Positions 1-64,000 of a DNA stretch of 64,000 bases are shown here, piece after piece. The notes beneath the pieces are model-generated. The model saw only the letters and a program-made list of their open reading frames with translations, searched no databases and was not told the origin of the DNA. The stretch covers positions 1 to 64,000 of the forward strand of contig CACOJM010000002.1 of assembly GCA_902627565.1 (NCBI GenBank), given 5' to 3'. Positions within the stretch are counted from its first letter, which is position 1, and every line of letters starts with the position of its first letter. This stretch comes from an uncultured Pelagibacteraceae bacterium (GTDB lineage: Bacteria > Pseudomonadota > Alphaproteobacteria > Pelagibacterales > Pelagibacteraceae). The translations under genes and the position numbers were made by a program.

Positions 1-1
1 A

Positions 2-94
2 AATCAAAAATCTCGTTTTAGAATGCGGCAAAGTCAGATATATAAAGCTAAGTTATCTGGAAAAAAATATAACTTTCAAAAAGAATATAAGTAA
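2..94 (+). CDS. C-terminal end of an unidentified protein (partial)
   Basis: An open frame enters from the left edge and ends at TAA, 8 bases before the next start. The visible 30-residue tail is very basic (many K and R, ending QKEYK). I do not recognise the family from so short a piece. The frame is supported only by being open from the edge and by its close spacing to the MATE gene, which suggests the two are co-transcribed. Confidence 0.4.
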   Translation, partial: NQKSRFRMRQSQIYKAKLSGKKYNFQKEYK

Positions 95-102
95 GGATTT
101 AT

Positions 103-1473
103 TTGCAGCAATCACTTAAATTAACAAAGGATCCAATTTGGTTTTTATTAAGAAAAGTTACAATACCAGCAAGTATTGGATCATTATTTCAGACTTTTTA
201 TAATCTAGTTGATACGTGGTTTGCAGGTAGAATATCTGCTGAAGCAATAGCTGCAATAGCAAAATCATTTCCCATTTATTTTTCAATTATTGCTATCGGT
301 GTAGGTTTAACAGCTGGAACGAATACTTTAATAGGTAATAATCTCGGAGCAAAAAATAAAAAAAAAGCATCATTATTTGTTGCTCAATCAATAATATTTG
401 CAATCTTTTTATCAATTTTAGTAACTTTTTTTGGATTAAATGTTTCAGATTTTTTATTAAGTATTATGGGATCTGATCAAGAGGGTATAATTTTATCTAG
501 AAAATATTTAGATATAATTTTTTATGGGACTATTATTGTCTTAATACAGATTTCTTTAAATGGAACCCTTAATGCACAAGGAGACACTAAAAGTTATAGA
601 AATGTATTAATTTTTAGCTTCTTTTTAAATATATTGTTGAACCCTTTATTTATTTTTGGATATGGATTTATTCCTGCTTTTGGAATATCTGGTTTAGCTA
701 TTGCAACTGTTGTTGCTCAATTTATAGGTCTGTTATACTTAGCATATAAAGTTTTTTGTTGTGATTTAAAACAATATCTAAAATTTCAATGCTTTATTCC
801 TAAGTTTGATTTATTAAGTGAACTTGTATATCAAACAATTCCTGTAATGTTTAGCATGTTGTTGATTGGAGTTGGCTTGTTTAATATACTTTATTTTATC
901 GGACAGTTTGGTGATATCGCTACAGCAGGCTATGGAGCAGCCTTAAGAATTGAGCAAGTTTTTTTACTTCCTGTAATAGCATTAAATACAGCAGTTTTAT
1001 CTATTGGTGGACAAAACTTTGGAGCAAGAAGTTTTGATAGAATAAGAGAACTATATAAAAAAGCTCTTCTTTTTGGTTCTTTTTTTATGATTTGTGCAGG
1101 AATAATAATTTTTTTTGGCGCAGAATTTTTAGTTTCATTATTTACTAGTAATCTTGAAGCAATAAAACATGGGGCAATATATCTTAAGGTTGCAGCTCTT
1201 ATTGGTCCAATTTACCCTGTTTTCTTTATTACTACTGCAGTATTTCAAGCAGTTAAGAAACCACTTTACAGTCTTTACATGAGTATATTGAGATTAACAG
1301 CTCTTCCATTTTTAAGCTTGTGGTATGTAATTAATATAAAAGGTGGCGATTATGAGGATATCTTTTTTACGATATTGATAACAAATTGGTTAATGGGAAT
1401 TGCAGTTTTGATATTTATTGGATATTTTTTAAATAATGTTTTTAAACAAAATAAAAGTCTTTTTTTTTATTAG
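103..1473 (+). CDS. MATE family multidrug/Na+-driven efflux transporter
   Basis: A 456-residue inner-membrane protein with about 12 hydrophobic helices in two homologous halves. The family signature near residues 21-43 (IPASIGSLFQTFYNLVDTWF) and the matching second-half segment around residues 270-310 place it in the MATE/NorM-DinF superfamily. These proteins export cationic drugs or metabolites by exchange with Na+ or H+. The substrate cannot be read from sequence. The start is TTG with AAGGA seven bases upstream; no better ATG exists nearby. The 3' end overlaps the next gene by 38 bases, suggesting coupled translation. Length is normal for the family. Confidence 0.9.
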   Translation: MQQSLKLTKDPIWFLLRKVTIPASIGSLFQTFYNLVDTWFAGRISAEAIAAIAKSFPIYFSIIAIGVGLTAGTNTLIGNNLGAKNKKKASLFVAQSIIFAIFLSILVTFFGLNVSDFLLSIMGSDQEGIILSRKYLDIIFYGTIIVLIQISLNGTLNAQGDTKSYRNVLIFSFFLNILLNPLFIFGYGFIPAFGISGLAIATVVAQFIGLLYLAYKVFCCDLKQYLKFQCFIPKFDLLSELVYQTIPVMFSMLLIGVGLFNILYFIGQFGDIATAGYGAALRIEQVFLLPVIALNTAVLSIGGQNFGARSFDRIRELYKKALLFGSFFMICAGIIIFFGAEFLVSLFTSNLEAIKHGAIYLKVAALIGPIYPVFFITTAVFQAVKKPLYSLYMSILRLTALPFLSLWYVINIKGGDYEDIFFTILITNWLMGIAVLIFIGYFLNNVFKQNKSLFFY

Positions 1474-1963
1474 TACCTGCTTAATATTTTTCTTTTCAAA
1501 TAATGAAAATCTAAAATCTGATGAAGCTAAGATAATTTCTGGTATAGCCAAAGTTACCGATGGTGACACAATTCGAATAGATGGAAAAAAGATACGTTTT
1601 TATGGAATTGATGCTCCAGAAAAAAATCAACAATGTAGAAAACCTTGGTTAACTATATCATTTATATCTTTTAGTAAGGACTATCCATGTGGACAAATTT
1701 CTACAGATAAGCTTAAAAAAAAAATAAATAATAGATTGTTAATTTGCAAATGGACCAATAAAGATAAATATAAAAGATATATTGCTGAATGTTTTAAAGA
1801 TAAAACTAATGTTAATGCCTGGATGGTTAAAAATGGTTATGCAGTAGCATATAGGAAATATTCTAAAAAATTTATATCACAAGAAATTTTTGCTAAAAAG
1901 GAAAAGTTAGGTTTATGGTCTGGCACTTTTATGATGCCATGGGATTATAGAAAAAATAATTAA
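1436..1963 (+). CDS. Secreted thermonuclease-like (SNase family) nuclease
   Basis: A 175-residue protein with an N-terminal hydrophobic signal (about residues 5-21), then a staphylococcal-nuclease OB-fold domain (about 33-168). Catalytic-type residues are visible: the DGDT calcium-site motif (42-45), Arg54 in IRFYGIDAPE, Glu62, and a second Arg in YKRYIAEC (about 114). Family members are Ca2+-dependent phosphodiesterases that degrade DNA and RNA. Here the location would be periplasm or outside the cell, with nutrient scavenging as a plausible role (inference). The start lies inside the MATE gene. The 3' end overlaps the convergent ABC permease gene by 4 bases. Confidence 0.85.
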   Translation: MFLNKIKVFFFISTCLIFFFSNNENLKSDEAKIISGIAKVTDGDTIRIDGKKIRFYGIDAPEKNQQCRKPWLTISFISFSKDYPCGQISTDKLKKKINNRLLICKWTNKDKYKRYIAECFKDKTNVNAWMVKNGYAVAYRKYSKKFISQEIFAKKEKLGLWSGTFMMPWDYRKNN

Positions 1964-2691
1964 TCCTTCTGTAGTTTTTTTTCCAATTTCCTAACTAAAT
2001 ATGAAACTATCAAGATTAAAATTAGGTATTCTAAGATTAAAAAAGTGTAAATCTCAAGTGGTCGATAAGTTGTAACAACTAATTCATTAGCTTTTCTTGT
2101 TAAGTCTCCAATACCTATTATTGATACCAATGATGACATCTTCAAAACATAAACGAATTGGTTTCCTATAGCTGGTAAAATATTCTTTATTGCCTGAGGA
2201 AGAATTACTAATTTTAATTTTCTAAAAAAATTTAATCCTAAAGAACTTCCCGCTTCCCATTGTGATTTTTTGATTGAATTTATACCAGCTCTAAAAATTT
2301 CAGCTTGAAAAGCACTTTCACTAATTGATAATGCAATGATGCCAGACACAAATGGACTGAAACTTATACCAGTCATTATTGGTAAACCATAATAAATCCA
2401 TAAAATAAGAACTAATAACGGTATTGCTCTTACTATCTCGACATAGCCAATATTTAAATAAGTTAAAAATTTGTTCTTAGCCAAAGAGGGTATCGCAATA
2501 ACTAACCCTAGAAATATAGAAATGATTATTGAAACTATGGAAATAAAGATTGTTGTAGTCAAACCACTTAATAAGAATCTTAAATTAGTTAAACCCTCCA
2601 TATTATTAGGAGATAAAATCAACCAATTAAGTTCACTTTTACCACATGATGTTAAAGGTAAAACTAAAAGTAAAAAAAATAAATTTCTCAC
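1960..2691 (-). CDS. Amino-acid ABC transporter permease (HisM/GlnP family)
   Basis: A 243-residue polar-amino-acid-type permease with about five to six membrane helices. The EAA loop that contacts the ATPase is visible (QWEAGSSLGLNFFRKLKLV, about residues 144-162). It follows the binding-protein gene by 40 bases on the same strand and is probably the end of the sox transcript, so a substrate linked to sarcosine, glycine or methylated amines is a reasonable inference. Oddities: the N-terminus reads as a lipoprotein signal (VLPLTSC, Cys16), unusual for a permease, and no ATP-binding subunit gene is adjacent. Confidence 0.88.
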   Translation of the reverse strand: MRNLFFLLLVLPLTSCGKSELNWLILSPNNMEGLTNLRFLLSGLTTTIFISIVSIIISIFLGLVIAIPSLAKNKFLTYLNIGYVEIVRAIPLLVLILWIYYGLPIMTGISFSPFVSGIIALSISESAFQAEIFRAGINSIKKSQWEAGSSLGLNFFRKLKLVILPQAIKNILPAIGNQFVYVLKMSSLVSIIGIGDLTRKANELVVTTYRPLEIYTFLILEYLILILIVSYLVRKLEKKLQKD

Positions 2692-2731
2692 TCTTAAAGT
2701 TATAAAGAATTAAAAATTAATTACTAATTGA

Positions 2732-3499
2732 TTATAAGCTTTTTAGATTATATTTAGCTAGCAAGTTATTGAAGAAGCCTGATGATTTTTTCTTTTTTAT
2801 CCAATCATTAACATAATTGTTCCATTTATTATCACCCTTTGGAACCATCATAGCTAAGAATGCTGGATTTTTTTCTCCATCAGGAACTATTGCTAGTTGC
2901 GGATATTTGATAACTAATTTATTGGCTTCAGTTGAACTTGTTATATTTCCATCAGCTCTTCCAGCTAAAACTTCTTGAAAATCTCTAGCAGGAGCTTCTA
3001 CTGAGTTTAATTTTGATTTTGGAAAAAATTCTTTTGCTTTTTCTTCTTGTGATGTACCTAGAGTAGTAGCAATTGTTACATTTGAGTTATTTAAAGAGTC
3101 CCATGTTGAGAATTTTTTTAAATTTTTTTTAAGCACTAGTGGAACAGTTCCATATTTGTAATATGTATCTGTAAAACCTGCTACTTCAGCTCTTTTAGGC
3201 GTTTTTGTTACACTTGTTGAAATGTCATATCTTTCAGATGTGATACCTGAAACAATTGTTTTCCATTCAGCTGGAACAAACTCAATCTTAACCCCCATAT
3301 CTTTTGCTAGTTCATTCATTACATCGATATCAAAACCTTTGTATTTATTTGTTGCTGGATCCTTCATTGTCATAGGATCCCAATCACCAGTTGTTCCAAC
3401 TTTTAAAACTCCTGATGATAGAATTTTGTCTAAATTAGAGTCTGCATTCGAAGAAAAGGGTAAAAGAGCAAATAATGCTAGTAATAATATTTTTTTCAT
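2732..3499 (-). CDS. Periplasmic amino-acid-type solute-binding protein (SBP_bac_3 family)
   Basis: A 255-residue secreted protein with a clear signal peptide (residues 1-19, cut near SNA/D), then a family-3 periplasmic binding domain starting [20 protein letters not shown]. It resembles the cyclohexadienyl-dehydratase-like (PheC) branch of this family, but such members are usually transport receptors and nothing here proves an enzyme. It lies 33 bases after soxG and 40 bases before the permease. The context suggests uptake of an amino acid or a methylated glycine feeding sarcosine oxidase. The ligand is unknown. Confidence 0.85.
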
Positions 3500-3532
3500 A
3501 ATTCTTAATAACTTATTTTGAAATAAATGGGA

Positions 3533-4096
3533 CTATAATCTTGACGCACTATCATTCATCCACGAAAATAAATGTTGTGAAAAAGAACGTCTGACAAAAA
3601 GATTTACCTCATTTTGGTTTTGATTATGAATAATAACATCAATTTTAGCAAGAATTGTTTGAGTAACAGAACCTTTTTTGTCTCTAAAATCATTAAAATT
3701 AAAAGGAGATCCAGTCTCGAATAAGTCAAAGATCTTGTCACCTCTAATGTTTATAAGAACAAATTGATCAGTAACATCTGTCACAGCTCCTAAATTTGTT
3801 TTAGAAATATTCTTATTTAATAAATTTTCAGTTTCATAGTCATTACTTTCAGGGTTTAACGTTTCGTTTGAGTAAATCATCCATTCATCTGGACTAAGCC
3901 AAAGAGCTGTTAATTTTTCACTTCTTGATGATGTATTAGCTTCAGTAGGTAATAATAAATCTAATGATTTACCAATTGCAGATAAAAATTCTCTTTTTTT
4001 ACCTCTAATAATTAATTTCATAATAGGTTTGATTTCTTTCATTTGTAAACTTGAATAAGATTTTTCATCAGTTATTGTATTTGAGTAATTAAGCAT
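3533..4096 (-). CDS. soxG: Sarcosine oxidase, gamma subunit
   Basis: A 187-residue protein at the expected last place of a soxBDAG operon, overlapping soxA by 8 bases. Its fold belongs with GcvT-like/SoxG proteins. Visible are the LWLSPDEWMI stretch (about 65-74) and the VTDVTDQFVLINIRGD segment (about 105-120), both typical of SoxG. In the heterotetrameric enzyme the gamma chain is structural and helps assemble the alpha/beta/delta complex that oxidises sarcosine to glycine, H2O2 and 5,10-methylene-tetrahydrofolate in the cytoplasm. Sequence divergence is high, but synteny makes the call firm. Confidence 0.9.
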   Translation of the reverse strand: MLNYSNTITDEKSYSSLQMKEIKPIMKLIIRGKKREFLSAIGKSLDLLLPTEANTSSRSEKLTALWLSPDEWMIYSNETLNPESNDYETENLLNKNISKTNLGAVTDVTDQFVLINIRGDKIFDLFETGSPFNFNDFRDKKGSVTQTILAKIDVIIHNQNQNEVNLFVRRSFSQHLFSWMNDSASRL

Positions 4097-7094
4097 TTAA
4101 TCTTTTATTTTCCTTATCTAAAAAAACTGGGTCTGCAACAGTTACATTAATTTGTTTATTTTCCATTGGAATGATTAATTTTTGACCTATCATATTTTTT
4201 CCACCTCTCACAACCCCGAGTGCAATAGATTTTTTCAAATTTGGACTATAATAACTTGAGGTTACATGACCTAACATTTCAACTGGGGTTTTTTTGAAAT
4301 CAGCTACGATTTGTGCACCCTCTTCTAAAACTTCATCAGGATTTTCTGTTAATAGACCAACCAATTGTTTTCTATCTTCTCTTATTGTATCTGATCTATA
4401 CAATGATCTTTTTCCTATAAAATCATATTTCTTTTTACTTACTATCCAATCCATTTGTAAATCAATAGGAGTCATTGTTGCATCTGTGTCTTGACCAACA
4501 ATTATGAATCCCTTTTCAGCTCTCAACAAATGCATTGTTTCAGTACCGTAAGGAGTGATGTTGAAATCTTTTCCTGCCTCCATACATTTTTCCCATACTG
4601 ATTTACCATAATTAGCCTGAACATTTATTTCATAGCTATGTTCACCTGTAAAACTTATTCTCATCACTCTGCATTTAATTTTATCAATTTTTGTATTCTT
4701 AAAAGACATATGAGGAAAATTTTCATCTGAGAAGTCGAGATCAGGAATTACTTGAGAAACAATTTTTTTACTATTTGGTCCACATACACTTACTGTAGCA
4801 TAATGGTCAGTTACTGATGTTAAGTAAACATCCAATTCAGGCCATTCTGTTTGCAAATAATCTTCTAGTTTTCCTAAAACGGTTGCAGCTCCACCAGTAG
4901 TAGTAGTCATAATGTAATGATTTTCACCTAATCTTGTTGTTACACCATCATCATACACCATACCGTCCTCGTTAAGCATTAAACCATATCGGCATTTTCC
5001 AATAGCGAGTTTAGACCAAGCATTTGTGTATACTCTGTTTAAAAATTCAGAGGCATCTGTACCTTGAATATCAATTTTACCCAACGTAGAAGCATCTAAT
5101 ATTCCCGCACTATCTCTAGCAGCTTTACTTTCTCTTTGTACTGCCTCATGCATAGTTTCTCCATTTTTGGGATAGTACCAAGCTCTCTTCCACTGTCCAA
5201 CATTTTCAAACTCTGCTTTATTTTTAACATGCCAACTATGAATTGGAGTTTTTCTAAATATATCAAAATATTCACCAACGTTTCTTCCAACAATTGTTCC
5301 AAATGTAAGAGGAGTGTAGGGTGGTCTAAAAGTTGTAGTACCAAGCTCCCCCATTTTAGAACCTGCAGTTTCAGAAATTATTCCTAGGGCATGCATATTG
5401 CCAAGTTTTCCTTGATCAGTCCCCATACCAGTTGTCGTATATCTTTTTACATGTTCTATAGATCTAAAACCTTCTCTTAATGCTAATTTTATATCTTTTG
5501 CTGTAGCATCATTTTGGTAATCAACAAATGGTTTTGTTTTGCCAATAACTTTATCAGAAGGTAGTAACCATATATTTCTTTTCGATTTATTGAATGAAGA
5601 ATAAACTTCTAAATTTTCATAATCAGTTTTCTTAACTTTCAAAAAATTCCTAAGAATATTTGGTATATTTGATAATATTTCATCTAAAGTAAAATCACCA
5701 TTACACGATCCTACGCTAATTTGATCTGATGAATAGATATTTGGAATAAAAACCTGATCTTCATCTCTAAATTTTAATTTACCTCCAGATTGTGTGAAAA
5801 GATGAACAGCAGGAGTCCAACCTCCTGAGATTCCTAGACAGTCACATGTAATGGATATTTTGGAACCAACTACTTTTTGGCCATCTTTTGAAATCTGCAT
5901 TATTGAAACTTTATTAATTCTTTTATAGCCATAGGTGTTAACAATCGTGTATCCTTTGTAGATTTTGATATTATTTTTCTCTGTTTCCTTAATTAATTTT
6001 GAGTCTATTTCTTCTCTGTTATCAATAATAGCTTCTATATTTATCCCTTTTTGATGAAGACTAATTGCTGTTTCATAAGCACTATCATTATTAGTAAATA
6101 GAACATTTTTTTCTCCACAAGCTACTCCAAATAGGTTTGCATATTTTTCTACAGCTGAGGAAAGTAAAATACCTGGACGATCATTATTATCAAAAACTAA
6201 TGGTCTTTCTAAGGATCCAGTTGCAGTTATCACTTTTTTTGCTCTAATTTTTAGAAGTCTTTGGCGAGTTTTATTATTTCTCTGTTCTAAAGGAATATGA
6301 TCAGTTAAATTTTCTCTAGCTAATAAAAAATTATACCCATGAAAAGCAGCCACACTTGTTCTAGTTTTAATTTCTAAATTTTCAAATTTTTTAATTTCAC
6401 TTATTTCTTTTTCTAACCAAGAGCTTGAAATTTGATTATTAATTTTGAAATGTTCAGAATTTTGGTAAATTGTTGAGCCTCCTAAATAAGGTTTTTCATC
6501 AACTAAAAGAGTTTTGAAACCATTTTGTGCAGCTGTTTTTGCCGCCATAATCCCTGAAATACCCGCTCCAATAACCAAAACATCACAATGAATGTATTTG
6601 TGTTCATATATATCAGGATCAGGCATAGTTGGTGATTTACCTAATCCTGCAGATTTTCTAATAAAATACTCATATTTTTCCCAAAAGCTTGCAGGCCACA
6701 TAAAAGTTTTGTAATAAAAGCCTGCTGGCAAAAGTGGGCTTAAAATATTATTTATTCCACCTATATCAAAGTTAACACTTGGCCAACAATTTTGACTTGA
6801 AGCCTCTAAGCCTTCATAAATCTCCACTTCAGTAGCTCTTACATTCGGTTCTGTTCTTGGCGAGTTTTTATGTAATTGCACAATTGCATTTGGTTCTTCT
6901 GAACCTGCTGTCATTATTCCACGTGGTCTATGATATTTAAAGCTTCTACCAACCAAATGAATGTTATTTGCTAAAAGAGCAGAGGCTAAAGTATCTCCTT
7001 TATATCCGTAATAAGTTGTTCCATTAAATTTGAATGAAATCTTATATGTTTCATCAACAAACTTACTTGTTTTAACTCTTAAATTTTTTGTCAT
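4089..7094 (-). CDS. soxA: Sarcosine oxidase, alpha subunit
   Basis: About 1000 residues in three parts. First is an N-terminal ferredoxin-like fold without cluster cysteines (about 20-95, including GRSFKYHRPRGI). Second is a dinucleotide-binding domain (VIGAGISGIMAAK, about 182-194 in the track numbering). Third is a C-terminal GcvT-type folate-binding domain (about 600-990) ending in typical aminomethyltransferase motifs. The alpha chain binds NAD+ and tetrahydrofolate and captures the methyl carbon as methylene-THF. The track starts at a GTG (7118), which overlaps soxD by 23 bases. The ATG eight codons later (7094) begins directly after the soxD stop, and I prefer it. Length is normal. Confidence 0.95.
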   Translation of the reverse strand: MTKNLRVKTSKFVDETYKISFKFNGTTYYGYKGDTLASALLANNIHLVGRSFKYHRPRGIMTAGSEEPNAIVQLHKNSPRTEPNVRATEVEIYEGLEASSQNCWPSVNFDIGGINNILSPLLPAGFYYKTFMWPASFWEKYEYFIRKSAGLGKSPTMPDPDIYEHKYIHCDVLVIGAGISGIMAAKTAAQNGFKTLLVDEKPYLGGSTIYQNSEHFKINNQISSSWLEKEISEIKKFENLEIKTRTSVAAFHGYNFLLARENLTDHIPLEQRNNKTRQRLLKIRAKKVITATGSLERPLVFDNNDRPGILLSSAVEKYANLFGVACGEKNVLFTNNDSAYETAISLHQKGINIEAIIDNREEIDSKLIKETEKNNIKIYKGYTIVNTYGYKRINKVSIMQISKDGQKVVGSKISITCDCLGISGGWTPAVHLFTQSGGKLKFRDEDQVFIPNIYSSDQISVGSCNGDFTLDEILSNIPNILRNFLKVKKTDYENLEVYSSFNKSKRNIWLLPSDKVIGKTKPFVDYQNDATAKDIKLALREGFRSIEHVKRYTTTGMGTDQGKLGNMHALGIISETAGSKMGELGTTTFRPPYTPLTFGTIVGRNVGEYFDIFRKTPIHSWHVKNKAEFENVGQWKRAWYYPKNGETMHEAVQRESKAARDSAGILDASTLGKIDIQGTDASEFLNRVYTNAWSKLAIGKCRYGLMLNEDGMVYDDGVTTRLGENHYIMTTTTGGAATVLGKLEDYLQTEWPELDVYLTSVTDHYATVSVCGPNSKKIVSQVIPDLDFSDENFPHMSFKNTKIDKIKCRVMRISFTGEHSYEINVQANYGKSVWEKCMEAGKDFNITPYGTETMHLLRAEKGFIIVGQDTDATMTPIDLQMDWIVSKKKYDFIGKRSLYRSDTIREDRKQLVGLLTENPDEVLEEGAQIVADFKKTPVEMLGHVTSSYYSPNLKKSIALGVVRGGKNMIGQKLIIPMENKQINVTVADPVFLDKENKRLNA

Positions 7095-7095
7095 T

Positions 7096-7371
7096 TTATT
7101 TAGTTGGAGGTTTTTCACCCATTTTATAAACTGCTTTAATTATATCATTTGATGTGTCTCGAACTACGTTAAACCATTTTCTACAACCATGTGTATGTAC
7201 CCATCTTTCAAATTGCATACCTTTAATATTTTTTCTCATAAAAAGATATTCAGCCCATTGATCATCACTTAATTCAGTTGGTTGTTTGGGTCTAATTATA
7301 TGAGCTTCACCACCTGCTTTAAATTCACTTTGCTCTCTTTCACCACAATAGGGACATTCAATTAAAAACAT
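7096..7371 (-). CDS. soxD: Sarcosine oxidase, delta subunit
   Basis: A 91-residue zinc-binding subunit with the invariant N-terminal ECPYCGERE motif (Cys6, Cys9) and the HTHGCRKWFNV motif (His59, Cys63) that together hold Zn2+ in known heterotetrameric sarcosine oxidases. It overlaps the soxB stop by one base and sits directly before soxA, the canonical B-D-A-G order. It is a structural partner of the alpha chain. All ligands are present, so no degeneration is evident. Confidence 0.95.
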   Translation of the reverse strand: MFLIECPYCGEREQSEFKAGGEAHIIRPKQPTELSDDQWAEYLFMRKNIKGMQFERWVHTHGCRKWFNVVRDTSNDIIKAVYKMGEKPPTK

Positions 7372-8624
7372 TAGTGCGCCACAGCAGCTGCACCGTGTTC
7401 ATCAACCAGATCACCACTTACAAATCTGTTTAAATTAAATGCAGCATTCAGTTTATGTGGTTCATCGTTTGCAATAGTATGTGCAAACAAGTCACCTGAA
7501 CCAGGGGTTGCTTTAAATCCACCAGTTCCCCAACCACAATTAAAGTATAATCCTTTGATAGAAGTTTTACTTATAATTGGACTTGCATCTGGGCATATAT
7601 CTACAATTCCACCCCATTGTCTCAACATTCTCATTCTACTAAATATTGGATATAATTCTAAAATTGCATTTAAGGTCCCTTCTACTATATCATGACTTCC
7701 TTTTTGAGAATAAGATACATAATCATCTGTACCCGCACCAATTACTAACTCACCCTTGTCTGATTGGCTTACATAGGCATGAACTGCATTTGACATCACT
7801 ACAGTATCAATTATAGGTTTAACAGGTTCCGATACTAAAGCCTGAAGCGGTTTACTCTCTAAAGGTAATTTAAGTCCAGCCATATTTGCAATTACACTTG
7901 AATGGCCAGCTGCAACAACTCCAATTTTTTTGGCTTTAATAAATCCTTTTGTTGTTTCAATTCCCTCAACACTATCACCATTTCTTTTTATACCTTTAAC
8001 TTCACAATTTTGAATAATATCTACACCCATTTCATCAGCACCTCTAGCATAACCCCAGGCCACAGCATCGTGTCGTGCTGTACCAGCTCGTCTTTGAAGA
8101 GTTCCACCTAAAACAGGATATCTAATATCGGGAGACGTATTTATAATTGGACAAAATTTTTTTACTTGTTCAGTATTTAAATAAACAGCATCAATTCCAT
8201 TCAATCTGTTAGCATGAGTTCTTCTTTTTAAATCTCTTACATCTTGCAAGTTATGAGCGAGATTCATAACTCCCCTTTGACTAAACATTACATTGTAATT
8301 TAACTCTTGTGATAAACTTTCCCAAATTTTTAAAGCATGGTCATAAAGTCCTGCGCTTGCGTCCCATAAATAATTCGATCTAATTATAGTGGTGTTTCTT
8401 CCAGTATTTCCACCACCAATCCATCCTTTTTCTACTACCGCTATATTTTTCATGTCGTGTTTTTTTGCAAGATAATACGCCGTAGCTAACCCATGACCAC
8501 CACCACCAACAATTATAGCGTCATATTCTTTTTTGGGTTCTGGATCTTTCCATGCTTTTTCCCAGTTTTCATGATATGAAAAAGCATTTTTTACCAGTGA
8601 AAATAAAGAGTACTTATTTCTCAT
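7371..8624 (-). CDS. soxB: Sarcosine oxidase, beta subunit
   Basis: A 417-residue flavoprotein of the DAO family and first gene of soxBDAG. The FAD-binding glycine motif is [17 protein letters not shown] (about 37-53). His185 in the TARHDAVAW stretch matches the residue that carries covalent FMN in heterotetrameric enzymes. The C-terminal [14 protein letters not shown]-like segment (here [16 protein letters not shown]) is typical of SoxB. The chain oxidises sarcosine to the imine and reduces O2 to H2O2. The start ATG is 63 bases from the divergent tRNA-Ser, so the promoter must lie in that gap. In SAR11, glycine made this way could help relieve the glycine/serine requirement (established physiology plus inference). 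Confidence 0.96.
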
Positions 8625-8687
8625 TGTAATAAATAATTACTTTATTAATAACGATTATTCAATACAATCAGAGGTGACAAATTTCCT

Positions 8688-8779
8688 GGAAGAGTGGGTG
8701 AGAGGCTTAAACCAGTCGTTTGCTAAATGACCGTGCGAGGAAACTTGTACCGAGGGTTCGAATCCCTCCTCTTCCGCCA
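8688..8779 (+). tRNA. tRNA-Ser (GCU anticodon)
   Basis: A long-variable-arm tRNA folds fully. The acceptor stem is GGAAGAG/CTCTTCC. The anticodon stem GTCGT/ATGAC encloses loop TTGCTAA (anticodon GCT), followed by an extra arm, then a T arm with GGTTCGAATCC and an encoded CCA. The 3' end is only three bases from the stop of the convergent lytic transglycosylase gene. Confidence 0.96.
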
Positions 8780-8782
8780 TTT

Positions 8783-10990
8783 TTAATATAGAGGCTCATC
8801 TTTAAAGAAATTTTTCATTTTTATTGGTTTTTGCTCTAGTATATAACGGTATACATTATAATTCTCGAGTACCCTTTGAACATAATTTCTTGTTTCTTTA
8901 AATTTAATTAACTCAATCCAATCGACATAACTTATTTGTTTTTTTTGAGGATTCTTGTTTATTTTTTTCCAATATCTCACTCTTTTTGGTCCAGCGTTAT
9001 AAGCGGCAATTGCAAATGGATAAGCGCCATCATACTCAAGAATTAATCCTGCAATATAATGAGATCCTAAATTAATATTATACTCTGCATCTTTTGTGAG
9101 TCTTGATTTTGAGTATGGAAGCTTAGCTTGTTTTGCAACTACTTTGGCTGTGTAAGGCATTAATTGCATTAAACCTTTTGCACCTGCATGACTATTTGCA
9201 CTTAAATCAAATTCACTTTCCTGTCTTATAATTGATAGTATAAAAGCTGTCTCAGGAATTTTTCTTCCATTAATATATTTTGGTGTACTTATTATTGGGT
9301 AATTAAAAGAGTTGTGGAATCTTTTTTCATAAGATGCTATTTTTGAAATTTGAATAGCAAAATCAAACCTATCAATGTTAGTTGCAAGTTCAGCAGCTAA
9401 TATTTCACTCCCACTTTCAATGTTGTCATTAGCTAAGTGTCTAAGTATATGTTTGGTGTATTTATCTTCATCCAGTTCATCGAGTAAATAAATTGTTTTA
9501 ACTAATTCTTTTTTAAAAAAAAAATCTCTATAATCTTCTGATACATCCATATCTTTAGAAAGTTCAAAAGTTTTATTTGGATTTAATTCTATAAAAGCTA
9601 ATTGACCATAGTATGTTGTTAGAAAATTTGCAGCTTTCTCAAACCATTGTATAGCGATATCTTTTTTTCCTAATTTCTGATAGGTTTTAGCTAACCAATA
9701 GGCTCCTCTCGACGTGCTTATTGGATAACCAACATTATTGTAAAAATTTTCAAAATGATCTTTAGCTAATAATGGATCATTTAAAAAACTAAGAGCAATC
9801 CATCCACTCATCCATTCTGCAGCTGCATATTCTGGCCCATCAGTTAAAGCATGTTTGCTAGCTACCTTATAAGCTAGTTCATATTTCTTTTTATAGATAA
9901 GAGATCTAGAAATAATTTCTCTTTCTATCCACCATTTGTCAGGTCTAACTAGATAATCTTTTGTATTTTTTATAGAAAGTAATATTTCAAGAGAACTATC
10001 AACTCTTCCTCTTTTTCTTCTCCATTTTAATCTATCATAATTTAATCCAGCATCATTTTTAAATTTTGATGGTACTTTTGCTATTGCATTATCAACTCCA
10101 TAAGATTTACTCATTAATAGTTGCCTCGCTGTGTATAATAATTCGTAATCTTTTGGTAGATATCTTAACAATCTTCTTAAATCCCAATATTTATTGTTCC
10201 AAGCAAGATAGTCAGCTCTTTTAATATAATCATCTGCATTAAGATATTTCTTAAATTTTTTTCGGTAAAATCTTAATTCTGATTTACTTAATTCTGCTGT
10301 TACCCATCCCTCTTTAATAAATGATAATCCTTTTTGAGTTTCACCATTTAAAATTAAACTTTCGCCTAATATCATTTTACCAAAACCACTTAAAGGTTCA
10401 TTTCCATCAAACCAATCAATAATTTTTTTTGGTGAAATAGAGTTCGTTGAAAGCTTATGTTCTGCCAAATATCTTATCCTACCTATTCTTGGATAATTTT
10501 CATTTGAGTCTATAAAAGTTTTATAATCATAATATGATGCTTTGTTTCCCCTAGTAAGAAGATGTCTCCATTGAATGAAATTGTATATGGATTTATCCCT
10601 AGCTTTTTTTGCAGTTTTTAATGCACTAGGCCATTTAGCTTGTTTCATCTCTAAAATAGCTTTTTTTGCAATAGCAAAATCTTTTTTGCTATAATATTTT
10701 GATTTTTTGGGAGCACTCTTCTTTTTTGATTTAACAATTAAAGGCTTTTTTATAGGTAGAATAATGCTCTTATTATTTTCCTTTTTTGATACTATTTTTT
10801 TCTTTGGTTGTTCTTTATTTTTTTTTATTATTGGTTTTGGTAAAGGTTTTAGTACATCAATTAATAATTTCTGTTCTTTCTCTTCTTTGCTTTGATTTGG
10901 TTTTTTTAAAGGTATAATTTCAGCAAACAATAAAAGCGTTATATTAGAAAAAATAATCAAACTTATAAAAAATATGAATTTTTTTAGCAT
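8783..10990 (-). CDS. slt: Soluble lytic murein transglycosylase (Slt70-like)
   Basis: A 735-residue periplasmic protein. It has an N-terminal signal/anchor (about 4-24), a Lys/Pro-rich linker (30-100), a long alpha-superhelical region with repeat-like helices (about 110-560), and a C-terminal SLT goose-lysozyme-like domain (about 584-700). The catalytic Glu lies in IIRQESEFD (about 591), with the family motifs GAKGLMQLMP and AYNAGP downstream. It cleaves glycan strands to 1,6-anhydroMurNAc ends. It is convergent with tRNA-Ser and divergent from dapA across 43 bases. The Lys-rich linker is longer than in enterobacterial Slt. Confidence 0.93.
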   Translation of the reverse strand: MLKKFIFFISLIIFSNITLLLFAEIIPLKKPNQSKEEKEQKLLIDVLKPLPKPIIKKNKEQPKKKIVSKKENNKSIILPIKKPLIVKSKKKSAPKKSKYYSKKDFAIAKKAILEMKQAKWPSALKTAKKARDKSIYNFIQWRHLLTRGNKASYYDYKTFIDSNENYPRIGRIRYLAEHKLSTNSISPKKIIDWFDGNEPLSGFGKMILGESLILNGETQKGLSFIKEGWVTAELSKSELRFYRKKFKKYLNADDYIKRADYLAWNNKYWDLRRLLRYLPKDYELLYTARQLLMSKSYGVDNAIAKVPSKFKNDAGLNYDRLKWRRKRGRVDSSLEILLSIKNTKDYLVRPDKWWIEREIISRSLIYKKKYELAYKVASKHALTDGPEYAAAEWMSGWIALSFLNDPLLAKDHFENFYNNVGYPISTSRGAYWLAKTYQKLGKKDIAIQWFEKAANFLTTYYGQLAFIELNPNKTFELSKDMDVSEDYRDFFFKKELVKTIYLLDELDEDKYTKHILRHLANDNIESGSEILAAELATNIDRFDFAIQISKIASYEKRFHNSFNYPIISTPKYINGRKIPETAFILSIIRQESEFDLSANSHAGAKGLMQLMPYTAKVVAKQAKLPYSKSRLTKDAEYNINLGSHYIAGLILEYDGAYPFAIAAYNAGPKRVRYWKKINKNPQKKQISYVDWIELIKFKETRNYVQRVLENYNVYRYILEQKPIKMKNFFKDEPLY

Positions 10991-11033
10991 AATCTTTTAG
11001 TATATGAATCGATAAACTATGTTATAAGTATTT

Positions 11034-11915
11034 ATGTTTAAAGGTTCAAATGTTGCTTTAGTCACCCCATTTAAAAACAATAAACTTGACGAAGAAACTT
11101 ACATTAAGTTAATTCATTTTCACATTAAAAATGGTACAAATGGCCTTGTTCCTGCTGGAACTACGGGAGAGTCACCAACCTTAAACCATAATGAGCATGA
11201 AAAAGTAATAGAATTATGTGTTAAAGAAAGTAATGGAAAATTGCCTGTGTTTGCTGGTACCGGATCAAACTCCACCGAAGAAGCAATATCTTTGACAACT
11301 CATGCTGAAAAAATAGGTGCAGATGGAGCCCTGATTGTTACTCCATATTATAATAAGCCAACTCAAGAAGGATTATATCAACATTATAAGTCAATAAATG
11401 ATAGTTGTGGTATTCCAATCATTATTTATAACATACCCGGTCGATCTGTCATAGATATGACTGTTGATACTATGGCGAGATTATTTGAATTAAAAAATAT
11501 AATCGGCGTTAAGGATGCAACAGGCGATTTAGATAGAGTAAAACAAACCTTAGAAAAATTAGGTAAAGATTTTATTCAATTAACTGGCAACGATGATAAT
11601 GCATTAGAATTTAATAGAAGAGGTGGAGTAGGTGCAATTAGCGTAACTGCAAATATTGCTCCAATGTTGTGTTCAAAATTTCAAAAATACTCAGTTGATA
11701 GTGATGACAATTCAAAAAAAGAGGCTGAAAAATTAGATAATATTTTACAACCTTTGCATCATGCTATGTTTGTTGAAAGTAATCCAAGTCCAGTGAAATA
11801 TGCCGCAAAATTATTAAAACTTTGTGATGATGATGTAAGACTACCACTAGTAAAAGTCACAGATAAAACAAAAGAAATTGTAAAAAAAGCTCTTGAGACA
11901 TCAAATCTTCTTTAA
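11034..11915 (+). CDS. dapA: 4-hydroxy-tetrahydrodipicolinate synthase
   Basis: A 293-residue TIM-barrel aldolase that condenses pyruvate with aspartate semialdehyde in lysine and diaminopimelate synthesis. Seen are the GTTGES motif (42-47), catalytic Tyr132 in IIYNIPGR and the Schiff-base Lys160 in GVKDATGD, all at canonical spacing. It is the first gene of a long plus-strand operon; its stop overlaps the smpB start by one base. A short AT-rich divergent gap with slt carries the likely promoter. Confidence 0.97.
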
Positions 11916-12385
11916 TGATAAATAAAACCAATCCAGGTTTAAAAATAATTTGTTTAAATAGAAAAGCTAGTTTTAATTATTTTTTTGAAAATATTCTAGA
12001 GGCTGGGATAGTATTAAAAGGCTCTGAAATTAAATCTGTTAGAGAAGGTAAAGTCAATATTGCAGACTCTTATGCGGTTGAGAAAAATGGTGAGTTAATT
12101 CTTATTAATTCTCATATAGCGTCTTATAAACAAGCAAGTTATTCAAATCACAAACCTTTAGATGAAAGAAAACTTTTATTAAATAAAAAAGAAATCAATA
12201 AATTAATTGGTAAAATTCAAAGAGATGGCTTTACAATTGTTCCTACAAAAATGTATTTCAAAAAAGGTAAGGCAAAAGTTGAACTTGCTGTCGCAAAAGG
12301 AAAAAAACAATTTGACAAAAGAGCTACAAAAAAAACAAGAGATTGGAATCGTGATAAAGCAAGATATATTAGAAAAACAAGCTAA
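11915..12385 (+). CDS. smpB: SsrA-binding protein SmpB
   Basis: A 156-residue OB-fold RNA-binding protein that delivers tmRNA to stalled ribosomes. Typical motifs are present: the [20 protein letters not shown] segment (about 25-44), the [11 protein letters not shown] stretch and the basic C-terminal tail [20 protein letters not shown] that enters the ribosome. It follows dapA with a one-base overlap, a common alphaproteobacterial arrangement. The tmRNA gene itself is not in this window. Confidence 0.96.
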
Positions 12386-12863
12386 AATTGCTTTTTTGAG
12401 TATAGGATCCAATCTTGGAAATAGGATTAATTATATTGAAAAAGCAAAATCAAAACTCGTTGAAAAAGATATAATTATAATAAGTTCATCTAGTTATTAT
12501 GAAACTGTTTCATGGCCTGATCCAAGACATCCAAAATTTTATAATATAGTTTTAAAAATAAAAACTATTTTAGATAAAAAAGAATTACTTCAAAGATGCA
12601 AAGAAATTGAAAAATTTTTAGGTAGAAAAAAAACTCCCAGAAATTTCCCTCGAGAATGTGATATAGATATTTTAGATTTTGACAATAAATTATCTCATAA
12701 AGAGGTAGATTTACCTCATCCGAGAATGCATACTAGAAATTTTGTTTTATTACCTTTGTTTGAAATAGATAAAAATTGGAGGCATCCAGTGTCCAAACAA
12801 CATATAAAAACACTTATTTTTGAGTTATCAAATAGTGACATTAGTTCTATTAAACAAATTTAA
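12351..12863 (+). CDS. folK: 2-amino-4-hydroxy-6-hydroxymethyldihydropteridine pyrophosphokinase
   Basis: HPPK transfers pyrophosphate from ATP to the pterin in folate synthesis. The domain begins at [14 protein letters not shown] and continues with the catalytic [12 protein letters not shown] motif and [18 protein letters not shown], so the enzyme is complete. The ORF track starts 48 codons earlier, but that extension lies inside smpB in another frame and has no family similarity. I choose the in-frame GTG at 12351 (170 aa), preceded by GAGATTGGAA and overlapping smpB by 35 bases. A still later start near the domain edge is possible. Confidence 0.88.
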
Positions 12864-12883
12864 AATTAATGTTATAGTAAGAC

Positions 12884-14629
12884 ATGCTGAATTCTGAAGA
12901 ATTAATAAATAAAGTTAAAAATTACAATAAATTTTTAAATCCAGAAAAACTTAATAAAGCATATGATTTTGCTGTAAAAGCACATGGAAATCAAAAAAGA
13001 GCTTCTGGTGACCCTTATTCTGTTCATCCGATTGAAGTAGCAAATATTTTAACTGATCTTAAATTAGATAGCGCAACTATAACAACTGGATTGTTACACG
13101 ATACTATTGAAGATACATATGCAACTTACGAAACAATAAAAGGCGAATTTGGATCTGAAGTTGCTGATTTAGTAGACGGTGTAACAAAGATATCAGCATT
13201 AGAAAATACGGCATCATCTAGTTCAAAAGCTGAAAATTTTAGAAAATTAATTTTAGCAACATCAAAAGATATAAGAGTTTTGTTAGTGAAAATTGCTGAT
13301 CGGCTTCATAACATGAGAACAATTAAAGCAATAAAAAGTTTAGATAAAAGAAAAAGAATTGCACAAGAAACAATGGAAATTTATGCTCCACTCGCTGATA
13401 GAATGGGTATGCACAGAATTCGAGATGAATTGGAAGATCTTTCATTTGAAGTATTAAATAATGACGCAAGAAGATTAATTCAAAAAAGATTAGATGAAAT
13501 TAAATTAGATAAAAAAGATATATTTGAAACCCTTTCGGGGGAAATCAATTCACATTTGGAAAATAATAGTATTGTTTCTAAAATTTATGGTAGAGAGAAA
13601 ACACCTTTTTCAATTTGGAGAAAAGTCCAAAAAAAAAGAGTTTCCTTAGAGCAAATAACAGACATTATTGGTTTTAGAATAATTTTAGAAAATATAGATG
13701 ACTGTTATAAAACTTTGGGGATATTACACAAAAAATGGAATTGTATACCTGGTAAATTTAAAGATTATATCTCTTCTCCGAAAATTAACGGTTATAAATC
13801 TATTCATACAGCGGTAATTGGGTCATACAAAAAACCAATTGAAATTCAAATAAGGACAAAGAAAATGCATGATTTTGCTGAAAGAGGTATTGCATCTCAT
13901 TGGCAGTATAAATCTTCTGAAAAATTTAATTCATTGACATGGAAAGAATATGATTGGTTAAAAGATTTAGTAGAAATTATTGAAAGAAATGAAAATCCTG
14001 AACATTCATATGAATATACAAAATTACAAATGTTTCAGGAAAATGTTTTTTGTTTTACACCAAAAGGCTCTGTCATCAAATTACCAAAAGATGCTACTCC
14101 AATAGATTTTGCCTACGCAGTTCATACAAAAATTGGAGATACAGCAATTGGATGTGAGATTAATGGTAATAAAAGTGAACTTCAAAATATTTTGAGAAAT
14201 GGTGACACAGTAAAAATAATAACGTCAAAAAATAATTCACCATCTCTTCATTGGATTCCAATAACAAAAACAGGAAAGGCTAGATCTGCTATAAGAAGAT
14301 ATTGGCACGATAGAGGTGAAAAAAAAGAGGAAAGAATAAAAAAATATAATACCACCCTATGGATATCACTACCTGATAAACCGGGTCAGTTAGGAAATGT
14401 AAGTTCTTTAATTGGCCAACATAAATTAAATATTTCAAATCTAGAAATGGTAGGTAAAAACCCCAATTACATTAATTTTAAATTTCAACTAATTATAAGA
14501 GATCTAAAAAATTTCACTAATTTTATTGCAGAGCTTAAACAAAAAGGTATAAAATTTAAAATAATTAGACACGAAGATAAAAGAAATGCTTTCACCCAAA
14601 AAATCCTTAAATATTTTAAAAAAAACTAA
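12884..14629 (+). CDS. Bifunctional (p)ppGpp synthetase/hydrolase, shortened Rel/SpoT
   Basis: The stringent-response enzyme that makes and degrades (p)ppGpp. The hydrolase domain has His34, His48, His72-Asp73 (GLLHDTIEDT) and KIADRLHNMRT, so it should be active. The synthetase domain has DIIGFRIIL, GYKSIHTAV and EIQIRTKKMHDFAERG. A TGS domain (about 385-445) and a C-terminal ACT domain (about 500-575) follow. It is 581 residues, against about 720-740 usually: the helical and zinc-finger (RIS) region between TGS and ACT is nearly absent. The gene ends inside the pyrE start region (44-base overlap). Confidence 0.94.
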   Translation: MLNSEELINKVKNYNKFLNPEKLNKAYDFAVKAHGNQKRASGDPYSVHPIEVANILTDLKLDSATITTGLLHDTIEDTYATYETIKGEFGSEVADLVDGVTKISALENTASSSSKAENFRKLILATSKDIRVLLVKIADRLHNMRTIKAIKSLDKRKRIAQETMEIYAPLADRMGMHRIRDELEDLSFEVLNNDARRLIQKRLDEIKLDKKDIFETLSGEINSHLENNSIVSKIYGREKTPFSIWRKVQKKRVSLEQITDIIGFRIILENIDDCYKTLGILHKKWNCIPGKFKDYISSPKINGYKSIHTAVIGSYKKPIEIQIRTKKMHDFAERGIASHWQYKSSEKFNSLTWKEYDWLKDLVEIIERNENPEHSYEYTKLQMFQENVFCFTPKGSVIKLPKDATPIDFAYAVHTKIGDTAIGCEINGNKSELQNILRNGDTVKIITSKNNSPSLHWIPITKTGKARSAIRRYWHDRGEKKEERIKKYNTTLWISLPDKPGQLGNVSSLIGQHKLNISNLEMVGKNPNYINFKFQLIIRDLKNFTNFIAELKQKGIKFKIIRHEDKRNAFTQKILKYFKKN

Positions 14630-15173
14630 TGCATTATTAGAAGGACATTTTGTATTATCATCTGGCCTTCATTCATCAAAATATATTCAGTGTGCCAAAT
14701 TACTAAGTTATCCTCATTTAGCAGATAAGATTTGTAAATCTTTAGCAAATAAAATTAATAAATTTATCCAAAGATTTGATTTAATTTTAGCACCTGCAAT
14801 GGGAGGTATTATAATTGGTTATGAAATTGGAAAAATTTTAAAAAAAGAAACTATATTTTGTGAGAGGGTAAAAGGAAAATTTACACTTAGAAGAGGTTTT
14901 AGTATTAAAAGAGGATCAAAAGTTCTAATCATCGAAGATGTAATTACAACAGGTAAGTCAAGCATGGAATGTGTTAAATTAGTTGAAAGATCAAAAGCTA
15001 AAGTTGTTGGTTTTGCATCTATTATAGACAGATCATCAAGAAAAAGTTTGAAAATTAAAAAAAAAATAATCTCTCATTTAAAAATTGATGTTCCCACATA
15101 TAAAAAAAAAGATTTACCTGATTATTTAAGATTTATGCCAATTACAACTCCAGGAAGTAGATTTATAAAGTGA
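14586..15173 (+). CDS. pyrE: Orotate phosphoribosyltransferase
   Basis: A 195-residue type I phosphoribosyltransferase converting orotate and PRPP to OMP in pyrimidine synthesis. Seen are the N-terminal LLEGHFVLSSGLHSSKYIQC segment (18-36), LAPAMGGIIIGYE, and the PRPP-binding loop VLIIEDVITTGKS (113-125). The start lies 44 bases inside the rel gene and the stop overlaps the pdxJ GTG by four bases (GTGA), so translation is probably coupled. Confidence 0.94.
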   Translation: MLSPKKSLNILKKTNALLEGHFVLSSGLHSSKYIQCAKLLSYPHLADKICKSLANKINKFIQRFDLILAPAMGGIIIGYEIGKILKKETIFCERVKGKFTLRRGFSIKRGSKVLIIEDVITTGKSSMECVKLVERSKAKVVGFASIIDRSSRKSLKIKKKIISHLKIDVPTYKKKDLPDYLRFMPITTPGSRFIK

Positions 15174-15889
15174 CAAGATTAGGAGTTAACATAGATCATA
15201 TTGCAACCCTACGTAATGCAAGAGGTGAACATCATCCAGATCCAATAATTTCTGCAAAATATGTAAAAAAAGTTGGAGCAGACTCAGTAACAATTCATTT
15301 GAGAGAAGATAGAAGACATATAAAAGATATAGATGCAAAAAGAATATGCTCTATTAAAAATTTAGATGTTAACTTGGAAATTTCAACTAATAAAAAGATT
15401 GTAGATATTGCGATGAAAATTAATCCTGATTTTATTTGTATCGTACCAGAAAATAGAAAAGAAATTACTACTGAAGGCGGACTAGATTTAATTAAGAATA
15501 AAAACAGAATACAAAGAATAGTCTTAAGATTTAAAAAAAAAAAGATAAGAACAAGTTTATTTATAAATCCTTCACTTAAAGATATAGAAATTTCAAACCA
15601 AATAAATGTTGATTGTATTGAAATTCATACTGGAAAATTAGCTAACCTAGTTAAATTAAAAAAAGATTATTCAAAAGAATTGGAGAGAATTAAAAAATGT
15701 TCAGTTTATGCAAATAGTCTTGGAATAGAAGTCCATGCTGGTCATGGACTTGATTATAAAACAACTAAAATTTTATCAAAAATCAGAGAAATAAAAGAAT
15801 TCAATATTGGTCATTATTTAATTGGGGAGTCAATATTTCATGGATTAAAAAAAGTAATAAATAATTTTAAAAAGATCATTAAAAACTGA
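15170..15889 (+). CDS. pdxJ: Pyridoxine 5'-phosphate synthase
   Basis: A 239-residue TIM barrel joining 1-deoxyxylulose 5-phosphate with 3-amino-2-oxopropyl phosphate to give pyridoxine phosphate. The N-terminus RLGVNIDHIATLRNARG, the SVTIHLREDRRHI motif, the EIHTG segment and the VHAGHGLDY loop are all canonical. GTG start overlapping the pyrE stop. It lies directly before acpS, the classic pdxJ-acpS pair. Confidence 0.96.
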   Translation: MTRLGVNIDHIATLRNARGEHHPDPIISAKYVKKVGADSVTIHLREDRRHIKDIDAKRICSIKNLDVNLEISTNKKIVDIAMKINPDFICIVPENRKEITTEGGLDLIKNKNRIQRIVLRFKKKKIRTSLFINPSLKDIEISNQINVDCIEIHTGKLANLVKLKKDYSKELERIKKCSVYANSLGIEVHAGHGLDYKTTKILSKIREIKEFNIGHYLIGESIFHGLKKVINNFKKIIKN

Positions 15890-16276
15890 ATGAGAATTTT
15901 TGGTATTGGAGTAGACATTGTAAAAAATCGAAGAATTAAACTTTTAACTAAAAAAAAAAAATTTATTGAAAGAACTTTTAGCGTAAATGAAATTAATTAT
16001 TTTAAGAAACATAAAAATAATAGGAATTATTTTTCAAAAAGATTCGCAGCCAAAGAGGCTTTCTCAAAAGCACTAGGTACTGGAATAAGAAATGATTTAA
16101 ATTTTAAAGATATTGAGATCTTAAATGACAAATTAGGAAAACCATATTTTTTAAAAAATAAGAAAATCAGTAACTTGATAAGTAAAAGATTTAAGACAAA
16201 AAAATACAATTTGTTCCTTTCAATTTCTGATGAAAAAGATTATTCAATAGCATTTACAATTATTCAAAAACAATAA
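15890..16276 (+). CDS. acpS: Holo-[acyl-carrier-protein] synthase
   Basis: A 128-residue phosphopantetheinyl transferase that moves 4'-phosphopantetheine from CoA to apo-ACP. The magnesium-site Asp9 in GIGVDIV and Glu56 in FAAKEAFSKALGTG are present. It begins immediately after pdxJ and overlaps lepB by one base. Length is normal. Confidence 0.95.
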   Translation: MRIFGIGVDIVKNRRIKLLTKKKKFIERTFSVNEINYFKKHKNNRNYFSKRFAAKEAFSKALGTGIRNDLNFKDIEILNDKLGKPYFLKNKKISNLISKRFKTKKYNLFLSISDEKDYSIAFTIIQKQ

Positions 16277-17010
16277 TGTTTAATAGAAATTTTATAATAG
16301 ATAATTTAACAACATTATTTTATGCTTTAATAATTGCTGTTTTTATTAGATCATTATTTATTCAGCCTTTTTATATACCCTCGTCTTCAATGGAGCCAAA
16401 TTTATTAGTTGGTGATAGATTATTTGTGACTAAATATTCTTATGGATACAGTAAACACTCTTTTCCGTTTAGTCCTCCAATTTTTAAAGGACGTTTTTTT
16501 TTTAAAGAACCTCAAAGAGGAGATATAGTAGTTTTTAAAACACCTGCAGACAACCGAACCGACTATATTAAAAGAGTTATTGGTTTACCTGGTGACAGAA
16601 TTCAATTTATAGACGGTGAATTATATATAAACAATAATGTTATTTTTAGAAATCTAAAATCTGAAACTGATGTAGTTTTTTGTGGAAAAGAGCCTATTAG
16701 TGTATTTACCTTTCAGGAAGAACTCTTAAATGGAAAAATATATAATATAACAAATCTTAAAAAATCATCGAATGAAAACTCTGACCCATATAAAGTTCCT
16801 GATGATCATTATTTTTATTTAGGAGATAATCGTGATTGTTCTAAGGATAGTAGATTTTTATCGAGTGTAGGTTACGTCCACAAGGATAATATTGTGGGTA
16901 AAGCGAGATTCATTTTTTTTTCATCAGACAAGAATATCGGTAGTATTTTCTATTTTTGGAAATGGAATAAGTCGATACGTTTCGATAGATTTTTCAAGAA
17001 AATTAATTAA
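16276..17010 (+). CDS. lepB: Signal peptidase I
   Basis: A 244-residue membrane-anchored serine protease that removes signal peptides from exported proteins. It has a single N-terminal helix (about 12-27), the catalytic Ser38 in YIPSSSMEPNL, Lys99 in DYIKRVIGLPGD, and the late box YFYLGDNRDCSKDSR-like (here FYLGDNRDCSKDSR). It overlaps acpS and rnc by one base each. The order acpS-lepB-rnc is standard in alphaproteobacteria. Confidence 0.96.
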   Translation: MFNRNFIIDNLTTLFYALIIAVFIRSLFIQPFYIPSSSMEPNLLVGDRLFVTKYSYGYSKHSFPFSPPIFKGRFFFKEPQRGDIVVFKTPADNRTDYIKRVIGLPGDRIQFIDGELYINNNVIFRNLKSETDVVFCGKEPISVFTFQEELLNGKIYNITNLKKSSNENSDPYKVPDDHYFYLGDNRDCSKDSRFLSSVGYVHKDNIVGKARFIFFSSDKNIGSIFYFWKWNKSIRFDRFFKKIN

Positions 17011-17672
17011 TGAAAATAATTTATCAAAATTTAGAAAAAAAATTAAAGTTTAATTTTAAAGACAAAAAAATTTTAATAAAATCACTTACTCATAAGAGCT
17101 ATGATAATCAGAAGAATAATGAAAAAATGGAATTTCTTGGTGATCGCGTTTTAGGATTAGTTGTTGCAAAAAAATTATTAGAAATTTATCCTGATGAAAA
17201 AGAAGGTATATTAGATAAAAAATTTGCATCTTTAGTGAATAAAAAAACTTGTTTAGAAATTGCCAAAAATTTAGATTTAGAAAAATATATTCTCATTTTT
17301 AAACCAAAAAATAAGAATATTAAAATTGAGGATAAAGTAATCGCAGATTGTTGTGAAGCTTTGATAGGTGCAATTTACTTAGATAAAGGCTTTATAGCTG
17401 TAGAAAAAATTATTCTTTATTTGTGGAAAAAGAAAATAGAGGAAAGTGTCATCACCGAAATTGATGCGAAAACAAAATTACAAGAATTTTCTTTAAAAAA
17501 ATTCAAAAAACTACCAATTTATAAGTTAATATCTAATACCGGACCTAGACATAAACCAATATTTAAAGTTGGAGTAAAATTAGTGAACTCTAAATTTTAT
17601 GTTTCAGAAGGTAAATCAAAAAAAGATGCAGAACAAAATGCTGCAATTCTTTGCTTAAACAATCTTAGATAA
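17010..17672 (+). CDS. rnc: Ribonuclease III
   Basis: A 220-residue double-stranded-RNA endonuclease that matures rRNA precursors. The RNase III signature NEKMEFLGDRVLG (37-49, with catalytic Glu41 and Asp45) and the second acidic site ADCCEALIGAIYLDKG are present. A C-terminal dsRNA-binding domain occupies about 150-220, ending KSKKDAEQNAAILCL. It lies one base after lepB. The GTPase gene era, which commonly follows rnc, is not here; recO begins two bases later. Confidence 0.96.
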   Translation: MKIIYQNLEKKLKFNFKDKKILIKSLTHKSYDNQKNNEKMEFLGDRVLGLVVAKKLLEIYPDEKEGILDKKFASLVNKKTCLEIAKNLDLEKYILIFKPKNKNIKIEDKVIADCCEALIGAIYLDKGFIAVEKIILYLWKKKIEESVITEIDAKTKLQEFSLKKFKKLPIYKLISNTGPRHKPIFKVGVKLVNSKFYVSEGKSKKDAEQNAAILCLNNLR

Positions 17673-17674
17673 TT

Positions 17675-18355
17675 ATGACTTGGGATGATAAAGGTTTTTT
17701 ACTTTCAAAAAATCGATATAGCGAAAATTCTTTAATTGTTGAAATATTTACAAAACATCATGGAAAAATTTCTGGAATAGTTTTTGGTGGTACTTCAAAA
17801 AAAATAAAAAATTATTTACAAGTAGGAAATGAATTATTTGTTAATTATAATTCTAAAAATATAAATAAATTAGGTTATTTCAAAATTGAAATACAAAAAG
17901 CTTATTCCCCATTATTTTTTGATAGTCGTCAGAAACTTTTTTGTGTATCTTCCGCTATGCAATTGGTAAAAATTTTGACCGCAGAATCACAAAAAAATCT
18001 TAAAATATATGATTTACTAAATCACTTTTATGAAATTATTGATTCTGATAGATGGGTAAAAAATTATATATTTTGGGAATTAGAATTATTAAGTAACATT
18101 GGTTTCAATATAGAACTAGAAAAGCTGGTAAATAAAGATATTAATAATAGTGATGATGTATATAAAATTACTTCATCCACCCAAGTAAAATATGTTCCGA
18201 ATTTTTTAATAGATAAAAATAACGATAATCCGAGTCAAAAATCGTTGCTTGATGGATTAAAACTAGTAGGTGATTTTTTAGATAAAAATATTTTAAAACC
18301 CAATAATTTGAGCCATCCCATTAATCGATTACAATTTATTGATGCTTTGAAATAG
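17675..18355 (+). CDS. recO: DNA repair protein RecO
   Basis: A 226-residue protein with the N-terminal OB fold (WDDKGFLLSKNRYSENSLIVEIF, shown in part; KISGIVFGGTSKK) and the helical C-terminal part typical of RecO. RecO works with RecR to load RecA at gaps. No zinc-finger cysteines are seen, as in many proteobacterial RecO. It is the last gene of the operon; its stop lies next to the convergent hemB stop with no spacer. Confidence 0.88.
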   Translation: MTWDDKGFLLSKNRYSENSLIVEIFTKHHGKISGIVFGGTSKKIKNYLQVGNELFVNYNSKNINKLGYFKIEIQKAYSPLFFDSRQKLFCVSSAMQLVKILTAESQKNLKIYDLLNHFYEIIDSDRWVKNYIFWELELLSNIGFNIELEKLVNKDINNSDDVYKITSSTQVKYVPNFLIDKNNDNPSQKSLLDGLKLVGDFLDKNILKPNNLSHPINRLQFIDALK

Positions 18356-19345
18356 TTATTTTACTATTTCATCTAATCTATCAGCATAATAACTTACAAT
18401 TGCATTTGCACCAGCTCTTTTGAAAGATATTAAACTTTCTAAAATTACTTCTTTATCAATTAAACCTTTTTTAATAGCACTAGATAATAAACTATATTCA
18501 CCTGAAACTTGATATGCCATAACAGGAATCTTAAAATTTTCTTTTACTAATTTGATTATATCTAAATATGGAAGTCCTGGTTTAACCATTACCATATCAG
18601 CTCCTTCTTTGATGTCTAAAGCTACCTCTCTTAATGCCTCAGTGTTATTTCTAAAATCCATTTGATAATTTTTTTTATTTCCTTTTAATAATCCTTTAGA
18701 GCCGACAGCATCCCTAAAAGGTCCATAAAAACTTGAAGCGTATTTCACAGCATAAGATAATATTTGAGTCATCTCAAATCCGTTTTTATCAAGAGTTTTT
18801 CTAATTTCACCAATTCTACCATCCATCATATCTGAAGGTGCCAGAACATCACAACCCATTTCTGCTTGTATCAGTGATTGTTTAATTAAAACTTTTATAG
18901 TTTCATCATTTAATACATACCGATTTTTTAGTATACCATCATGACCATGCGAAGTGTATGGATCTAAAGCAACATCACACATGATTCCAATTTCATTCTT
19001 AAATCTTTTTTTAATCATTTGAATTGCCCTACAAACTAAATTATCTTCATTTAATGCCTCTGAGCCAATTTCATTTTTTTTCTTTTTCTCTGTGTTAGGA
19101 AATAATGCAATCATTGGTAGTCCTTTTTTTATAGCTTTTTCAACTACATAATTAAGTTTATCAAGTGAATAACGATAAACATCTGGCATTGTCTTAATAG
19201 GTAACTTTTTATTTTTTCCATCAATTAAAAAGATTGGTAGTATAAAATCGTTTGGTGTGAGGTTGTTTTCCTGGATTAGTCTTCTAGCCCAACTACTTTT
19301 TCGATTGCGTCTAAGTCTTAAACTAGGGTATTTACCTGTTATCAT
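18356..19345 (-). CDS. hemB: Delta-aminolevulinic acid dehydratase (porphobilinogen synthase)
   Basis: A 329-residue TIM barrel joining two 5-aminolevulinates into porphobilinogen for heme. The metal region reads DVALDPYTSHGHDG, the Asp-rich, cysteine-free version used by Mg-dependent alphaproteobacterial enzymes rather than the Zn-type triple-cysteine loop. The Schiff-base Lys is in MVMVKPGLPYLDI, and SDMMDGRIGEIR is also conserved. It is divergent from the hydroxylase gene over 91 bases and convergent with recO with no gap. Confidence 0.96.
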   Translation of the reverse strand: MITGKYPSLRLRRNRKSSWARRLIQENNLTPNDFILPIFLIDGKNKKLPIKTMPDVYRYSLDKLNYVVEKAIKKGLPMIALFPNTEKKKKNEIGSEALNEDNLVCRAIQMIKKRFKNEIGIMCDVALDPYTSHGHDGILKNRYVLNDETIKVLIKQSLIQAEMGCDVLAPSDMMDGRIGEIRKTLDKNGFEMTQILSYAVKYASSFYGPFRDAVGSKGLLKGNKKNYQMDFRNNTEALREVALDIKEGADMVMVKPGLPYLDIIKLVKENFKIPVMAYQVSGEYSLLSSAIKKGLIDKEVILESLISFKRAGANAIVSYYADRLDEIVK

Positions 19346-19436
19346 TTTTAAATATATTTATTATATGCGACAAATGTTATATACAAATATAGCTTAAAAA
19401 GGATATTAAACAATATTAGGAGACAATAAATTACAT

Positions 19437-20027
19437 ATGAACTTAAATTTTAATGATTTTCAGAAACAAGATGTCAAATTTGACATTGATAAACTTCAAG
19501 AGGCTTACAAAGAATTATTAGCTATTAAGGGATTTACTGGAATTGATGGTATATCAAATTTTGGAGCAATATCATTAACACAAATTCCAGGTGATCCAGA
19601 TTCTATCAAAGGTCATAAGGCACGAGGGGTTTTCTGGACCAAACCAGACTCCTCTGGTAAAGAAGCTATAAGAGATGAAATGATTGATGAGGCAGCTTAT
19701 TCTGAATTTATTAAGGATTATAAAGAAACTTATTTCAAAGAAGTTTTTGATGTTTTATCCTCAAAATATAAATTAGGACGAGTAAGAATTTTATTAAAAC
19801 AACCAAGATCAACTTTAAGCTGGCATAGAGATCCAGAGCCCAGACTTCATATTCCAATCATTACAAATCCCGGATCGATAATGGTTATTGACAATGTAGC
19901 AAAGCATATGCCTGCAGATGGCTCAGTTTGGATTACAAACAATACAAAATATCACAATGCTTTTAATGGAGGAGAAGAAAATAGAATTCATTTAGTAGCT
20001 TGTGTTTTAGATTACAAATTTAATTAA
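19437..20027 (+). CDS. Aspartyl/asparaginyl beta-hydroxylase-like 2-oxoglutarate/Fe(II) oxygenase
   Basis: A 196-residue cupin-fold oxygenase. The facial triad is visible: His130 and Asp132 in SWHRDPEPRLHIPI, and His173 in KYHNAFNGG, followed by Arg183 (NRIHLV), the usual 2-oxoglutarate ligand. The family hydroxylates Asp, Asn, Pro or related side chains. No signal peptide is seen, so it acts in the cytoplasm; the substrate is unknown. AGGAGA lies 12 bases before ATG. It precedes rpiB by one base, so it may lead the rpiB-glyA-nrdR-rib operon, an unusual partner set. Confidence 0.82.
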   Translation: MNLNFNDFQKQDVKFDIDKLQEAYKELLAIKGFTGIDGISNFGAISLTQIPGDPDSIKGHKARGVFWTKPDSSGKEAIRDEMIDEAAYSEFIKDYKETYFKEVFDVLSSKYKLGRVRILLKQPRSTLSWHRDPEPRLHIPIITNPGSIMVIDNVAKHMPADGSVWITNNTKYHNAFNGGEENRIHLVACVLDYKFN

Positions 20028-20028
20028 T

Positions 20029-20454
20029 TTGAAAAAAATATTTATTTCTTCTGATCATGCTGGATTTAATCTCAAAGAACAGATTAAAAATAAATTTAAA
20101 AAAAAGTACATTTTCCAAGATTTAGGTACAAATGACTCAAAAATATCTGTTAACTATCCTGATTATGCACATAAACTTTGCAAAAAAGTATCTAATAATC
20201 ATAAGAATATGGGAATTTTAGTATGTGGTTCTGGAATGGGTATGTCAATGGCAGCAAATAAACATAAAAAAATAAGAGCTGCAGTGTGTTATTCTATAAA
20301 AAACACAAAATTATCTAGATTGCATAACAATGCAAATATTATTACATTAGGCTCAAGATTGATAAAAAAAAATATTGCTTTTAAATGTATTGAAGTCTTT
20401 TTAAATACTAAATTTGAAGGTGGCAGACATACAAAAAGGGTAAGAAAGATTTAG
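20029..20454 (+). CDS. rpiB: Ribose 5-phosphate isomerase B (RpiB/LacAB family)
   Basis: A 141-residue sugar-phosphate isomerase interconverting ribose 5-phosphate and ribulose 5-phosphate. N-terminal [13 protein letters not shown] and the active-site loop [17 protein letters not shown] are family hallmarks. The start is TTG, one base after the upstream stop. It lies seven bases before glyA, the frequent alphaproteobacterial rpiB-glyA-nrdR order. Confidence 0.94.
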
Positions 20455-20461
20455 GAATATT

Positions 20462-21775
20462 ATGTCAAGTGAAAAAAAGTATTTGAATTCAAATTATGAG
20501 GATTTCTTCGAAAAAAGTTTAGAAAAAACTGATCCTGATTTATTTAAAGCAATAAACGACGAATTGATAAGACAACAAAATCATATCGAGTTGATTGCAT
20601 CAGAGAACATTGTCTCACAGGCTGTGTTAGAAGCTCAAGGATCAGTTTTAACAAATAAATATGCAGAAGGATATCCTGGTAAAAGATATTATAATGGATG
20701 TGAACATGTTGACATTGCAGAACAATTAGCACTTGAGAGGATCAAAAAACTTTTTAATTGCAAGTATGCAAATGTACAACCTCATTCTGGTGCTCAAGCT
20801 AATGGAGCAGTTTTTTTAGCGTTATTAAAACCAAATGATACTTTCATGGGGATGAGTTTAAATTCTGGTGGGCACATTACCCATGGACTTAAGATTTCAA
20901 TGTCTGGAAAATGGTTTAATGCAATTAGTTATGATGTAGACAAAAAATCTGAGCTTATTGATTATGAAAATGTTGAGAAACTTGCATTAGAGCATAAACC
21001 TAAACTTATTATTGCTGGTGGGAGCGCTTATTCAAGAATAATTGATTTTAAAAGATTTCGTGAAATAGCAGATAGTGTTGGAGCTTATCTGATGGTTGAT
21101 ATGGCCCACTTTTCTGGTTTAGTTGCAGGAAAGGGTTATCCTAATCCTTGTGACTACGCACATGTTGTAACTTCAACAACTCACAAAGTTTTTAGGAGTG
21201 CAAGAGGCGGTATTATATTATCTAACGAAGAAGATCTTGGAAAAAAATTTGATACAGCAGTGTTTCCTGGATACCAAGGAGGTCCATTAATGCATATTAT
21301 TGCAGCTAAAGCTGCAGGTTTTTTTGAGGCACTTAAACCAGAATTTCAAACTTATATTAAAAATGTTTTATCCAACGCTAAGATGCTTGCTGAAACTCTT
21401 AAGAATAATGGATTTAAGATTTACTCAGGTGGAACAGATACTCATTTGATGTTGGTAGATTTAAGACCTTTTAATGTTAAAGGAAATTTAGCTGCTGAAA
21501 GTTTATGTAGAGCAAATATTACCTGCAACAAAAATGGGATACCTTTTGATACTGAGAAACCAATGATCACATCTGGAATTAGATTGGGCTCTCAAGCGGC
21601 AACAACTAGAGGATTTGGTTTAAAAGAATTTGAAAAAGTCGGGGAATTAATAACAAAAGTTATTAAAGGATTGTCTGAAAACCCGGAGGATAATAGTAAA
21701 GTGGAAAATGAAGTACAAAAAGAAGTTATTGATCTGTGTTCTAATTTTCCAATTTATAAAAATTTGAATAAATGA
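20462..21775 (+). CDS. glyA: Serine hydroxymethyltransferase
   Basis: A 437-residue PLP enzyme interconverting serine plus THF with glycine plus methylene-THF. Seen are [20 protein letters not shown], the [12 protein letters not shown] tetramer/active-site segment, [12 protein letters not shown], and the PLP lysine in [13 protein letters not shown] (the usual family form is closer to TTTHKTLRGPRGG). Functionally it links to the sarcosine oxidase operon through glycine and methylene-THF. It overlaps nrdR by four bases. Confidence 0.97.
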
Positions 21776-22230
21776 TCTGTTCAATATGTAAAAAAGGTGA
21801 GACTTCGGTCGTAGACTCACGTCCGACTGAAGATGGGACTGCTATAAGAAGAAGAAGATTATGTGTTTGTGGAGCAAGATTTACTACTTTTGAAAGAGTT
21901 CAATATAGAGAAATTATGGTAGTTAAAAAAAATGGAAGAAAGTCAGTTTTTGACCGTGATAAATTATCTAAATCTATTTTTATTGCATTAAAAAAAAGAC
22001 CGATAGATACTGAGACGACTGAAAAATTTATCAGTCGAATATCAAGATCTTTAGAGGAGCTTGGTCAAAGTGAAATATCAACAAGCACTATTGGAACAAT
22101 GGTTATGGAAGGTTTAAAAGAACTTGATCCTGTAGCTTATGTTAGATTCGCATCTGTTTATAGAAATTTTAGAGAAGAAAAAGATTTTGTACAATTTGTG
22201 GACAAATTAGATGTCTACAAAAAAAGATAA
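21772..22230 (+). CDS. nrdR: Transcriptional repressor NrdR (ribonucleotide reductase regulator)
   Basis: A 152-residue repressor with an N-terminal zinc ribbon and an ATP-cone domain (about 46-136, starting [16 protein letters not shown]). In relatives it senses ATP/dATP and represses nrd operons at NrdR boxes. The first zinc knuckle is normal (Cys3-x2-Cys6). The second reads [11 protein letters not shown]: the cysteines are spaced CxC, one residue shorter than the usual CPSC. The neighbours are standard (glyA-nrdR-ribD). It overlaps ribD by 20 bases. Confidence 0.95.
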
Positions 22231-23317
22231 ATTTTCATCAAAAGATAATAATTATATGAGAATTGCTATTAATTTAGCGAAAGAAAGAAAAGGATTAACA
22301 GGAGAGAATCCCTCTGTAGGTTGTGTGATAGTTAAAAAAGATAAGATAATTTCTATTGGTCAAACTGGATTTAATGGAAGACCACATGCAGAGATTAATG
22401 CAATTGAAAACTCGGACGAGAACTTATCTGGTTCAAAAATGTATGTAACACTTGAACCTTGTAATCATTATGGAAAAACTCCTCCTTGTACAAAAAGCAT
22501 AATCAATAGTGGTATTAAAGAACTTTTTTATTCAATAAATGACATAGACAAAAAAGTTAAAGGCAAAAGTTTTAAGATTTTAACAAAAAAAAACATTAAA
22601 GTTTGGAGAGGCCTTTTAAAAAAAGAAGCAATAGACCTTTATGACTCGTATATAATTAATAGAAAATATCAATTACCTTTTGTTACAGCAAAAATGGCTG
22701 TATCAAAAAATAAACTTTTATATAGTGAAAAAGTAAAAAAAATAACAAATCAATCTTCAGATAAATTATCCCATTATTTAAGATATAAGAATGAAGCAAT
22801 AATGATTTCTAGCAACACTCTTAATATAGATAATCCAAAATTGAATTGTCGTTTGATTGGATATGAAAAATTTTCTCCTAAAAGAATTATTTTAGATAAA
22901 GATTTAGATATAGATTTGAACACTTATATTTTTAAATCAGCAAAAAAAAACAATACTATAATTTTTCATTACTCCTCAGATCATTCTAAAATTAACATTC
23001 TAAAAAAAAAGGGGATAACTTTAATTAAATCAAGATTAAATTTTAAAAAAAGATTTAATTTAAAAATCATCCTAAAAAAATTATTTTCGTTAGGTATCAG
23101 AAACTTATTGGTAGAGGGTGGAGAAAAGATTACAAAAAATATGCTTAAGAATAGATTAATAAATCAATTTTATTTATTTGAAAGTTTAAAAACACTACAA
23201 AAAACAAAAAAACACGTTATTTTTACATCAAATGATATATTGAATAGAAACTATAAAGTTAAAACAATGATAAGCCCAAAACTAGTCAAAGACAAAATTA
23301 CCATTTATAAAAGATAA
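22211..23317 (+). CDS. ribD: Bifunctional riboflavin deaminase-reductase RibD
   Basis: A 368-residue two-domain enzyme catalysing steps two and three of riboflavin synthesis. The N-terminal deaminase has zinc ligands in HAEINAIE (59-66) and [11 protein letters not shown] (83-93). The C-terminal reductase (about 150-368) is more diverged but keeps the terminal [14 protein letters not shown] motif. It is the first of four consecutive rib genes. Confidence 0.94.
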
Positions 23318-23318
23318 T

Positions 23319-23912
23319 ATGTTTAACGGAATTATTTTTAACAAAGGGACTGTAAAAAAGATTATAAAAAGACCAAAAGGTATTAATATTTTTATTCGAT
23401 CGAATATAAAATTATCTAAAAAAGATATTGGAGTTTCAGTGGCTTGTGATGGTGTTTGTTTAACTCTTATAACAATTAAGAGTAATATAATGGAATTTTA
23501 TCTATCTAATGAGACAATCAAAAGATCGAAATTTAGATTTTTAAAAATTAATGAACAAATAAACTTAGAACTACCACTTAAATATGGTCAAAAAATATCA
23601 GGTCATATTTGCCAAGGACATGTTGATACAATAGGAAAGATTAAAGATATTAAGAAAATAGATAAATCTTATCTTTTCGACTTTGAAATTCCATTAAAAG
23701 AGAGGAAAAATATAATTGAAAAAGCCTCAATATGCATAAATGGTATTTCGCTAACTATATCTAAAGTTACAAAAAAAGGATTTCAAATTTGGGTAATTCC
23801 TCATACATTTAAATTAACAAACTTATCTACAATTAACCGAGGCAATTTAGTTAATGTTGAAATAGATATACTTTCTAAATATGTAAAAAATTTTTTTAAT
23901 GAAAAAAAGTAA
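23319..23912 (+). CDS. ribE: Riboflavin synthase, alpha subunit
   Basis: A 197-residue protein made of two lumazine-binding barrels. The N-terminal MFNGIIFNKG, the first-half VSVACDGVCLTL, the linker KISGHICQGHVDTIGK and the second-half ASICINGISLTIS are the paired repeats. It dismutates two 6,7-dimethyl-8-ribityllumazine molecules to riboflavin. It starts one base after ribD and overlaps ribBA by 14 bases. Confidence 0.94.
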   Translation: MFNGIIFNKGTVKKIIKRPKGINIFIRSNIKLSKKDIGVSVACDGVCLTLITIKSNIMEFYLSNETIKRSKFRFLKINEQINLELPLKYGQKISGHICQGHVDTIGKIKDIKKIDKSYLFDFEIPLKERKNIIEKASICINGISLTISKVTKKGFQIWVIPHTFKLTNLSTINRGNLVNVEIDILSKYVKNFFNEKK

Positions 23913-24999
23913 CTATTCATCAATTGAATCGATAATTAATACCGCTAAAAAGGGTGGAATGTTTATTTTGGTTGATGATGAAAAAAGAGAAAATGAAGGT
24001 GATTTAGTAATATCAACAACAGATACAAATGCAAAAAATATTAATTTTATGGCAAAATATGGTCGAGGTTTAATTTGTTTAGCATTAGATAGTTTACAAG
24101 CAAAAAGATTAAATTTGTCATTAATGTCCCCAGTTAATCAATCAAGAAATAAAACTGCTTTTACAATTTCAATAGAGGCAAGAAGGGGAATAACAACAGG
24201 TATATCCGCAAAAGATAGAGCTAGAACTATTAAAATCGCATCAAAAAAAAATGTAAATAAAAAAGATATTGTTTCTCCTGGTCATGTATTTCCTATAATC
24301 GCTAAAGATGGAGGTGTACTCGTCAGAGCAGGTCATACAGAAGCTTCGGTTGATATTTCAAAACTTGCCAAGAAAAATAACTCAGCAGTTATTTGTGAGA
24401 TAATGAATGAGGATGGCACGATGGCTAAAGGACAAGAACTATTTGATTTTGCGTATAAACATCAACTTAAAATTGGAAAAATAGAAGATCTCATTGCTTA
24501 CAGACTTAAAAAAGAAAAATTGATAAGATTAAAGAAACAAGGTGTTATTGACGTAAAAAATCAAAAATATAAAATTAGAATTTATGAAAATCTTTTGGAT
24601 GGATCTGAACACTTTGCTCTTATTAAGGGAACAATTAAAAAAGGAATTACACCAAGAGTAAGGGTAATTTCATCTAATGTTGTTAAGAATTACCTAATAA
24701 ATCAAAAATTACCCAATTCGTTTAACAAAACACTTAATTATTTCAAAAAATTTAATAATTGTGTTTTAGTATTTATCAAGGATAGTAATCTCAAATCTGT
24801 AACACAAACTTTAAAGGATTATAAAGACAAAGATCTTTACAAAAAGAGTAAAGAAAAATCACTTAAAAATTACGGTATTGGTGCTCAAATAATTAAAGAT
24901 TTAAAAATTAAAAATATGACTTTAATTACAAAGTCACCTAAAAAGGTTATCGGTTTAGATGGTTTTGGTATAAAAATAACAAAACAAGAAATTATTTAA
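23899..24999 (+). CDS. ribB: 3,4-dihydroxy-2-butanone 4-phosphate synthase with degenerate GTP cyclohydrolase II-like domain
   Basis: A 366-residue protein. Residues 1-205 form a complete DHBP synthase, with the acidic metal site DDEKRENEGDLV, RRGITTGISAKDRA, PGHVFPI and GHTEASVDI. Residues 206-366 align with a GTP cyclohydrolase II domain by position, but the zinc cysteine motif (GDxxGSxxCDC in active enzymes) is absent. Related alphaproteobacterial RibBX-type proteins show the same loss. A separate functional ribA must lie elsewhere if the cell makes riboflavin from GTP. It overlaps ribH by one base. Confidence 0.92.
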   Translation: MKKSNYSSIESIINTAKKGGMFILVDDEKRENEGDLVISTTDTNAKNINFMAKYGRGLICLALDSLQAKRLNLSLMSPVNQSRNKTAFTISIEARRGITTGISAKDRARTIKIASKKNVNKKDIVSPGHVFPIIAKDGGVLVRAGHTEASVDISKLAKKNNSAVICEIMNEDGTMAKGQELFDFAYKHQLKIGKIEDLIAYRLKKEKLIRLKKQGVIDVKNQKYKIRIYENLLDGSEHFALIKGTIKKGITPRVRVISSNVVKNYLINQKLPNSFNKTLNYFKKFNNCVLVFIKDSNLKSVTQTLKDYKDKDLYKKSKEKSLKNYGIGAQIIKDLKIKNMTLITKSPKKVIGLDGFGIKITKQEII

Positions 25000-25388
25000 T
25001 GAAAAAAAAAATTTTAATTGTTATAGCTGATTATTATAAAGATATATCTATTGGATTATTAAAAAGTGCACAAAATAATTTACCAAAAAATTTCCGTGTT
25101 AGAATAATTAAAGTTCCAGGTGTTTTCGAAATTCCTGTTACAATATCAAAAAATTTAAAAAGATATCACGCTTTTATTGCTCTTGGTTGTGTTATAAAAG
25201 GACAGACTCCTCATTTTGATTTCATCTCACAAGCATCAACTGACGCAATTATGAATTTGTCAATAAATTCAAAAAAACCAATAGGAAATGGAATTTTAAC
25301 ATGTTTAAATATGAAACAAGCTAAAGCACGGAAGAAAAAAGGTGCCGAAGCTGCTAATGCTATTGTTTCAATCTTATCACAAAAATGA
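24999..25388 (+). CDS. ribH: 6,7-dimethyl-8-ribityllumazine synthase
   Basis: A 129-residue lumazine synthase, somewhat shorter than the usual 140-160. Visible are KVPGVFEIPVTISK, the ALGCVIKGQTPHFDFI motif with catalytic His, and the phosphate site PIGNGILTCLNMKQAKAR. It joins DHBP with the ribitylamino-pyrimidine. Its stop overlaps nusB by four bases, the canonical ribH-nusB pairing. Confidence 0.95.
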   Translation: MKKKILIVIADYYKDISIGLLKSAQNNLPKNFRVRIIKVPGVFEIPVTISKNLKRYHAFIALGCVIKGQTPHFDFISQASTDAIMNLSINSKKPIGNGILTCLNMKQAKARKKKGAEAANAIVSILSQK

Positions 25389-25789
25389 GAACTACTTTTA
25401 GTCCAAAAAATAATCCTAGAGTTATTATTATCCAAAAATTATATGGAAAATTTTTTAATAATGAAGAAGAATTAGTTTTTCCAAAACACAGATTCAAAAA
25501 ATTTATTAAAGATGTAGTTGCTGGAACAATTGAACGTGATGAAATTTTGATAGAAGAATTAGATAAAAGATTAGGTGATAAATTTCGATTTAGTAATTTA
25601 GATAAGTTATTTCAAGTAATATTAAAATCTGCAACATATGAACTCTTATATAAGCCAAATGTTTCTATAAAAATTATCATTAAAGAGTATCTAAATGCCT
25701 CAAATTTCTTTTTAGATGTTTCTCAAACAAAATATTTAAATGCTTTATTAGATAATATTGCTAAAAAGATAAGATTAAATAATGCATGA
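25385..25789 (+). CDS. nusB: Transcription antitermination protein NusB
   Basis: A 134-residue all-helical protein. The C-terminal YLNASNFFLDVSQTKYLNAL segment (family pattern EYVELAK..G....FVNGVLD) and its position between ribH and thiL identify it. NusB with NusE/S10 binds boxA of rRNA leaders to prevent termination. The N-terminus is diverged (QKLYGKFFNNEEE). It overlaps thiL by eight bases. Confidence 0.9.
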   Translation: MRTTFSPKNNPRVIIIQKLYGKFFNNEEELVFPKHRFKKFIKDVVAGTIERDEILIEELDKRLGDKFRFSNLDKLFQVILKSATYELLYKPNVSIKIIIKEYLNASNFFLDVSQTKYLNALLDNIAKKIRLNNA

Positions 25790-26741
25790 GTTTGAACTTA
25801 TAAATAAATATTTTTCAAAATTATCTTCTTCTAATAAAAGCTCTTTAAATTTAAATGATGATGTTTTTTTTGATAAATCAAAAAAATTAGTTATTTCTGT
25901 GGATACATATGTAGAAGGTGTCCATTTTATAAATTTTCAAAATCCAGATCTAGTTATCAAAAAGATTATTAGATCCTCTATATCTGATTTGATTTGTAAA
26001 GGTGTAAAGCCAAAATATTACTTTATTTCTGGTTCTGGTAATAAAAAAACTTTTACTAAAAGAAATCTTGAAATGATTTCAAAATCCCTACATCAAGAAC
26101 AAAAAAAATTTTCAATTAATTTATGTGGTGGAGATACTACTTTTTCAAAAAAATTAAGCTTTTCGATAACATCTGTAGGATTTTCAGATAAAATTTTATT
26201 TAGAAATAAAGCAAAACTTAATGATGATATATATGTAACTGGTAATATAGGGGATAGTTTTATTGGTTTGAAAGTTTTACAAAAAAAAATTCATTTGGAT
26301 CAAAATCTATCAAGATATTTTATAAATAAATATTTTCATCCAAATTTACATATAAATTTTACAAAAAAATTATTATCAATTGCTAATACTTCTATTGATT
26401 TATCGGATGGGTTAATTGCTGATTTAGAAAAATTAATTAATAATCAAAAACTTTCTTATGAATTATATTTAAATGATATTCCGATATCTAAAAACCTTAA
26501 CAAATTAATTGATTTAAAAATTATCAAAAAAATTAAATCCGTATCTAGTGGTGATGACTACCAGATATTATTTACTGCCTCACCTTCAAAATCTAGAATC
26601 ATCTCTAAAATTAGCAGGTCTCTTGGGGTAAAGATTTCAAAAATTGGAAAAATTTGTACTTACAATCGAAGATCTCAAATTATCGATGAAAAAAATAAGA
26701 AAATTACCCTCAAAAATAAAGGTTATTTTCATAGATTTTAA
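25782..26741 (+). CDS. thiL: Thiamine-monophosphate kinase
   Basis: A 319-residue AIR-synthase-fold kinase making thiamine diphosphate. Recognisable are NLNDDVFF and VISVDTYVEGVHF near the start, the NLCGGDTTFSK motif, DLSDGLIADL and SSGDDYQILF. It ends the rpiB-to-thiL transcript. Thiamine phosphate would come from salvage or synthesis elsewhere. A weak AT-rich hairpin and a T-run follow within 40 bases. Confidence 0.93.
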   Translation: MHEFELINKYFSKLSSSNKSSLNLNDDVFFDKSKKLVISVDTYVEGVHFINFQNPDLVIKKIIRSSISDLICKGVKPKYYFISGSGNKKTFTKRNLEMISKSLHQEQKKFSINLCGGDTTFSKKLSFSITSVGFSDKILFRNKAKLNDDIYVTGNIGDSFIGLKVLQKKIHLDQNLSRYFINKYFHPNLHINFTKKLLSIANTSIDLSDGLIADLEKLINNQKLSYELYLNDIPISKNLNKLIDLKIIKKIKSVSSGDDYQILFTASPSKSRIISKISRSLGVKISKIGKICTYNRRSQIIDEKNKKITLKNKGYFHRF

Positions 26742-26822
26742 AAGTTAATCATTGCCTTTTATAGCTTTTTTTGTATTGTCCGGCTTTTAAAACTAACAAC
26801 CAACAACTTAATTAAGGTTAAT

Positions 26823-28928
26823 ATGAACTCAATAACAGAAACCATTCTTTTATATACAATTGCAGCCGGACTTTTATCAATTGTTTATGGATATTTTACT
26901 GGAAAAAATATATTAAATTCAAGTGCAGGTAATTCAAAAATGCAAGAAATTGCATCTGCTATTCAAATCGGTGCTAAAGCCTATTTAGCAAGACAGTATA
27001 AAACTATTGCGATTGTTGGTGTTGTTGTATTGGTTATTGTTAGTGTTGCTTTTAGTCCGCTTGTTGGATTAGGTTATTTAATTGGTGCTGCGTTATCTGG
27101 TATTGCAGGATATGTTGGAATGCTTGTTTCTGTCCAAGCTAATGTTAGAACTGCTGAAGCATCAAGAAAGGGATTAGCAAGTGGTCTTTCAGTTGCTTTT
27201 AAATCTGGTGCTGTAACTGGAATGTTGGTTGCAGGTTTAGCTCTTTTAGCAATTGCAGTTTATTATTATTTATTATTAAAATTTAATGTCAATGAAAGAG
27301 AAATTGTTAATGCTCTTGTAGCTTTAGGATTTGGTGCTTCTTTAATTTCAATTTTTGCAAGATTAGGTGGAGGAATTTTTACCAAAGGAGCTGATGTTGG
27401 GGCAGATTTAGTTGGAAAAGTTGAAGCTGGAATACCAGAAGATGATCCAAGAAATCCTGCTGTAATTGCTGATAATGTAGGTGATAATGTTGGTGATTGT
27501 GCAGGTATGGCTGCAGACTTATTCGAGACCTATGCTGTAACAATAGTTGCTACAATGGTTTTGTCATCAATTTTTTTTCCTGGTGATATGTCAATGATGA
27601 TTTATCCATTAACAATTGGTGGATCTTGCATATTAACATCTATTATAGGAACTTTTTTTGTCAAATTAGGCAAAAGCAAAAATGTAATGGGAGCTTTATA
27701 TAAAGGTTTTGTGGTTTCTGCTCTTGCTTCATTAGTAATTTTATATCCAGTAACAGATTTTGTTTTGGGTTTAGAAAATAGTTATAATTTAAATAGTATG
27801 TCGTTTTCTGGTATGGATTTATATTATTGTGGAGTTATTGGATTGATAATTACTGGTTTACTAATATGGGTCACAGAATATTATACTGGTACAAATTATA
27901 GACCTGTTAAAAGTGTAGCTAGTTCTTCAACTACTGGACATGGAACAAACGTGATTCAAGGTTTAGCGATTTCGTTAGAAGCTACAGCAATACCAGCTTT
28001 AATTATCGTAGCAGGTATTTTGCTTACAAATCATATTGCAGGTTTATATGGTATCGCTATTGCAGTAACAACTATGTTAGCATTGGCTGGAATGGTAGTT
28101 GCACTTGATGCTTATGGTCCCGTTACAGACAATGCTGGAGGAATTGCAGAGATGTCAAAATTACCAAATAATGTTAGAAAAACAACTGATGCCTTAGATG
28201 CTGTAGGTAACACTACAAAAGCAGTCACCAAAGGTTATGCTATTGGATCAGCTGGATTAGGAGCTTTGGTGCTTTTTGCAGCTTACACTGAAGACATTAA
28301 ACATTTTTCTAAAGTGGCAGGATCTAAACTTGAAGGTATTGTTGTTACTTTTGATTTATCAAATCCTTATATAGTAGTTGGGCTTTTAATTGGTGGAATG
28401 CTTCCATATTTATTTGGTTCAATGGGAATGCAAGCAGTAGGTAGAGCAGGAGGTGCTGTTGTGATTGAGGTAAGAAGACAATTTAAGAAATATCCCGGTA
28501 TAATGAAGAAAAAACAAAAACCTGATTATGCAAAATTAGTTGATTTATTAACCGTAGCTGCAATTAAAGAAATGATTATACCTTCATTATTACCAGTTTT
28601 ATCACCAATTGTTTTATATTTTATAATTTTTGCTATCGGTGGGCAAGTTGCTGCGTTAGCATCTGTTGGCGCAATGTTACTGGGTGTAATTATAACTGGA
28701 TTATTTGTAGCCGTATCAATGACTGCTGGTGGAGGAGCCTGGGATAATGCAAAAAAATATATAGAAGATGGAAATCATGGAGGTAAAGGTTCTGAAGCTC
28801 ATAAAGCAGCAGTTACTGGCGACACAGTCGGTGATCCTTACAAAGATACAGCTGGTCCTGCAGTTAATCCGATGATTAAAATCACCAATATTGTAGCGTT
28901 ACTTTTGCTTGCTGTTATCGCTGGTTAA
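26823..28928 (+). CDS. hppA: K+-independent H+-translocating membrane pyrophosphatase
   Basis: A 701-residue, about 16-helix membrane pump that hydrolyses PPi and pumps H+. The catalytic loop [20 protein letters not shown] and [19 protein letters not shown] hold the Mg-PPi Asp residues, repeated in [16 protein letters not shown] and [16 protein letters not shown]. The determinant position reads GNTTKA, where Lys marks the K+-independent class (Ala in K+-dependent ones). AAGG precedes the ATG. It stands alone in an 81-base 5' gap, so it has its own promoter. It overlaps the bamE tail by 14 bases. Confidence 0.97.
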
Positions 28929-29400
28929 TTTTTTCTTTTTGCTTGGCCCTAACACCTAAAGGGTCATTAATTTTTTGTCTCATACTAGACATAAAATCAT
29001 ATATAAAGGAATTTTTAGAAACAGTTGTTGATGTTGTATTTTTTGCTATCTTAATATTATTCATATCATTTATATTGTAAAAATCCTTTTTTTTTAGGAG
29101 ACCATTGTTATCTATTTCAAGAACAAGAATGTCATTCTTATAAATTTTCATTTGTCCAAGGTTTTTCAGTCTTGATTGTGTTTGTTTTCTTTCTATATAT
29201 ATCCATACATCATTGTCAAATTTACTTGTTGTTGAGGGATTGCCTAAAATATCAATTATATCATTTTTATTTGATTTATTAACTGTTAATGATTTTTGTT
29301 TTTTCTCTAAGAATGATACACCATGATGTTTTACAACTTTTTTAAAAGAACAATTGGCCACTATTAATGAGATAATAATTATATATAATACGTTTTTCAT
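28915..29400 (-). CDS. bamE: BamE/SmpA-OmlA family outer-membrane lipoprotein
   Basis: A 161-residue lipoprotein with signal and lipobox IVANC (Cys17). The BamE fold lies about 38-110: [18 protein letters not shown], then [15 protein letters not shown], matching the usual 'VLxxLGxPs... W.Y' pattern. BamE is an accessory of the BAM complex that inserts beta-barrel proteins. The start codon shares the palindrome CATG with the divergent chaperone gene, so both promoters must lie inside the opposite gene. Confidence 0.85.
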
Positions 29401-29866
29401 GAATAAAAATTATATAAATATTTACAATATCTTAATTGATTACACTAGAAATAAAAAATTATACATATCATTAAATAGAAAAGATAATTTTTCTGATCGT
29501 TTAAGGTTGTTTTTATTACATTTTGCTTTTTTTCTTAAGAATTTCAAAAATAAAGAAAATAAACAAATTTTACAGGAAATTTATGACTTTAATTTTAGAC
29601 AATTAGAACTTAGTATTAGAGAATTGGGCTATGGGGACCAGTCAATTAATAAAAAAATGAAAATTTATATTAATCTATTTCATTCAATGGTAAGTGAAAT
29701 ACATTTTTGGGATGATTTGGAAAAGAAAGAAAAAATTCAAAAGTTATCTCTTTTTTTTGAGGATTTTAACAAAATTGATGAATTAGTTGAATATTTTGAA
29801 GATTTTAAGTTAAATTTAACAAAAAAAAATTTGAATTATTTATTAAAAGGTGTAATTAACCATTAA
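29399..29866 (+). CDS. Ubiquinol-cytochrome c chaperone family protein (CBP3-like)
   Basis: About 155 residues from the ATG at 29399. The track begins 15 codons earlier, within bamE, which I judge too early. The Ubiq_cyt_C_chap pattern is seen in [37 protein letters not shown] and [16 protein letters not shown]. In mitochondria Cbp3 helps cytochrome b assembly, and the bacterial role is inferred from that. It is divergent from bamE and followed by rpmF and plsX, the alphaproteobacterial order, except that the DUF177/YceD gene usually in between is absent. Confidence 0.82.
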
Positions 29867-29868
29867 TT

Positions 29869-30051
29869 ATGGCTGTACCTAAACGCAAACAAACTCCGTC
29901 AAGAACTGGAATGAGAAGATCTCAAAATATGAAGTTCTCACCGAAAAATATAATTGAGGATAAAAAAAGTGGAGAATATAGATTATCTCACCATTTAGAC
30001 TTGAAAACAGGTATGTACAAGGGTAGACAAGTTTTAGACCCAAAAGAATAA
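29869..30051 (+). CDS. rpmF: 50S ribosomal protein L32
   Basis: A 60-residue L32 with the invariant [19 protein letters not shown] start and the [17 protein letters not shown] end. No zinc cysteines are present, as in other alphaproteobacteria. It lies two bases after the chaperone gene and 13 bases before plsX. Confidence 0.97.
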
Positions 30052-30064
30052 TTTATTATTTGAA

Positions 30065-31066
30065 ATGTCAAATTTGATAAAGATTGCAGTCGATGCAATG
30101 GGAGGTGATGGTTCACCAAAAAAAATCATTGATGGAATAGTTCATAACCATAATTCACATAAAGAAAATTTTTTTAAAATTTTTGGTGATAAAAACCAAA
30201 TTCTAGAAATTATAAGTGGTAAAATTGATGATAAATTTTATGAAATTGTTGATACAAAAGATATTGTTAAGAGCACCGATAGTCCTCTTGAGGCAGCAAA
30301 AAGGGGAAAGAAAACAAGTATGTGGCTCTCAATTGAAAGTGTTAAAAAAAAAGAGAGCGATATTGTGATATCAGCTGGTAATACTGGTGCGTTATTGGTT
30401 ATAGCAAAATTAAATCTTAAAATGTTAGAAAATATTGACAAACCTGCACTTTCAGCTTTATGGCCAAATAAAAAAGGTATGAGTGTTGTCCTAGATCTTG
30501 GCGCTAACATTGAATGTAGTTCTAAAAATTTAGTAGATTTTTCAATTATGGGAGCATCACTATATAAATCACTGTATCCTGATGATGTTCCAAATGTTGC
30601 ATTATTAAATATTGGTTCTGAGGAATTAAAGGGAAACGAAATAATTAAAGAAACTTTTCAAAAATTAAATGAGAAAGGTAATCAAAATTTTGATTTCTCT
30701 GGATACATTGAAGGAAATGAATTAATGAATGGTAAAGTAAATGTTATTGTTTCAGATGGTTTTACAGGTAATGTTGCATTGAAAACAGCTGAGGGGACAG
30801 CAAATTTTATTACAGAGGAATTAAAAGAAGCTCTAAGTGGATCATTATTAGGAAAAATTTCCTCCTTTTTGAATATTTCGAATTTAAAAAAATTTAAAAA
30901 AAGATTAGATCCAAGATTGTACAATGGTGCTATTTTTATCGGACTAGATACACCGGTTGTAAAAAGTCACGGTGGAACAGATTTTATTGGATTTTCAAAT
31001 TCCTTAAATGTTTGTAATAGAATTATTAAAGGTAATTTGATAGATAAGATCAAAGAAAATATTTAA
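30065..31066 (+). CDS. plsX: Phosphate acyltransferase PlsX
   Basis: A 333-residue enzyme that converts acyl-ACP to acyl-phosphate, the first step of phospholipid synthesis. Signatures: IAVDAMGGDGSPKKIIDG, VISAGNTGALL, NIGSEELKGNE, and VSDGFTGNVALKTAEG. It is normally followed by fabH, but here ihfA starts two bases after the stop, so fabH has been lost or moved. Confidence 0.96.
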   Translation: MSNLIKIAVDAMGGDGSPKKIIDGIVHNHNSHKENFFKIFGDKNQILEIISGKIDDKFYEIVDTKDIVKSTDSPLEAAKRGKKTSMWLSIESVKKKESDIVISAGNTGALLVIAKLNLKMLENIDKPALSALWPNKKGMSVVLDLGANIECSSKNLVDFSIMGASLYKSLYPDDVPNVALLNIGSEELKGNEIIKETFQKLNEKGNQNFDFSGYIEGNELMNGKVNVIVSDGFTGNVALKTAEGTANFITEELKEALSGSLLGKISSFLNISNLKKFKKRLDPRLYNGAIFIGLDTPVVKSHGGTDFIGFSNSLNVCNRIIKGNLIDKIKENI

Positions 31067-31068
31067 CG

Positions 31069-31368
31069 ATGAGAATTAATTTAACTAAAAAAGAGTTAGT
31101 TAACATAATTTATATGCAGATTGGTTTTTCAAAACGAATTTCTGAACATTTAATTAATGATTTTTTTTCCTTAATAATTTCAAATTTACATAAAGAAAAA
31201 AAAATTAAGATATCAAAATTTGGAACATTCTATGTACGACAAAAAAATTCAAGAACTGGAAGAAACCCAAAAACAAAAGAGATAAAAACTATATCAGAAA
31301 GAAATGTAATATTATTTAAACCTTCAAAAGAGTTTAAGGAATTTATTAATTCTAAAAGTAATGAGTAA
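31069..31368 (+). CDS. ihfA: Integration host factor, alpha subunit (HU family)
   Basis: A 99-residue DNA-bending protein. The pattern LTKKELVNIIYMQIGFSK, KIKISKFGTFYVRQKNSRTGRNPKT with the Pro-tipped beta-arm, and a C-terminal LFKPSKEFKEFIN identify the HU/IHF family; the plsX-ihfA-merR context supports the alpha subunit. It overlaps the next gene by eight bases. Confidence 0.92.
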   Translation: MRINLTKKELVNIIYMQIGFSKRISEHLINDFFSLIISNLHKEKKIKISKFGTFYVRQKNSRTGRNPKTKEIKTISERNVILFKPSKEFKEFINSKSNE

Positions 31369-31732
31369 ATTTGATGATGCTTATAAATCAATAGGTGAGG
31401 TTGTTAAAATAATTGGTTTAAAATCTAAGAAAAGCCAATCATTGCCTACTCACACAATACGTTATTGGGAAAAAGAATTTAAACAAATAAAACCAAAAAT
31501 CCTTAATGGCAAAAGAAGATACTATAATAAAAAGAATATTGAATTAATTAAAAAAGTTCATTATTTATTGAAAGAGCAGGGAATGACAATTAATGGAGTA
31601 AAAAAAATTTTGGATAAAAAAGACTCTTTAAAACTTGACGAAACCCAAAATAATTCTATAAAGACTTATGAAGTTAGAGATAAATTATTAAAAATCTCTA
31701 ATCTTTTAAAAAAGATAAAAAAAATTAAATAA
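31361..31732 (+). CDS. MerR family transcriptional regulator
   Basis: A 123-residue protein. The N-terminal winged-helix of the MerR family spans about 9-85: YKSIGEVVKIIGL, THTIRYWEKEFKQIKP, GKRRYYNKKNIELIKKVHYLL and GMTINGVKKIL. A short coiled C-terminal tail follows, without metal-binding cysteines. In alphaproteobacteria the merR gene after ihfA is conserved but its targets are not established. It is followed within two bases by rpmG. Confidence 0.9.
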   Translation: MSKFDDAYKSIGEVVKIIGLKSKKSQSLPTHTIRYWEKEFKQIKPKILNGKRRYYNKKNIELIKKVHYLLKEQGMTINGVKKILDKKDSLKLDETQNNSIKTYEVRDKLLKISNLLKKIKKIK

Positions 31733-31733
31733 T

Positions 31734-31925
31734 ATGGCAAAAAAAACTCATGTTAAAGTAAGATTGGTCCCAGAATCTAAACCTGACAGCCCATTCTTCT
31801 ATTATGTAAAAAAACCTGCAGGTGGTGAAAAGGCTAAAGTAAAACTAAAAGCGAACAAGTATAACCCATCTACAAGAAAGCATGAAATATTTGTGGAAAA
31901 AAAGCTTCCACCGCACAGTAAATAG
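31734..31925 (+). CDS. rpmG: 50S ribosomal protein L33
   Basis: A 63-residue L33 of the cysteine-free type: HVKVRLVPESKPDSPFFYYVKK at the start and KYNPSTRKHEIFVEKKLP at the end. It ends the rpmF-plsX-ihfA-merR transcript; the convergent chorismate mutase gene starts at the next base. Confidence 0.93.
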   Translation: MAKKTHVKVRLVPESKPDSPFFYYVKKPAGGEKAKVKLKANKYNPSTRKHEIFVEKKLPPHSK

Positions 31926-32216
31926 TTACTTTTTTTTAAAATTCCTTTTTTCGTAATCAATATAAGACCAAATCATATTTTTCCATATACGATGTGTTAT
32001 TTTTGGATCGATACTAAGTTTTTTCGATTTATTTCGAATTTTTTTAAGAATATAATTTATTCTTTTGGTATCAATTATCTCTTTTTTAAACTCTTTTAAT
32101 TTTAACACTTCATTAACAAGACCAGTTCTATATTTTATTAAAGATAATAATTTGTTATCTAATTTATCTAGTTTTGATCTGATTATACTTAATTTTTTTT
32201 TATTTTTAGGCGACAT
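31926..32216 (-). CDS. Chorismate mutase (AroQ class)
   Basis: A 96-residue all-helical protein. The AroQ pattern is seen in IRSKLDKLDNKLLSLIKYR (family IRxxIDxIDxxLLxLLxxR), a VLKLKEFK segment with the catalytic Lys, and a C-terminal IWKNMIWSYIDYEK. It makes prephenate for phenylalanine and tyrosine. It stands alone between convergent rpmG and divergent ctaA. Confidence 0.85.
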   Translation of the reverse strand: MSPKNKKKLSIIRSKLDKLDNKLLSLIKYRTGLVNEVLKLKEFKKEIIDTKRINYILKKIRNKSKKLSIDPKITHRIWKNMIWSYIDYEKRNFKKK

Positions 32217-32259
32217 TTAATTTATTGGAATATTTAATAATTATTATATTTATCTAGTC

Positions 32260-33282
32260 ATGTACAGTCAGAATATTTATTTAAATAATCAACTAAAAAT
32301 TTGGATGATTTCATTATTATCATTAATTTCTTTGATTATATTAGTTGGTGGCCTTACTAGATTAACGGACTCGGGGTTATCAATTACTTCTTGGGAATTA
32401 TTTGTGGGTTTACTCCCTCCATTATCCAATGAAAAATGGATTGATTATTTTGATTTATATAAATCAATACCAGAATTTAAGGAACAAAATTTCAACATGA
32501 CACTTGAAGAATTTAAGATTATTTTTTGGTGGGAATGGGGTCATCGTCAATTAGGTAGATTAATTGGAATTGTTATTTTTTTTCCTATGATTTATTTCAC
32601 TATTAAAAATGGATCATGGATAATCAAAAAATATGGAATAATTTTTTTACTAGTATGTTTTCAGGGGTTTATTGGATGGTATATGGTATCAAGCGGTTTG
32701 ATTGATAGAGTAGATGTTAGTCATTACAGATTATCCTTACATCTTGTAATGGCATTCATAATATTATCAATTGTTTTTTGGAAATTTCTAGAATTAACAG
32801 ATTTAAAAATTATACAGGTTTCATCAAAACTATTTTCAATTAAACTATTTCTTGTCTTAATATTTTTACAATTAATAATAGGTGCCTTTGTTTCGGGGCT
32901 GGACGCTGGTAAAATTTACAATACATGGCCTTTAATGGGGTCATCTTATTTTCCTGACGATAGTAAGATTATTGAATTTTTGAACATTAATATATTTGAT
33001 AATCCTTCCGTAGTTCAGTTTATTCATAGAAATTTAGCTTACCTAATTTTAATTGTTTATTTACATGTGTTTTATATCACTTATATGCTTAAAAATAAAA
33101 AATTATTAAAGCCAATAATCTTAATAGGGCTTGTTTTGTTATTGCAGATTATTTTAGGCGTTTTGACAATTTTATCTGGAGTAAAAATAATTTACGCATC
33201 ATTACACCAGATAAATTCAATTTTGATAATTCTTTCAACATTATATTTTCTTTACATTTCGCAATATAAAAAAATTAACTGA
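32260..33282 (+). CDS. ctaA: Heme A synthase (CtaA/COX15)
   Basis: A 340-residue, eight-helix membrane enzyme hydroxylating heme O to heme A for cytochrome c oxidase. Motifs: VGGLTRLTDSGLSITSW, WWEWGHRQLGRLIG, HYRLSLHLVMAF, QFIHRNLAYL and SLHQINS, with the four heme-ligand histidines. The type is that of alphaproteobacteria and mitochondria. The 3' end overlaps the convergent metY gene by eight bases. Confidence 0.95.
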   Translation: MYSQNIYLNNQLKIWMISLLSLISLIILVGGLTRLTDSGLSITSWELFVGLLPPLSNEKWIDYFDLYKSIPEFKEQNFNMTLEEFKIIFWWEWGHRQLGRLIGIVIFFPMIYFTIKNGSWIIKKYGIIFLLVCFQGFIGWYMVSSGLIDRVDVSHYRLSLHLVMAFIILSIVFWKFLELTDLKIIQVSSKLFSIKLFLVLIFLQLIIGAFVSGLDAGKIYNTWPLMGSSYFPDDSKIIEFLNINIFDNPSVVQFIHRNLAYLILIVYLHVFYITYMLKNKKLLKPIILIGLVLLLQIILGVLTILSGVKIIYASLHQINSILIILSTLYFLYISQYKKIN

Positions 33283-34603
33283 CAGCTTTTAAATTGCCTT
33301 TAGATGATTTATTTAAAGCTTGATTCAGGTCTTCAATAATATCATCAATGTGTTCAATTCCAATACAAAGTCTAACATAGCTTTGGGTAACACCTGCAGC
33401 AGCAAGTTCCTTTTCATTTAATTGACTGTGTGTTGTGCTGGCTGGATGAATAGCCAAACTTCTTGCATCACCAATATTTGCTACATGATAAAACATTTTT
33501 AAAGACTCTATAAATTTTTTACCTGCTTCAATGCCGCCTTTTAACTCAATACCTACCATTGGTCCATTACCACCATTAAGATATTGTTTAGCTCTTTTTG
33601 ATATACGTTCTTCGTGTTCTGTTGAGTAAATTACTTTAATAACCTCTTTATGTTTTTTGAGGAATTGAACAACTTTTTCAGCATTTTCACAATGTCGTTT
33701 CATTCTTAAAGCTACAGTTTCTAAACCTTGTATAATAGCAAAGGCATTATCAGGGGCTAACGCAGATCCAAGATCTCTTAACAAACAAACTCTAGCTCTA
33801 ACAGCGAATGGAACATTGGCTCCCGTAAGTTCTGGTACTACTTTACCCCATATAACTCCTCCGTAACTTGCGTCAGGCTCATTAAATAAAGGTTGTCTTT
33901 TTGTATCGGCAGTCCAATCAAAATTACCACTATCAACAATACTTCCAGCGATTGCTGTACCATGTCCACCTATATATTTTGTTAATGAATGAATTACTAC
34001 CGCCGCCCCATGTTCAATAGGCTTACAAATAACAGGCGAAGCGGTATTATCCACGATTAAAGGTATATTATATTTTCTACCGATATCAGAAACTTCTTTA
34101 ATTGGAAAAACTCTCAAATATGGATTTGGTAAAGTTTCTCCGTAAAAAGCTCTAGTCTTATCATCAATTAATTTTTTAAAATTATTTGGATCTGAGGGAT
34201 CAGCGTATCTTATTTCTATACCCAACTTACTTAATGTGTGTGTAAATAAAGATACAGTACCTCCATATAAATCTGTAGAACTTACAATATTATCACCAGC
34301 TTGAGCTACATTTAAGATTGCAAAAGTCGAAGCTGTTTGACCTGATGAAACTGTTAAACAAGCTAGACCTCCCTCTAGTGCAGCTATTCTTTTCTCAAGG
34401 ACGTCATTCGTTGGATTCATTATTCTTGTATAAATATTTCCAAACTCTTTTAATGAAAACAAATTTGCAGCATGATCTGTACTTTTAAATTGATAAGAAG
34501 TTGTTCTATATATTGGTACAGCAACAGCATTTGTTGTTGGATCACTTCTATAATCACCACCGTGAATGGCAATAGTTTCTGGATTATTTCTTTTTTTTGT
34601 CAT
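33275..34603 (-). CDS. metY: O-acetylhomoserine aminocarboxypropyltransferase (sulfhydrylase)
   Basis: A 442-residue PLP enzyme of the Cys/Met metabolism family making homocysteine from O-acetylhomoserine and sulfide. The N-terminal ETIAIHGGDYRSDPTTNAVA, the YTRIMNPTND segment and the PLP lysine in VIHSLTKYIGGHGTAIAG are diagnostic. The SD AAGGAG lies six bases before the ATG. The 140-base leader carries SAM-II-like and SAM-V-like aptamers in tandem, so expression should fall when S-adenosylmethionine is plentiful. Confidence 0.96.
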   Translation of the reverse strand: MTKKRNNPETIAIHGGDYRSDPTTNAVAVPIYRTTSYQFKSTDHAANLFSLKEFGNIYTRIMNPTNDVLEKRIAALEGGLACLTVSSGQTASTFAILNVAQAGDNIVSSTDLYGGTVSLFTHTLSKLGIEIRYADPSDPNNFKKLIDDKTRAFYGETLPNPYLRVFPIKEVSDIGRKYNIPLIVDNTASPVICKPIEHGAAVVIHSLTKYIGGHGTAIAGSIVDSGNFDWTADTKRQPLFNEPDASYGGVIWGKVVPELTGANVPFAVRARVCLLRDLGSALAPDNAFAIIQGLETVALRMKRHCENAEKVVQFLKKHKEVIKVIYSTEHEERISKRAKQYLNGGNGPMVGIELKGGIEAGKKFIESLKMFYHVANIGDARSLAIHPASTTHSQLNEKELAAAGVTQSYVRLCIGIEHIDDIIEDLNQALNKSSKGNLKAVS

Positions 34604-34618
34604 TTTACTCCTTTTTTA

Positions 34619-34667
34619 GTACTTTAGCTTTATGCCAGGCGTACAATATAGTTCAAATGCCTACCGA
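34619..34667 (-). promoter_or_regulatory. SAM-V-like riboswitch (second aptamer of the metY leader)
   Basis: Read on the minus strand, a short stem TAGGC/GCCTG encloses the conserved GCATTTGAACT...ATATTG core, followed by AAAGCTAAAGT. The ACT of the loop can pair with the AGT after GCTAAA to close an H-type pseudoknot. Core bases match the SAM-II/SAM-V superfamily. The aptamer's 3' strand ends about seven bases before the metY SD (AAGGAG), which fits control of translation initiation. The class assignment is from memory of the consensus. Confidence 0.75.
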
Positions 34668-34683
34668 TTTTTATTGGGAATAT

Positions 34684-34732
34684 TCCATTTTAGCAGTTAA
34701 AGCCCGCAATAGGTTCAAATCGGCTAACTCTT
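34684..34732 (-). promoter_or_regulatory. SAM-II-like riboswitch (first aptamer of the metY leader)
   Basis: On the minus strand, AGTTAGCC pairs with GGCTTTAACT (one bulge) around the conserved GATTTGAACC...TATTGC core, followed by GCTAAAATGG. The CC of the loop can pair with the terminal GG to make the pseudoknot. The GATTTG...TTGC...GCTAAA order is the SAM-II hallmark. It lies 5' of the SAM-V-like element, giving a tandem arrangement known from Pelagibacter. Confidence 0.78.
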
Positions 34733-34772
34733 TTATAACAAAATAATCATATAAAACAACAAAAATATCGAT

Positions 34773-34800
34773 TTGACATTATTATTATTACTAGTATTAA
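34773..34800 (+). promoter_or_regulatory. Probable sigma-70 type promoter of rplM-rpsI
   Basis: A perfect TTGACA (34773-34778) is followed after 16 bases by TATTAA (34795-34800), just before the rplM ATG at 34811. This gives a very short or nearly leaderless 5' region. It is the best -35/-10 pair I noticed in the window. Spacing and position support it, but the transcription start is not proven. Confidence 0.5.
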
Positions 34801-34810
34801 TCCTGGCACA

Positions 34811-35269
34811 ATGACTAAATTCACTAAAAAAGACCAGTTAACATCCTCTTGGTATGAAATAGATGCAACAAATGCTGTTGTAGGTAGATTGGCAACAATA
34901 ATTTCCAAAATTATTAGAGGAAAAAATAAGACTACTTTTACTCCACATATGGATGATGGTGATTTCGTAATTGTGAAAAATATAGAACAAATAAAATTTA
35001 CTGGAAAAAAGTTTCAAGATAAAAGATATTACAAACACACTGGTCATCCAGGAGGTATAAAAGAGACAACTCCAGAGAAACTTAAAGAAAAAAAACCTGG
35101 TGAAATATTAAAATTGGCTGTTAAAAGAATGTTACCTGGTGGCGTTTTAGGAAAAAAACAACTTACTAAATTAAAGATTTACAGTGGAAATGATCATCCT
35201 CACACCTCTCAAAATCCTAAAATTATTGAACTTAATAAACTTAATAACAAAAATCTTATAAGAAATTAA
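34811..35269 (+). CDS. rplM: 50S ribosomal protein L13
   Basis: A 152-residue L13 with WYEIDATNAVVGRLATIISK, the RGKNKTTFTPHMDDGDFVIV motif, KRMLPGGVLGKKQLTKLKIY and GNDHPHTSQNP. It is followed by rpsI with a one-base gap, the universal L13-S9 pair. It is divergent from metY. Confidence 0.98.
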   Translation: MTKFTKKDQLTSSWYEIDATNAVVGRLATIISKIIRGKNKTTFTPHMDDGDFVIVKNIEQIKFTGKKFQDKRYYKHTGHPGGIKETTPEKLKEKKPGEILKLAVKRMLPGGVLGKKQLTKLKIYSGNDHPHTSQNPKIIELNKLNNKNLIRN

Positions 35270-35270
35270 T

Positions 35271-35708
35271 ATGGAAAATGCTCAAGAAAATCAAAGAGAT
35301 TCAAAAATTGAATTAGATTTCAAAGACTCAAAGTACGCTACTGGAAGAAGAAAAACATCAATAGCGAAAGTTTGGGTAAAAAAAGGGTCGGGTAAAATTT
35401 ATGTAAATGGAAAACTTTACAATGAATATTTTTCAAATGATAATCATAAAATGCAAATTGTAAGACCATTTGAGTTGATAAAACAGCCGACTAATTACGA
35501 CGTGAGATGTAGTGTTAGAGGAGGTGGGCCAACAGGTCAAGCTGGAGCTATGGTCCATGGTATTTCAAAAGCTTTAGTGCTTTTTGATGAAAGCCTTAAA
35601 ACAACTCTTAAGTCAGAAAAATTGACCACAAGAGACTCCCGTGCTGTTGAAAGAAAGAAACCTGGTAGAAGAAAAGCCAGAAGAAGCTTTCAGTTTTCTA
35701 AAAGATAA
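35271..35708 (+). CDS. rpsI: 30S ribosomal protein S9
   Basis: A 145-residue S9: YATGRRKTSIAKVWVKKGSG near the start, SVRGGGPTGQAGAMVHGISK in the middle and the C-terminal RRKARRSFQFSKR tail that reaches the P-site tRNA. It has a short acidic N-terminal extension (about 15 residues). It is 33 bases before argC. Confidence 0.98.
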   Translation: MENAQENQRDSKIELDFKDSKYATGRRKTSIAKVWVKKGSGKIYVNGKLYNEYFSNDNHKMQIVRPFELIKQPTNYDVRCSVRGGGPTGQAGAMVHGISKALVLFDESLKTTLKSEKLTTRDSRAVERKKPGRRKARRSFQFSKR

Positions 35709-35741
35709 TTCTCTTTTAATTTTTAACTGCTATAATAAGAA

Positions 35742-36764
35742 ATGCCTAAGCTTAATATATTAATTGCTGGATCTACTGGATATATTGGTATTCAACTAAT
35801 AAAATTATTAGTTAAACATAAATATATAGAAATTAAGTATCTTTGTGGAAATTCATCTATTGGAAAAAAAATTTCAGATTTTGATAAATCTTTGAAAAAA
35901 AAGAAATTACCAAAGATCATAAGATTTAATAAAAAATATTTAGATAATGTAGATATTATTTTTACTGCGCTACCAAATGGTGAAGCACAACAAATTTCAA
36001 ATCATTTGAGAAGTAATAATGTTTTAATTGATTTAGCTGCCGATTTTAGGCTTGAAAAAGCTTCAAATTATTTAAAGTGGTATAAAAAAAAACATAAATC
36101 TATTCATAATATAAAGAATAGTATTTATTCTTTACCTGAGATTACAAAAAAAGAAGTTAAAAGATTTAATATAATCTCTTGTCCAGGATGTTATCCAACA
36201 TCAATTTTGTTACCCTTAATTCCTTTAGTTGAAAAAAGATTAATAAAATTGAATAATATTTTAATAGACTCAAAATCAGGATACTCTGGAGCAGGAAGAG
36301 GTGTCCACAAAAAATATAAAAATAAAAATCTATATGAGTCATTGAGCGCATATGGAGTCGGATTCCATAGACATAATTCTGAAATAGAGCAGGCCTTAAG
36401 AAAATATTCAAAAAAAAGAATTAATTTTGACTTCACTCCACATTTGACACCAATGTTTAGAGGAATATTAAGCACAATCTATGTAGATGTTAAAAAGAAT
36501 ATTTCTCAAACAAAAATAAGAAATACACTTAAAAAATATTACAAAAAAGATATTTTTATAAAAATCATGAAAAATGATAGTTTATTAAGCACTAATGAAG
36601 TGATCAATACTAACAATTGTCATATATCTATATGCAAATCAAGAAATAAAAATAGATTTATTATTCTATCAACAATTGACAATCTAATTAAAGGAGGTTC
36701 TGGTCAAGGCGTACAAAATATGAATTTAAAATTTGGATTTCCTTTGGAAACAGGACTTTTATGA
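35742..36764 (+). CDS. argC: N-acetyl-gamma-glutamyl-phosphate reductase
   Basis: A 340-residue NADPH enzyme of arginine synthesis. The N-terminal Rossmann motif is LIAGSTGYIGIQLIKLL, the catalytic Cys150 lies in SCPGCYPTSILLPL, and SGYSGAGRG plus HRHNSEIEQAL are conserved. rpsI-argC adjacency is typical in alphaproteobacteria. The stop overlaps the small lipoprotein gene by four bases. Confidence 0.95.
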   Translation: MPKLNILIAGSTGYIGIQLIKLLVKHKYIEIKYLCGNSSIGKKISDFDKSLKKKKLPKIIRFNKKYLDNVDIIFTALPNGEAQQISNHLRSNNVLIDLAADFRLEKASNYLKWYKKKHKSIHNIKNSIYSLPEITKKEVKRFNIISCPGCYPTSILLPLIPLVEKRLIKLNNILIDSKSGYSGAGRGVHKKYKNKNLYESLSAYGVGFHRHNSEIEQALRKYSKKRINFDFTPHLTPMFRGILSTIYVDVKKNISQTKIRNTLKKYYKKDIFIKIMKNDSLLSTNEVINTNNCHISICKSRNKNRFIILSTIDNLIKGGSGQGVQNMNLKFGFPLETGLL

Positions 36765-36988
36765 AATATTTAAATTTGATTTTAGTTTCAATATTTTTTC
36801 AATCATGTTCTTATGATTTTGACGCTAAATATTGGAACGAACATAATGATATAAAAATTGATAACCAAAAAAGATTATTAAAGATAATTAATAAATCAAA
36901 CAATATAGTTTCTATGTCAATCGATGAATACAAAATTTATATAGATGATTATATCAAAAAAAGTAAATTTCCTGATATATCAAAATGA
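36761..36988 (+). CDS. Small predicted lipoprotein of unknown function
   Basis: A 75-residue protein with an N-terminal hydrophobic stretch and a plausible lipobox (FFQSC, Cys16), followed by a hydrophilic tail rich in Asn, Lys, Asp and Ile. I do not recognise the family. It overlaps argC by four bases and hom by four bases, so it is translationally coupled to two amino-acid biosynthesis genes. That supports a real gene. No function is inferred. Confidence 0.65.
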   Translation: MKYLNLILVSIFFQSCSYDFDAKYWNEHNDIKIDNQKRLLKIINKSNNIVSMSIDEYKIYIDDYIKKSKFPDISK

Positions 36989-38277
36989 AAAAAAATATTA
37001 ATATTGCAATTGTAGGTTTGGGACAAATCGGCATCTATCTTTATAATGAATTAAAATCAAAAAAGAACGAAATCGAGAAAAAGACTGGTAAAAAAATTAA
37101 AATTGTAGCAATTTCTGCTAAGAACAAAAACAAGAAAAGAAAGTATCCTATTCAAAAAAATATTTTTTTTAAAAAACCTCTTGAGATTTTTAAGAATAAA
37201 AAAATTGATATATTATTTGAATGTATAGGATTATCTAATGGCATATCTAGGAAAATTGTAGAGACAGCACTTAAAAAAAGAATACACGTTATAACCCCTA
37301 ACAAAGCTTTAATATCAAAACATGGGGATAGTTTAGCTAAGCTTGCTGAACAAAATAATGTTAATTTAGAGTTCGAGGCTTCAGTAGCAGGGGGAATACC
37401 AATCTTGAGAACCATTAAAGAAGGTTTAGCTACAAATAGAATAAATAAAGTTTACGGAATATTAAATGGAACAACTAATTATATTTTATCAGAGATGGAA
37501 AATAGTAATGAAAATTTTGATAAAGTATTACAAAAAGCTCAAAAACTTGGTTATGCAGAACCTGGAAATCCGAAACTTGATTTAAATGGTTTTGATGCTT
37601 TTGCCAAAGTAAGGATTTTATCTGCACTCTCTTTTAATACTAAAATTTCCAAATATAATTGTATAATGGAGGGTATTGAAAATATTAAATTAGAAGATAT
37701 TAAAATTGCAAGTCAATTAGGATTAAGAGTTAAACTTCTAGGTATTTCTCAAATTATAAATGGCAAGTTATTTGAAACTGTGCACCCATGTTTAGTAAGT
37801 AAAAAAACATATATTGGAAATGTTAATGGAGTAATGAATGCTGTTATAACGGAGGGTAAGCCAGTAGGGGAGAGTATTTTACAAGGAGAAGGTGCTGGCC
37901 CAGGCCCTACGTCATCCTCTTTATTATCTGATTTATTATCAATCTTAAGGGGAAATATTAAACACCCTTTTGGTATATCATCTAAAAAAAGAAAGTCAGT
38001 CAAACCTTTTAATAATGATAATTACACAAATTCTTTATATCTTAGATTTGAGGTAAATGACAAACAGGGTGTTCTTTCATTAATAACTAATCGATTAACT
38101 AAATACAAAATTTCCGTAAAAAGAATAATTCAAACTCCAGATAAGAAGAATAAAAAAGCAACAATAGTAATTATTACACATAAAACTAACGAAAAAAATG
38201 CAAAAAATTGTTTATCTATATTTAGAGGAAATAAGAATATTCTCAAGTTTCCAACATTAATAAGACTTTATAATTAA
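36985..38277 (+). CDS. hom: Homoserine dehydrogenase
   Basis: A 430-residue enzyme reducing aspartate semialdehyde to homoserine, the precursor of threonine and of the metY substrate. It has the NAD(P)-binding motif IVGLGQIGIYLY, TPNKALISKHG, EASVAGGIPILRTIKEGL, GILNGTTNYILSEM, and a C-terminal ACT domain (about 350-430, RFEVNDKQGVLSLI) that usually gives threonine feedback. Overlaps the lipoprotein gene by four bases and the next gene by one base. Confidence 0.96.
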   Translation: MKKNINIAIVGLGQIGIYLYNELKSKKNEIEKKTGKKIKIVAISAKNKNKKRKYPIQKNIFFKKPLEIFKNKKIDILFECIGLSNGISRKIVETALKKRIHVITPNKALISKHGDSLAKLAEQNNVNLEFEASVAGGIPILRTIKEGLATNRINKVYGILNGTTNYILSEMENSNENFDKVLQKAQKLGYAEPGNPKLDLNGFDAFAKVRILSALSFNTKISKYNCIMEGIENIKLEDIKIASQLGLRVKLLGISQIINGKLFETVHPCLVSKKTYIGNVNGVMNAVITEGKPVGESILQGEGAGPGPTSSSLLSDLLSILRGNIKHPFGISSKKRKSVKPFNNDNYTNSLYLRFEVNDKQGVLSLITNRLTKYKISVKRIIQTPDKKNKKATIVIITHKTNEKNAKNCLSIFRGNKNILKFPTLIRLYN

Positions 38278-38993
38278 TGAAAATTCTATTGTATACTCAT
38301 AGTGACTATTCTTGGGTATGGGAATATTGGCACAAACAAACTGATAAATTTTTAAATGTCTTTGAAAAGATATGTTTATTAAATTCAAATTCATCATTTA
38401 GAGAAGATTATCTTGTAATTAAATATGATGACAAACTGACATACAAAAATAGAATCCTTTCATGCTTAGATAATATTGATGATGATGAAATTGTCCTTTT
38501 TTGTCATGAAGATATGTTTTTATACAAAAAACCTAATTTTGAAATAATAGATGAATACATCAACTTAATCAAAAGTGGCAATTGTGAATTGATTAAGTTA
38601 GTCAGAGCTTTTGAAAATTTAGATAAATCAAATATACATGATAAACTATTTAAAAACCCTGATAAGCAATTATTTTCAATACAACCGACACTTATCAAAA
38701 TTAAGTCCCTTAAATATATTTATAAAACAGTTCCAGGGGATAATATTTGGGAGTTTGAAGCTAATACCACAAAAGAATATCTTAAAGATTTAATTTCATT
38801 ATGTTCATTTGATTTAAACCAGGATAAAAAAAGAGGAAAGTTTCATTATGATAGTTCTGTTTATCCTTATATTTGTACTGCGGTAATTAAAGGTAAATGG
38901 AACTTTAAAGAATATAAAAAAGAGTTATATGAAATATTTTATAATAAAAAATTCAACATCTTTTCCTACTACTTGTCTAAACTTAAATTTTAA
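38277..38993 (+). CDS. Uncharacterised protein, glycosyltransferase-like (weak)
   Basis: A 238-residue soluble protein without signal or membrane segments, rich in aromatic residues. The segment DDEIVLFCHEDMFLYKKPNFE (shown in part: EIVLFCHEDMFLYKKP, about 74-89) resembles the acidic metal-binding strand end of GT-A type glycosyltransferases, and this is the only functional hint. The start overlaps the hom stop by one base, so it is read with hom. The 3' end overlaps the convergent integrase by 11 bases. I cannot name a family. Confidence 0.6.
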   Translation: MKILLYTHSDYSWVWEYWHKQTDKFLNVFEKICLLNSNSSFREDYLVIKYDDKLTYKNRILSCLDNIDDDEIVLFCHEDMFLYKKPNFEIIDEYINLIKSGNCELIKLVRAFENLDKSNIHDKLFKNPDKQLFSIQPTLIKIKSLKYIYKTVPGDNIWEFEANTTKEYLKDLISLCSFDLNQDKKRGKFHYDSSVYPYICTAVIKGKWNFKEYKKELYEIFYNKKFNIFSYYLSKLKF

Positions 38994-39936
38994 TTTTATT
39001 TAATGCATTGTTTTTAAATAAATTCGCCTCTTGAATATATCTTCTAACCATTTGAGTTGTCTTATGACCTGTCATTGCCATAATATTTCTTTCTTCAGCT
39101 CCAAACTCAGCTGCTGTGGTAGCAAATCCTGACCTTAAACTATGACCAGCATATTTTGAACTATCCAAACCAGCTTTTTCTGTGTATCTCTTAATTATTA
39201 AAGCTACAGATTTATCTGAAATTTCAAAAACTCTTCCTTTATTGTCGCCTGAAAATTTATGTTTAATGTATTCTTTAAGTGCTATAACTGGACAAAATTC
39301 ATTATTATCAAAGTAGGGGATAGCTTTAATAGTTCCTTCTCCAGATTGATCTGTTTTAGACCTTTTTATTAATATTTTTACACCTTCATTAACAAATTCT
39401 ATATCATCATACTCAATATTCACTAATTCCGATCTTCTAAAACCGCCAGCAAATCCTATTAATATTAATGCTTTATCTCTTAATTTATTTTGACCCTTAA
39501 CTTTGCCTTCAACAAGGTTTTTTGTATTAATTGTTTCCTCATTTAATACTTTAATAATCAATTTTAAATCATTGATTAATATTGGTTTTTTAGCTTTTTG
39601 TCTTGAACCTAATGTTCTTTTAATCCCATGCAAATTCTCCATTATTATAGGATGTTTTGTATCCAAGTAATGCCCTTTTAGTTTATGAATGACACTTATT
39701 GATGCTATTCTACGTTTTAATGTACTAAATTTTGCTGATTTAGAGAGATTAGTTATATAAAAAGCAATAATTTTAGGCTGAGTTGGTAAAGAAGAGAATC
39801 CATTTTTAGTACAAAAAAATGAGAAGTCCTTGAAGTCTGATTGATAAGCTCTAAGTGTGTTATTAGATTTAGAATTTTTTAAATTTTTTAATGTTTCAAT
39901 TTCTAAGCTTTTAAGGTCTGTAATTAGATCACTCAT
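38983..39936 (-). CDS. Tyrosine recombinase / phage-type integrase
   Basis: A 317-residue protein with an N-terminal SAM-like core-binding domain (about 10-100) and a C-terminal catalytic domain. The full active-site set is visible: Arg167 (GFRRSEL), Lys194 (KRSKTD), His265 and Arg268 (GHSLRSGF), His291 (TGHKT) and Tyr300 (RRYIQEA). The enzyme should therefore cut and rejoin DNA through a 3'-phosphotyrosine. It is XerC/D-like in size but sits in an accessory region with no tRNA next to it. A 9-7-9 inverted repeat lies seven bases before its start. This suggests an integrative element or remnant. Confidence 0.93.
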   Translation of the reverse strand: MSDLITDLKSLEIETLKNLKNSKSNNTLRAYQSDFKDFSFFCTKNGFSSLPTQPKIIAFYITNLSKSAKFSTLKRRIASISVIHKLKGHYLDTKHPIIMENLHGIKRTLGSRQKAKKPILINDLKLIIKVLNEETINTKNLVEGKVKGQNKLRDKALILIGFAGGFRRSELVNIEYDDIEFVNEGVKILIKRSKTDQSGEGTIKAIPYFDNNEFCPVIALKEYIKHKFSGDNKGRVFEISDKSVALIIKRYTEKAGLDSSKYAGHSLRSGFATTAAEFGAEERNIMAMTGHKTTQMVRRYIQEANLFKNNALNKIKI

Positions 39937-39942
39937 ATAAAT

Positions 39943-39967
39943 TTCCGATAACCATTAATTATCGGAA
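39943..39967. repeat. Perfect inverted repeat, 9-bp arms with 7-bp spacer, next to the recombinase
   Basis: TTCCGATAA (39943-39951), spacer CCATTAA, TTATCGGAA (39959-39967). Arm and spacer sizes resemble core sites bound by tyrosine recombinases, which have two inverted arms around a 6-8 bp crossover. It could equally be an operator or a 5'-UTR hairpin of the recombinase mRNA. I did not find a second copy by eye. Confidence 0.8.
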
Positions 39968-40013
39968 GTTATATAATAAGTGATTTTCAAAGTCAAGATG
40001 ATATTTTAAGATT

Positions 40014-40277
40014 ATGAAAAAAATATTATCTATTTTATTTCTAACTTTTGTCTTATCAAACACATCTTATGCAGATACATATTCTGGAACATCATATAAC
40101 TGGTCGACTGGTGAGTATAACAATGTGGATGTAAGCTTTAATGGATCTGAACTTGAGGTTTATAACTATGATACTGGCAATTATGAATGGCACGATATTG
40201 ACTCAAATAATGGAAGTGGATCATTTGAGACATATAATTGGCAAACAGGTGAATTTAACACTGTTGATCTAGATTAA
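40014..40277 (+). CDS. Secreted mini-protein with three tandem Tyr/Asn/Gly repeats
   Basis: An 87-residue protein with a clear signal peptide (residues 1-20, MKKILSILFLTFVLSNTSYA). The mature 65 residues consist of three units with a common pattern: YNWSTGEYNNVDV (28-40), YNYDTGNYEWHDID (50-63) and YNWQTGEFNTVDLD (74-87), spaced 22-24 residues. The composition is acidic and beta-prone, with no cysteine. It is divergent from the integrase over 77 bases and followed one base later by a small membrane protein. The family is not recognised; a surface or periplasmic beta structure is an inference. Confidence 0.8.
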   Translation: MKKILSILFLTFVLSNTSYADTYSGTSYNWSTGEYNNVDVSFNGSELEVYNYDTGNYEWHDIDSNNGSGSFETYNWQTGEFNTVDLD

Positions 40278-40278
40278 T

Positions 40279-40455
40279 ATGGGTTCAATTGACGGAGAAA
40301 TTCCAGCAGTATGGTTTTTAATTAGCTCGATAGGTTTTGTTATATTGACTTTTATTCAATATCGAAACACAGGAAAGAGCTTTAACACGATATTCTTGTC
40401 TATAATGGCTATTATATTCTTAGTAAGTTACATAATTCTATTAATTCCACGCTAA
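40279..40455 (+). CDS. Small two-helix membrane protein, 58 aa (not in the ORF track)
   Basis: ATG at 40279, stop at 40453-40455. Two hydrophobic helices (about residues 11-26 and 37-56) flank a polar loop QYRNTGKSF, and the protein ends in PR. The start lies one base after the stop of the repeat-protein gene and the stop is six bases before the alkyltransferase start, so the three form one tight plus-strand group. The reading frame is free of stops and the helical pattern is regular. Function unknown. Confidence 0.65.
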   Translation: MGSIDGEIPAVWFLISSIGFVILTFIQYRNTGKSFNTIFLSIMAIIFLVSYIILLIPR

Positions 40456-40461
40456 AAATCA

Positions 40462-40731
40462 GTGCAGGGAACAAAGTTTCAATTAAAAGTCTGGAAATAC
40501 CTTAAAACTATACCAAAAGGTGAGGTAAAAACCTATAAACAGGTGGCTATTGGCATAAAAAGCCCTAAATCGGCTCGTGCTGTAGCTAATGCTTGTGCTA
40601 AAAATCCATATGCTCCAAAAATACCCTGTCATAGAGTGATTAGGTCCGATGGAGCTCTTGGAGGTTACTCTGGCAGAGGTGGAATTAGGCAAAAGCTCAA
40701 ATTACTTAGATCTGAAAAAGTAGAGATTTAG
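40462..40731 (+). CDS. Methylated-DNA-protein cysteine methyltransferase, C-terminal domain only
   Basis: An 89-residue protein matching the DNA-binding/active-site domain of Ogt/MGMT. The acceptor motif IPCHRVI (Cys56) is intact, preceded by the helix-turn-helix region VANACAKNPYAP with an Asn hinge-like pattern and followed by GGYSGRGG. The usual N-terminal domain (about 80 residues) is absent, as in alkyltransferase-like proteins, but those have Trp for Cys, so this one could still accept alkyl groups from O6-alkylguanine. Starts at GTG. A weak terminator overlaps the stop codon. Confidence 0.85.
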   Translation: MQGTKFQLKVWKYLKTIPKGEVKTYKQVAIGIKSPKSARAVANACAKNPYAPKIPCHRVIRSDGALGGYSGRGGIRQKLKLLRSEKVEI

Positions 40732-40751
40732 CCCTATTTTAAGGCTTTTTT
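40730..40751 (+). terminator. Possible intrinsic terminator after the alkyltransferase
   Basis: AGCC/GGCT form a four-base stem around CTATTTTAA and are followed by TTTTTT. The stem is short, so strength is uncertain, but the position directly at the stop codon of the last plus-strand gene before a gene-free gap fits. Confidence 0.4.
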
Positions 40752-41193
40752 ATGTTAAAAAAGTTAGTAAAATCAACGTTTTTTAACCTTTTTACCTGAT
40801 TAATCTTTAAATAACACAATTCACCCTTTAGTTGTACCATATATGAGCTTATAACTAAAATAGACCCCTCTATGGGCGTTTAAATGGTATATTCAATTAG
40901 TGCAACGCTCTACTATTCAAGTGTATCAATGCTTTTGGCCTCCCCCACTTTTAGGGAATTTTATGACTTCAATCATTAAAAAAAGCCCTATTTTAAAAGA
41001 ATATTTCATGTTTTTCATAATTTCCTATAAATCTAAATCTCCTACACAGGATTTAAGGTGATTTCACTTTAAAATAATTCAAAATTTTCTAATAATTATA
41101 TTTTTATATAATTAAATAAAATGTAATAAATACAACAATTTAATACTGATACTTAATGTAATACTTTAGATATTAGTAAATAAATAATACCTA
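40732..41193. other. 460-bp gap without a recognised gene
   Basis: The largest gene-free stretch of the window. It contains an extended A/T hairpin (GTTAAAAAAGTT with AACGTTTTTTAAC, 40754-40787, one bulged G) that could end transcription. It also has a second copy of the 13-mer AGCCCTATTTTAA (40984-40996; first copy at 40730) and an ATG frame of only 31 codons (40884-40979) that I do not trust. No tRNA or known small RNA pattern was seen. The right half (41050-41190) is extremely A+T rich and probably only spacer before the tail of the minus-strand transporter. Confidence 0.6.
40754..40787. terminator. A/T-rich hairpin, possible bidirectional terminator
   Basis: GTTAAAAAAGTT (40754-40765) pairs with AACGTTTTTTAAC (40775-40787) with one bulged G and the loop AGTAAAATC. 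Runs of A and T on both arms mean that either strand would give a stem with U residues. It lies in the gene-free gap between convergent transcription units, a usual place for a shared terminator. A structured RNA role cannot be excluded. Confidence 0.35.
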
Positions 41194-42045
41194 TTATTTA
41201 ACTTTCTTAACTAAATTCTCTCTTCTAGATATGTAGATACCACTTAGAATAATAATGAACAAACCTAAGAAAGTCCAATTATCTGGGAAATCACTAAAGA
41301 AATAATAGCCTATAATGATGTTTGTAATGATTTCAAAGTAGCTAAATGGAGCTAATTTAGAAGCGTCGGCGTATTTAAGAGACAATATTAAAAATAAATG
41401 CCCTACACAGGCAAATATACCTATGGCAGCCATCATAGACCACTGATTTAAGGTAGGTTTAACCCAGACAAATGGCATTACAGTGGATATGATTATGGCC
41501 CCTACTACACCAGTTAATAATAAAGTTAACAAAGGATTGTCAGAGGTACTTAGTTTACGAGTAATGATCAAATAAAACCCATACATTACACCTGTTCCAA
41601 GAGCGGCGATACTTGCTAAATTGATTTCAACAAAACCTGGTCTTATAACGACTAAAGAACCTATAAAACCTATTATTACTGCAGACCATCTTCTAAATCC
41701 TACCTTCTCACCTAAAAAAATTGGTGAAAAAGCTGTAACAATTAAAGGAGCAACAAAAGCTAATGTTAATGCTTTCGCTAAAGAGATTACTGAAATCGCA
41801 TAAAAGAAACAAATATTAGCTGTTAAAAGAATTAAACCTCTAATGAATTGTAATTTTGGTTTATCAGTCCATACAAGATTTTTTCGAAAAAAGAAAAACA
41901 TAATTGGAAAAGTAAATGCAACAGTAAAAAAATATCTTGCCCATGTAATTTGCAATACCGGAAGGTCTGAGCTTAAGTATTTTGCAAATCCATCCATTAT
42001 TGGGAGCATTACCCAAGCTAAAAGATTAAATGTTATAGCCTTCAT
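41194..42045 (-). CDS. EamA/DMT superfamily transporter
   Basis: A 283-residue inner-membrane protein with ten predicted helices in two EamA repeats (about 5-130 and 145-275). Characteristic are the segments LQITWARYFFTVAFTFP, KALTLAFVAPLIVTAFSPIF and SKLAPFSYFEIITNIIIGYY at the ends of the two halves. Family members export or import amino acids, nucleobases or S-adenosylmethionine; the substrate is not readable. It is the last gene of a minus-strand group with an AEC transporter upstream (18-base gap). Confidence 0.9.
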   Translation of the reverse strand: MKAITFNLLAWVMLPIMDGFAKYLSSDLPVLQITWARYFFTVAFTFPIMFFFFRKNLVWTDKPKLQFIRGLILLTANICFFYAISVISLAKALTLAFVAPLIVTAFSPIFLGEKVGFRRWSAVIIGFIGSLVVIRPGFVEINLASIAALGTGVMYGFYLIITRKLSTSDNPLLTLLLTGVVGAIIISTVMPFVWVKPTLNQWSMMAAIGIFACVGHLFLILSLKYADASKLAPFSYFEIITNIIIGYYFFSDFPDNWTFLGLFIIILSGIYISRRENLVKKVK

Positions 42046-42063
42046 ACATATGAAGAATATAGA

Positions 42064-42966
42064 TTAATTAAAGTATTTTAAAGCAAAGAATACGACAATT
42101 GGGATTGTAATAAAAGACATCAAAGTTGATACAACAATAGTACTAGCAACACTATCAACAATCTTCTTAGGCGAATATATTGATGCTACAAGATAATTGA
42201 GAACAGCACTTGGCATTGAACATTGTATCAATAAAACACCAGCTGCAAATCCTTCTAAATTAAAATATAAAATTATTAAATATCCAATTACAGGGCCAAT
42301 TATTACTCTTACAATAGAAGAAAATATTGCTTTGCTTAGTGAGAAAACTTTTAATCTTGTTAATGCTATCCCTAAAGACATCAAAATAAGAAATATTGTT
42401 GCATACATAAGCAAAAAAGTAGTATTTTCAATAAATCCAGGTAGTTCAAAATCGTAATAAAGTAAAATTACTGCAATAATTATTGCATAAAATGGTGGAC
42501 TTTTAAGTATAACATCTAAACTAAATCTTCTATCAGCCAAGAATACGCCTAATGTAAAATGGCATAATATAATTAAAGCAGATATAGCTGCTGATACTCC
42601 AAGACCTTGTGAACCGTAAGCAAATAGACATATCGGTAATCCCATGTTACCAGTATTAGGCATTGTTAATGGTGGTAATTCTCTAATTATATCTTTAGTA
42701 TTCAAAAGAAATAATATTATTATCCCTGTAATCATAAATCCAATTATTGCAATTGCATAATACCAAAAATAATTTATGAAAATATTAAACGAAATATTTA
42801 CTGGATTTAAAGCATAAATTATCATCGCTGGTGTGCCTACATTAGCAGCAAAATTTGTAATAAAAGCTGTGTCAATTTTTGGGTTTTTTTTTCCAAGATA
42901 ATAACCAATACCCACTACGAAAAATACAGGAAACAAAACTTCAAAAAGTTTAATATAAATAGCCAT
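42064..42966 (-). CDS. AEC (auxin efflux carrier/malate permease) family transporter
   Basis: A 300-residue membrane protein with about ten helices. The family start FEVLFPVFFVVGIGYYLGKK, the TNFAANVGTPAMI helix and the mid-protein TMPNTGNMGLPICLFAYG motif (the conserved N/G-rich crossing) are clear. Relatives move malate, malonate or other carboxylates; the substrate here is unknown. It lies four bases after the glycosyltransferase gene on the same strand. Confidence 0.9.
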   Translation of the reverse strand: MAIYIKLFEVLFPVFFVVGIGYYLGKKNPKIDTAFITNFAANVGTPAMIIYALNPVNISFNIFINYFWYYAIAIIGFMITGIIILFLLNTKDIIRELPPLTMPNTGNMGLPICLFAYGSQGLGVSAAISALIILCHFTLGVFLADRRFSLDVILKSPPFYAIIIAVILLYYDFELPGFIENTTFLLMYATIFLILMSLGIALTRLKVFSLSKAIFSSIVRVIIGPVIGYLIILYFNLEGFAAGVLLIQCSMPSAVLNYLVASIYSPKKIVDSVASTIVVSTLMSFITIPIVVFFALKYFN

Positions 42967-42970
42967 TTAA

Positions 42971-45094
42971 TCAAAAAAGTTTAAAATTTTTTCCTGTACT
43001 AATGTTTATAAAATATTCTGTGATACGTTTTTCATTAAAGATTTTAAAATATTTCTTTTTACCATTCATAGCTATTTTTTTTCTTAATTTTTCATTTTTT
43101 GAATAAAATTTTATTTTATCTGCTAAATCATTAATATTACTGTAAAAAATTATTTCATTTTTATTAAAAAAATGATCCATCTGAACTTTTTTATCAATAA
43201 AAGTTAATAAACCGTTACCCATTATTGATGCAATTCTATTGCTAGAATAATACTTTGTTGGTCTTCCCCTGCTAAGATTTAAACCCATTTTTGAGTTAAT
43301 TAATGACCTAAAAAAATTATTACCCCATATAGGTTGTTTGTTAGCAAATCCGTAAAAATCATATTTGATATCTGGAATTTTCTTTACTAATTCATTTAAG
43401 AAAATAATTCGATCATCCTCAGTACCTTCTTTAAGAGTCGCTCTGTTTACGCCATGACTCATTGCGTAAAATAGATCTTTTTGAGGTCGTAATTTATAAA
43501 CATCAAAAAACTCTATATTTTTGTCAACTGGAACAAAGAAAAAATGAAGATTATTAATATCTTTTTCTTGTTTTTTTAATTCACTTGGATCAGTCGTAAT
43601 AAAAGTATGATCGACCAAATTTGAATATCTTTTTATATTTTGTATGTTATTTTTTGAATATTTTAAGCTAGGCATTACTGGATCTTCATTCCATTGTGAT
43701 ATAATCAAATTTCTGTTAATTGATTTTAGTATATCAATTGTTTCAAGATCTATATTTCTAGTGTGTCCAAAAAACAATAAGTCGGGATTATAGTTTCTAA
43801 AGGACTCAATTAAATATTTCTGAAAATTATTATTAGTAAAAAAATTTAATGATCTATTATTTTTTATAAAGTCTCTATCACTAAGTTCTAATACATCATG
43901 TCCATTCCTTATAAAACCATTTGAAAATTTTTTGCCTAAAGAAATATTGTAAAGCCTATGATTAAGTTTTTGGCCTTGATTATAAATATTTAAAATCTTA
44001 AGTTTTTTTTTAATAAAATTAAAATTACTATAAGGTAAAGTTTCCTGTCTGATTTTATCTATTAATTTTGTGTTTTCTGATATCACGTGATCAACATTTT
44101 GTAATGATCTTTTTTGTATTAAATGTCTTTGTTTTTTATTTTTAATAAAAAATTTAATTGATTTATAAAGATTATTTTCATCTAAATTTTTTAATTTTAT
44201 TGCTTCTTTTGTTGTTTCTGGAAGACCTCCTCTGCTAGAAATTATTGTTACACAACCTCTAGAAGATGCTTCTAAAGCTGTTCTTCCAAAGGGTTCTTCC
44301 CACTTTGACGGTACAACAGAGATTGAGGTTTTATCTAATAAACTTAAAACTTTTTCATGACACAAAAAACCTAATTCATGATGATTTTTGTGATCAATAA
44401 AAATTTTCCTTCGATCTTCATCTCCTATAGAAAATGCTTTCCATTTTGGGAAATCATCTAAAATCTTAATAATTGCTTTAGCAAAAATATCATATCCTTT
44501 TGACTCATTTAATTTACCGATAAATGTAATATAATTTTTTTTTTTGGAAATTTTTTTTTTTATATTAACACTGGGATAAACAACTTCGGTTTTTGTTTTT
44601 AATTTATCATCTAAATCTATAAAAAATCTTTTTTGAGTCCATTCACTCACAAAAATAATTTTTTCGACGTTAGAAATGATGTCAAGTCTTTGTTTTATAG
44701 TTTTTGATCCGTTCATTGATAAAGGATCATTATGAAAATACATTATAAATCTTGATTTAATTTTTTTCGATATTTCTTCAAGAATAATAGGCCTATTATG
44801 AATTTCTATAATATCATAATTAATATGATTAAATCTTTTTATTAATTTTGATGTATATTCTCTTGTTGCACTCTTAATTTTAGATTTAATATTCTTAAGA
44901 TCTATATTGAAATAATTCCTGGTTAAAAAATCCTTACTTTTTGTATGACCGTAAATATGATTTACTGATGCATATTTTGACTTTTTGTAAAATTCAGAAA
45001 CCCATAATGAGGCTGCTGATGCTTTGCTAAGAGTATAATTTTCTTTATATGGTAAAATTGTAGCTATTTTAATGTTTTTTTTTATTAAAGCCAT
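42971..45094 (-). CDS. Two-domain glycosyltransferase (GT4-like plus CgeB/DUF3880-like)
   Basis: A 707-residue cytoplasmic protein. Residues 1-355 form a GT-B glycosyltransferase of the GT4 type: FIGKLNESKGYDIFAKAI, then SVVPSKWEEPFGRTALEASS with the nucleotide-sugar EX7E-type motif, and SRGGLPET. Residues 365-707 form a second GT-B-like part resembling CgeB/spore-coat-type glycosyltransferases: YNPDLLFFGHTRN, ISQWNEDP, NLSRGRPTKYYSSNRIASIMGNG and the terminal 'FF.NEKRI' helix. It probably makes cell-surface polysaccharide. The N-terminus overlaps the GIY-YIG gene by 26 bases. Confidence 0.85.
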   Translation of the reverse strand: MALIKKNIKIATILPYKENYTLSKASAASLWVSEFYKKSKYASVNHIYGHTKSKDFLTRNYFNIDLKNIKSKIKSATREYTSKLIKRFNHINYDIIEIHNRPIILEEISKKIKSRFIMYFHNDPLSMNGSKTIKQRLDIISNVEKIIFVSEWTQKRFFIDLDDKLKTKTEVVYPSVNIKKKISKKKNYITFIGKLNESKGYDIFAKAIIKILDDFPKWKAFSIGDEDRRKIFIDHKNHHELGFLCHEKVLSLLDKTSISVVPSKWEEPFGRTALEASSRGCVTIISSRGGLPETTKEAIKLKNLDENNLYKSIKFFIKNKKQRHLIQKRSLQNVDHVISENTKLIDKIRQETLPYSNFNFIKKKLKILNIYNQGQKLNHRLYNISLGKKFSNGFIRNGHDVLELSDRDFIKNNRSLNFFTNNNFQKYLIESFRNYNPDLLFFGHTRNIDLETIDILKSINRNLIISQWNEDPVMPSLKYSKNNIQNIKRYSNLVDHTFITTDPSELKKQEKDINNLHFFFVPVDKNIEFFDVYKLRPQKDLFYAMSHGVNRATLKEGTEDDRIIFLNELVKKIPDIKYDFYGFANKQPIWGNNFFRSLINSKMGLNLSRGRPTKYYSSNRIASIMGNGLLTFIDKKVQMDHFFNKNEIIFYSNINDLADKIKFYSKNEKLRKKIAMNGKKKYFKIFNEKRITEYFINISTGKNFKLF

Positions 45095-45332
45095 TTATCA
45101 AATCTATTCTTTTTACTCTATCTTTTTTAAGTTTATATTCATATGAGAGTGCTTTTGACTTATTCTTAAAACTCTTTTTATAAACAAGTTCCCATTTATA
45201 ACCTTTTGTTGCTTTTGCTCCTTTGTTAGAATTGTGTTTGGCTAACCTACTTTTTATATTATTTGTAAAACCAACATAAGACTTATTTTTGAATCCTTTT
45301 ATGGTTTTTATAAGGTAAACATGGAAAAGCAT
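45069..45332 (-). CDS. GIY-YIG domain nuclease-like protein (UPF0213/YhbQ type)
   Basis: About 87 residues from the internal ATG. The track starts five codons earlier at TTG, close to the tRNA-Glu end. The GIY-YIG core is seen as HVYLIKTIKGFKNKSYVGFTNNIKSRLAKHN, shown in part (FHVYLIKT, KSYVGFTNN), with the conserved Arg and, downstream, WELVYKKSFKNKSKALSYEY containing the Glu-rich helix. Small proteins of this type are of unknown cellular role, possibly DNA repair. It lies directly after tRNA-Glu on the same strand and overlaps the glycosyltransferase gene. Confidence 0.85.
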   Translation of the reverse strand: MLFHVYLIKTIKGFKNKSYVGFTNNIKSRLAKHNSNKGAKATKGYKWELVYKKSFKNKSKALSYEYKLKKDRVKRIDLINGFNKKKH

Positions 45333-45349
45333 GCTAATATACTGCAAAA

Positions 45350-45424
45350 TGGCGGTCCCTAGGGGAATCGAACCCCTCTTTCGAGGATGAAAACCACGTG
45401 TCCTAACCGATAGACGAAGGGACC
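45350..45424 (-). tRNA. tRNA-Glu (UUC anticodon)
   Basis: The complementary strand folds as GGTCCCT...AGGGACC with the D arm TCTATCGGTTAGGA, the anticodon loop TTTTCAT (TTC), the T arm GGTTCGATTCC and encoded CCA. The CCA ends 17 bases before the GIY-YIG start, so the two may share a transcript. Confidence 0.97.
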
Positions 45425-45483
45425 AAGATGCTGCTTTTTATTGTAAAAAATCTTATTTATCAAGTCTTTATAATTATGATAAT

Positions 45484-46425
45484 TCATATTATTTGTTTAG
45501 TTTTTACTAATTTTTTTAATCCAGTAGATTTATGAGTAATTAGAGTTTCTGAAATAAATTCATTTCCCTCAATCACAATACCTGAAACCAAATCTCCTGT
45601 CGTAACACCGGTAGCACAAAATATCGAGTCTCCAGAAACTATCTCATTTAATTGATATTTTTTATTCAAATCATCAATACCCATTAATTTGGCACGTTCG
45701 ATATCTTTTTTTGTTTCAAATAAAAATTTACATTGAAAATTGCAACCAAAAGCATCGAGAGCTGAAGCCGCTAATACTCCTTCAGGACCTCCTCCAATAC
45801 CTAAAAATATATCAACGCAATATTTTGGATCTGTAACTAAAAGTGCACCAGATATATCACCATCTGAAATAAGTTTTATCTTTACATTCAATCTTTTTAG
45901 TTCTTCAATAATTTTTTTGTGTCTTGGCCTATCCAATATACAAGCAGTTAATTCATTAGGTTTTTTATTTTTGAATTCAGCCAGATTAAAAATATTTTTC
46001 TTTGTAGAAAAATCTAAATCTACTACATTTGGCTCAGAAAAATTTACTGAAATTTTATCCATGTATGTTTCTGGTGCTTTAAAAAGATGAGATTTTTTTG
46101 ATACAGCTATTACAGCTAAAGCTCCTGGTAGATTATTAGCAGCAAAATTAGTACCTTCTAATGGATCGACAGCAATGTCTAACTCAGGTCCTTTATTTGT
46201 TCCGACTTTTTCTCCTATATATAGCATTGGAGCTTCATCAAGTTCACCTTCACCTATAACTATTTCACCTTTAATATTAATCTTATTCAACTGATCTCTC
46301 ATTGAATCAACTGCAGCTTTGTCAGCAGCTTTTTTATCATTTTTACCAACATAACGATAAGAGGATAAAGCTGCCCTAGAAGAAACATTAAGAAATAGAT
46401 CTTCAAATTCTTTTTCTAATATCAT
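45484..46425 (-). CDS. glpX: Fructose-1,6-bisphosphatase, class II
   Basis: A 313-residue GlpX-type phosphatase for gluconeogenesis. The metal/phosphate motifs are GEGELDEAPMLYIGEKVG, DIAVDPLEGTNFAANN, and GIGGGPEGVLAASALDA, with ATGVTTGDLVSG near the end. It overlaps the upstream BacA-like gene by one base. In many alphaproteobacteria glpX directly follows hom; here about 7 kb of accessory genes lie between them and it is inverted relative to hom. Confidence 0.95.
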   Translation of the reverse strand: MILEKEFEDLFLNVSSRAALSSYRYVGKNDKKAADKAAVDSMRDQLNKINIKGEIVIGEGELDEAPMLYIGEKVGTNKGPELDIAVDPLEGTNFAANNLPGALAVIAVSKKSHLFKAPETYMDKISVNFSEPNVVDLDFSTKKNIFNLAEFKNKKPNELTACILDRPRHKKIIEELKRLNVKIKLISDGDISGALLVTDPKYCVDIFLGIGGGPEGVLAASALDAFGCNFQCKFLFETKKDIERAKLMGIDDLNKKYQLNEIVSGDSIFCATGVTTGDLVSGIVIEGNEFISETLITHKSTGLKKLVKTKQII

Positions 46426-47417
46426 TATCTAATTGTTTCTAAAGAAACATTTCTTTTTAATTTATTTTCAAATTCTCTCAATCTTTTCCAAACAGAAATT
46501 AATTCAACAATGATTGGCCAACTTCTAACTAAATATTGAAGCGATGTTTCAACTCTACCAAAAGCTCTTATGATTTGTTGAACAAAACCTAGTGTGATTG
46601 CACCTGTAACTATAGTAGGAGCTAAAGCTAAATAAGGAACTATTACCATTCCTTGTAGATAACTCCATTTAACAGCATTAAAATAAAGATAGTGAAAATA
46701 CATCTTATAATGAATTTTTCTTACTCCCCCATAAAGGTCTGTTATTTTTTTTGGTTGAGCACTTTCTTTAAAATCTTCACCTAATACAAGTTCTTTTCTA
46801 TATGCTGCTTCTTCTTTTTGGATATCATATTCAATACCTGGAAGCTTAATACCAACACTAGCTAATAGAATTGTTCCACCTAGCGCTGAAATTATAGCTA
46901 CCCATACTAAAGCATGATCAACTTCACCTATCCAAGGAAGAATTGTTATACTTTTTGATAAACCCCACAATATTGGAGTGAATGCTATTAAAGTCATCAG
47001 ACTCCTTAATAATTCAGCTCCAAGACTTTCCATAATTCTTGCAAATTTTAATGTATCTTCTTGTACCCTTTGGGATGCACCTTCTATTGATGATGCATCG
47101 TCCCATTTATCATGGTAAAAATCTGCCATTGCAGTTCGCCATCTAAATGTCCAATGACTTGTAAAATAATCGCTAAAAATTACGACCAAAATATAAACTG
47201 CAGCTATTTTTGCAAACGTAAGTAAATATGCAATGAATTCTTTTTCTGTAACAGAATTAGGTTCAGTTAAAGCTTTTTGAAGAGTGTCATAAAATTCACC
47301 AAACCATTCATTGATTCTTACATCGAGTTGAACTTGATACCATGTTGCAAATAAAATTAATATAGTTCCACCAATACTCCATAAATGCCATTTTTTTTCT
47401 GTAAAAAATTTAAACAT
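46425..47417 (-). CDS. SbmA/BacA-like peptide/long-chain fatty acid transporter
   Basis: A 330-residue membrane protein of the SbmA/BacA family (TM-domain-only relatives of ABC transporters). The motif-rich part includes FTSHWTFRWRTAMADFYHDKW and DASSIEGASQRVQEDTLKFA, then KLPGIEYDIQKEEAAYRKELV and QIIRAFGRVETSLQYLVRSW; all are classic. SbmA imports peptide antibiotics driven by the proton gradient; BacA in rhizobia affects very-long-chain fatty acids of lipid A. No ATPase domain is present, as expected. The length, somewhat under the 400 of E. coli SbmA, lacks part of the N-terminal region. Confidence 0.9.
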   Translation of the reverse strand: MFKFFTEKKWHLWSIGGTILILFATWYQVQLDVRINEWFGEFYDTLQKALTEPNSVTEKEFIAYLLTFAKIAAVYILVVIFSDYFTSHWTFRWRTAMADFYHDKWDDASSIEGASQRVQEDTLKFARIMESLGAELLRSLMTLIAFTPILWGLSKSITILPWIGEVDHALVWVAIISALGGTILLASVGIKLPGIEYDIQKEEAAYRKELVLGEDFKESAQPKKITDLYGGVRKIHYKMYFHYLYFNAVKWSYLQGMVIVPYLALAPTIVTGAITLGFVQQIIRAFGRVETSLQYLVRSWPIIVELISVWKRLREFENKLKRNVSLETIR

Positions 47418-47420
47418 CTT

Positions 47421-47702
47421 TTATTTTAAAAAATTATCTGAGTAAGATTTTTTAATAGTCTTTCTCTTTTTAGGTTCAATTATTTCGAAATCAATTTTTT
47501 TTTTTTTCGCATAATTTATAGCATTTTCTTTTGATGAAAATTCTAATTTTAATTCGCTTAATGTATCTGATGAACTTTCCCAGCCCATCAAAGGATTTTT
47601 AGTTGGATCTTTAGTTTCAAATTCAAGTAACCATTTATTGGTTTTGCCTAATCCTGATTGCATAGGATTTTTATTAGGTATATATATTTTTGCTTTTTTC
47701 AT
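47421..47702 (-). CDS. NDUFS4-like complex I accessory subunit (ETC complex I subunit conserved region)
   Basis: A 93-residue protein with the NDUFS4 pattern: KIYIPNKNPMQSGLGKTNKWLLEF, then PLMGWESSSDTLSELKLEF and SKENAINYAKKKKIDFEII. In mitochondria the homologue (18 kDa, AQDQ) is an accessory subunit of NADH dehydrogenase; alphaproteobacteria have it away from the nuo operon, usually beside tRNA-Pro, as here (six bases apart). It supports alphaproteobacterial placement. Confidence 0.9.
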   Translation of the reverse strand: MKKAKIYIPNKNPMQSGLGKTNKWLLEFETKDPTKNPLMGWESSSDTLSELKLEFSSKENAINYAKKKKIDFEIIEPKKRKTIKKSYSDNFLK

Positions 47703-47708
47703 AAACGA

Positions 47709-47785
<77 letters not shown>

Positions 47786-47789
47786 AATG

Positions 47790-47819
47790 AAGTACTATTA
47801 CAGTACTTATTAATTTTTT
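47790..47819 (+). terminator. Hairpin with T-run upstream of the zinc-ribbon gene (low confidence)
   Basis: AAGTACT (47790-47796) and AGTACTT (47802-47808) form a perfect seven-base stem with loop ATTAC and are followed by TTAATTTTTT. The form is that of an intrinsic terminator on the plus strand, but no plus-strand gene ends here. It would stop antisense transcription across tRNA-Pro, or be fortuitous. Confidence 0.3.
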
Positions 47820-47878
47820 CAAAGTATAAAGATTAGTAAAATATAAGTAATTTTAATAGAATCTGTTATATAAACATT

Positions 47879-48352
47879 ATGATTATTGAATGTATTAATT
47901 GTAACAAAATATTTGAAGTTAATTCAGAATTAATACCTTCTAAAGGTAGGACAATTCAATGTGGAGCTTGTAACCATACTTGGTTTTATACTCCAAATCA
48001 ATCTGTCAAAAAAGAATTTAACCACTTTAACAACATTAAAAAGAAGACCACGAAACCAAAAAAAGGACCAAAACCATCTTTAAGAAACAAAACTTTATCA
48101 GATGAGATAGATCAGATTATTAACAAAAAAGATAAAGCTTTGATTAAGTACGAAAAAAAGCCCTTTATTAAATTTACTAATTTTTTCGGTTATATTATTG
48201 TTTTTATAATAACATTTCTGGCTTTAATCATAATTCTAGATACTTTTCAGACTAAATTATCTACAATCTTACCCAATCTTGAATTATTTTTATATAATCT
48301 GTATGAATTGTTGGAGGATATTTTTTTATTTATAAAAGATCTTTTTAGGTAA
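47879..48352 (+). CDS. Zinc-ribbon membrane protein (MJ0042-type domain)
   Basis: A 157-residue protein. The N-terminal zinc ribbon has Cys5, Cys8, Cys28 and Cys31 (CINC...CGAC), then HTWFYTP. A Lys-rich linker (about 48-95) and one membrane helix (about 103-125, FFGYIIVFIITFLALIIIL) follow, with a short hydrophobic tail. In alphaproteobacteria such genes often sit near cell-division or protein-export genes; their role is not established. One base before nhaA. Confidence 0.8.
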   Translation: MIIECINCNKIFEVNSELIPSKGRTIQCGACNHTWFYTPNQSVKKEFNHFNNIKKKTTKPKKGPKPSLRNKTLSDEIDQIINKKDKALIKYEKKPFIKFTNFFGYIIVFIITFLALIIILDTFQTKLSTILPNLELFLYNLYELLEDIFLFIKDLFR

Positions 48353-48353
48353 T

Positions 48354-49526
48354 ATGATAGATTATATTTCAAAACCTTTTAAATGGTTCTTTAAATTGGA
48401 GGCTGCCAGTGGTCTTGTTTTATTGTTTGCTGCAATAATTGCTCTGATAATTAGTAATTCTGAATTATCAGATCTCTATTTTTCTACTTTAAATAAATAT
48501 CTTTTTTTAGGCATAAATGAATTTGGTATTAAATTAAGTGTAATTCATTGGATTAATGATGCTTTAATGGCAATTTTTTTCTTTTTTGTAACTTTGGAAA
48601 TTAAAAGAGAATTTATTCAAGGTGAGCTTTCGAATATAAAACAAGCTTTATTACCGATAATTGGTGCAGTGGGTGGAATGCTGGTACCAGCTTTAATATA
48701 TATTTATATTAATTTTGGTGATCCTCAAACTTTGAATGGTTGGGCTATTCCATCCGCAACAGATATTGCTTTTTCACTTGGAGTTTTGTCTCTTTTAGGA
48801 AAAAGAGTACCTCTGTCTCTAAAGGTTTTCTTAACAGCATTAGCAATAATTGATGATTTGGGGGCTATAGTTATTATTGCTTTATTTTATTCTGGCGATT
48901 TAAGTATTAAATATTTATCTCTAATGTTAATAGCATTCATTATCCTATTAATATTAAATAAATTTAATATTAAAAAATTTTTTCCATATCTTATTGTTGG
49001 TATAATACTTTGGGATTTTACACATAACTCTGGTATTCATGCGACTATAGCTGGTGTTTTATTAGCTATGACTATACCTCATAGAAAAAAAGAAAAAGAT
49101 TTTTCATTGCTCATTAAGATAGAGCATTCTATAAGCCCATATGTTGCGTTTGGAATAATGCCCCTGTTTGCTTTTGCAAACGCTGGTGTATCCTTAGAGG
49201 GTTTGTCGATAAGTTCTTTAATGGATAAAGTTCCACTAGGTATTGTTCTTGGACTATTTGTTGGAAAACAATTAGGAGTCTTCATTTTTTCTTTTATTTC
49301 TATTAAACTTAAAATAGCGCAAATGCCTAACAATACTAGCTGGTATAATTTTTATGGAGTTGGTGTTTTAACTGGCATTGGTTTTACGATGAGTTTGTTT
49401 GTAGGAAATTTAGCTTTTGTTGAAAATGTTGAATATATGGATGGCGTCAAGATAGGTGTTTTAACTGGGTCACTTTTATCCACACTATTTGGTTACTTCC
49501 TGATATTACTTACTCCAAATAGATAA
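48354..49526 (+). CDS. nhaA: Na+/H+ antiporter NhaA
   Basis: A 390-residue, twelve-helix antiporter using the proton gradient to expel Na+. The ion-binding pair lies in TALAIIDDLGAIVIIALFYS (the two Asp of helix V), with PSATDIAFSLGVLSLLGKRV before it, and the C-terminal GVLTGIGFTMSLFVGNLAF. Full length. It matches a sea-water lifestyle. It follows the zinc-ribbon gene by one base and precedes the peroxidase by six. Confidence 0.96.
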   Translation: MIDYISKPFKWFFKLEAASGLVLLFAAIIALIISNSELSDLYFSTLNKYLFLGINEFGIKLSVIHWINDALMAIFFFFVTLEIKREFIQGELSNIKQALLPIIGAVGGMLVPALIYIYINFGDPQTLNGWAIPSATDIAFSLGVLSLLGKRVPLSLKVFLTALAIIDDLGAIVIIALFYSGDLSIKYLSLMLIAFIILLILNKFNIKKFFPYLIVGIILWDFTHNSGIHATIAGVLLAMTIPHRKKEKDFSLLIKIEHSISPYVAFGIMPLFAFANAGVSLEGLSISSLMDKVPLGIVLGLFVGKQLGVFIFSFISIKLKIAQMPNNTSWYNFYGVGVLTGIGFTMSLFVGNLAFVENVEYMDGVKIGVLTGSLLSTLFGYFLILLTPNR

Positions 49527-49532
49527 TTATTA

Positions 49533-50090
49533 ATGAAAAAATTAATTATATTTGCTTTAACAATTATTATGTTTTTTTTAAAAAATCAAGTTCTGGCAAA
49601 TTATGAAAAAGTTTTTTATGATTTTGAGATCAAAAGCATAACAGGTGAAATTATTAACTTTAATAATTATAGAAATAAAGCAATTCTTTTGGTTAATACT
49701 GCAAGTTTCTGCGGTTATACAAAGCAATATGAAGATTTGCAAATATTATGGGAAAAATATAGCAAAAAAGGTTTGATAGTTTTCGGTGTGCCATCCAATT
49801 CATTTAATCAAGAGAGTTCTAATGATAGTGATGTTAAAGATTTTTGTAATGTAAATTTTAATATAGATTTTCCTATGTCAACAATTACTGATGTAAAAGG
49901 TGAGAACGCACACAAAATTTTTAAATGGGCTGAAAAAAATTATGGAAAATCTGCTGTGCCGAAGTGGAATTTTCACAAAATATTAATCAATAAAAAAGGT
50001 AAGATTGAAAATATCTATTACTCTTTTACAAAACCAAATTCAAAAAAAATTATCACTGCTATTGAGAAAATTTTAGAAATTAATAGTTAA
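49533..50090 (+). CDS. Glutathione peroxidase family protein (secreted, Cys type)
   Basis: A 185-residue thioredoxin-fold peroxidase with an N-terminal signal (residues 1-21). The catalytic triad residues are present: Cys60 in LLVNTASFCGYT (Sec in animal enzymes), Gln93 in FGVPSNSFNQES, and Trp in VPKWNFHKILIN. It reduces peroxides, probably with thioredoxin-like donors, in the periplasm. Its 3' end overlaps the convergent phnP-like gene by 18 bases. Confidence 0.92.
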   Translation: MKKLIIFALTIIMFFLKNQVLANYEKVFYDFEIKSITGEIINFNNYRNKAILLVNTASFCGYTKQYEDLQILWEKYSKKGLIVFGVPSNSFNQESSNDSDVKDFCNVNFNIDFPMSTITDVKGENAHKIFKWAEKNYGKSAVPKWNFHKILINKKGKIENIYYSFTKPNSKKIITAIEKILEINS

Positions 50091-50843
50091 TCCATCAAAA
50101 GCAGGAATAATATTTTTAGGTAAAATTTTTTTTAATTCATTATAATCAATTGTTGAATGTAGATTAGTTAGTATTGCTTTCTTAGGTTTAAAGATTTTTA
50201 ACAAATGTAAAGCCTCATCTAAGTTTAGATGGGAAGGATGTTTTTTATACATAAGACAATCAAGAATTAAATATTTTAGATTTTTAAAAAGATGATAATC
50301 TTTTTTAGAAATTTCACTTACATCACTAATATATGCTACTTTTTTTTCTATAATATAGCATATTGAGTCGACCATTCCATGTTTAACAGTAGCTGTTTCT
50401 ATTAAAATTTTTTTTTTAAGATCTGTAAAATACAATTTTTTTTTAATCTTTTTTAAATTTAATATAGGGGGATATTCATTAGAAGTACTTTTAAAGCAAT
50501 AACCAAAAGTTTTTATCAAATATTTTGAGGTGGATATGTCTGCAAATACTGGAAGAGTTTTTTTAGTTTTAAGATAAAATACTCTTAAGTCATTTATACC
50601 ATGGGTTTGGTCAGCATGCATATGTGAATATAAAACAGCATCAACTTTATTTATTTTATTCTTAATCAATTGAATTCTTAAATCTGGAGATGTATCAATT
50701 AGAATGTTTTTTGATTTAGTCTTGATTAAAGCAGAACATCTCGTTCTATAATTTCTTTTTACTCTTGGATTACAATTACCAAAATCTCCATCTGCTCTTG
50801 GTACACCCATTGAGCTTCCACAACCTAAAATTACTAATTGCAT
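50073..50843 (-). CDS. PhnP-like metallo-beta-lactamase-fold hydrolase
   Basis: A 256-residue MBL-fold enzyme. The metal motif is YSHMHADQTHGINDLR (HxHxD), with the N-terminal VILGCGSSMGVPR and the later VKHGM, SDVSEI and NLHSTIDYN conserved segments. Relatives are PhnP-type cyclic phosphodiesterases and RNase Z-like proteins. It lies next to tatD and metG in the standard alphaproteobacterial order, with no phosphonate-lyase genes nearby, so PhnP function itself is unproven. Confidence 0.88.
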   Translation of the reverse strand: MQLVILGCGSSMGVPRADGDFGNCNPRVKRNYRTRCSALIKTKSKNILIDTSPDLRIQLIKNKINKVDAVLYSHMHADQTHGINDLRVFYLKTKKTLPVFADISTSKYLIKTFGYCFKSTSNEYPPILNLKKIKKKLYFTDLKKKILIETATVKHGMVDSICYIIEKKVAYISDVSEISKKDYHLFKNLKYLILDCLMYKKHPSHLNLDEALHLLKIFKPKKAILTNLHSTIDYNELKKILPKNIIPAFDGLTINF

Positions 50844-50846
50844 AAA

Positions 50847-51620
50847 TTATTTTGAAAAAAGTTTATTAAAATTCTGAGTAGTTTTGTCAATTAAATTTTG
50901 GCTAGAAAGACCTTTAATACTAGCTAATTTTTCAGCTGTAAATTTTATAAAAGATGGTTCATTTTTTTTCCCCCTATTGGGCACTGGTGCTAAAAAAGGA
51001 CTGTCTGTTTCTATTAAGAGTTTCTCTATAGGTAAAAATTTAAATGTTTCTTGTAAATCAATAGAATTTTTAAAAGTGATAATTCCACTTGCAGAAAAAT
51101 ATGCATTTAAGGAAAGAAGTTTTTCAGCAAAATTTTTAGATCCCGTAAAACAGTGCATTAAAATTTTAATATTCTTATTGTTAAAGCTTTTAAGGATGTC
51201 ATATGTTTCATTTTCAGCATTTCTCGAATGAACAATTAAGGGAATATTCATGTCTATAGAGGCTTTAATATGTTCTTCAAAACTACTAATCTGACTTTTT
51301 CTATCACTATTATTATAATAAAAATCCAATCCAGTCTCACCTATACCTATTATCTTTTTATCTTTATTTACATTCTGAATTATTTCTTTTTTTTTCACAG
51401 TATTATTTGTAGTTTCGTGAGGATGTATTCCAAATGTGCCATAAATAATATCATCTTTTTTGATTATCCTAATTATATTTTCAAAACTTTTGAATGTTGT
51501 ACAAATAGTCAATATTTTTTTAATACCAACTTCTTTAGATCTTTTTAAAACTGTTTCCAAATTTCCTAATAAGGGTTCATGATCTAAGTGACAATGAGAG
51601 TCAATCATCTTTTTTTTCAA
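50847..51620 (-). CDS. tatD: TatD family metal-dependent hydrolase (deoxyribonuclease)
   Basis: A 257-residue TIM barrel. Metal ligands are in MIDSHCHLDHEPL (HxH) and GIHPHET, the Glu in GIGETGLDFYYN, IVHSRNAENET, MHCFTGSKNFA and the Asp in LLIETDSPFLAPVP. It belongs to the YcfH-like branch and overlaps the metG gene by 20 bases. It is a putative 3'-5' DNA exonuclease or D-Tyr-tRNA hydrolase relative. Confidence 0.92.
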   Translation of the reverse strand: MKKKMIDSHCHLDHEPLLGNLETVLKRSKEVGIKKILTICTTFKSFENIIRIIKKDDIIYGTFGIHPHETTNNTVKKKEIIQNVNKDKKIIGIGETGLDFYYNNSDRKSQISSFEEHIKASIDMNIPLIVHSRNAENETYDILKSFNNKNIKILMHCFTGSKNFAEKLLSLNAYFSASGIITFKNSIDLQETFKFLPIEKLLIETDSPFLAPVPNRGKKNEPSFIKFTAEKLASIKGLSSQNLIDKTTQNFNKLFSK

Positions 51621-53142
51621 TTTTTTTAAATAGAATATCTATTGGATTAATATCGCTATCAAGTTTCAAAAAATCATGTTTTGAAATTGAGGAAAACACA
51701 ATATCTTTATCTTTTAAGTCGAAAATCTTAAGTACTTTTAATGACGTGTCAGGAATTATTGGATATAGCATAAATGTTATTTTTCTAATCATTTCTAGTG
51801 TTGTGTAGACAATTGTATTTAATCTTATTTCATCATCTTTTTTTTTCCAAGGTTCTTGATCATTGAAATATTTATTAGTAGCAAATAATGCATTTATGAT
51901 AAATTCAATATAAAAATTTATATTCTGTTTATCAATTTCAGCTCGTATCTTATCAATATTTGAAGTAAAACTGTCTAAAATTTTTAAGTCCTCATTATTA
52001 AAATTTATTTTTTTTGGAATTTTTTGACTACAATTTTTAACAGCAAATGAAATTGTTCTTTGACAAAGATTTCCATAATTGTTTGCTAAATCACTATTGA
52101 TACAATCCTCTAATTTTTCCTGGGAAATATTACCGTCATTGCCAAAAGAAACTTCTTTAACTAAGTAATATCTTAGTGGATCTAGACCATATTTATTTAT
52201 GATTTCAATTGGATCGAGAATGTTGCCTTTTGATTTTGACATTTTTTCATCACCAGATAAAATCCAACCGTGTCCATATACTCTTTTTGGTAATTCTATC
52301 TTTGCAGCCATTAAAAAAGCGGGCCAATAAATTGCGTGAAATCTTAAAATATCTTTACCAATTAAATGGATAGACGCAGGCCAAAATTTTTTAAACAAAT
52401 CATTATTAGTATTGGGATAATTCAAAGCACTAATATAATTTGTTAAAGCGTCTAACCACACATATATAACATGTTTATCATTATTTGGGACTTTAATACC
52501 CCATGAAAAACTTTTTCTACTTACAGACAAATCCTTTAAACCACTTTTTACAAAACTTATAACTTCATTTTTTCTAGACTCAGGTTGAATAAAATTTGGA
52601 TTTTCATTATAAAATTTTAATAATGGTTCTTGCCACTTGGATAATCTAAAAAAAAAAGATTCTTCATCCATCCATTCAACTGGAGATTTTGAAATTTTAG
52701 CAATTTTAACTCCATTTTCCTCAAATATTTCATCTTCATTATAAAAGGCTTCATCTGAAACAGAATACCATCCTGAATATTTTGATAAATAAATATCCTC
52801 GTTTTTAACCAACTCTTTCCATAGGTGCTGAACTGAATCTTTATGTCTTTTTTCAGTTGTTCTAATAAAATCTGTGTTTGTTAAATTTAGAGTTTTTGAT
52901 AAATCTTTAAATGTTTGACTTATTTTGTCACAAAATTTAAGTGTATCAACATTATCATTTTCTGCAGCTCGCTGAATTTTTAATCCATGTTCATCAGTGC
53001 CAGTCAAAAAATATACGTTAAAACCGTCTATTCTTTTGAATCTAGCTAGGAAATCAGCAATAATACTTGAATAAGCGTGTCCCATATGCGGTTTTGCTGA
53101 TGGATAATAAATTGGTGTTGTTATGTAATAATTTTTATTCAT
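51601..53142 (-). CDS. metG: Methionyl-tRNA synthetase
   Basis: A 513-residue class I synthetase. HIGH-type motif HMGHAYSS, KMSKS in DEKMSKSKGNIL, and the anticodon-binding helical domain (about 385-510). The C-terminal tRNA-binding/dimer domain of enterobacterial MetRS is absent and the connective-peptide knuckle has no zinc cysteines (GWYSVSDEAFYNEDE), as in the cysteine-free class. It overlaps holB by eight bases. Confidence 0.96.
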   Translation of the reverse strand: MNKNYYITTPIYYPSAKPHMGHAYSSIIADFLARFKRIDGFNVYFLTGTDEHGLKIQRAAENDNVDTLKFCDKISQTFKDLSKTLNLTNTDFIRTTEKRHKDSVQHLWKELVKNEDIYLSKYSGWYSVSDEAFYNEDEIFEENGVKIAKISKSPVEWMDEESFFFRLSKWQEPLLKFYNENPNFIQPESRKNEVISFVKSGLKDLSVSRKSFSWGIKVPNNDKHVIYVWLDALTNYISALNYPNTNNDLFKKFWPASIHLIGKDILRFHAIYWPAFLMAAKIELPKRVYGHGWILSGDEKMSKSKGNILDPIEIINKYGLDPLRYYLVKEVSFGNDGNISQEKLEDCINSDLANNYGNLCQRTISFAVKNCSQKIPKKINFNNEDLKILDSFTSNIDKIRAEIDKQNINFYIEFIINALFATNKYFNDQEPWKKKDDEIRLNTIVYTTLEMIRKITFMLYPIIPDTSLKVLKIFDLKDKDIVFSSISKHDFLKLDSDINPIDILFKKIEKKDD

Positions 53143-54055
53143 TGAGTATCTTGTCTTGAAATTCTATAAAAAAAGATTCTTCGTCTAGATTGTACTTTTT
53201 TAAATCATCAATCTTTTTAATAAAATAATTATAATAATCTATATTGAGCATTGAAGAAGTATTCTTTAAAAATAACTCTATATAATCAATAAACAGATAC
53301 TTTAAAGCAATTTCTTTTTTGAAATAATTTTCTTTAATCATTTTGTTTAGAAAATCTTTCAACTTTGTATCTTTTAAATCAATTTCATTTTTATAAGCTA
53401 ATCTATATAAATTATAAATATTACCTGGTGTAAAATAATAATTTATCAATTCTTTGTTAATATAATTAAAAACATTATCATTAATTAATTTATTAATGAC
53501 TGTCAAAGAAGATGCATTAGATAGTGTAATATTGAAATTCAAGCATCTAGATTTTAAAGTTGATAGAAGTTTTTTTTGATTATTAATTAAAATAAAATAA
53601 ATATTGTGATTGGGCTCTTCAAGATCTTTTAGCAGGGCGTTAATACTACTTTTATTAAGATACTCAGTATTATCTATTAAAATAAACCTGGGTTTATTAT
53701 TAAATGCGGACTTTCTTATATTAGTTAACAAATTTCTTATTTGATCAATATTAATAAGTTTTTTATCAATAGAAATGTCTATTAATTGAAAATTGGGGTT
53801 CGAACCATTTGCTATCAATTTAAATGATCTATTATTGGAATTTATCTTAAAATTATTAACATCATAATAATACTCTTCATCTTTAGATAAAATATAATTT
53901 ATCAAATGATAAGCTAAAGTACATTTGCCTACACCCTTTTGCCCTGTTAATAAAATCTTATTAGGTAAAACACCTTTATCAAATAATGAAATTAATATTT
54001 CTAAATGTTCTTCAATACCATATAAATTCAATTGATTTTGGGGATAAATATTCAT
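53135..54055 (-). CDS. holB: DNA polymerase III subunit delta'
   Basis: A 306-residue AAA+ clamp-loader subunit. Walker A is GQKGVGKCTLAYH; the segment RFILIDNTEYLNKSSINALLKDLEEPN is the Walker-B/sensor region of delta', ending KSRCLNFN (SRC motif). It follows tmk directly (one-base overlap) and precedes metG, the usual tmk-holB-metG order. Confidence 0.9.
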   Translation of the reverse strand: MNIYPQNQLNLYGIEEHLEILISLFDKGVLPNKILLTGQKGVGKCTLAYHLINYILSKDEEYYYDVNNFKINSNNRSFKLIANGSNPNFQLIDISIDKKLINIDQIRNLLTNIRKSAFNNKPRFILIDNTEYLNKSSINALLKDLEEPNHNIYFILINNQKKLLSTLKSRCLNFNITLSNASSLTVINKLINDNVFNYINKELINYYFTPGNIYNLYRLAYKNEIDLKDTKLKDFLNKMIKENYFKKEIALKYLFIDYIELFLKNTSSMLNIDYYNYFIKKIDDLKKYNLDEESFFIEFQDKILNE

Positions 54056-54669
54056 TAGATAATCTTATTTAACTTTTCAATAATCTTTTTTTTATTCATT
54101 TTTATGTCTGAATTTGAGTCAATAATTAGATATTTTGACTTATTCTTTTTAGCAATTCTCAAAAAACCTTTTTGAACTCTATCATAAAAAATACTATTGA
54201 ATTTATCATATCGATTTAGCTTTTTTCTTTTATTTAATCGCTTTATCATATTGTTCTTATTTACAATATTTAAAAAAGTAAAATTAATGTTCATACCACC
54301 TAATAAAAATTTATTAATTTGATTAATGATTTTGAGATTTACACCAAGACCAAAATGCTGATATGCAATTGTAGAATCTGTAAATCTATCTATCAAAATT
54401 ATTTTTTTTTTATAATTTTTTCTTAATAATGAAATATTTTCACTTCTAGATGCTAAATAAAGTAATAAATCTGTATTTTTATTAAAATTTGATTTTTTAT
54501 CTAGTATTAATTTTCTAATTTTTTCAGCGTTTATATTTCCACCAGGTTCTCTTACCTTTATAAAGGATATTCTTTTGTTCTTCAAATATTTACAAACATG
54601 ATTGAGATGGTAACTTTTTCCACTACCTTCTATACCTTCAAAAACAATAATTGGTTTTTTAGACATCAC
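54055..54669 (-). CDS. tmk: Thymidylate kinase
   Basis: A 204-residue P-loop kinase phosphorylating dTMP. The P-loop is FEGIEGSGKSYHLNHV (8-23), the DR motif lies in ILIDRFTDSTIAYQHFG and the substrate Arg is in VREPGGN. The lid is Lys-rich. It overlaps the D-Ala carboxypeptidase by 11 bases and holB by one base. Confidence 0.94.
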   Translation of the reverse strand: MMSKKPIIVFEGIEGSGKSYHLNHVCKYLKNKRISFIKVREPGGNINAEKIRKLILDKKSNFNKNTDLLLYLASRSENISLLRKNYKKKIILIDRFTDSTIAYQHFGLGVNLKIINQINKFLLGGMNINFTFLNIVNKNNMIKRLNKRKKLNRYDKFNSIFYDRVQKGFLRIAKKNKSKYLIIDSNSDIKMNKKKIIEKLNKII

Positions 54670-55810
54670 CCCAGATTAAATAATTTAAAGATTTTATTAA
54701 TCTAGAAAATATATTCACTTTTTTTATTTCTTTTGCAGCCAATAAATCATACTCACCTATAAGATTTTCATCATAAACAACTTTTAATTTACCAACGATT
54801 TGCTCTTTTTGAATCGGCGCTTCTACTGGTCCTGAGTAATTTATAGATATTTTTAAAAGTCTTTTTTGAGCTTTTTTGATTGTTTTATATATATCTTGAT
54901 TAACATAAACATCAACTTGGTTTTCTTTTCCTTGCCACACATCAATTTTATCTATTGTTTCCTTTGATTTTGCTATTTGTATTAAATCAAAATTAGTTAA
55001 TCCATAAGTTAATAATTTAGAGCTTTCTCTTGATCTACTACTTTTAGTTTCAAATCCACTTCCAACAGCTATTAATCTTCTATTATTTCTTATTAAAGAT
55101 GAGGCTAAAGAATATTTTTCTACAGCTAAATATCCTGTTTTAATTCCATCAGCTCCGATATTTTTATAAAGTAAAGGATTTCTATTTCCTTGTGTAATTG
55201 GATCGCCTCCAGTTCTGTCCCAAGTGAATTCTTTTTCACTAAACCACTCATAATAATCAGGATATGTTTTAATTAAATATTTTGACATAATCAAAATATC
55301 TTTAACTGTCGAGTAATTATCAGGATCATTTATCCCAGAAGAGTTTGCAAAATTGGTATTTTCCATACCTAATTCTTTTGCTTTCATTGTCATTAGAATT
55401 GCAAATTCTTCCTCTGTACCAGCTATACCTTCTGCAAGCGCAATACAGGCATCATTACCTGACGCAACAATTATTCCTCTTAAAAGATCTTCAACAGAAA
55501 CTTCATCCCCTACCATTATAAACATTGAAGAATATCCTGCTGTAGATAGTCTCCATGCTTTTTCTGAAATTATAAACTTATCATTTAAACTTAAATCACC
55601 AGATTTAATTAAATCGAAGGCTATTATAGCTGTCATAATTTTAGTCATAGATGCAGGATAAATTGATCTATTTGGTTCTTTTTCATAAAGGATTTCACCA
55701 GATAGAAAATCTTGCAATATTGCTGTTCTTGCTTTTATATCAATATTTGAATATGCAAATTGGGTTAAAAAGAAATATATAAATTTTATTAATAATAAAT
55801 TTCTAAACAT
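54659..55810 (-). CDS. dacC: D-alanyl-D-alanine carboxypeptidase (PBP5/6 family)
   Basis: A 383-residue periplasmic serine peptidase. After the signal (about 1-20), the active-site motifs are SMTK (54-57), SGN near 116 (IVASGNDACIALAE) and KTG near 219 (GIKTGYLAV). A C-terminal PBP5-type beta domain follows and ends in an amphipathic anchor (IFSRLIKSLNYLIW). It trims the last D-Ala of peptidoglycan stems. The symbol dacC versus dacA is not decidable from sequence. It follows the RlpA-like gene by an eight-base overlap. Confidence 0.93.
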   Translation of the reverse strand: MFRNLLLIKFIYFFLTQFAYSNIDIKARTAILQDFLSGEILYEKEPNRSIYPASMTKIMTAIIAFDLIKSGDLSLNDKFIISEKAWRLSTAGYSSMFIMVGDEVSVEDLLRGIIVASGNDACIALAEGIAGTEEEFAILMTMKAKELGMENTNFANSSGINDPDNYSTVKDILIMSKYLIKTYPDYYEWFSEKEFTWDRTGGDPITQGNRNPLLYKNIGADGIKTGYLAVEKYSLASSLIRNNRRLIAVGSGFETKSSRSRESSKLLTYGLTNFDLIQIAKSKETIDKIDVWQGKENQVDVYVNQDIYKTIKKAQKRLLKISINYSGPVEAPIQKEQIVGKLKVVYDENLIGEYDLLAAKEIKKVNIFSRLIKSLNYLIWGDV

Positions 55811-56558
55811 TTTTTAGTATCTCTAAATTTTCAAAATTAAGTAATTTCAGTTTTTCAAATGTCTCTTTCAAACTTTTTATATCATTAAAAGGTCCTATTA
55901 CTACTCTAAATTTTGTTTTAGATAATTCTTGTATTTGTGGATCATTAAGCGAGGTTTCATTTTTAATTCTTGAAAGCATCATAAGAGCTGTATCTTTATA
56001 ATAGAAATCAGCTATTTTAACTGAATAAGAAAAATTATCTTTTTTAATAATCTTTTTTACTTGATTATTTTGACTTAAATCATTTATTAAAATTCCATCT
56101 ATAGGTGCTTTTTCAGCAACTTTTTTCTCTGCTTCAAATGTTTTAGTTTTCTTTGCAATAAAAGTAGAATCTTTTGAAACTAAAATAATTTGTAAATAAG
56201 GTTCATCGAAATCAAGTTCTAGATCTTCTGCAATTCTTTTAGATATAACAGAATTATAAAAATCAGAAAATTTTTGTCTATTTGATTTAACTTCAGCAAT
56301 TACTGATTTACCATTCTTTGGATTCGTTATTTTAACTGATGATTTTTTCTTAAGATGTTTATGATAAATAAATAATGATCTATCATCAATTTTTCGGATT
56401 TTTTCTAAATTATCATCAAAAATCAACGCAAAACCTATATTAGAATATTTTTTTTCGATATTAAAATTAGTATTTTTTGAGTTTTTTATAGTTTGATTAC
56501 AACTAAAAAGTAAAAAAGAAAACAGGATTAAAAAGATTATTCTAAAGTTCATTTTCAA
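55803..56558 (-). CDS. RlpA-like SPOR-domain lipoprotein without the catalytic Asp
   Basis: A 251-residue lipoprotein (lipobox LLFSC, Cys20). A degenerate double-psi beta-barrel at about 70-130 reads SVKITNPKNGKSVIAEVKSN and NSVISKRIAEDLEL. The enzymes' RGPF and IDLS (catalytic Asp) motifs are replaced, so it is probably not a lytic transglycosylase. The C-terminal SPOR-type domain (about 175-251) binds denuded septal glycan in relatives. Neighbours mltB and dac fit a role in division-site wall remodelling (inference). Confidence 0.8.
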   Translation of the reverse strand: MKMNFRIIFLILFSFLLFSCNQTIKNSKNTNFNIEKKYSNIGFALIFDDNLEKIRKIDDRSLFIYHKHLKKKSSVKITNPKNGKSVIAEVKSNRQKFSDFYNSVISKRIAEDLELDFDEPYLQIILVSKDSTFIAKKTKTFEAEKKVAEKAPIDGILINDLSQNNQVKKIIKKDNFSYSVKIADFYYKDTALMMLSRIKNETSLNDPQIQELSKTKFRVVIGPFNDIKSLKETFEKLKLLNFENLEILKNV

Positions 56559-57552
56559 ATCTATTTTTTAATGTACAAACAGCTAGTGCAAATCTTAAAG
56601 ATCTGTTCCATTGTAAAATTATCTCATAATTATCAAATACGATATAAGCAGGATTTAATGTATCCGCACCTGGGATGATATCTTTATCTGGTGTAATAAT
56701 TGCTACTTTAAAATCTTTATCTAAAAATTCTATCTCATCAAAATTTTCTATATATTTCTTAAAAAATTTAAGTTTTTTTTTATTTGAAAGTTTTTTCGCA
56801 GATACATTAAGATATTTTTGTGGAATATCGTTTTTAAGATTTATTCTATAAAAACATGGAGAATTTTTTTTCCATCCAATTTTTTTAAGATAGTTAGCTG
56901 CTGATGCATAAGCATCCTCTGAGTTTTTTAGATCTATGTAATTATCTTTATTAAAATCTATAGCATGATTTTTGATTGTAGAAGGCATGAATTGAAAATA
57001 ACCAAAAGCACCTGCCCAAGAACCATATAAAGATTTATAATCTATTTGATTTTGATCAATTAATTTTAACAATATCAATAATTCATTCGTAAAAAATTCA
57101 GATCTTCGTTTGTCATAACTTAATGTTGCTAGTGAAGATAAGATATCCATTTTACCTACATAAGTTCCAAAGTTTGTTTCAATACCCATAAGTGATAAAA
57201 GCAATTCTTTTTCTATATCAAATTTGTCCTCAATTGAATTTATCAATTTTTTATTTCCTAAATAAAATTTATTTCCAGATTTAATTTTTTTAGAGGAAGA
57301 TCTTTTGGATATATATGTTTTTGTATCTTCATAAAACTCAGGTTGATATCTATCATATTTGATAACATTTGGTAAAAATCTAGTATCAGACATAACCAAA
57401 TCAAAAGTTTTTTCAGAAATATCATTTGCTAGTGCAATTTTTTTAAAACTATTTTTCCACTCTTTAAATTCACTGTTTTCATCAGCTAATCCATTAGAAA
57501 ACAAAAAAAAAGTTATTAAAAAAAAAATATTAATTTTTTTCATAAAGATCAT
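56542..57552 (-). CDS. mltB: Lytic murein transglycosylase B
   Basis: A 336-residue exported enzyme (signal about 1-23). The MltB family segments are SLMGIETNFGTYVGKMDILS, with catalytic Glu in IETNFG, LATLSYDKRRSEFFTNEL and GSWAGAFGYFQFMPSTI, then DAYASAANYLKKIGW. It cleaves MurNAc-GlcNAc bonds. Family 3 members are usually followed by rlpA/dac, as here. It overlaps the RlpA-like gene by 17 bases and the rarD-like gene by 23. Confidence 0.93.
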   Translation of the reverse strand: MIFMKKINIFFLITFFLFSNGLADENSEFKEWKNSFKKIALANDISEKTFDLVMSDTRFLPNVIKYDRYQPEFYEDTKTYISKRSSSKKIKSGNKFYLGNKKLINSIEDKFDIEKELLLSLMGIETNFGTYVGKMDILSSLATLSYDKRRSEFFTNELLILLKLIDQNQIDYKSLYGSWAGAFGYFQFMPSTIKNHAIDFNKDNYIDLKNSEDAYASAANYLKKIGWKKNSPCFYRINLKNDIPQKYLNVSAKKLSNKKKLKFFKKYIENFDEIEFLDKDFKVAIITPDKDIIPGADTLNPAYIVFDNYEIILQWNRSLRFALAVCTLKNRFENEL

Positions 57553-58408
57553 TAATATATATAATTACAGCTATCCAAATAATAATAAAACTTACAAATT
57601 TTACTAATGAAAAATCCTCACCATAGTAAAAATAACCTAAAATAAACTGTAATGTGGGCGTTATATAAAAAATCATTCCAGTCGGACCTAATCCAATCAA
57701 TTCAACACCTCTTACGTATAGAAATAATGGAATCACAGTCATAGGTCCAGCTAACAAAAGTAATAAACTTAATTCAAAATTATTTAAACTAAAATCATTA
57801 AAGCCATTTATTGAAATTAAATAAAAAACTACTAAAGCAAACGGAAAAATATATAAGCTTTCAATTAATAATCCTATATCTGTATCTATTTCTATTTTTT
57901 TACGAACTAAATTATAAAAAGCCCAACTAAAAGCGACTATAAGACCAACCCAGGGTAAAGATTTTAAATTAAAAAAAATCAATATTAATATTGAAATAGT
58001 AACCAAGCATATAGAGAGTATCCTTTTATTATTTAATTTTTCTTTAAAAAAAATATATCCCAATAAAACGCTTATAATTGGCATTATGAAATATCCAAAA
58101 CTTGCGTCAATTATTCTTTCAGATGCAACGGCATAAATCCAAATTGACCAATTAATAAAAATTAAAAATCCTGAAATAAACAATGCAACCAATTTTTTTT
58201 TATCAGTAATTTCTTTTAAAAAAATATTCCATTTTGATAAAAAGGTAGTAGTAAAAATTAACATAACTGCTGTCCATAAACATCTATGGACGACAAGTTC
58301 TACGTGACCAATAAATGAAACATACTGAAAATAAATTACACCAATAAAACCCCACCAAAAAGATCCTAAAGAGGTTAACAATAATCCTTTATTAAATTTA
58401 GCATTCAT
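57530..58408 (-). CDS. rarD: EamA family transporter, RarD type
   Basis: A 292-residue membrane protein with about ten helices, of the RarD branch: the start FNKGLLLTSLGSFWWGFIGV, VELVVHRCLWTAVMLIF and SERIIDASFGYFIMPIISVL, and the end LGPTGMIFYITPTLQFILGY. Substrate unknown. Its stop overlaps the mltB start by 23 bases, so both read as one unit. Divergent from tRNA-Ser over 88 bases. Confidence 0.9.
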   Translation of the reverse strand: MNAKFNKGLLLTSLGSFWWGFIGVIYFQYVSFIGHVELVVHRCLWTAVMLIFTTTFLSKWNIFLKEITDKKKLVALFISGFLIFINWSIWIYAVASERIIDASFGYFIMPIISVLLGYIFFKEKLNNKRILSICLVTISILILIFFNLKSLPWVGLIVAFSWAFYNLVRKKIEIDTDIGLLIESLYIFPFALVVFYLISINGFNDFSLNNFELSLLLLLAGPMTVIPLFLYVRGVELIGLGPTGMIFYITPTLQFILGYFYYGEDFSLVKFVSFIIIWIAVIIYINDLYEKN

Positions 58409-58496
58409 AGATATTTATTTGAATTAACTAATAACTAGATTTATTAAACCATTTTATAGTTGAATTAAATATTTTTAATTATACAACCTTGCTAAC

Positions 58497-58586
58497 GGAG
58501 AGATGGCTGAGCGGTTGAAAGCACCGGTCTTGAAAACCGGCAAAGGGGCAACTCTTTCCTGGGTTCGAATCCCAGTCTCTCCGCCA
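58497..58586 (+). tRNA. tRNA-Ser (UGA anticodon)
   Basis: GGAGAGA...TCTCTCC acceptor stem, D arm TGGCTGAGCGGTTGAAAGCA, anticodon stem CCGGT/ACCGG around CTTGAAA (TGA), a long variable arm (AAAGGGGCAACTCTTTCC), T arm GGGTTCGAATCCC and encoded CCA. It is followed eight bases later by the sdhE stop on the other strand. Confidence 0.97.
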
Positions 58587-58595
58587 TTAAATCTT

Positions 58596-58853
58596 TTAAT
58601 ATTTAAAATTTTTAAAAAGATTATTAATCTTATTATCCTCAAATTTTACATCAGTTTTTAAACCATTATAAAAATTATAAAGGTTGTTATCATCTATTTC
58701 TAAAAGTTTTATTAATTGATTTAAATCTTCATAATTTAATTGATCTAGGTATTTATAAGTGAAAGCGCCAAGAAGTTTATCCATTTCCTTTGTGCCACGA
58801 TAATTTGATCTGTAAATAATTTTTTTTTTTAATTGTTCTATATCAGTGCTCAT
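58596..58853 (-). CDS. sdhE: FAD assembly factor SdhE
   Basis: An 85-residue helical protein. The RGxxE motif is YRSNYRGTKEMDKLLGAF (Arg19-Gly20-x2-Glu23), and the QLNYEDLNQLIKLLEIDDNNLY region follows. SdhE/SDHAF2 attaches FAD to succinate dehydrogenase SdhA. It is divergent from recG with 22 bases between the starts, the conserved alphaproteobacterial arrangement. Confidence 0.92.
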   Translation of the reverse strand: MSTDIEQLKKKIIYRSNYRGTKEMDKLLGAFTYKYLDQLNYEDLNQLIKLLEIDDNNLYNFYNGLKTDVKFEDNKINNLFKNFKY

Positions 58854-58875
58854 AATAAGAATATAATATTAGTTT

Positions 58876-60927
58876 ATGGATATTAAAAGAAATTATGAAT
58901 ATTTATTATCAGACCTAAGTTCTCTAAAAGGTATAGGTGTAAAAACAACAAATTTATTAAAAAAAAAAAAAATTAATAATATCTTTGATCTATTATGGAA
59001 GTTACCAAAATCCTATACAGATCGAAGTTTATCATCAAAAATTGAAAATTTAAAAATAGATGAAGTGCAAACTATAACAATAATTCCACAAAAATATTTA
59101 TTTCCACGAGTTAGAAATTTACCAAAACGAGTTTTATGTAAAGATGAGACAGGTGAAATAGATTGTGTTTTTTTTAATAGCTATGAAGGATATATTAAAA
59201 AGATATTACCTATTGGAAAAGAAGTTACTATTAGTGGTAAAATTAAATATTTTCGAAATAAATATCAATTGACTAATCCTAAATATATTTCAGAAGACTC
59301 TTCTCTAATAAAACAAAAGCATAATAGATATTCATTAACTGAAGGTATAAGTGAGAAAGTTTATAATAAAATTATATTACAAATTATTGAAAATTTACCT
59401 AAAATGAAAGAATGGCATTCAAGGGATATATTAAAAAAATTCGATAACATAGGTTGGAATGAATCAATCGTAAAATTACATGAGGCAGAAAATATTGGTA
59501 AATTTAAAGAAAATTTTTATCAAAGACTAGCTTTTGATGAGATTTTCTCAACTTTTTTAGTTAATTCAGAAATTAGGAAAAAAATAAAAAAGATTAAAAA
59601 AACTAAAAAAAATTTTGATACTAAAAAACAAAACAAAATAATATCTAAATTAAACTTTTCATTAACGAATGACCAATACAAAACATTAAATGAAATTAAT
59701 AATGATTTAAACTCTGATAATAAAATGTTTAGATTGCTTCAGGGTGATGTTGGTAGTGGCAAAACCATAGTTTCTTTATTATCTGCTTTTAATACCATCG
59801 ATTCTGATTTTCAAGTAGCGGTAATGGCACCTACAGAAATATTAGCAAGACAACATTTTTTATTAGCTAAAAAAATATTTCCTAAGAATATTAAAATAGA
59901 ATTACTCTCTGGAAAATCAAGTTATAAAGATAAAAAAGATATTTTAGAAAAATTAATAAAGAAAGAAATTGATATAATCTTTGGAACACATGCTCTGTTC
60001 CAAAAAAAAGTTAAATTTAGAAAACTGGGATTAATAATAATTGATGAACAACATAAATTTGGAGTTAATCAAAGAAAAAAGTTATCGGATAAAGCTGGAA
60101 AAGATTGTGATGTTCTCTTAATGACAGCAACGCCAATTCCACGGACTCTAACTATGACTGTGTATGGGGATATGGACATTTCTATTATACGAGAAAAACC
60201 AAATATTCGGAAACCTGTTAAGACTTATAGTAAACCTGAAAGTAAGATTGATGATGTTATTAGATTCATCAAAAAAGAAATTAAACTTGGAAATCAAATT
60301 TTTTGGGTGTGTCCTCTAATAGAAGAGTCTAAGAAAATTGATCATACTTCAGCAGTAAAAAAATCTGAATATCTAAAGAAATTATTTCCTCATCAGGTAT
60401 TTTTACTTCATGGAAAAACAACTATTGAAGAAAAAGAAAAAATCTTAAATAAATTCTTAAAAAATGAATTTAAAATCCTAGTTTCAACTACCATCATCGA
60501 AGTAGGTATAGATTTTCCTAATGCAAATGTAATAGTAATAGAAAATGCAAATAAGTTTGGTTTATCTCAATTACATCAACTTAGAGGTAGAGTTGGAAGA
60601 GGTAATAAAGAATCTTCATGTATATTAATGTTTAAGTCAAATCTAAGCGATAATGCAAAAAAAAGAATTAATATATTAAAAGATTCTAATGATGGATTTA
60701 AAATATCTGAAGAGGATATGAAGATAAGAGGTTTTGGCGATATCTTGGGATTTAAACAAAGTGGTATTAAAAACTTTAAATTAGCTGATCCAATTCATAA
60801 TCAAGATCTATTTCTTTTGGCTGAGAAAGAAATTAAAAAGATTGAAACTACAAATCAAGATATTAGTAGATTCAAACCTTTGATTAAACTATATGATCGA
60901 GCAGACATAATTAACGATATAGCTTAA
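58876..60927 (+). CDS. recG: ATP-dependent DNA helicase RecG
   Basis: A 683-residue monomeric helicase that regresses stalled forks and branch-migrates junctions. It has an N-terminal wedge OB domain (about 60-150), Walker A LLQGDVGSGKTIVS, the DEQH box IIDEQHKFGVNQRK, motif III LMTATPIPRTL, motif V STTIIEVGIDFPNA, QLRGRVGRG and the C-terminal RGFGDILGFKQSG. Full length. Its stop overlaps the DUF502 gene by four bases tail to tail. Confidence 0.97.
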   Translation: MDIKRNYEYLLSDLSSLKGIGVKTTNLLKKKKINNIFDLLWKLPKSYTDRSLSSKIENLKIDEVQTITIIPQKYLFPRVRNLPKRVLCKDETGEIDCVFFNSYEGYIKKILPIGKEVTISGKIKYFRNKYQLTNPKYISEDSSLIKQKHNRYSLTEGISEKVYNKIILQIIENLPKMKEWHSRDILKKFDNIGWNESIVKLHEAENIGKFKENFYQRLAFDEIFSTFLVNSEIRKKIKKIKKTKKNFDTKKQNKIISKLNFSLTNDQYKTLNEINNDLNSDNKMFRLLQGDVGSGKTIVSLLSAFNTIDSDFQVAVMAPTEILARQHFLLAKKIFPKNIKIELLSGKSSYKDKKDILEKLIKKEIDIIFGTHALFQKKVKFRKLGLIIIDEQHKFGVNQRKKLSDKAGKDCDVLLMTATPIPRTLTMTVYGDMDISIIREKPNIRKPVKTYSKPESKIDDVIRFIKKEIKLGNQIFWVCPLIEESKKIDHTSAVKKSEYLKKLFPHQVFLLHGKTTIEEKEKILNKFLKNEFKILVSTTIIEVGIDFPNANVIVIENANKFGLSQLHQLRGRVGRGNKESSCILMFKSNLSDNAKKRINILKDSNDGFKISEEDMKIRGFGDILGFKQSGIKNFKLADPIHNQDLFLLAEKEIKKIETTNQDISRFKPLIKLYDRADIINDIA

Positions 60928-61541
60928 ACTTTATTGGACGACGTTCCTGCTGATACTATAAACTTTGAGGCCTCTTCAAAACTCATATCTAAATAGATTA
61001 CCTCATCAATGGGAAACATAAGTAAAAAACCACTTGTTGGGTTTGGTGTAGTTGGCACAAAAACATTTATTAGTTTTTGGTTAGTTTTTTTTGCCATTTC
61101 TCCATCATTTTCTTTTGTTGCAAATCCAACAGCCCATACACCTTTTCTTGGATACTCTATTAAAACTACACTTTTTTTACCGTTATCCTTATTAGAAAAA
61201 GTTTCGGTCATTTGTACTATTGCTGAATAGATTGTTCTTAAAAAAGGTATTCGTTTAAAGAGATCATCTATAAGTTTTAAAATTCTTTTTCCTAAAAAAG
61301 AAAGAGATAGACCTCCAACAATAGTGATAAAAATTAATGAAATTAAAATTTCAATACCAGGAATTTCAAAAGGCAAGTAACTATTAGGGTTTATATTTTC
61401 TGGTAAAATTTTAGAGGATAATCCTATTAAAATTTTACTTAAATATAAAGTAAAGCCAATAGGTATTAAAACCACTACACCTGTTATAAAGTAGTTTCTT
61501 AGTATTAGTGTAAATGATCTTTTTTTTTTATTTTTAGACAT
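60924..61541 (-). CDS. DUF502 family membrane protein
   Basis: A 205-residue protein with two N-terminal membrane helices (about 13-36 and 62-83), then a soluble domain with the family's conserved pattern RIPFLRTIYSAIVQMTETF, VVLIEYPRKGVWAVGFAT and VFVPTTPNPTSGFLLMFP. The role is not known; its place after recG is conserved in alphaproteobacteria. A 25-codon hydrophobic frame lies directly upstream on the same strand. Confidence 0.88.
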   Translation of the reverse strand: MSKNKKKRSFTLILRNYFITGVVVLIPIGFTLYLSKILIGLSSKILPENINPNSYLPFEIPGIEILISLIFITIVGGLSLSFLGKRILKLIDDLFKRIPFLRTIYSAIVQMTETFSNKDNGKKSVVLIEYPRKGVWAVGFATKENDGEMAKKTNQKLINVFVPTTPNPTSGFLLMFPIDEVIYLDMSFEEASKFIVSAGTSSNKV

Positions 61542-61544
61542 AAA

Positions 61545-61622
61545 TTACTTAAAACTAGAATATATCACAAAAACAATTGCAATAATAAACAAGAATATTA
61601 AAATTTTATTATTTAGATTCAT
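61545..61622 (-). CDS. Possible 25-residue single-helix membrane peptide
   Basis: ATG at 61622 (minus) to TAA at 61547-61545 gives MNLNNKILIFLFIIAIVFVI then YSSFK. One hydrophobic helix is flanked by polar N-terminal and basic C-terminal residues. It ends three bases before the DUF502 start, so it would be read in the same transcript. There is no SD, and the region is A+T rich, so chance is likely. Confidence 0.25.
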   Translation of the reverse strand: MNLNNKILIFLFIIAIVFVIYSSFK

Positions 61623-61652
61623 GAACAAATATAATATCAATGTTAAAGAAAA

Positions 61653-62480
61653 ATGAATAGAAGAAAATTCTTATCTTATGTTGGTTGTGGTTGTTGTGGT
61701 TTTATACTAAATTCTTGTGCTACAGCGCCTATTACAGAAAGAAAACAATTAAAGATAATTCCTGAGGCTAAGTTGAATGCTCAAGCTGCTCAAATATACG
61801 AAAAAATAAAAAAAAAAGAAAAATTAAGTAAAGATATTAAAACTTTAGATTTAATTAAGAGTATTGGTAAGAAAATGGAAAACTCAATTGGAGAATATTT
61901 TTATCAAGCTAAATTAGATGATCCTACAAAATTTTTTGATTGGGAATATATATTAATTGAAAATAAGAAAGTTAGAAATGCTTGGTGCATGCCAGGAGGA
62001 AAAATTGCGGTGTATACTGGTATTCTTGATGTAACAAAAAATAAAGACGGATTAGCTGCTGTAATGGGTCATGAGATAGCCCATGCAGTTGCAAAACATT
62101 CTGTTGAAAGAGCAAGTAGAGGAACACTATTAAATGTTGGAACAAAGATTATAGATATTGCCAGTGGAGGTATATTATCTGATATAAATAGAACAACAGG
62201 AATGGATACGGTTGGTTTGTTATCTCAGTTAGGAATTATGAATCCATTTAATAGAAAACAAGAGAGTGAAGCTGATTATTTAGGTATGATTTTTTCATCT
62301 TTGTCAGGTTATGATATTAGGGAAACATCAAAAATTTGGGAAAGAATGAAAGAATATAATAAAGGAAAAGCGCCACCCGAATTTATGAGTACTCACCCTT
62401 CTGCAGAAAATAGAATTAGAAAAATTAATGAGTGGGAAAATGAGATTATATTAGAATATCCACCACTTAAAATATCTTAG
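61653..62480 (+). CDS. M48 family zinc metalloprotease, Tat-type lipoprotein
   Basis: A 275-residue protease. The N-terminus MNRRKFLSYVGCGCC looks like a twin-arginine signal with the lipobox LNSC (Cys22). The zinc site is HEIAHAVAKH (HExxH) with the third ligand in ESEADYLG, followed by STHPSAENRI. Related LoiP/BepA-type proteins degrade or chaperone misfolded outer-membrane proteins. Full-length; about 110 bases of 5' gap. Convergent with tRNA-Lys, seven bases apart. Confidence 0.93.
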   Translation: MNRRKFLSYVGCGCCGFILNSCATAPITERKQLKIIPEAKLNAQAAQIYEKIKKKEKLSKDIKTLDLIKSIGKKMENSIGEYFYQAKLDDPTKFFDWEYILIENKKVRNAWCMPGGKIAVYTGILDVTKNKDGLAAVMGHEIAHAVAKHSVERASRGTLLNVGTKIIDIASGGILSDINRTTGMDTVGLLSQLGIMNPFNRKQESEADYLGMIFSSLSGYDIRETSKIWERMKEYNKGKAPPEFMSTHPSAENRIRKINEWENEIILEYPPLKIS

Positions 62481-62486
62481 AATAAG

Positions 62487-62491
<5 letters not shown>
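62461..62491. repeat. Nine-base inverted repeat overlapping the tRNA-Lys 3' end
   Basis: CACCACTTA (62461-62469) and TAAGTGGTG (62483-62491) are perfect complements across 13 bases. The right arm includes the encoded CCA of tRNA-Lys and the left arm lies in the last codons of the M48 gene. The form suggests a 3' processing or termination hairpin, though no T-run follows on the tRNA strand. Confidence 0.6.
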
Positions 62492-62562
<71 letters not shown>

Positions 62563-62586
62563 ACAATTGTTCAGAGAACGAGAATG

Positions 62587-62614
62587 TGTATACATAATTA
62601 TTTAAATAATTCAA
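62587..62614 (-). promoter_or_regulatory. Probable promoter of tRNA-Lys
   Basis: On the minus strand TTGAAT (62614-62609), a 16-base spacer and TATACA (62592-62587) fit the sigma-70 consensus and lie 25 bases before the mature tRNA 5' end. Confidence 0.5.
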
Positions 62615-62644
62615 ATGAGAATTTGTGAGACAAATAGTGAGTCA

Positions 62645-63757
62645 TTACAACTTATCAATGTATTTGTCATGAAATTCGTTGAATGTGCCGTTATTTATGT
62701 TTTTTCTGATAGCGGTCATTAATTCTTGATAAAAATTTATGTTGTGTAAAGTTAACAACATAGACCCGAGTATTTCATTAGTATTAAACAAGTGATTTAG
62801 ATAATTTTTTGAATATTTATTTAAGTTAAGATTTTTTACATTTGGATCAAGTGGAGTGTCATCATTTTGATACTTTTTATTTCTTATATTCACTCTTCCA
62901 TTCCATGTAAAAGCTAAACCAGTTCTGCCAGATCTTGTTGGTAAAACACAATCAAACATGTCAATACCTCTTTTGACTGCACCTATGATATCAGACGGTG
63001 TTCCTACACCCATTAAATAGTGAGGCTTATCTTTTGGAAGTATATCCTTTAAGTCATCTAATACTGTAAACATTTCTTTCTGTGTTTCTCCGACTGCTAA
63101 ACCACCAACAGCGTACCCATCAAAACCAATTTTAATCAATTCATTTAATGATTTAATTCTTAAATCTCTAAATAAACCTCCTTGAATAATACCGAATAAA
63201 GCTTTGTGAGAATTCAGGCCAAATGCCTTTTTAGATCTTTCTGCCCAATACAAAGATAAATTCATTGATTTATTAATTAAATTGTAATCATTAGTATTTT
63301 TAGGGCACTCATCCATTATCATTACAATATCAGAATTAAGTCCAAGTTGTATTTTTATACTCTCTTCTGGACTTAAAATAAATTTTTTTCCATCTACATG
63401 TGAATTAAATATTGCACCTTTCTCACGATCAATCTTATTTAATTTAGATAAAGACATAACTTGGAATCCTCCAGAATCGGTAAGAATAGGTAAATCACAA
63501 TTCATGAAATTGTGTAACCCACCTGCTTTTTTAATTCTATCCACACCAGGTCTTATCATTAGATGATAAGTATTAGATAAAATTATTTCTGATCCAGTTT
63601 TTTTAATATCTTCAATTTTGCAAGCCTTCACTGTAGCTTGTGTACCAACTGGCATGAATGCCGGAGTCTGGATATTACCTCGATGTGTTTCTATCAAACC
63701 ACATCTGGCATAATCATCTATATTATTAATCTTAAAGGCAAATTTTTTTAATGCCAT
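62645..63757 (-). CDS. tgt: tRNA-guanine transglycosylase lacking the zinc cysteines
   Basis: A 370-residue TIM-barrel enzyme that exchanges guanine-34 for preQ1 in Asp, Asn, His and Tyr tRNAs. Substrate motifs are intact: LTDSGGFQVMSLSKL, GGLAVGETQKEMF, GVGTPSDII and the nucleophile-region motif DCVLPTRSGRTGLAFTW. The zinc site that normally reads CxCxxC then His is PLDPNVKNLNLNKYS here: all three cysteines are replaced, although the late His (LLTLHN) remains. The fold may be stabilised without zinc. It lies on the same strand as the cyclophilin fragment (five bases). Confidence 0.94.
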   Translation of the reverse strand: MALKKFAFKINNIDDYARCGLIETHRGNIQTPAFMPVGTQATVKACKIEDIKKTGSEIILSNTYHLMIRPGVDRIKKAGGLHNFMNCDLPILTDSGGFQVMSLSKLNKIDREKGAIFNSHVDGKKFILSPEESIKIQLGLNSDIVMIMDECPKNTNDYNLINKSMNLSLYWAERSKKAFGLNSHKALFGIIQGGLFRDLRIKSLNELIKIGFDGYAVGGLAVGETQKEMFTVLDDLKDILPKDKPHYLMGVGTPSDIIGAVKRGIDMFDCVLPTRSGRTGLAFTWNGRVNIRNKKYQNDDTPLDPNVKNLNLNKYSKNYLNHLFNTNEILGSMLLTLHNINFYQELMTAIRKNINNGTFNEFHDKYIDKL

Positions 63758-63762
63758 TAAAA

Positions 63763-64000
63763 TTATAAAGATTTAAAGCTAATAATTTTGTCTGGATTAT
63801 CTACTGCGCCATTATTATTATCGTCACCACGTTTGATCTTGTCCACAAATTCCATACCTTCAATAACTTTTCCAAATACAGTATATTGTCTATCTAGAAA
63901 TGGTGCGGGTTTAAAGCAAATAAAAAATTGACTATTTGCGCTGTTAGGATCTGATGATCTAGCCATTGACAAAGTTCCTCTATCGTGAGGAAGATTATTA
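63763..64000 (-). CDS. Cyclophilin-type peptidyl-prolyl isomerase (partial, 5' end outside the window)
   Basis: The frame stays open to the window edge and encodes the C-terminal part of a cyclophilin: [40 protein letters not shown] and the end [11 protein letters not shown]. The PPIase core motifs (family 'SxxSQFFIxxxxxxxLDxxytvFG') are intact. The track's start at 63972 is internal; the true start lies beyond 64000. It folds proteins by isomerising Xaa-Pro bonds. The tgt gene follows by five bases. Confidence 0.9.

Follow-up and report, generated by a model that had tools for sequence, protein, structure and literature searches.

The metY leader of an uncultured Pelagibacteraceae bacterium carries, ahead of an ordinary SAM-V riboswitch, a compact element that very probably folds as a SAM-II-type aptamer with a P1 of 3 to 4 bp, and the short linker between the two contains a strand complementary to this first aptamer. 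Aptamer and complement are both conserved in relatives, they occur together, and pairing of the complement and folding of the aptamer are mutually exclusive. SAM binding by the compact element, the direction of the switch, and its output are inferred. On balance, the linker probably supplies the expression platform of the SAM-II-like switch in the form of an anti-aptamer strand that competes with SAM binding.

The window (the whole stretch of DNA analysed, 64,000 nt) contains on its minus strand an open reading frame (33275 to 34603) for a 442-amino-acid protein of the O-acetylhomoserine (thiol)-lyase type, designated metY on the basis of the protein sequence and the metY context in Meyer 2009. 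The SAM-V aptamer and its translational platform (34605 to 34671, minus strand) matched Rfam RF01826 at 82.3 bits against a cut-off of 41, with P1 formed by A34662-C34659 and G34640-U34637 and the Shine-Dalgarno sequence AAGGAG at 34613-34608. With a score over the cut-off, a pseudoknot reaching the Shine-Dalgarno sequence, and metY as the next gene, this half of the leader is a regular SAM-V riboswitch.

The compact element lies upstream on the same strand (34684 to 34725). The SAM_V model aligned it as 34734-34680 with 24.9 bits only (curated cut-off, 41), and hence it is not annotated by Rfam; the Rfam SAM_alpha model (RF00521) gave no match to it at E ≤ 10. By score, the element thus falls outside RF00521, but its anatomy is that of SAM-II. 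The SAM-II blocks GAUUUGAACC, UAUUGC, GCUAAA, and GGA follow one another in order, and the alignment and pair counts over 44 leaders revealed an H-type pseudoknot with P1, P2, and the conserved GAUUU, UUGC, and GCUAAA. P1 is formed by A34725-C34722 with G34704-U34701, the loop L1 reads GAUUUGAACCUAUUGC, and the pseudoknot joins C34713 and C34712 to G34685 and G34686 and UUGC (34709-34706) to GCUAA (34694-34690). A leader from another genus of the same family (L098) reached 22.2 bits with SAM_alpha over these blocks, against a curated cut-off of 36.

Over a set of 44 divergent leaders, pairing reached 91 to 100% in P1 and in the pseudoknot helices of the element, and three of these pairs had changed on both sides; when the P1 of SAM-V was included, both-side changes were found in 5 of the 15 pairs counted, compared to 2.4 in shuffles. 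The ligand-loop and pseudoknot nucleotides GAUUUG, UAUUGC, and GCUAAA were invariant in the 44 representatives. The level of pairing and the five both-side pairs make it very probable that the element is a real SAM-II-type fold, and thereby a putative SAM sensor. A compensatory pseudoknot change suggested by eye in one leader (L015) was rejected, as the pair count gave a G-U pair and a mismatch. Likewise rejected was an upstream reading frame built on the GGA of the element, since the leaders read by eye offer no ATG at a suitable distance. Two metY leaders (L266 and L269) have the ligand-loop variant CCGATTTAATCC (G to A), with the linker motif UCGG still kept.

The pattern of the element matched 116 of 397 Pelagibacterales genomes, every one of them in the genus of the window, and a reversed control pattern matched none of the genomes listed. 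In a scan of GTDB contigs, which may miss records close to the window, all records among the matches listed were Pelagibacteraceae, Pelagibacterales, or Pelagibacter. The compact element is found ahead of metY or mmuM and is followed in most cases by SAM-V. Among the loci read, a conserved SAM-II-type aptamer followed by SAM-V preceded the methionine gene in 141 leaders (111 metY and 30 mmuM). A few mmuM leaders carry the element without SAM-V; these belong to at least three sequence types that have lost SAM-V and kept the element (L286, L288, L294, L220, L291, L293, and L186), and their start codon follows the complement after about 10 to 30 A/U-rich nucleotides, without a clear Shine-Dalgarno sequence. 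Conversely, nine metY leaders of the same genus (L100, L103, L108, L109, L259, L260, L262, L263, and L264) have SAM-V, no element, and no UCGG. In L098 (genus g9; minus strand, about 1576-1690), the compact element is followed by a strong intrinsic terminator, then SAM-V, then metY, with no significant linker complement (P = 0.21); this arrangement is likely an intermediate form.

For strain HTCC1062, the literature places SAM-V before bhmT, metY, and mmuM but reports SAM-II for no genes other than bhmT and metX (PMC5069961, PMC2704228). In a genome consistent with HTCC1062 (G011), the compact element was found before both metY (1005765-1005800) and mmuM (732867-732902), and the SAM-V coordinates fell inside intergenic regions listed for that strain. 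A fourth SAM-V match in this genome (contig 1, 1126163-1126227, minus strand; 57.6 bits) lies near the bhmT region and is possibly the riboswitch reported before osmC. The genome of the window itself (G000, contig 1) has a subthreshold SAM_alpha match at 51786-51860 on the minus strand (L002; 26.1 bits; E = 3.5e-4) that could be a SAM-II of the metX type. Known tandem leaders also scored under the SAM_alpha cut-off where scanned (20.4 bits for the g5 metY leader L040, no match listed for the bhmT leader L058), so surveys based on Rfam probably undercount SAM-II in SAR11.

The preliminary description of this leader had pointed to a perfect complement of 7 nt between CCGATTT (34723-34717, minus strand) and AAATCGG (34670-34664, minus strand), and both the pairing and the coordinates are exact. 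The target, CCGAUUU in the message, comprises the 5′ strand of P1 and the start of the ligand loop L1 and is invariant over the 44 representatives. The antisense strand spans 34663 to 34670, because U34663 adds an eighth pair, a wobble with G34724, to AAAUCGG; A34725 and A34662, beyond it, do not pair. It is supported by the conservation of UCGG or UUGG and by pairing in ViennaRNA. Such a complement is not unusual in a single leader. Perfect runs of at least 7 nt arose in 28% of dinucleotide shuffles of both halves of the window leader and in 24% of those in which only the downstream part was shuffled, and a claim of significance from this leader by itself was dropped (P about 0.24 to 0.28). 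The complement of the window leader is within chance by itself; across relatives, it is beyond chance.

In the 111 metY leaders, the duplex between the P1/L1 strand of the element and the linker had a mean energy of about -10.1 to -10.35 kcal/mol, compared to -3.5 kcal/mol for mononucleotide-shuffled linkers, and the real linker fell below P = 0.05 in every one. All leaders compared here, those of mmuM included, are related to one another, so that their numbers do not stand for independent events. Little or no excess was seen for three control targets (the SAM-V 5′ strand and other strands of the element) within the metY and mmuM leaders. At least 7 of 9 pairs formed in a single register in 86 of the 111 leaders, with any other register occurring in at most 5. 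Directly before SAM-V, the motif was UCGG in 107 leaders and UUGG in 3 (110 of 111 together). A natural control came from 61 SAM-V leaders that lack the compact element (those of g5, g6, and further genera, bhmT leaders, and element-less metY leaders); the same 22 nt averaged -3.43 kcal/mol, and neither UCGG nor UUGG was present in any of them. When single 20-nt linkers were compared with their dinucleotide shuffles, no more than about a quarter of the linker clusters stood out; this test has little power, since a linker contains UC, CG, and GG about once each and shuffling nearly rebuilds UCGG. In nested folding with ViennaRNA, in which pseudoknot energies are not represented, the antisense helix had a probability above 0.5 in 101 of the 111 metY leaders and in 10 of 111 with shuffled linkers.

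Leaders of mmuM keep the complement as well, directed at the same target strand with letters other than those of metY. Examples are AUCAAAUAAGCAA against UUGCCGAUUUGAU (11 of 13 pairs), AUUGGUAAA against UUUACCGAU, and AAAUCGGUU against AGCCGAUUU. In the 30 mmuM leaders, the mean duplex was -8.05 kcal/mol, versus -3.17 kcal/mol when shuffled, and 21 were below P = 0.05; two neighbouring registers accounted for 14 and 7 leaders. The case is weaker here than in metY, as nested folding placed the antisense helix above a probability of 0.5 in 5 of 30. When linkers were swapped among targets differing in the variable L1 letters, a weak test, the duplex of the mmuM linkers was stronger with the AU type to which they belong (-8.05 versus -6.15), metY linkers of the UU type preferred UU or UA over AU, and metY linkers of the AU type were indifferent. 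Two mmuM leaders, L128 and L060 (the latter consistent with HTCC1062), carry ACC/GGU in place of GCC/GGC in P1 together with UUGGU in the antisense strand, and all pairs are kept. This one informative exception to the lack of variation in the target is a P1 change accommodated by the antisense strand.

Some mmuM leaders retain the complement although SAM-V is gone. It was found as GAUCAAAU against AUUUGAUC in L286, L288, and L294 (P = 0.002 to 0.018) and as UUCAAUUCGG in L293 (P = 0.005), was doubtful in L291 (P = 0.19), and was undetectable in L178, where SAM-V looks like a remnant (P = 0.48). In sum, it was significant in two of the three mmuM lineages without SAM-V. These results bear on the possibility that the complement is fortuitous and that UCGG is conserved for another reason, such as an extended contact with SAM-V or a protein site. 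The chance level of the 7-nt match in the window leader is consistent with such an explanation, and since metY leaders vary hardly at all in either the target or UCGG, pairing as such is unproven there. However, UCGG is absent from all of the SAM-V leaders that lack the element, and the complement persists in different letters in mmuM and in some leaders devoid of SAM-V. Thus, a coincidental complement seems very unlikely.

Conservation of the complement among relatives, which the preliminary description had left to alignment, extends across the genus in both metY and mmuM leaders. Covariation of the 7 nt, which was to be sought in the same alignment, did not emerge: none of the nine pairs of the antisense helix had changed on both sides. 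In five of them the variation is one-sided, and in the other four the sole departures are unpaired cells; the element side is invariant and drift is confined to the linker. The near absence of two-sided covariation is explained by the nature of the target, which is an invariant ligand-binding strand. The suggestion that pairing would break the first aptamer is borne out, because the antisense helix takes up one strand of P1, the 5′ strand, and, within L1, the conserved GAUUU.

The preliminary description had further proposed that the helix couples the two aptamers, so that ligand binding to one decides the folding of the other. In its most developed form, this proposal places the antisense helix in end-to-end stacking on the P1 of SAM-V, so that SAM occupancy of the first aptamer sets, through a continuous helix, how easily or at what threshold SAM-V folds. 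The leader would then be a terminator-free coupled switch, working by strand exchange between two structurally related aptamers and giving a cooperative or hand-over response. The position of the antisense strand just before SAM-V was as described: it runs without a gap into P1, and UYGG is separated from the GG of P1 by 2 nt in 107 of the 111 metY leaders and by 3 nt in 3, even though the whole linker varies from 18 to 28 nt. This fixed spacing is compatible with end-to-end stacking, and in the bhmT tandem the linker and SAM-V sequences do affect the SAM-II domain (PMC11508383). However, two of the three mmuM lineages devoid of SAM-V still have the complement, which speaks against coupling as its purpose. 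Nor did the folding models reveal control over SAM-V: blocking the target moved the probability of the SAM-V P1 from 0.025 to 0.060 and the exposure of the Shine-Dalgarno sequence from 0.60 to 0.635, in a nested model that can represent neither pseudoknot, and coupling by way of the nested fold of SAM-V was rejected as having no effect. The SAM-V of the bhmT tandem also behaves alike with or without the linker (PMC11508383). Because the complement remains in some leaders that have lost SAM-V and UCGG is missing where SAM-V occurs without the element, the antisense strand goes with the first aptamer; it is probably the off-state partner of the first sensor rather than a control link to the second. 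A coupled switch is less likely than the anti-aptamer reading, and we regard it as improbable.

If the linker is an anti-aptamer strand, the metY leader would consist of a compact SAM-II-like aptamer with a P1 of 3 to 4 bp, a short linker with its own anti-aptamer strand, and SAM-V. At low SAM, the linker strand would pair first with the unpaired GAUUU of L1, which would serve as a toehold, and would then displace the GGC partner of P1 to yield a helix of 8 to 11 bp near the 5′ end of the mRNA that closes the SAM-II-like site. With SAM bound, L1 would lie within the pseudoknot triplex, the toehold would be hidden, and the antisense strand would be left free. SAM-V would fold and mask the Shine-Dalgarno sequence independently.

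It could also be that the first aptamer is a relic that the linker keeps permanently closed, so that the pairing contributes only to leader folding or protection of the 5′ end and SAM-dependent switching does not occur. Nested folding is in line with such masking, as the antisense helix is favoured over P1 in metY leaders (mean probability, 0.886 versus 0.022). However, GAUUUG, UAUUGC, and GCUAAA have remained invariant though the antisense strand covers only their first part, and the P1 and pseudoknot pairs covary, in contrast to the drift expected of a relic. A permanently masked aptamer is therefore an unlikely explanation.

No hairpin followed by a U run was found in the linkers of about 20 nt in metY and mmuM, nor is the antisense helix followed by such a run, and a terminator in the linker was rejected. 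Under sulfur limitation in HTCC1062, metY mRNA rises 7.1-fold and mmuM mRNA 6.1-fold (PMC5069961). The lack of a terminator and these mRNA changes favour an output at the mRNA level, through the structure or lifetime of the 5′ end or through premature termination, in addition to the translational SAM-V switch. We put this forward only tentatively, and the mRNA changes could equally be explained by decay after translation is blocked by SAM-V.

A putative promoter on the minus strand (34732 to 34759), identified by a consensus scan, consists of TTGTTT (34759-34754) and TATAAA (34737-34732) separated by 16 nt. The end of a -10-like hexamer lies 7 nt ahead of the CC in 77 of 143 leaders, and transcription may accordingly begin at P1 or immediately upstream of it; the antisense helix would then be a 5′-terminal stem. 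Promoter scores barely exceeded those of shuffled sequence (11.3 versus 10.5), and the start site is for this reason a prediction.

The tandem leader of bhmT in "Candidatus Pelagibacter ubique", in the order SAM-II, terminator, SAM-V, reportedly goes back to Poiata et al. 2009. Like that tandem, the leaders studied here have a SAM-II-type aptamer before SAM-V at SAR11 methionine genes. The terminator of the bhmT tandem follows SAM-II (PMC9481103), and its linker blocks the response of SAM-II to SAM in vitro (PMC11508383), so that the SAM-II domain is silenced by a linker there too. In contrast to the metY and mmuM linkers, with their approximately 20 nt and no terminator, the bhmT linker contains an intrinsic terminator in front of a U tract. 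Among the leaders read, those of g5, bhmT, and g9 have a terminator between the aptamers. The complement of the bhmT type (GCUAAAGCG/CGCUUUAGC; L040 and L058) is directed at the 3′ strand of the aptamer, whereas that of metY is directed at the 5′ strand of P1 and L1.

The compact element shares with SAM-II (RF00521) the order and sequence of the blocks GAUUUGA, UUGC, and GCUAAA and the H-type pseudoknot. It differs in its P1 of 3 to 4 bp, its shorter loops, and a score under the Rfam cut-off, and it would use an antisense strand in place of a terminator or an anti-Shine-Dalgarno sequence. The downstream half is an ordinary SAM-V, like that of the metY crystal structure (RF01826; PMC6061858), of which the upstream element is a structural cousin; the published work on metY concerned 53 to 55 nt of SAM-V only and left the upstream element out (PMC6061858). 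The metA leader of Sinorhizobium meliloti is also a SAM-II switch acting on RNA stability and on translation at a distance, but has the Shine-Dalgarno sequence inside the aptamer and a terminator, with neither SAM-V nor such an antisense strand mentioned in the abstract (PMC9373788). No description of a compact, terminator-free form with an antisense strand to P1 and L1 was found in the open-access literature searched, a scope that leaves the primary SAM-V paper (Poiata 2009) outside. What is known, then, is the tandem of SAM-II, terminator, and SAM-V; what appears to be new is the compact SAM-II-like aptamer with a probable anti-aptamer linker ahead of SAM-V.

If the anti-aptamer reading is correct, dose-response measurements of SAR11 methionine synthesis have so far covered half of the switch. 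The masking by the linker in the bhmT tandem, which is unexplained, would gain a concrete setting. The metY and mmuM leaders, with and without SAM-V and with and without a terminator, form a natural series for the evolution of expression platforms. Were the two aptamers coupled after all, the switch would operate in a bacterial group that is among the most abundant in the ocean.
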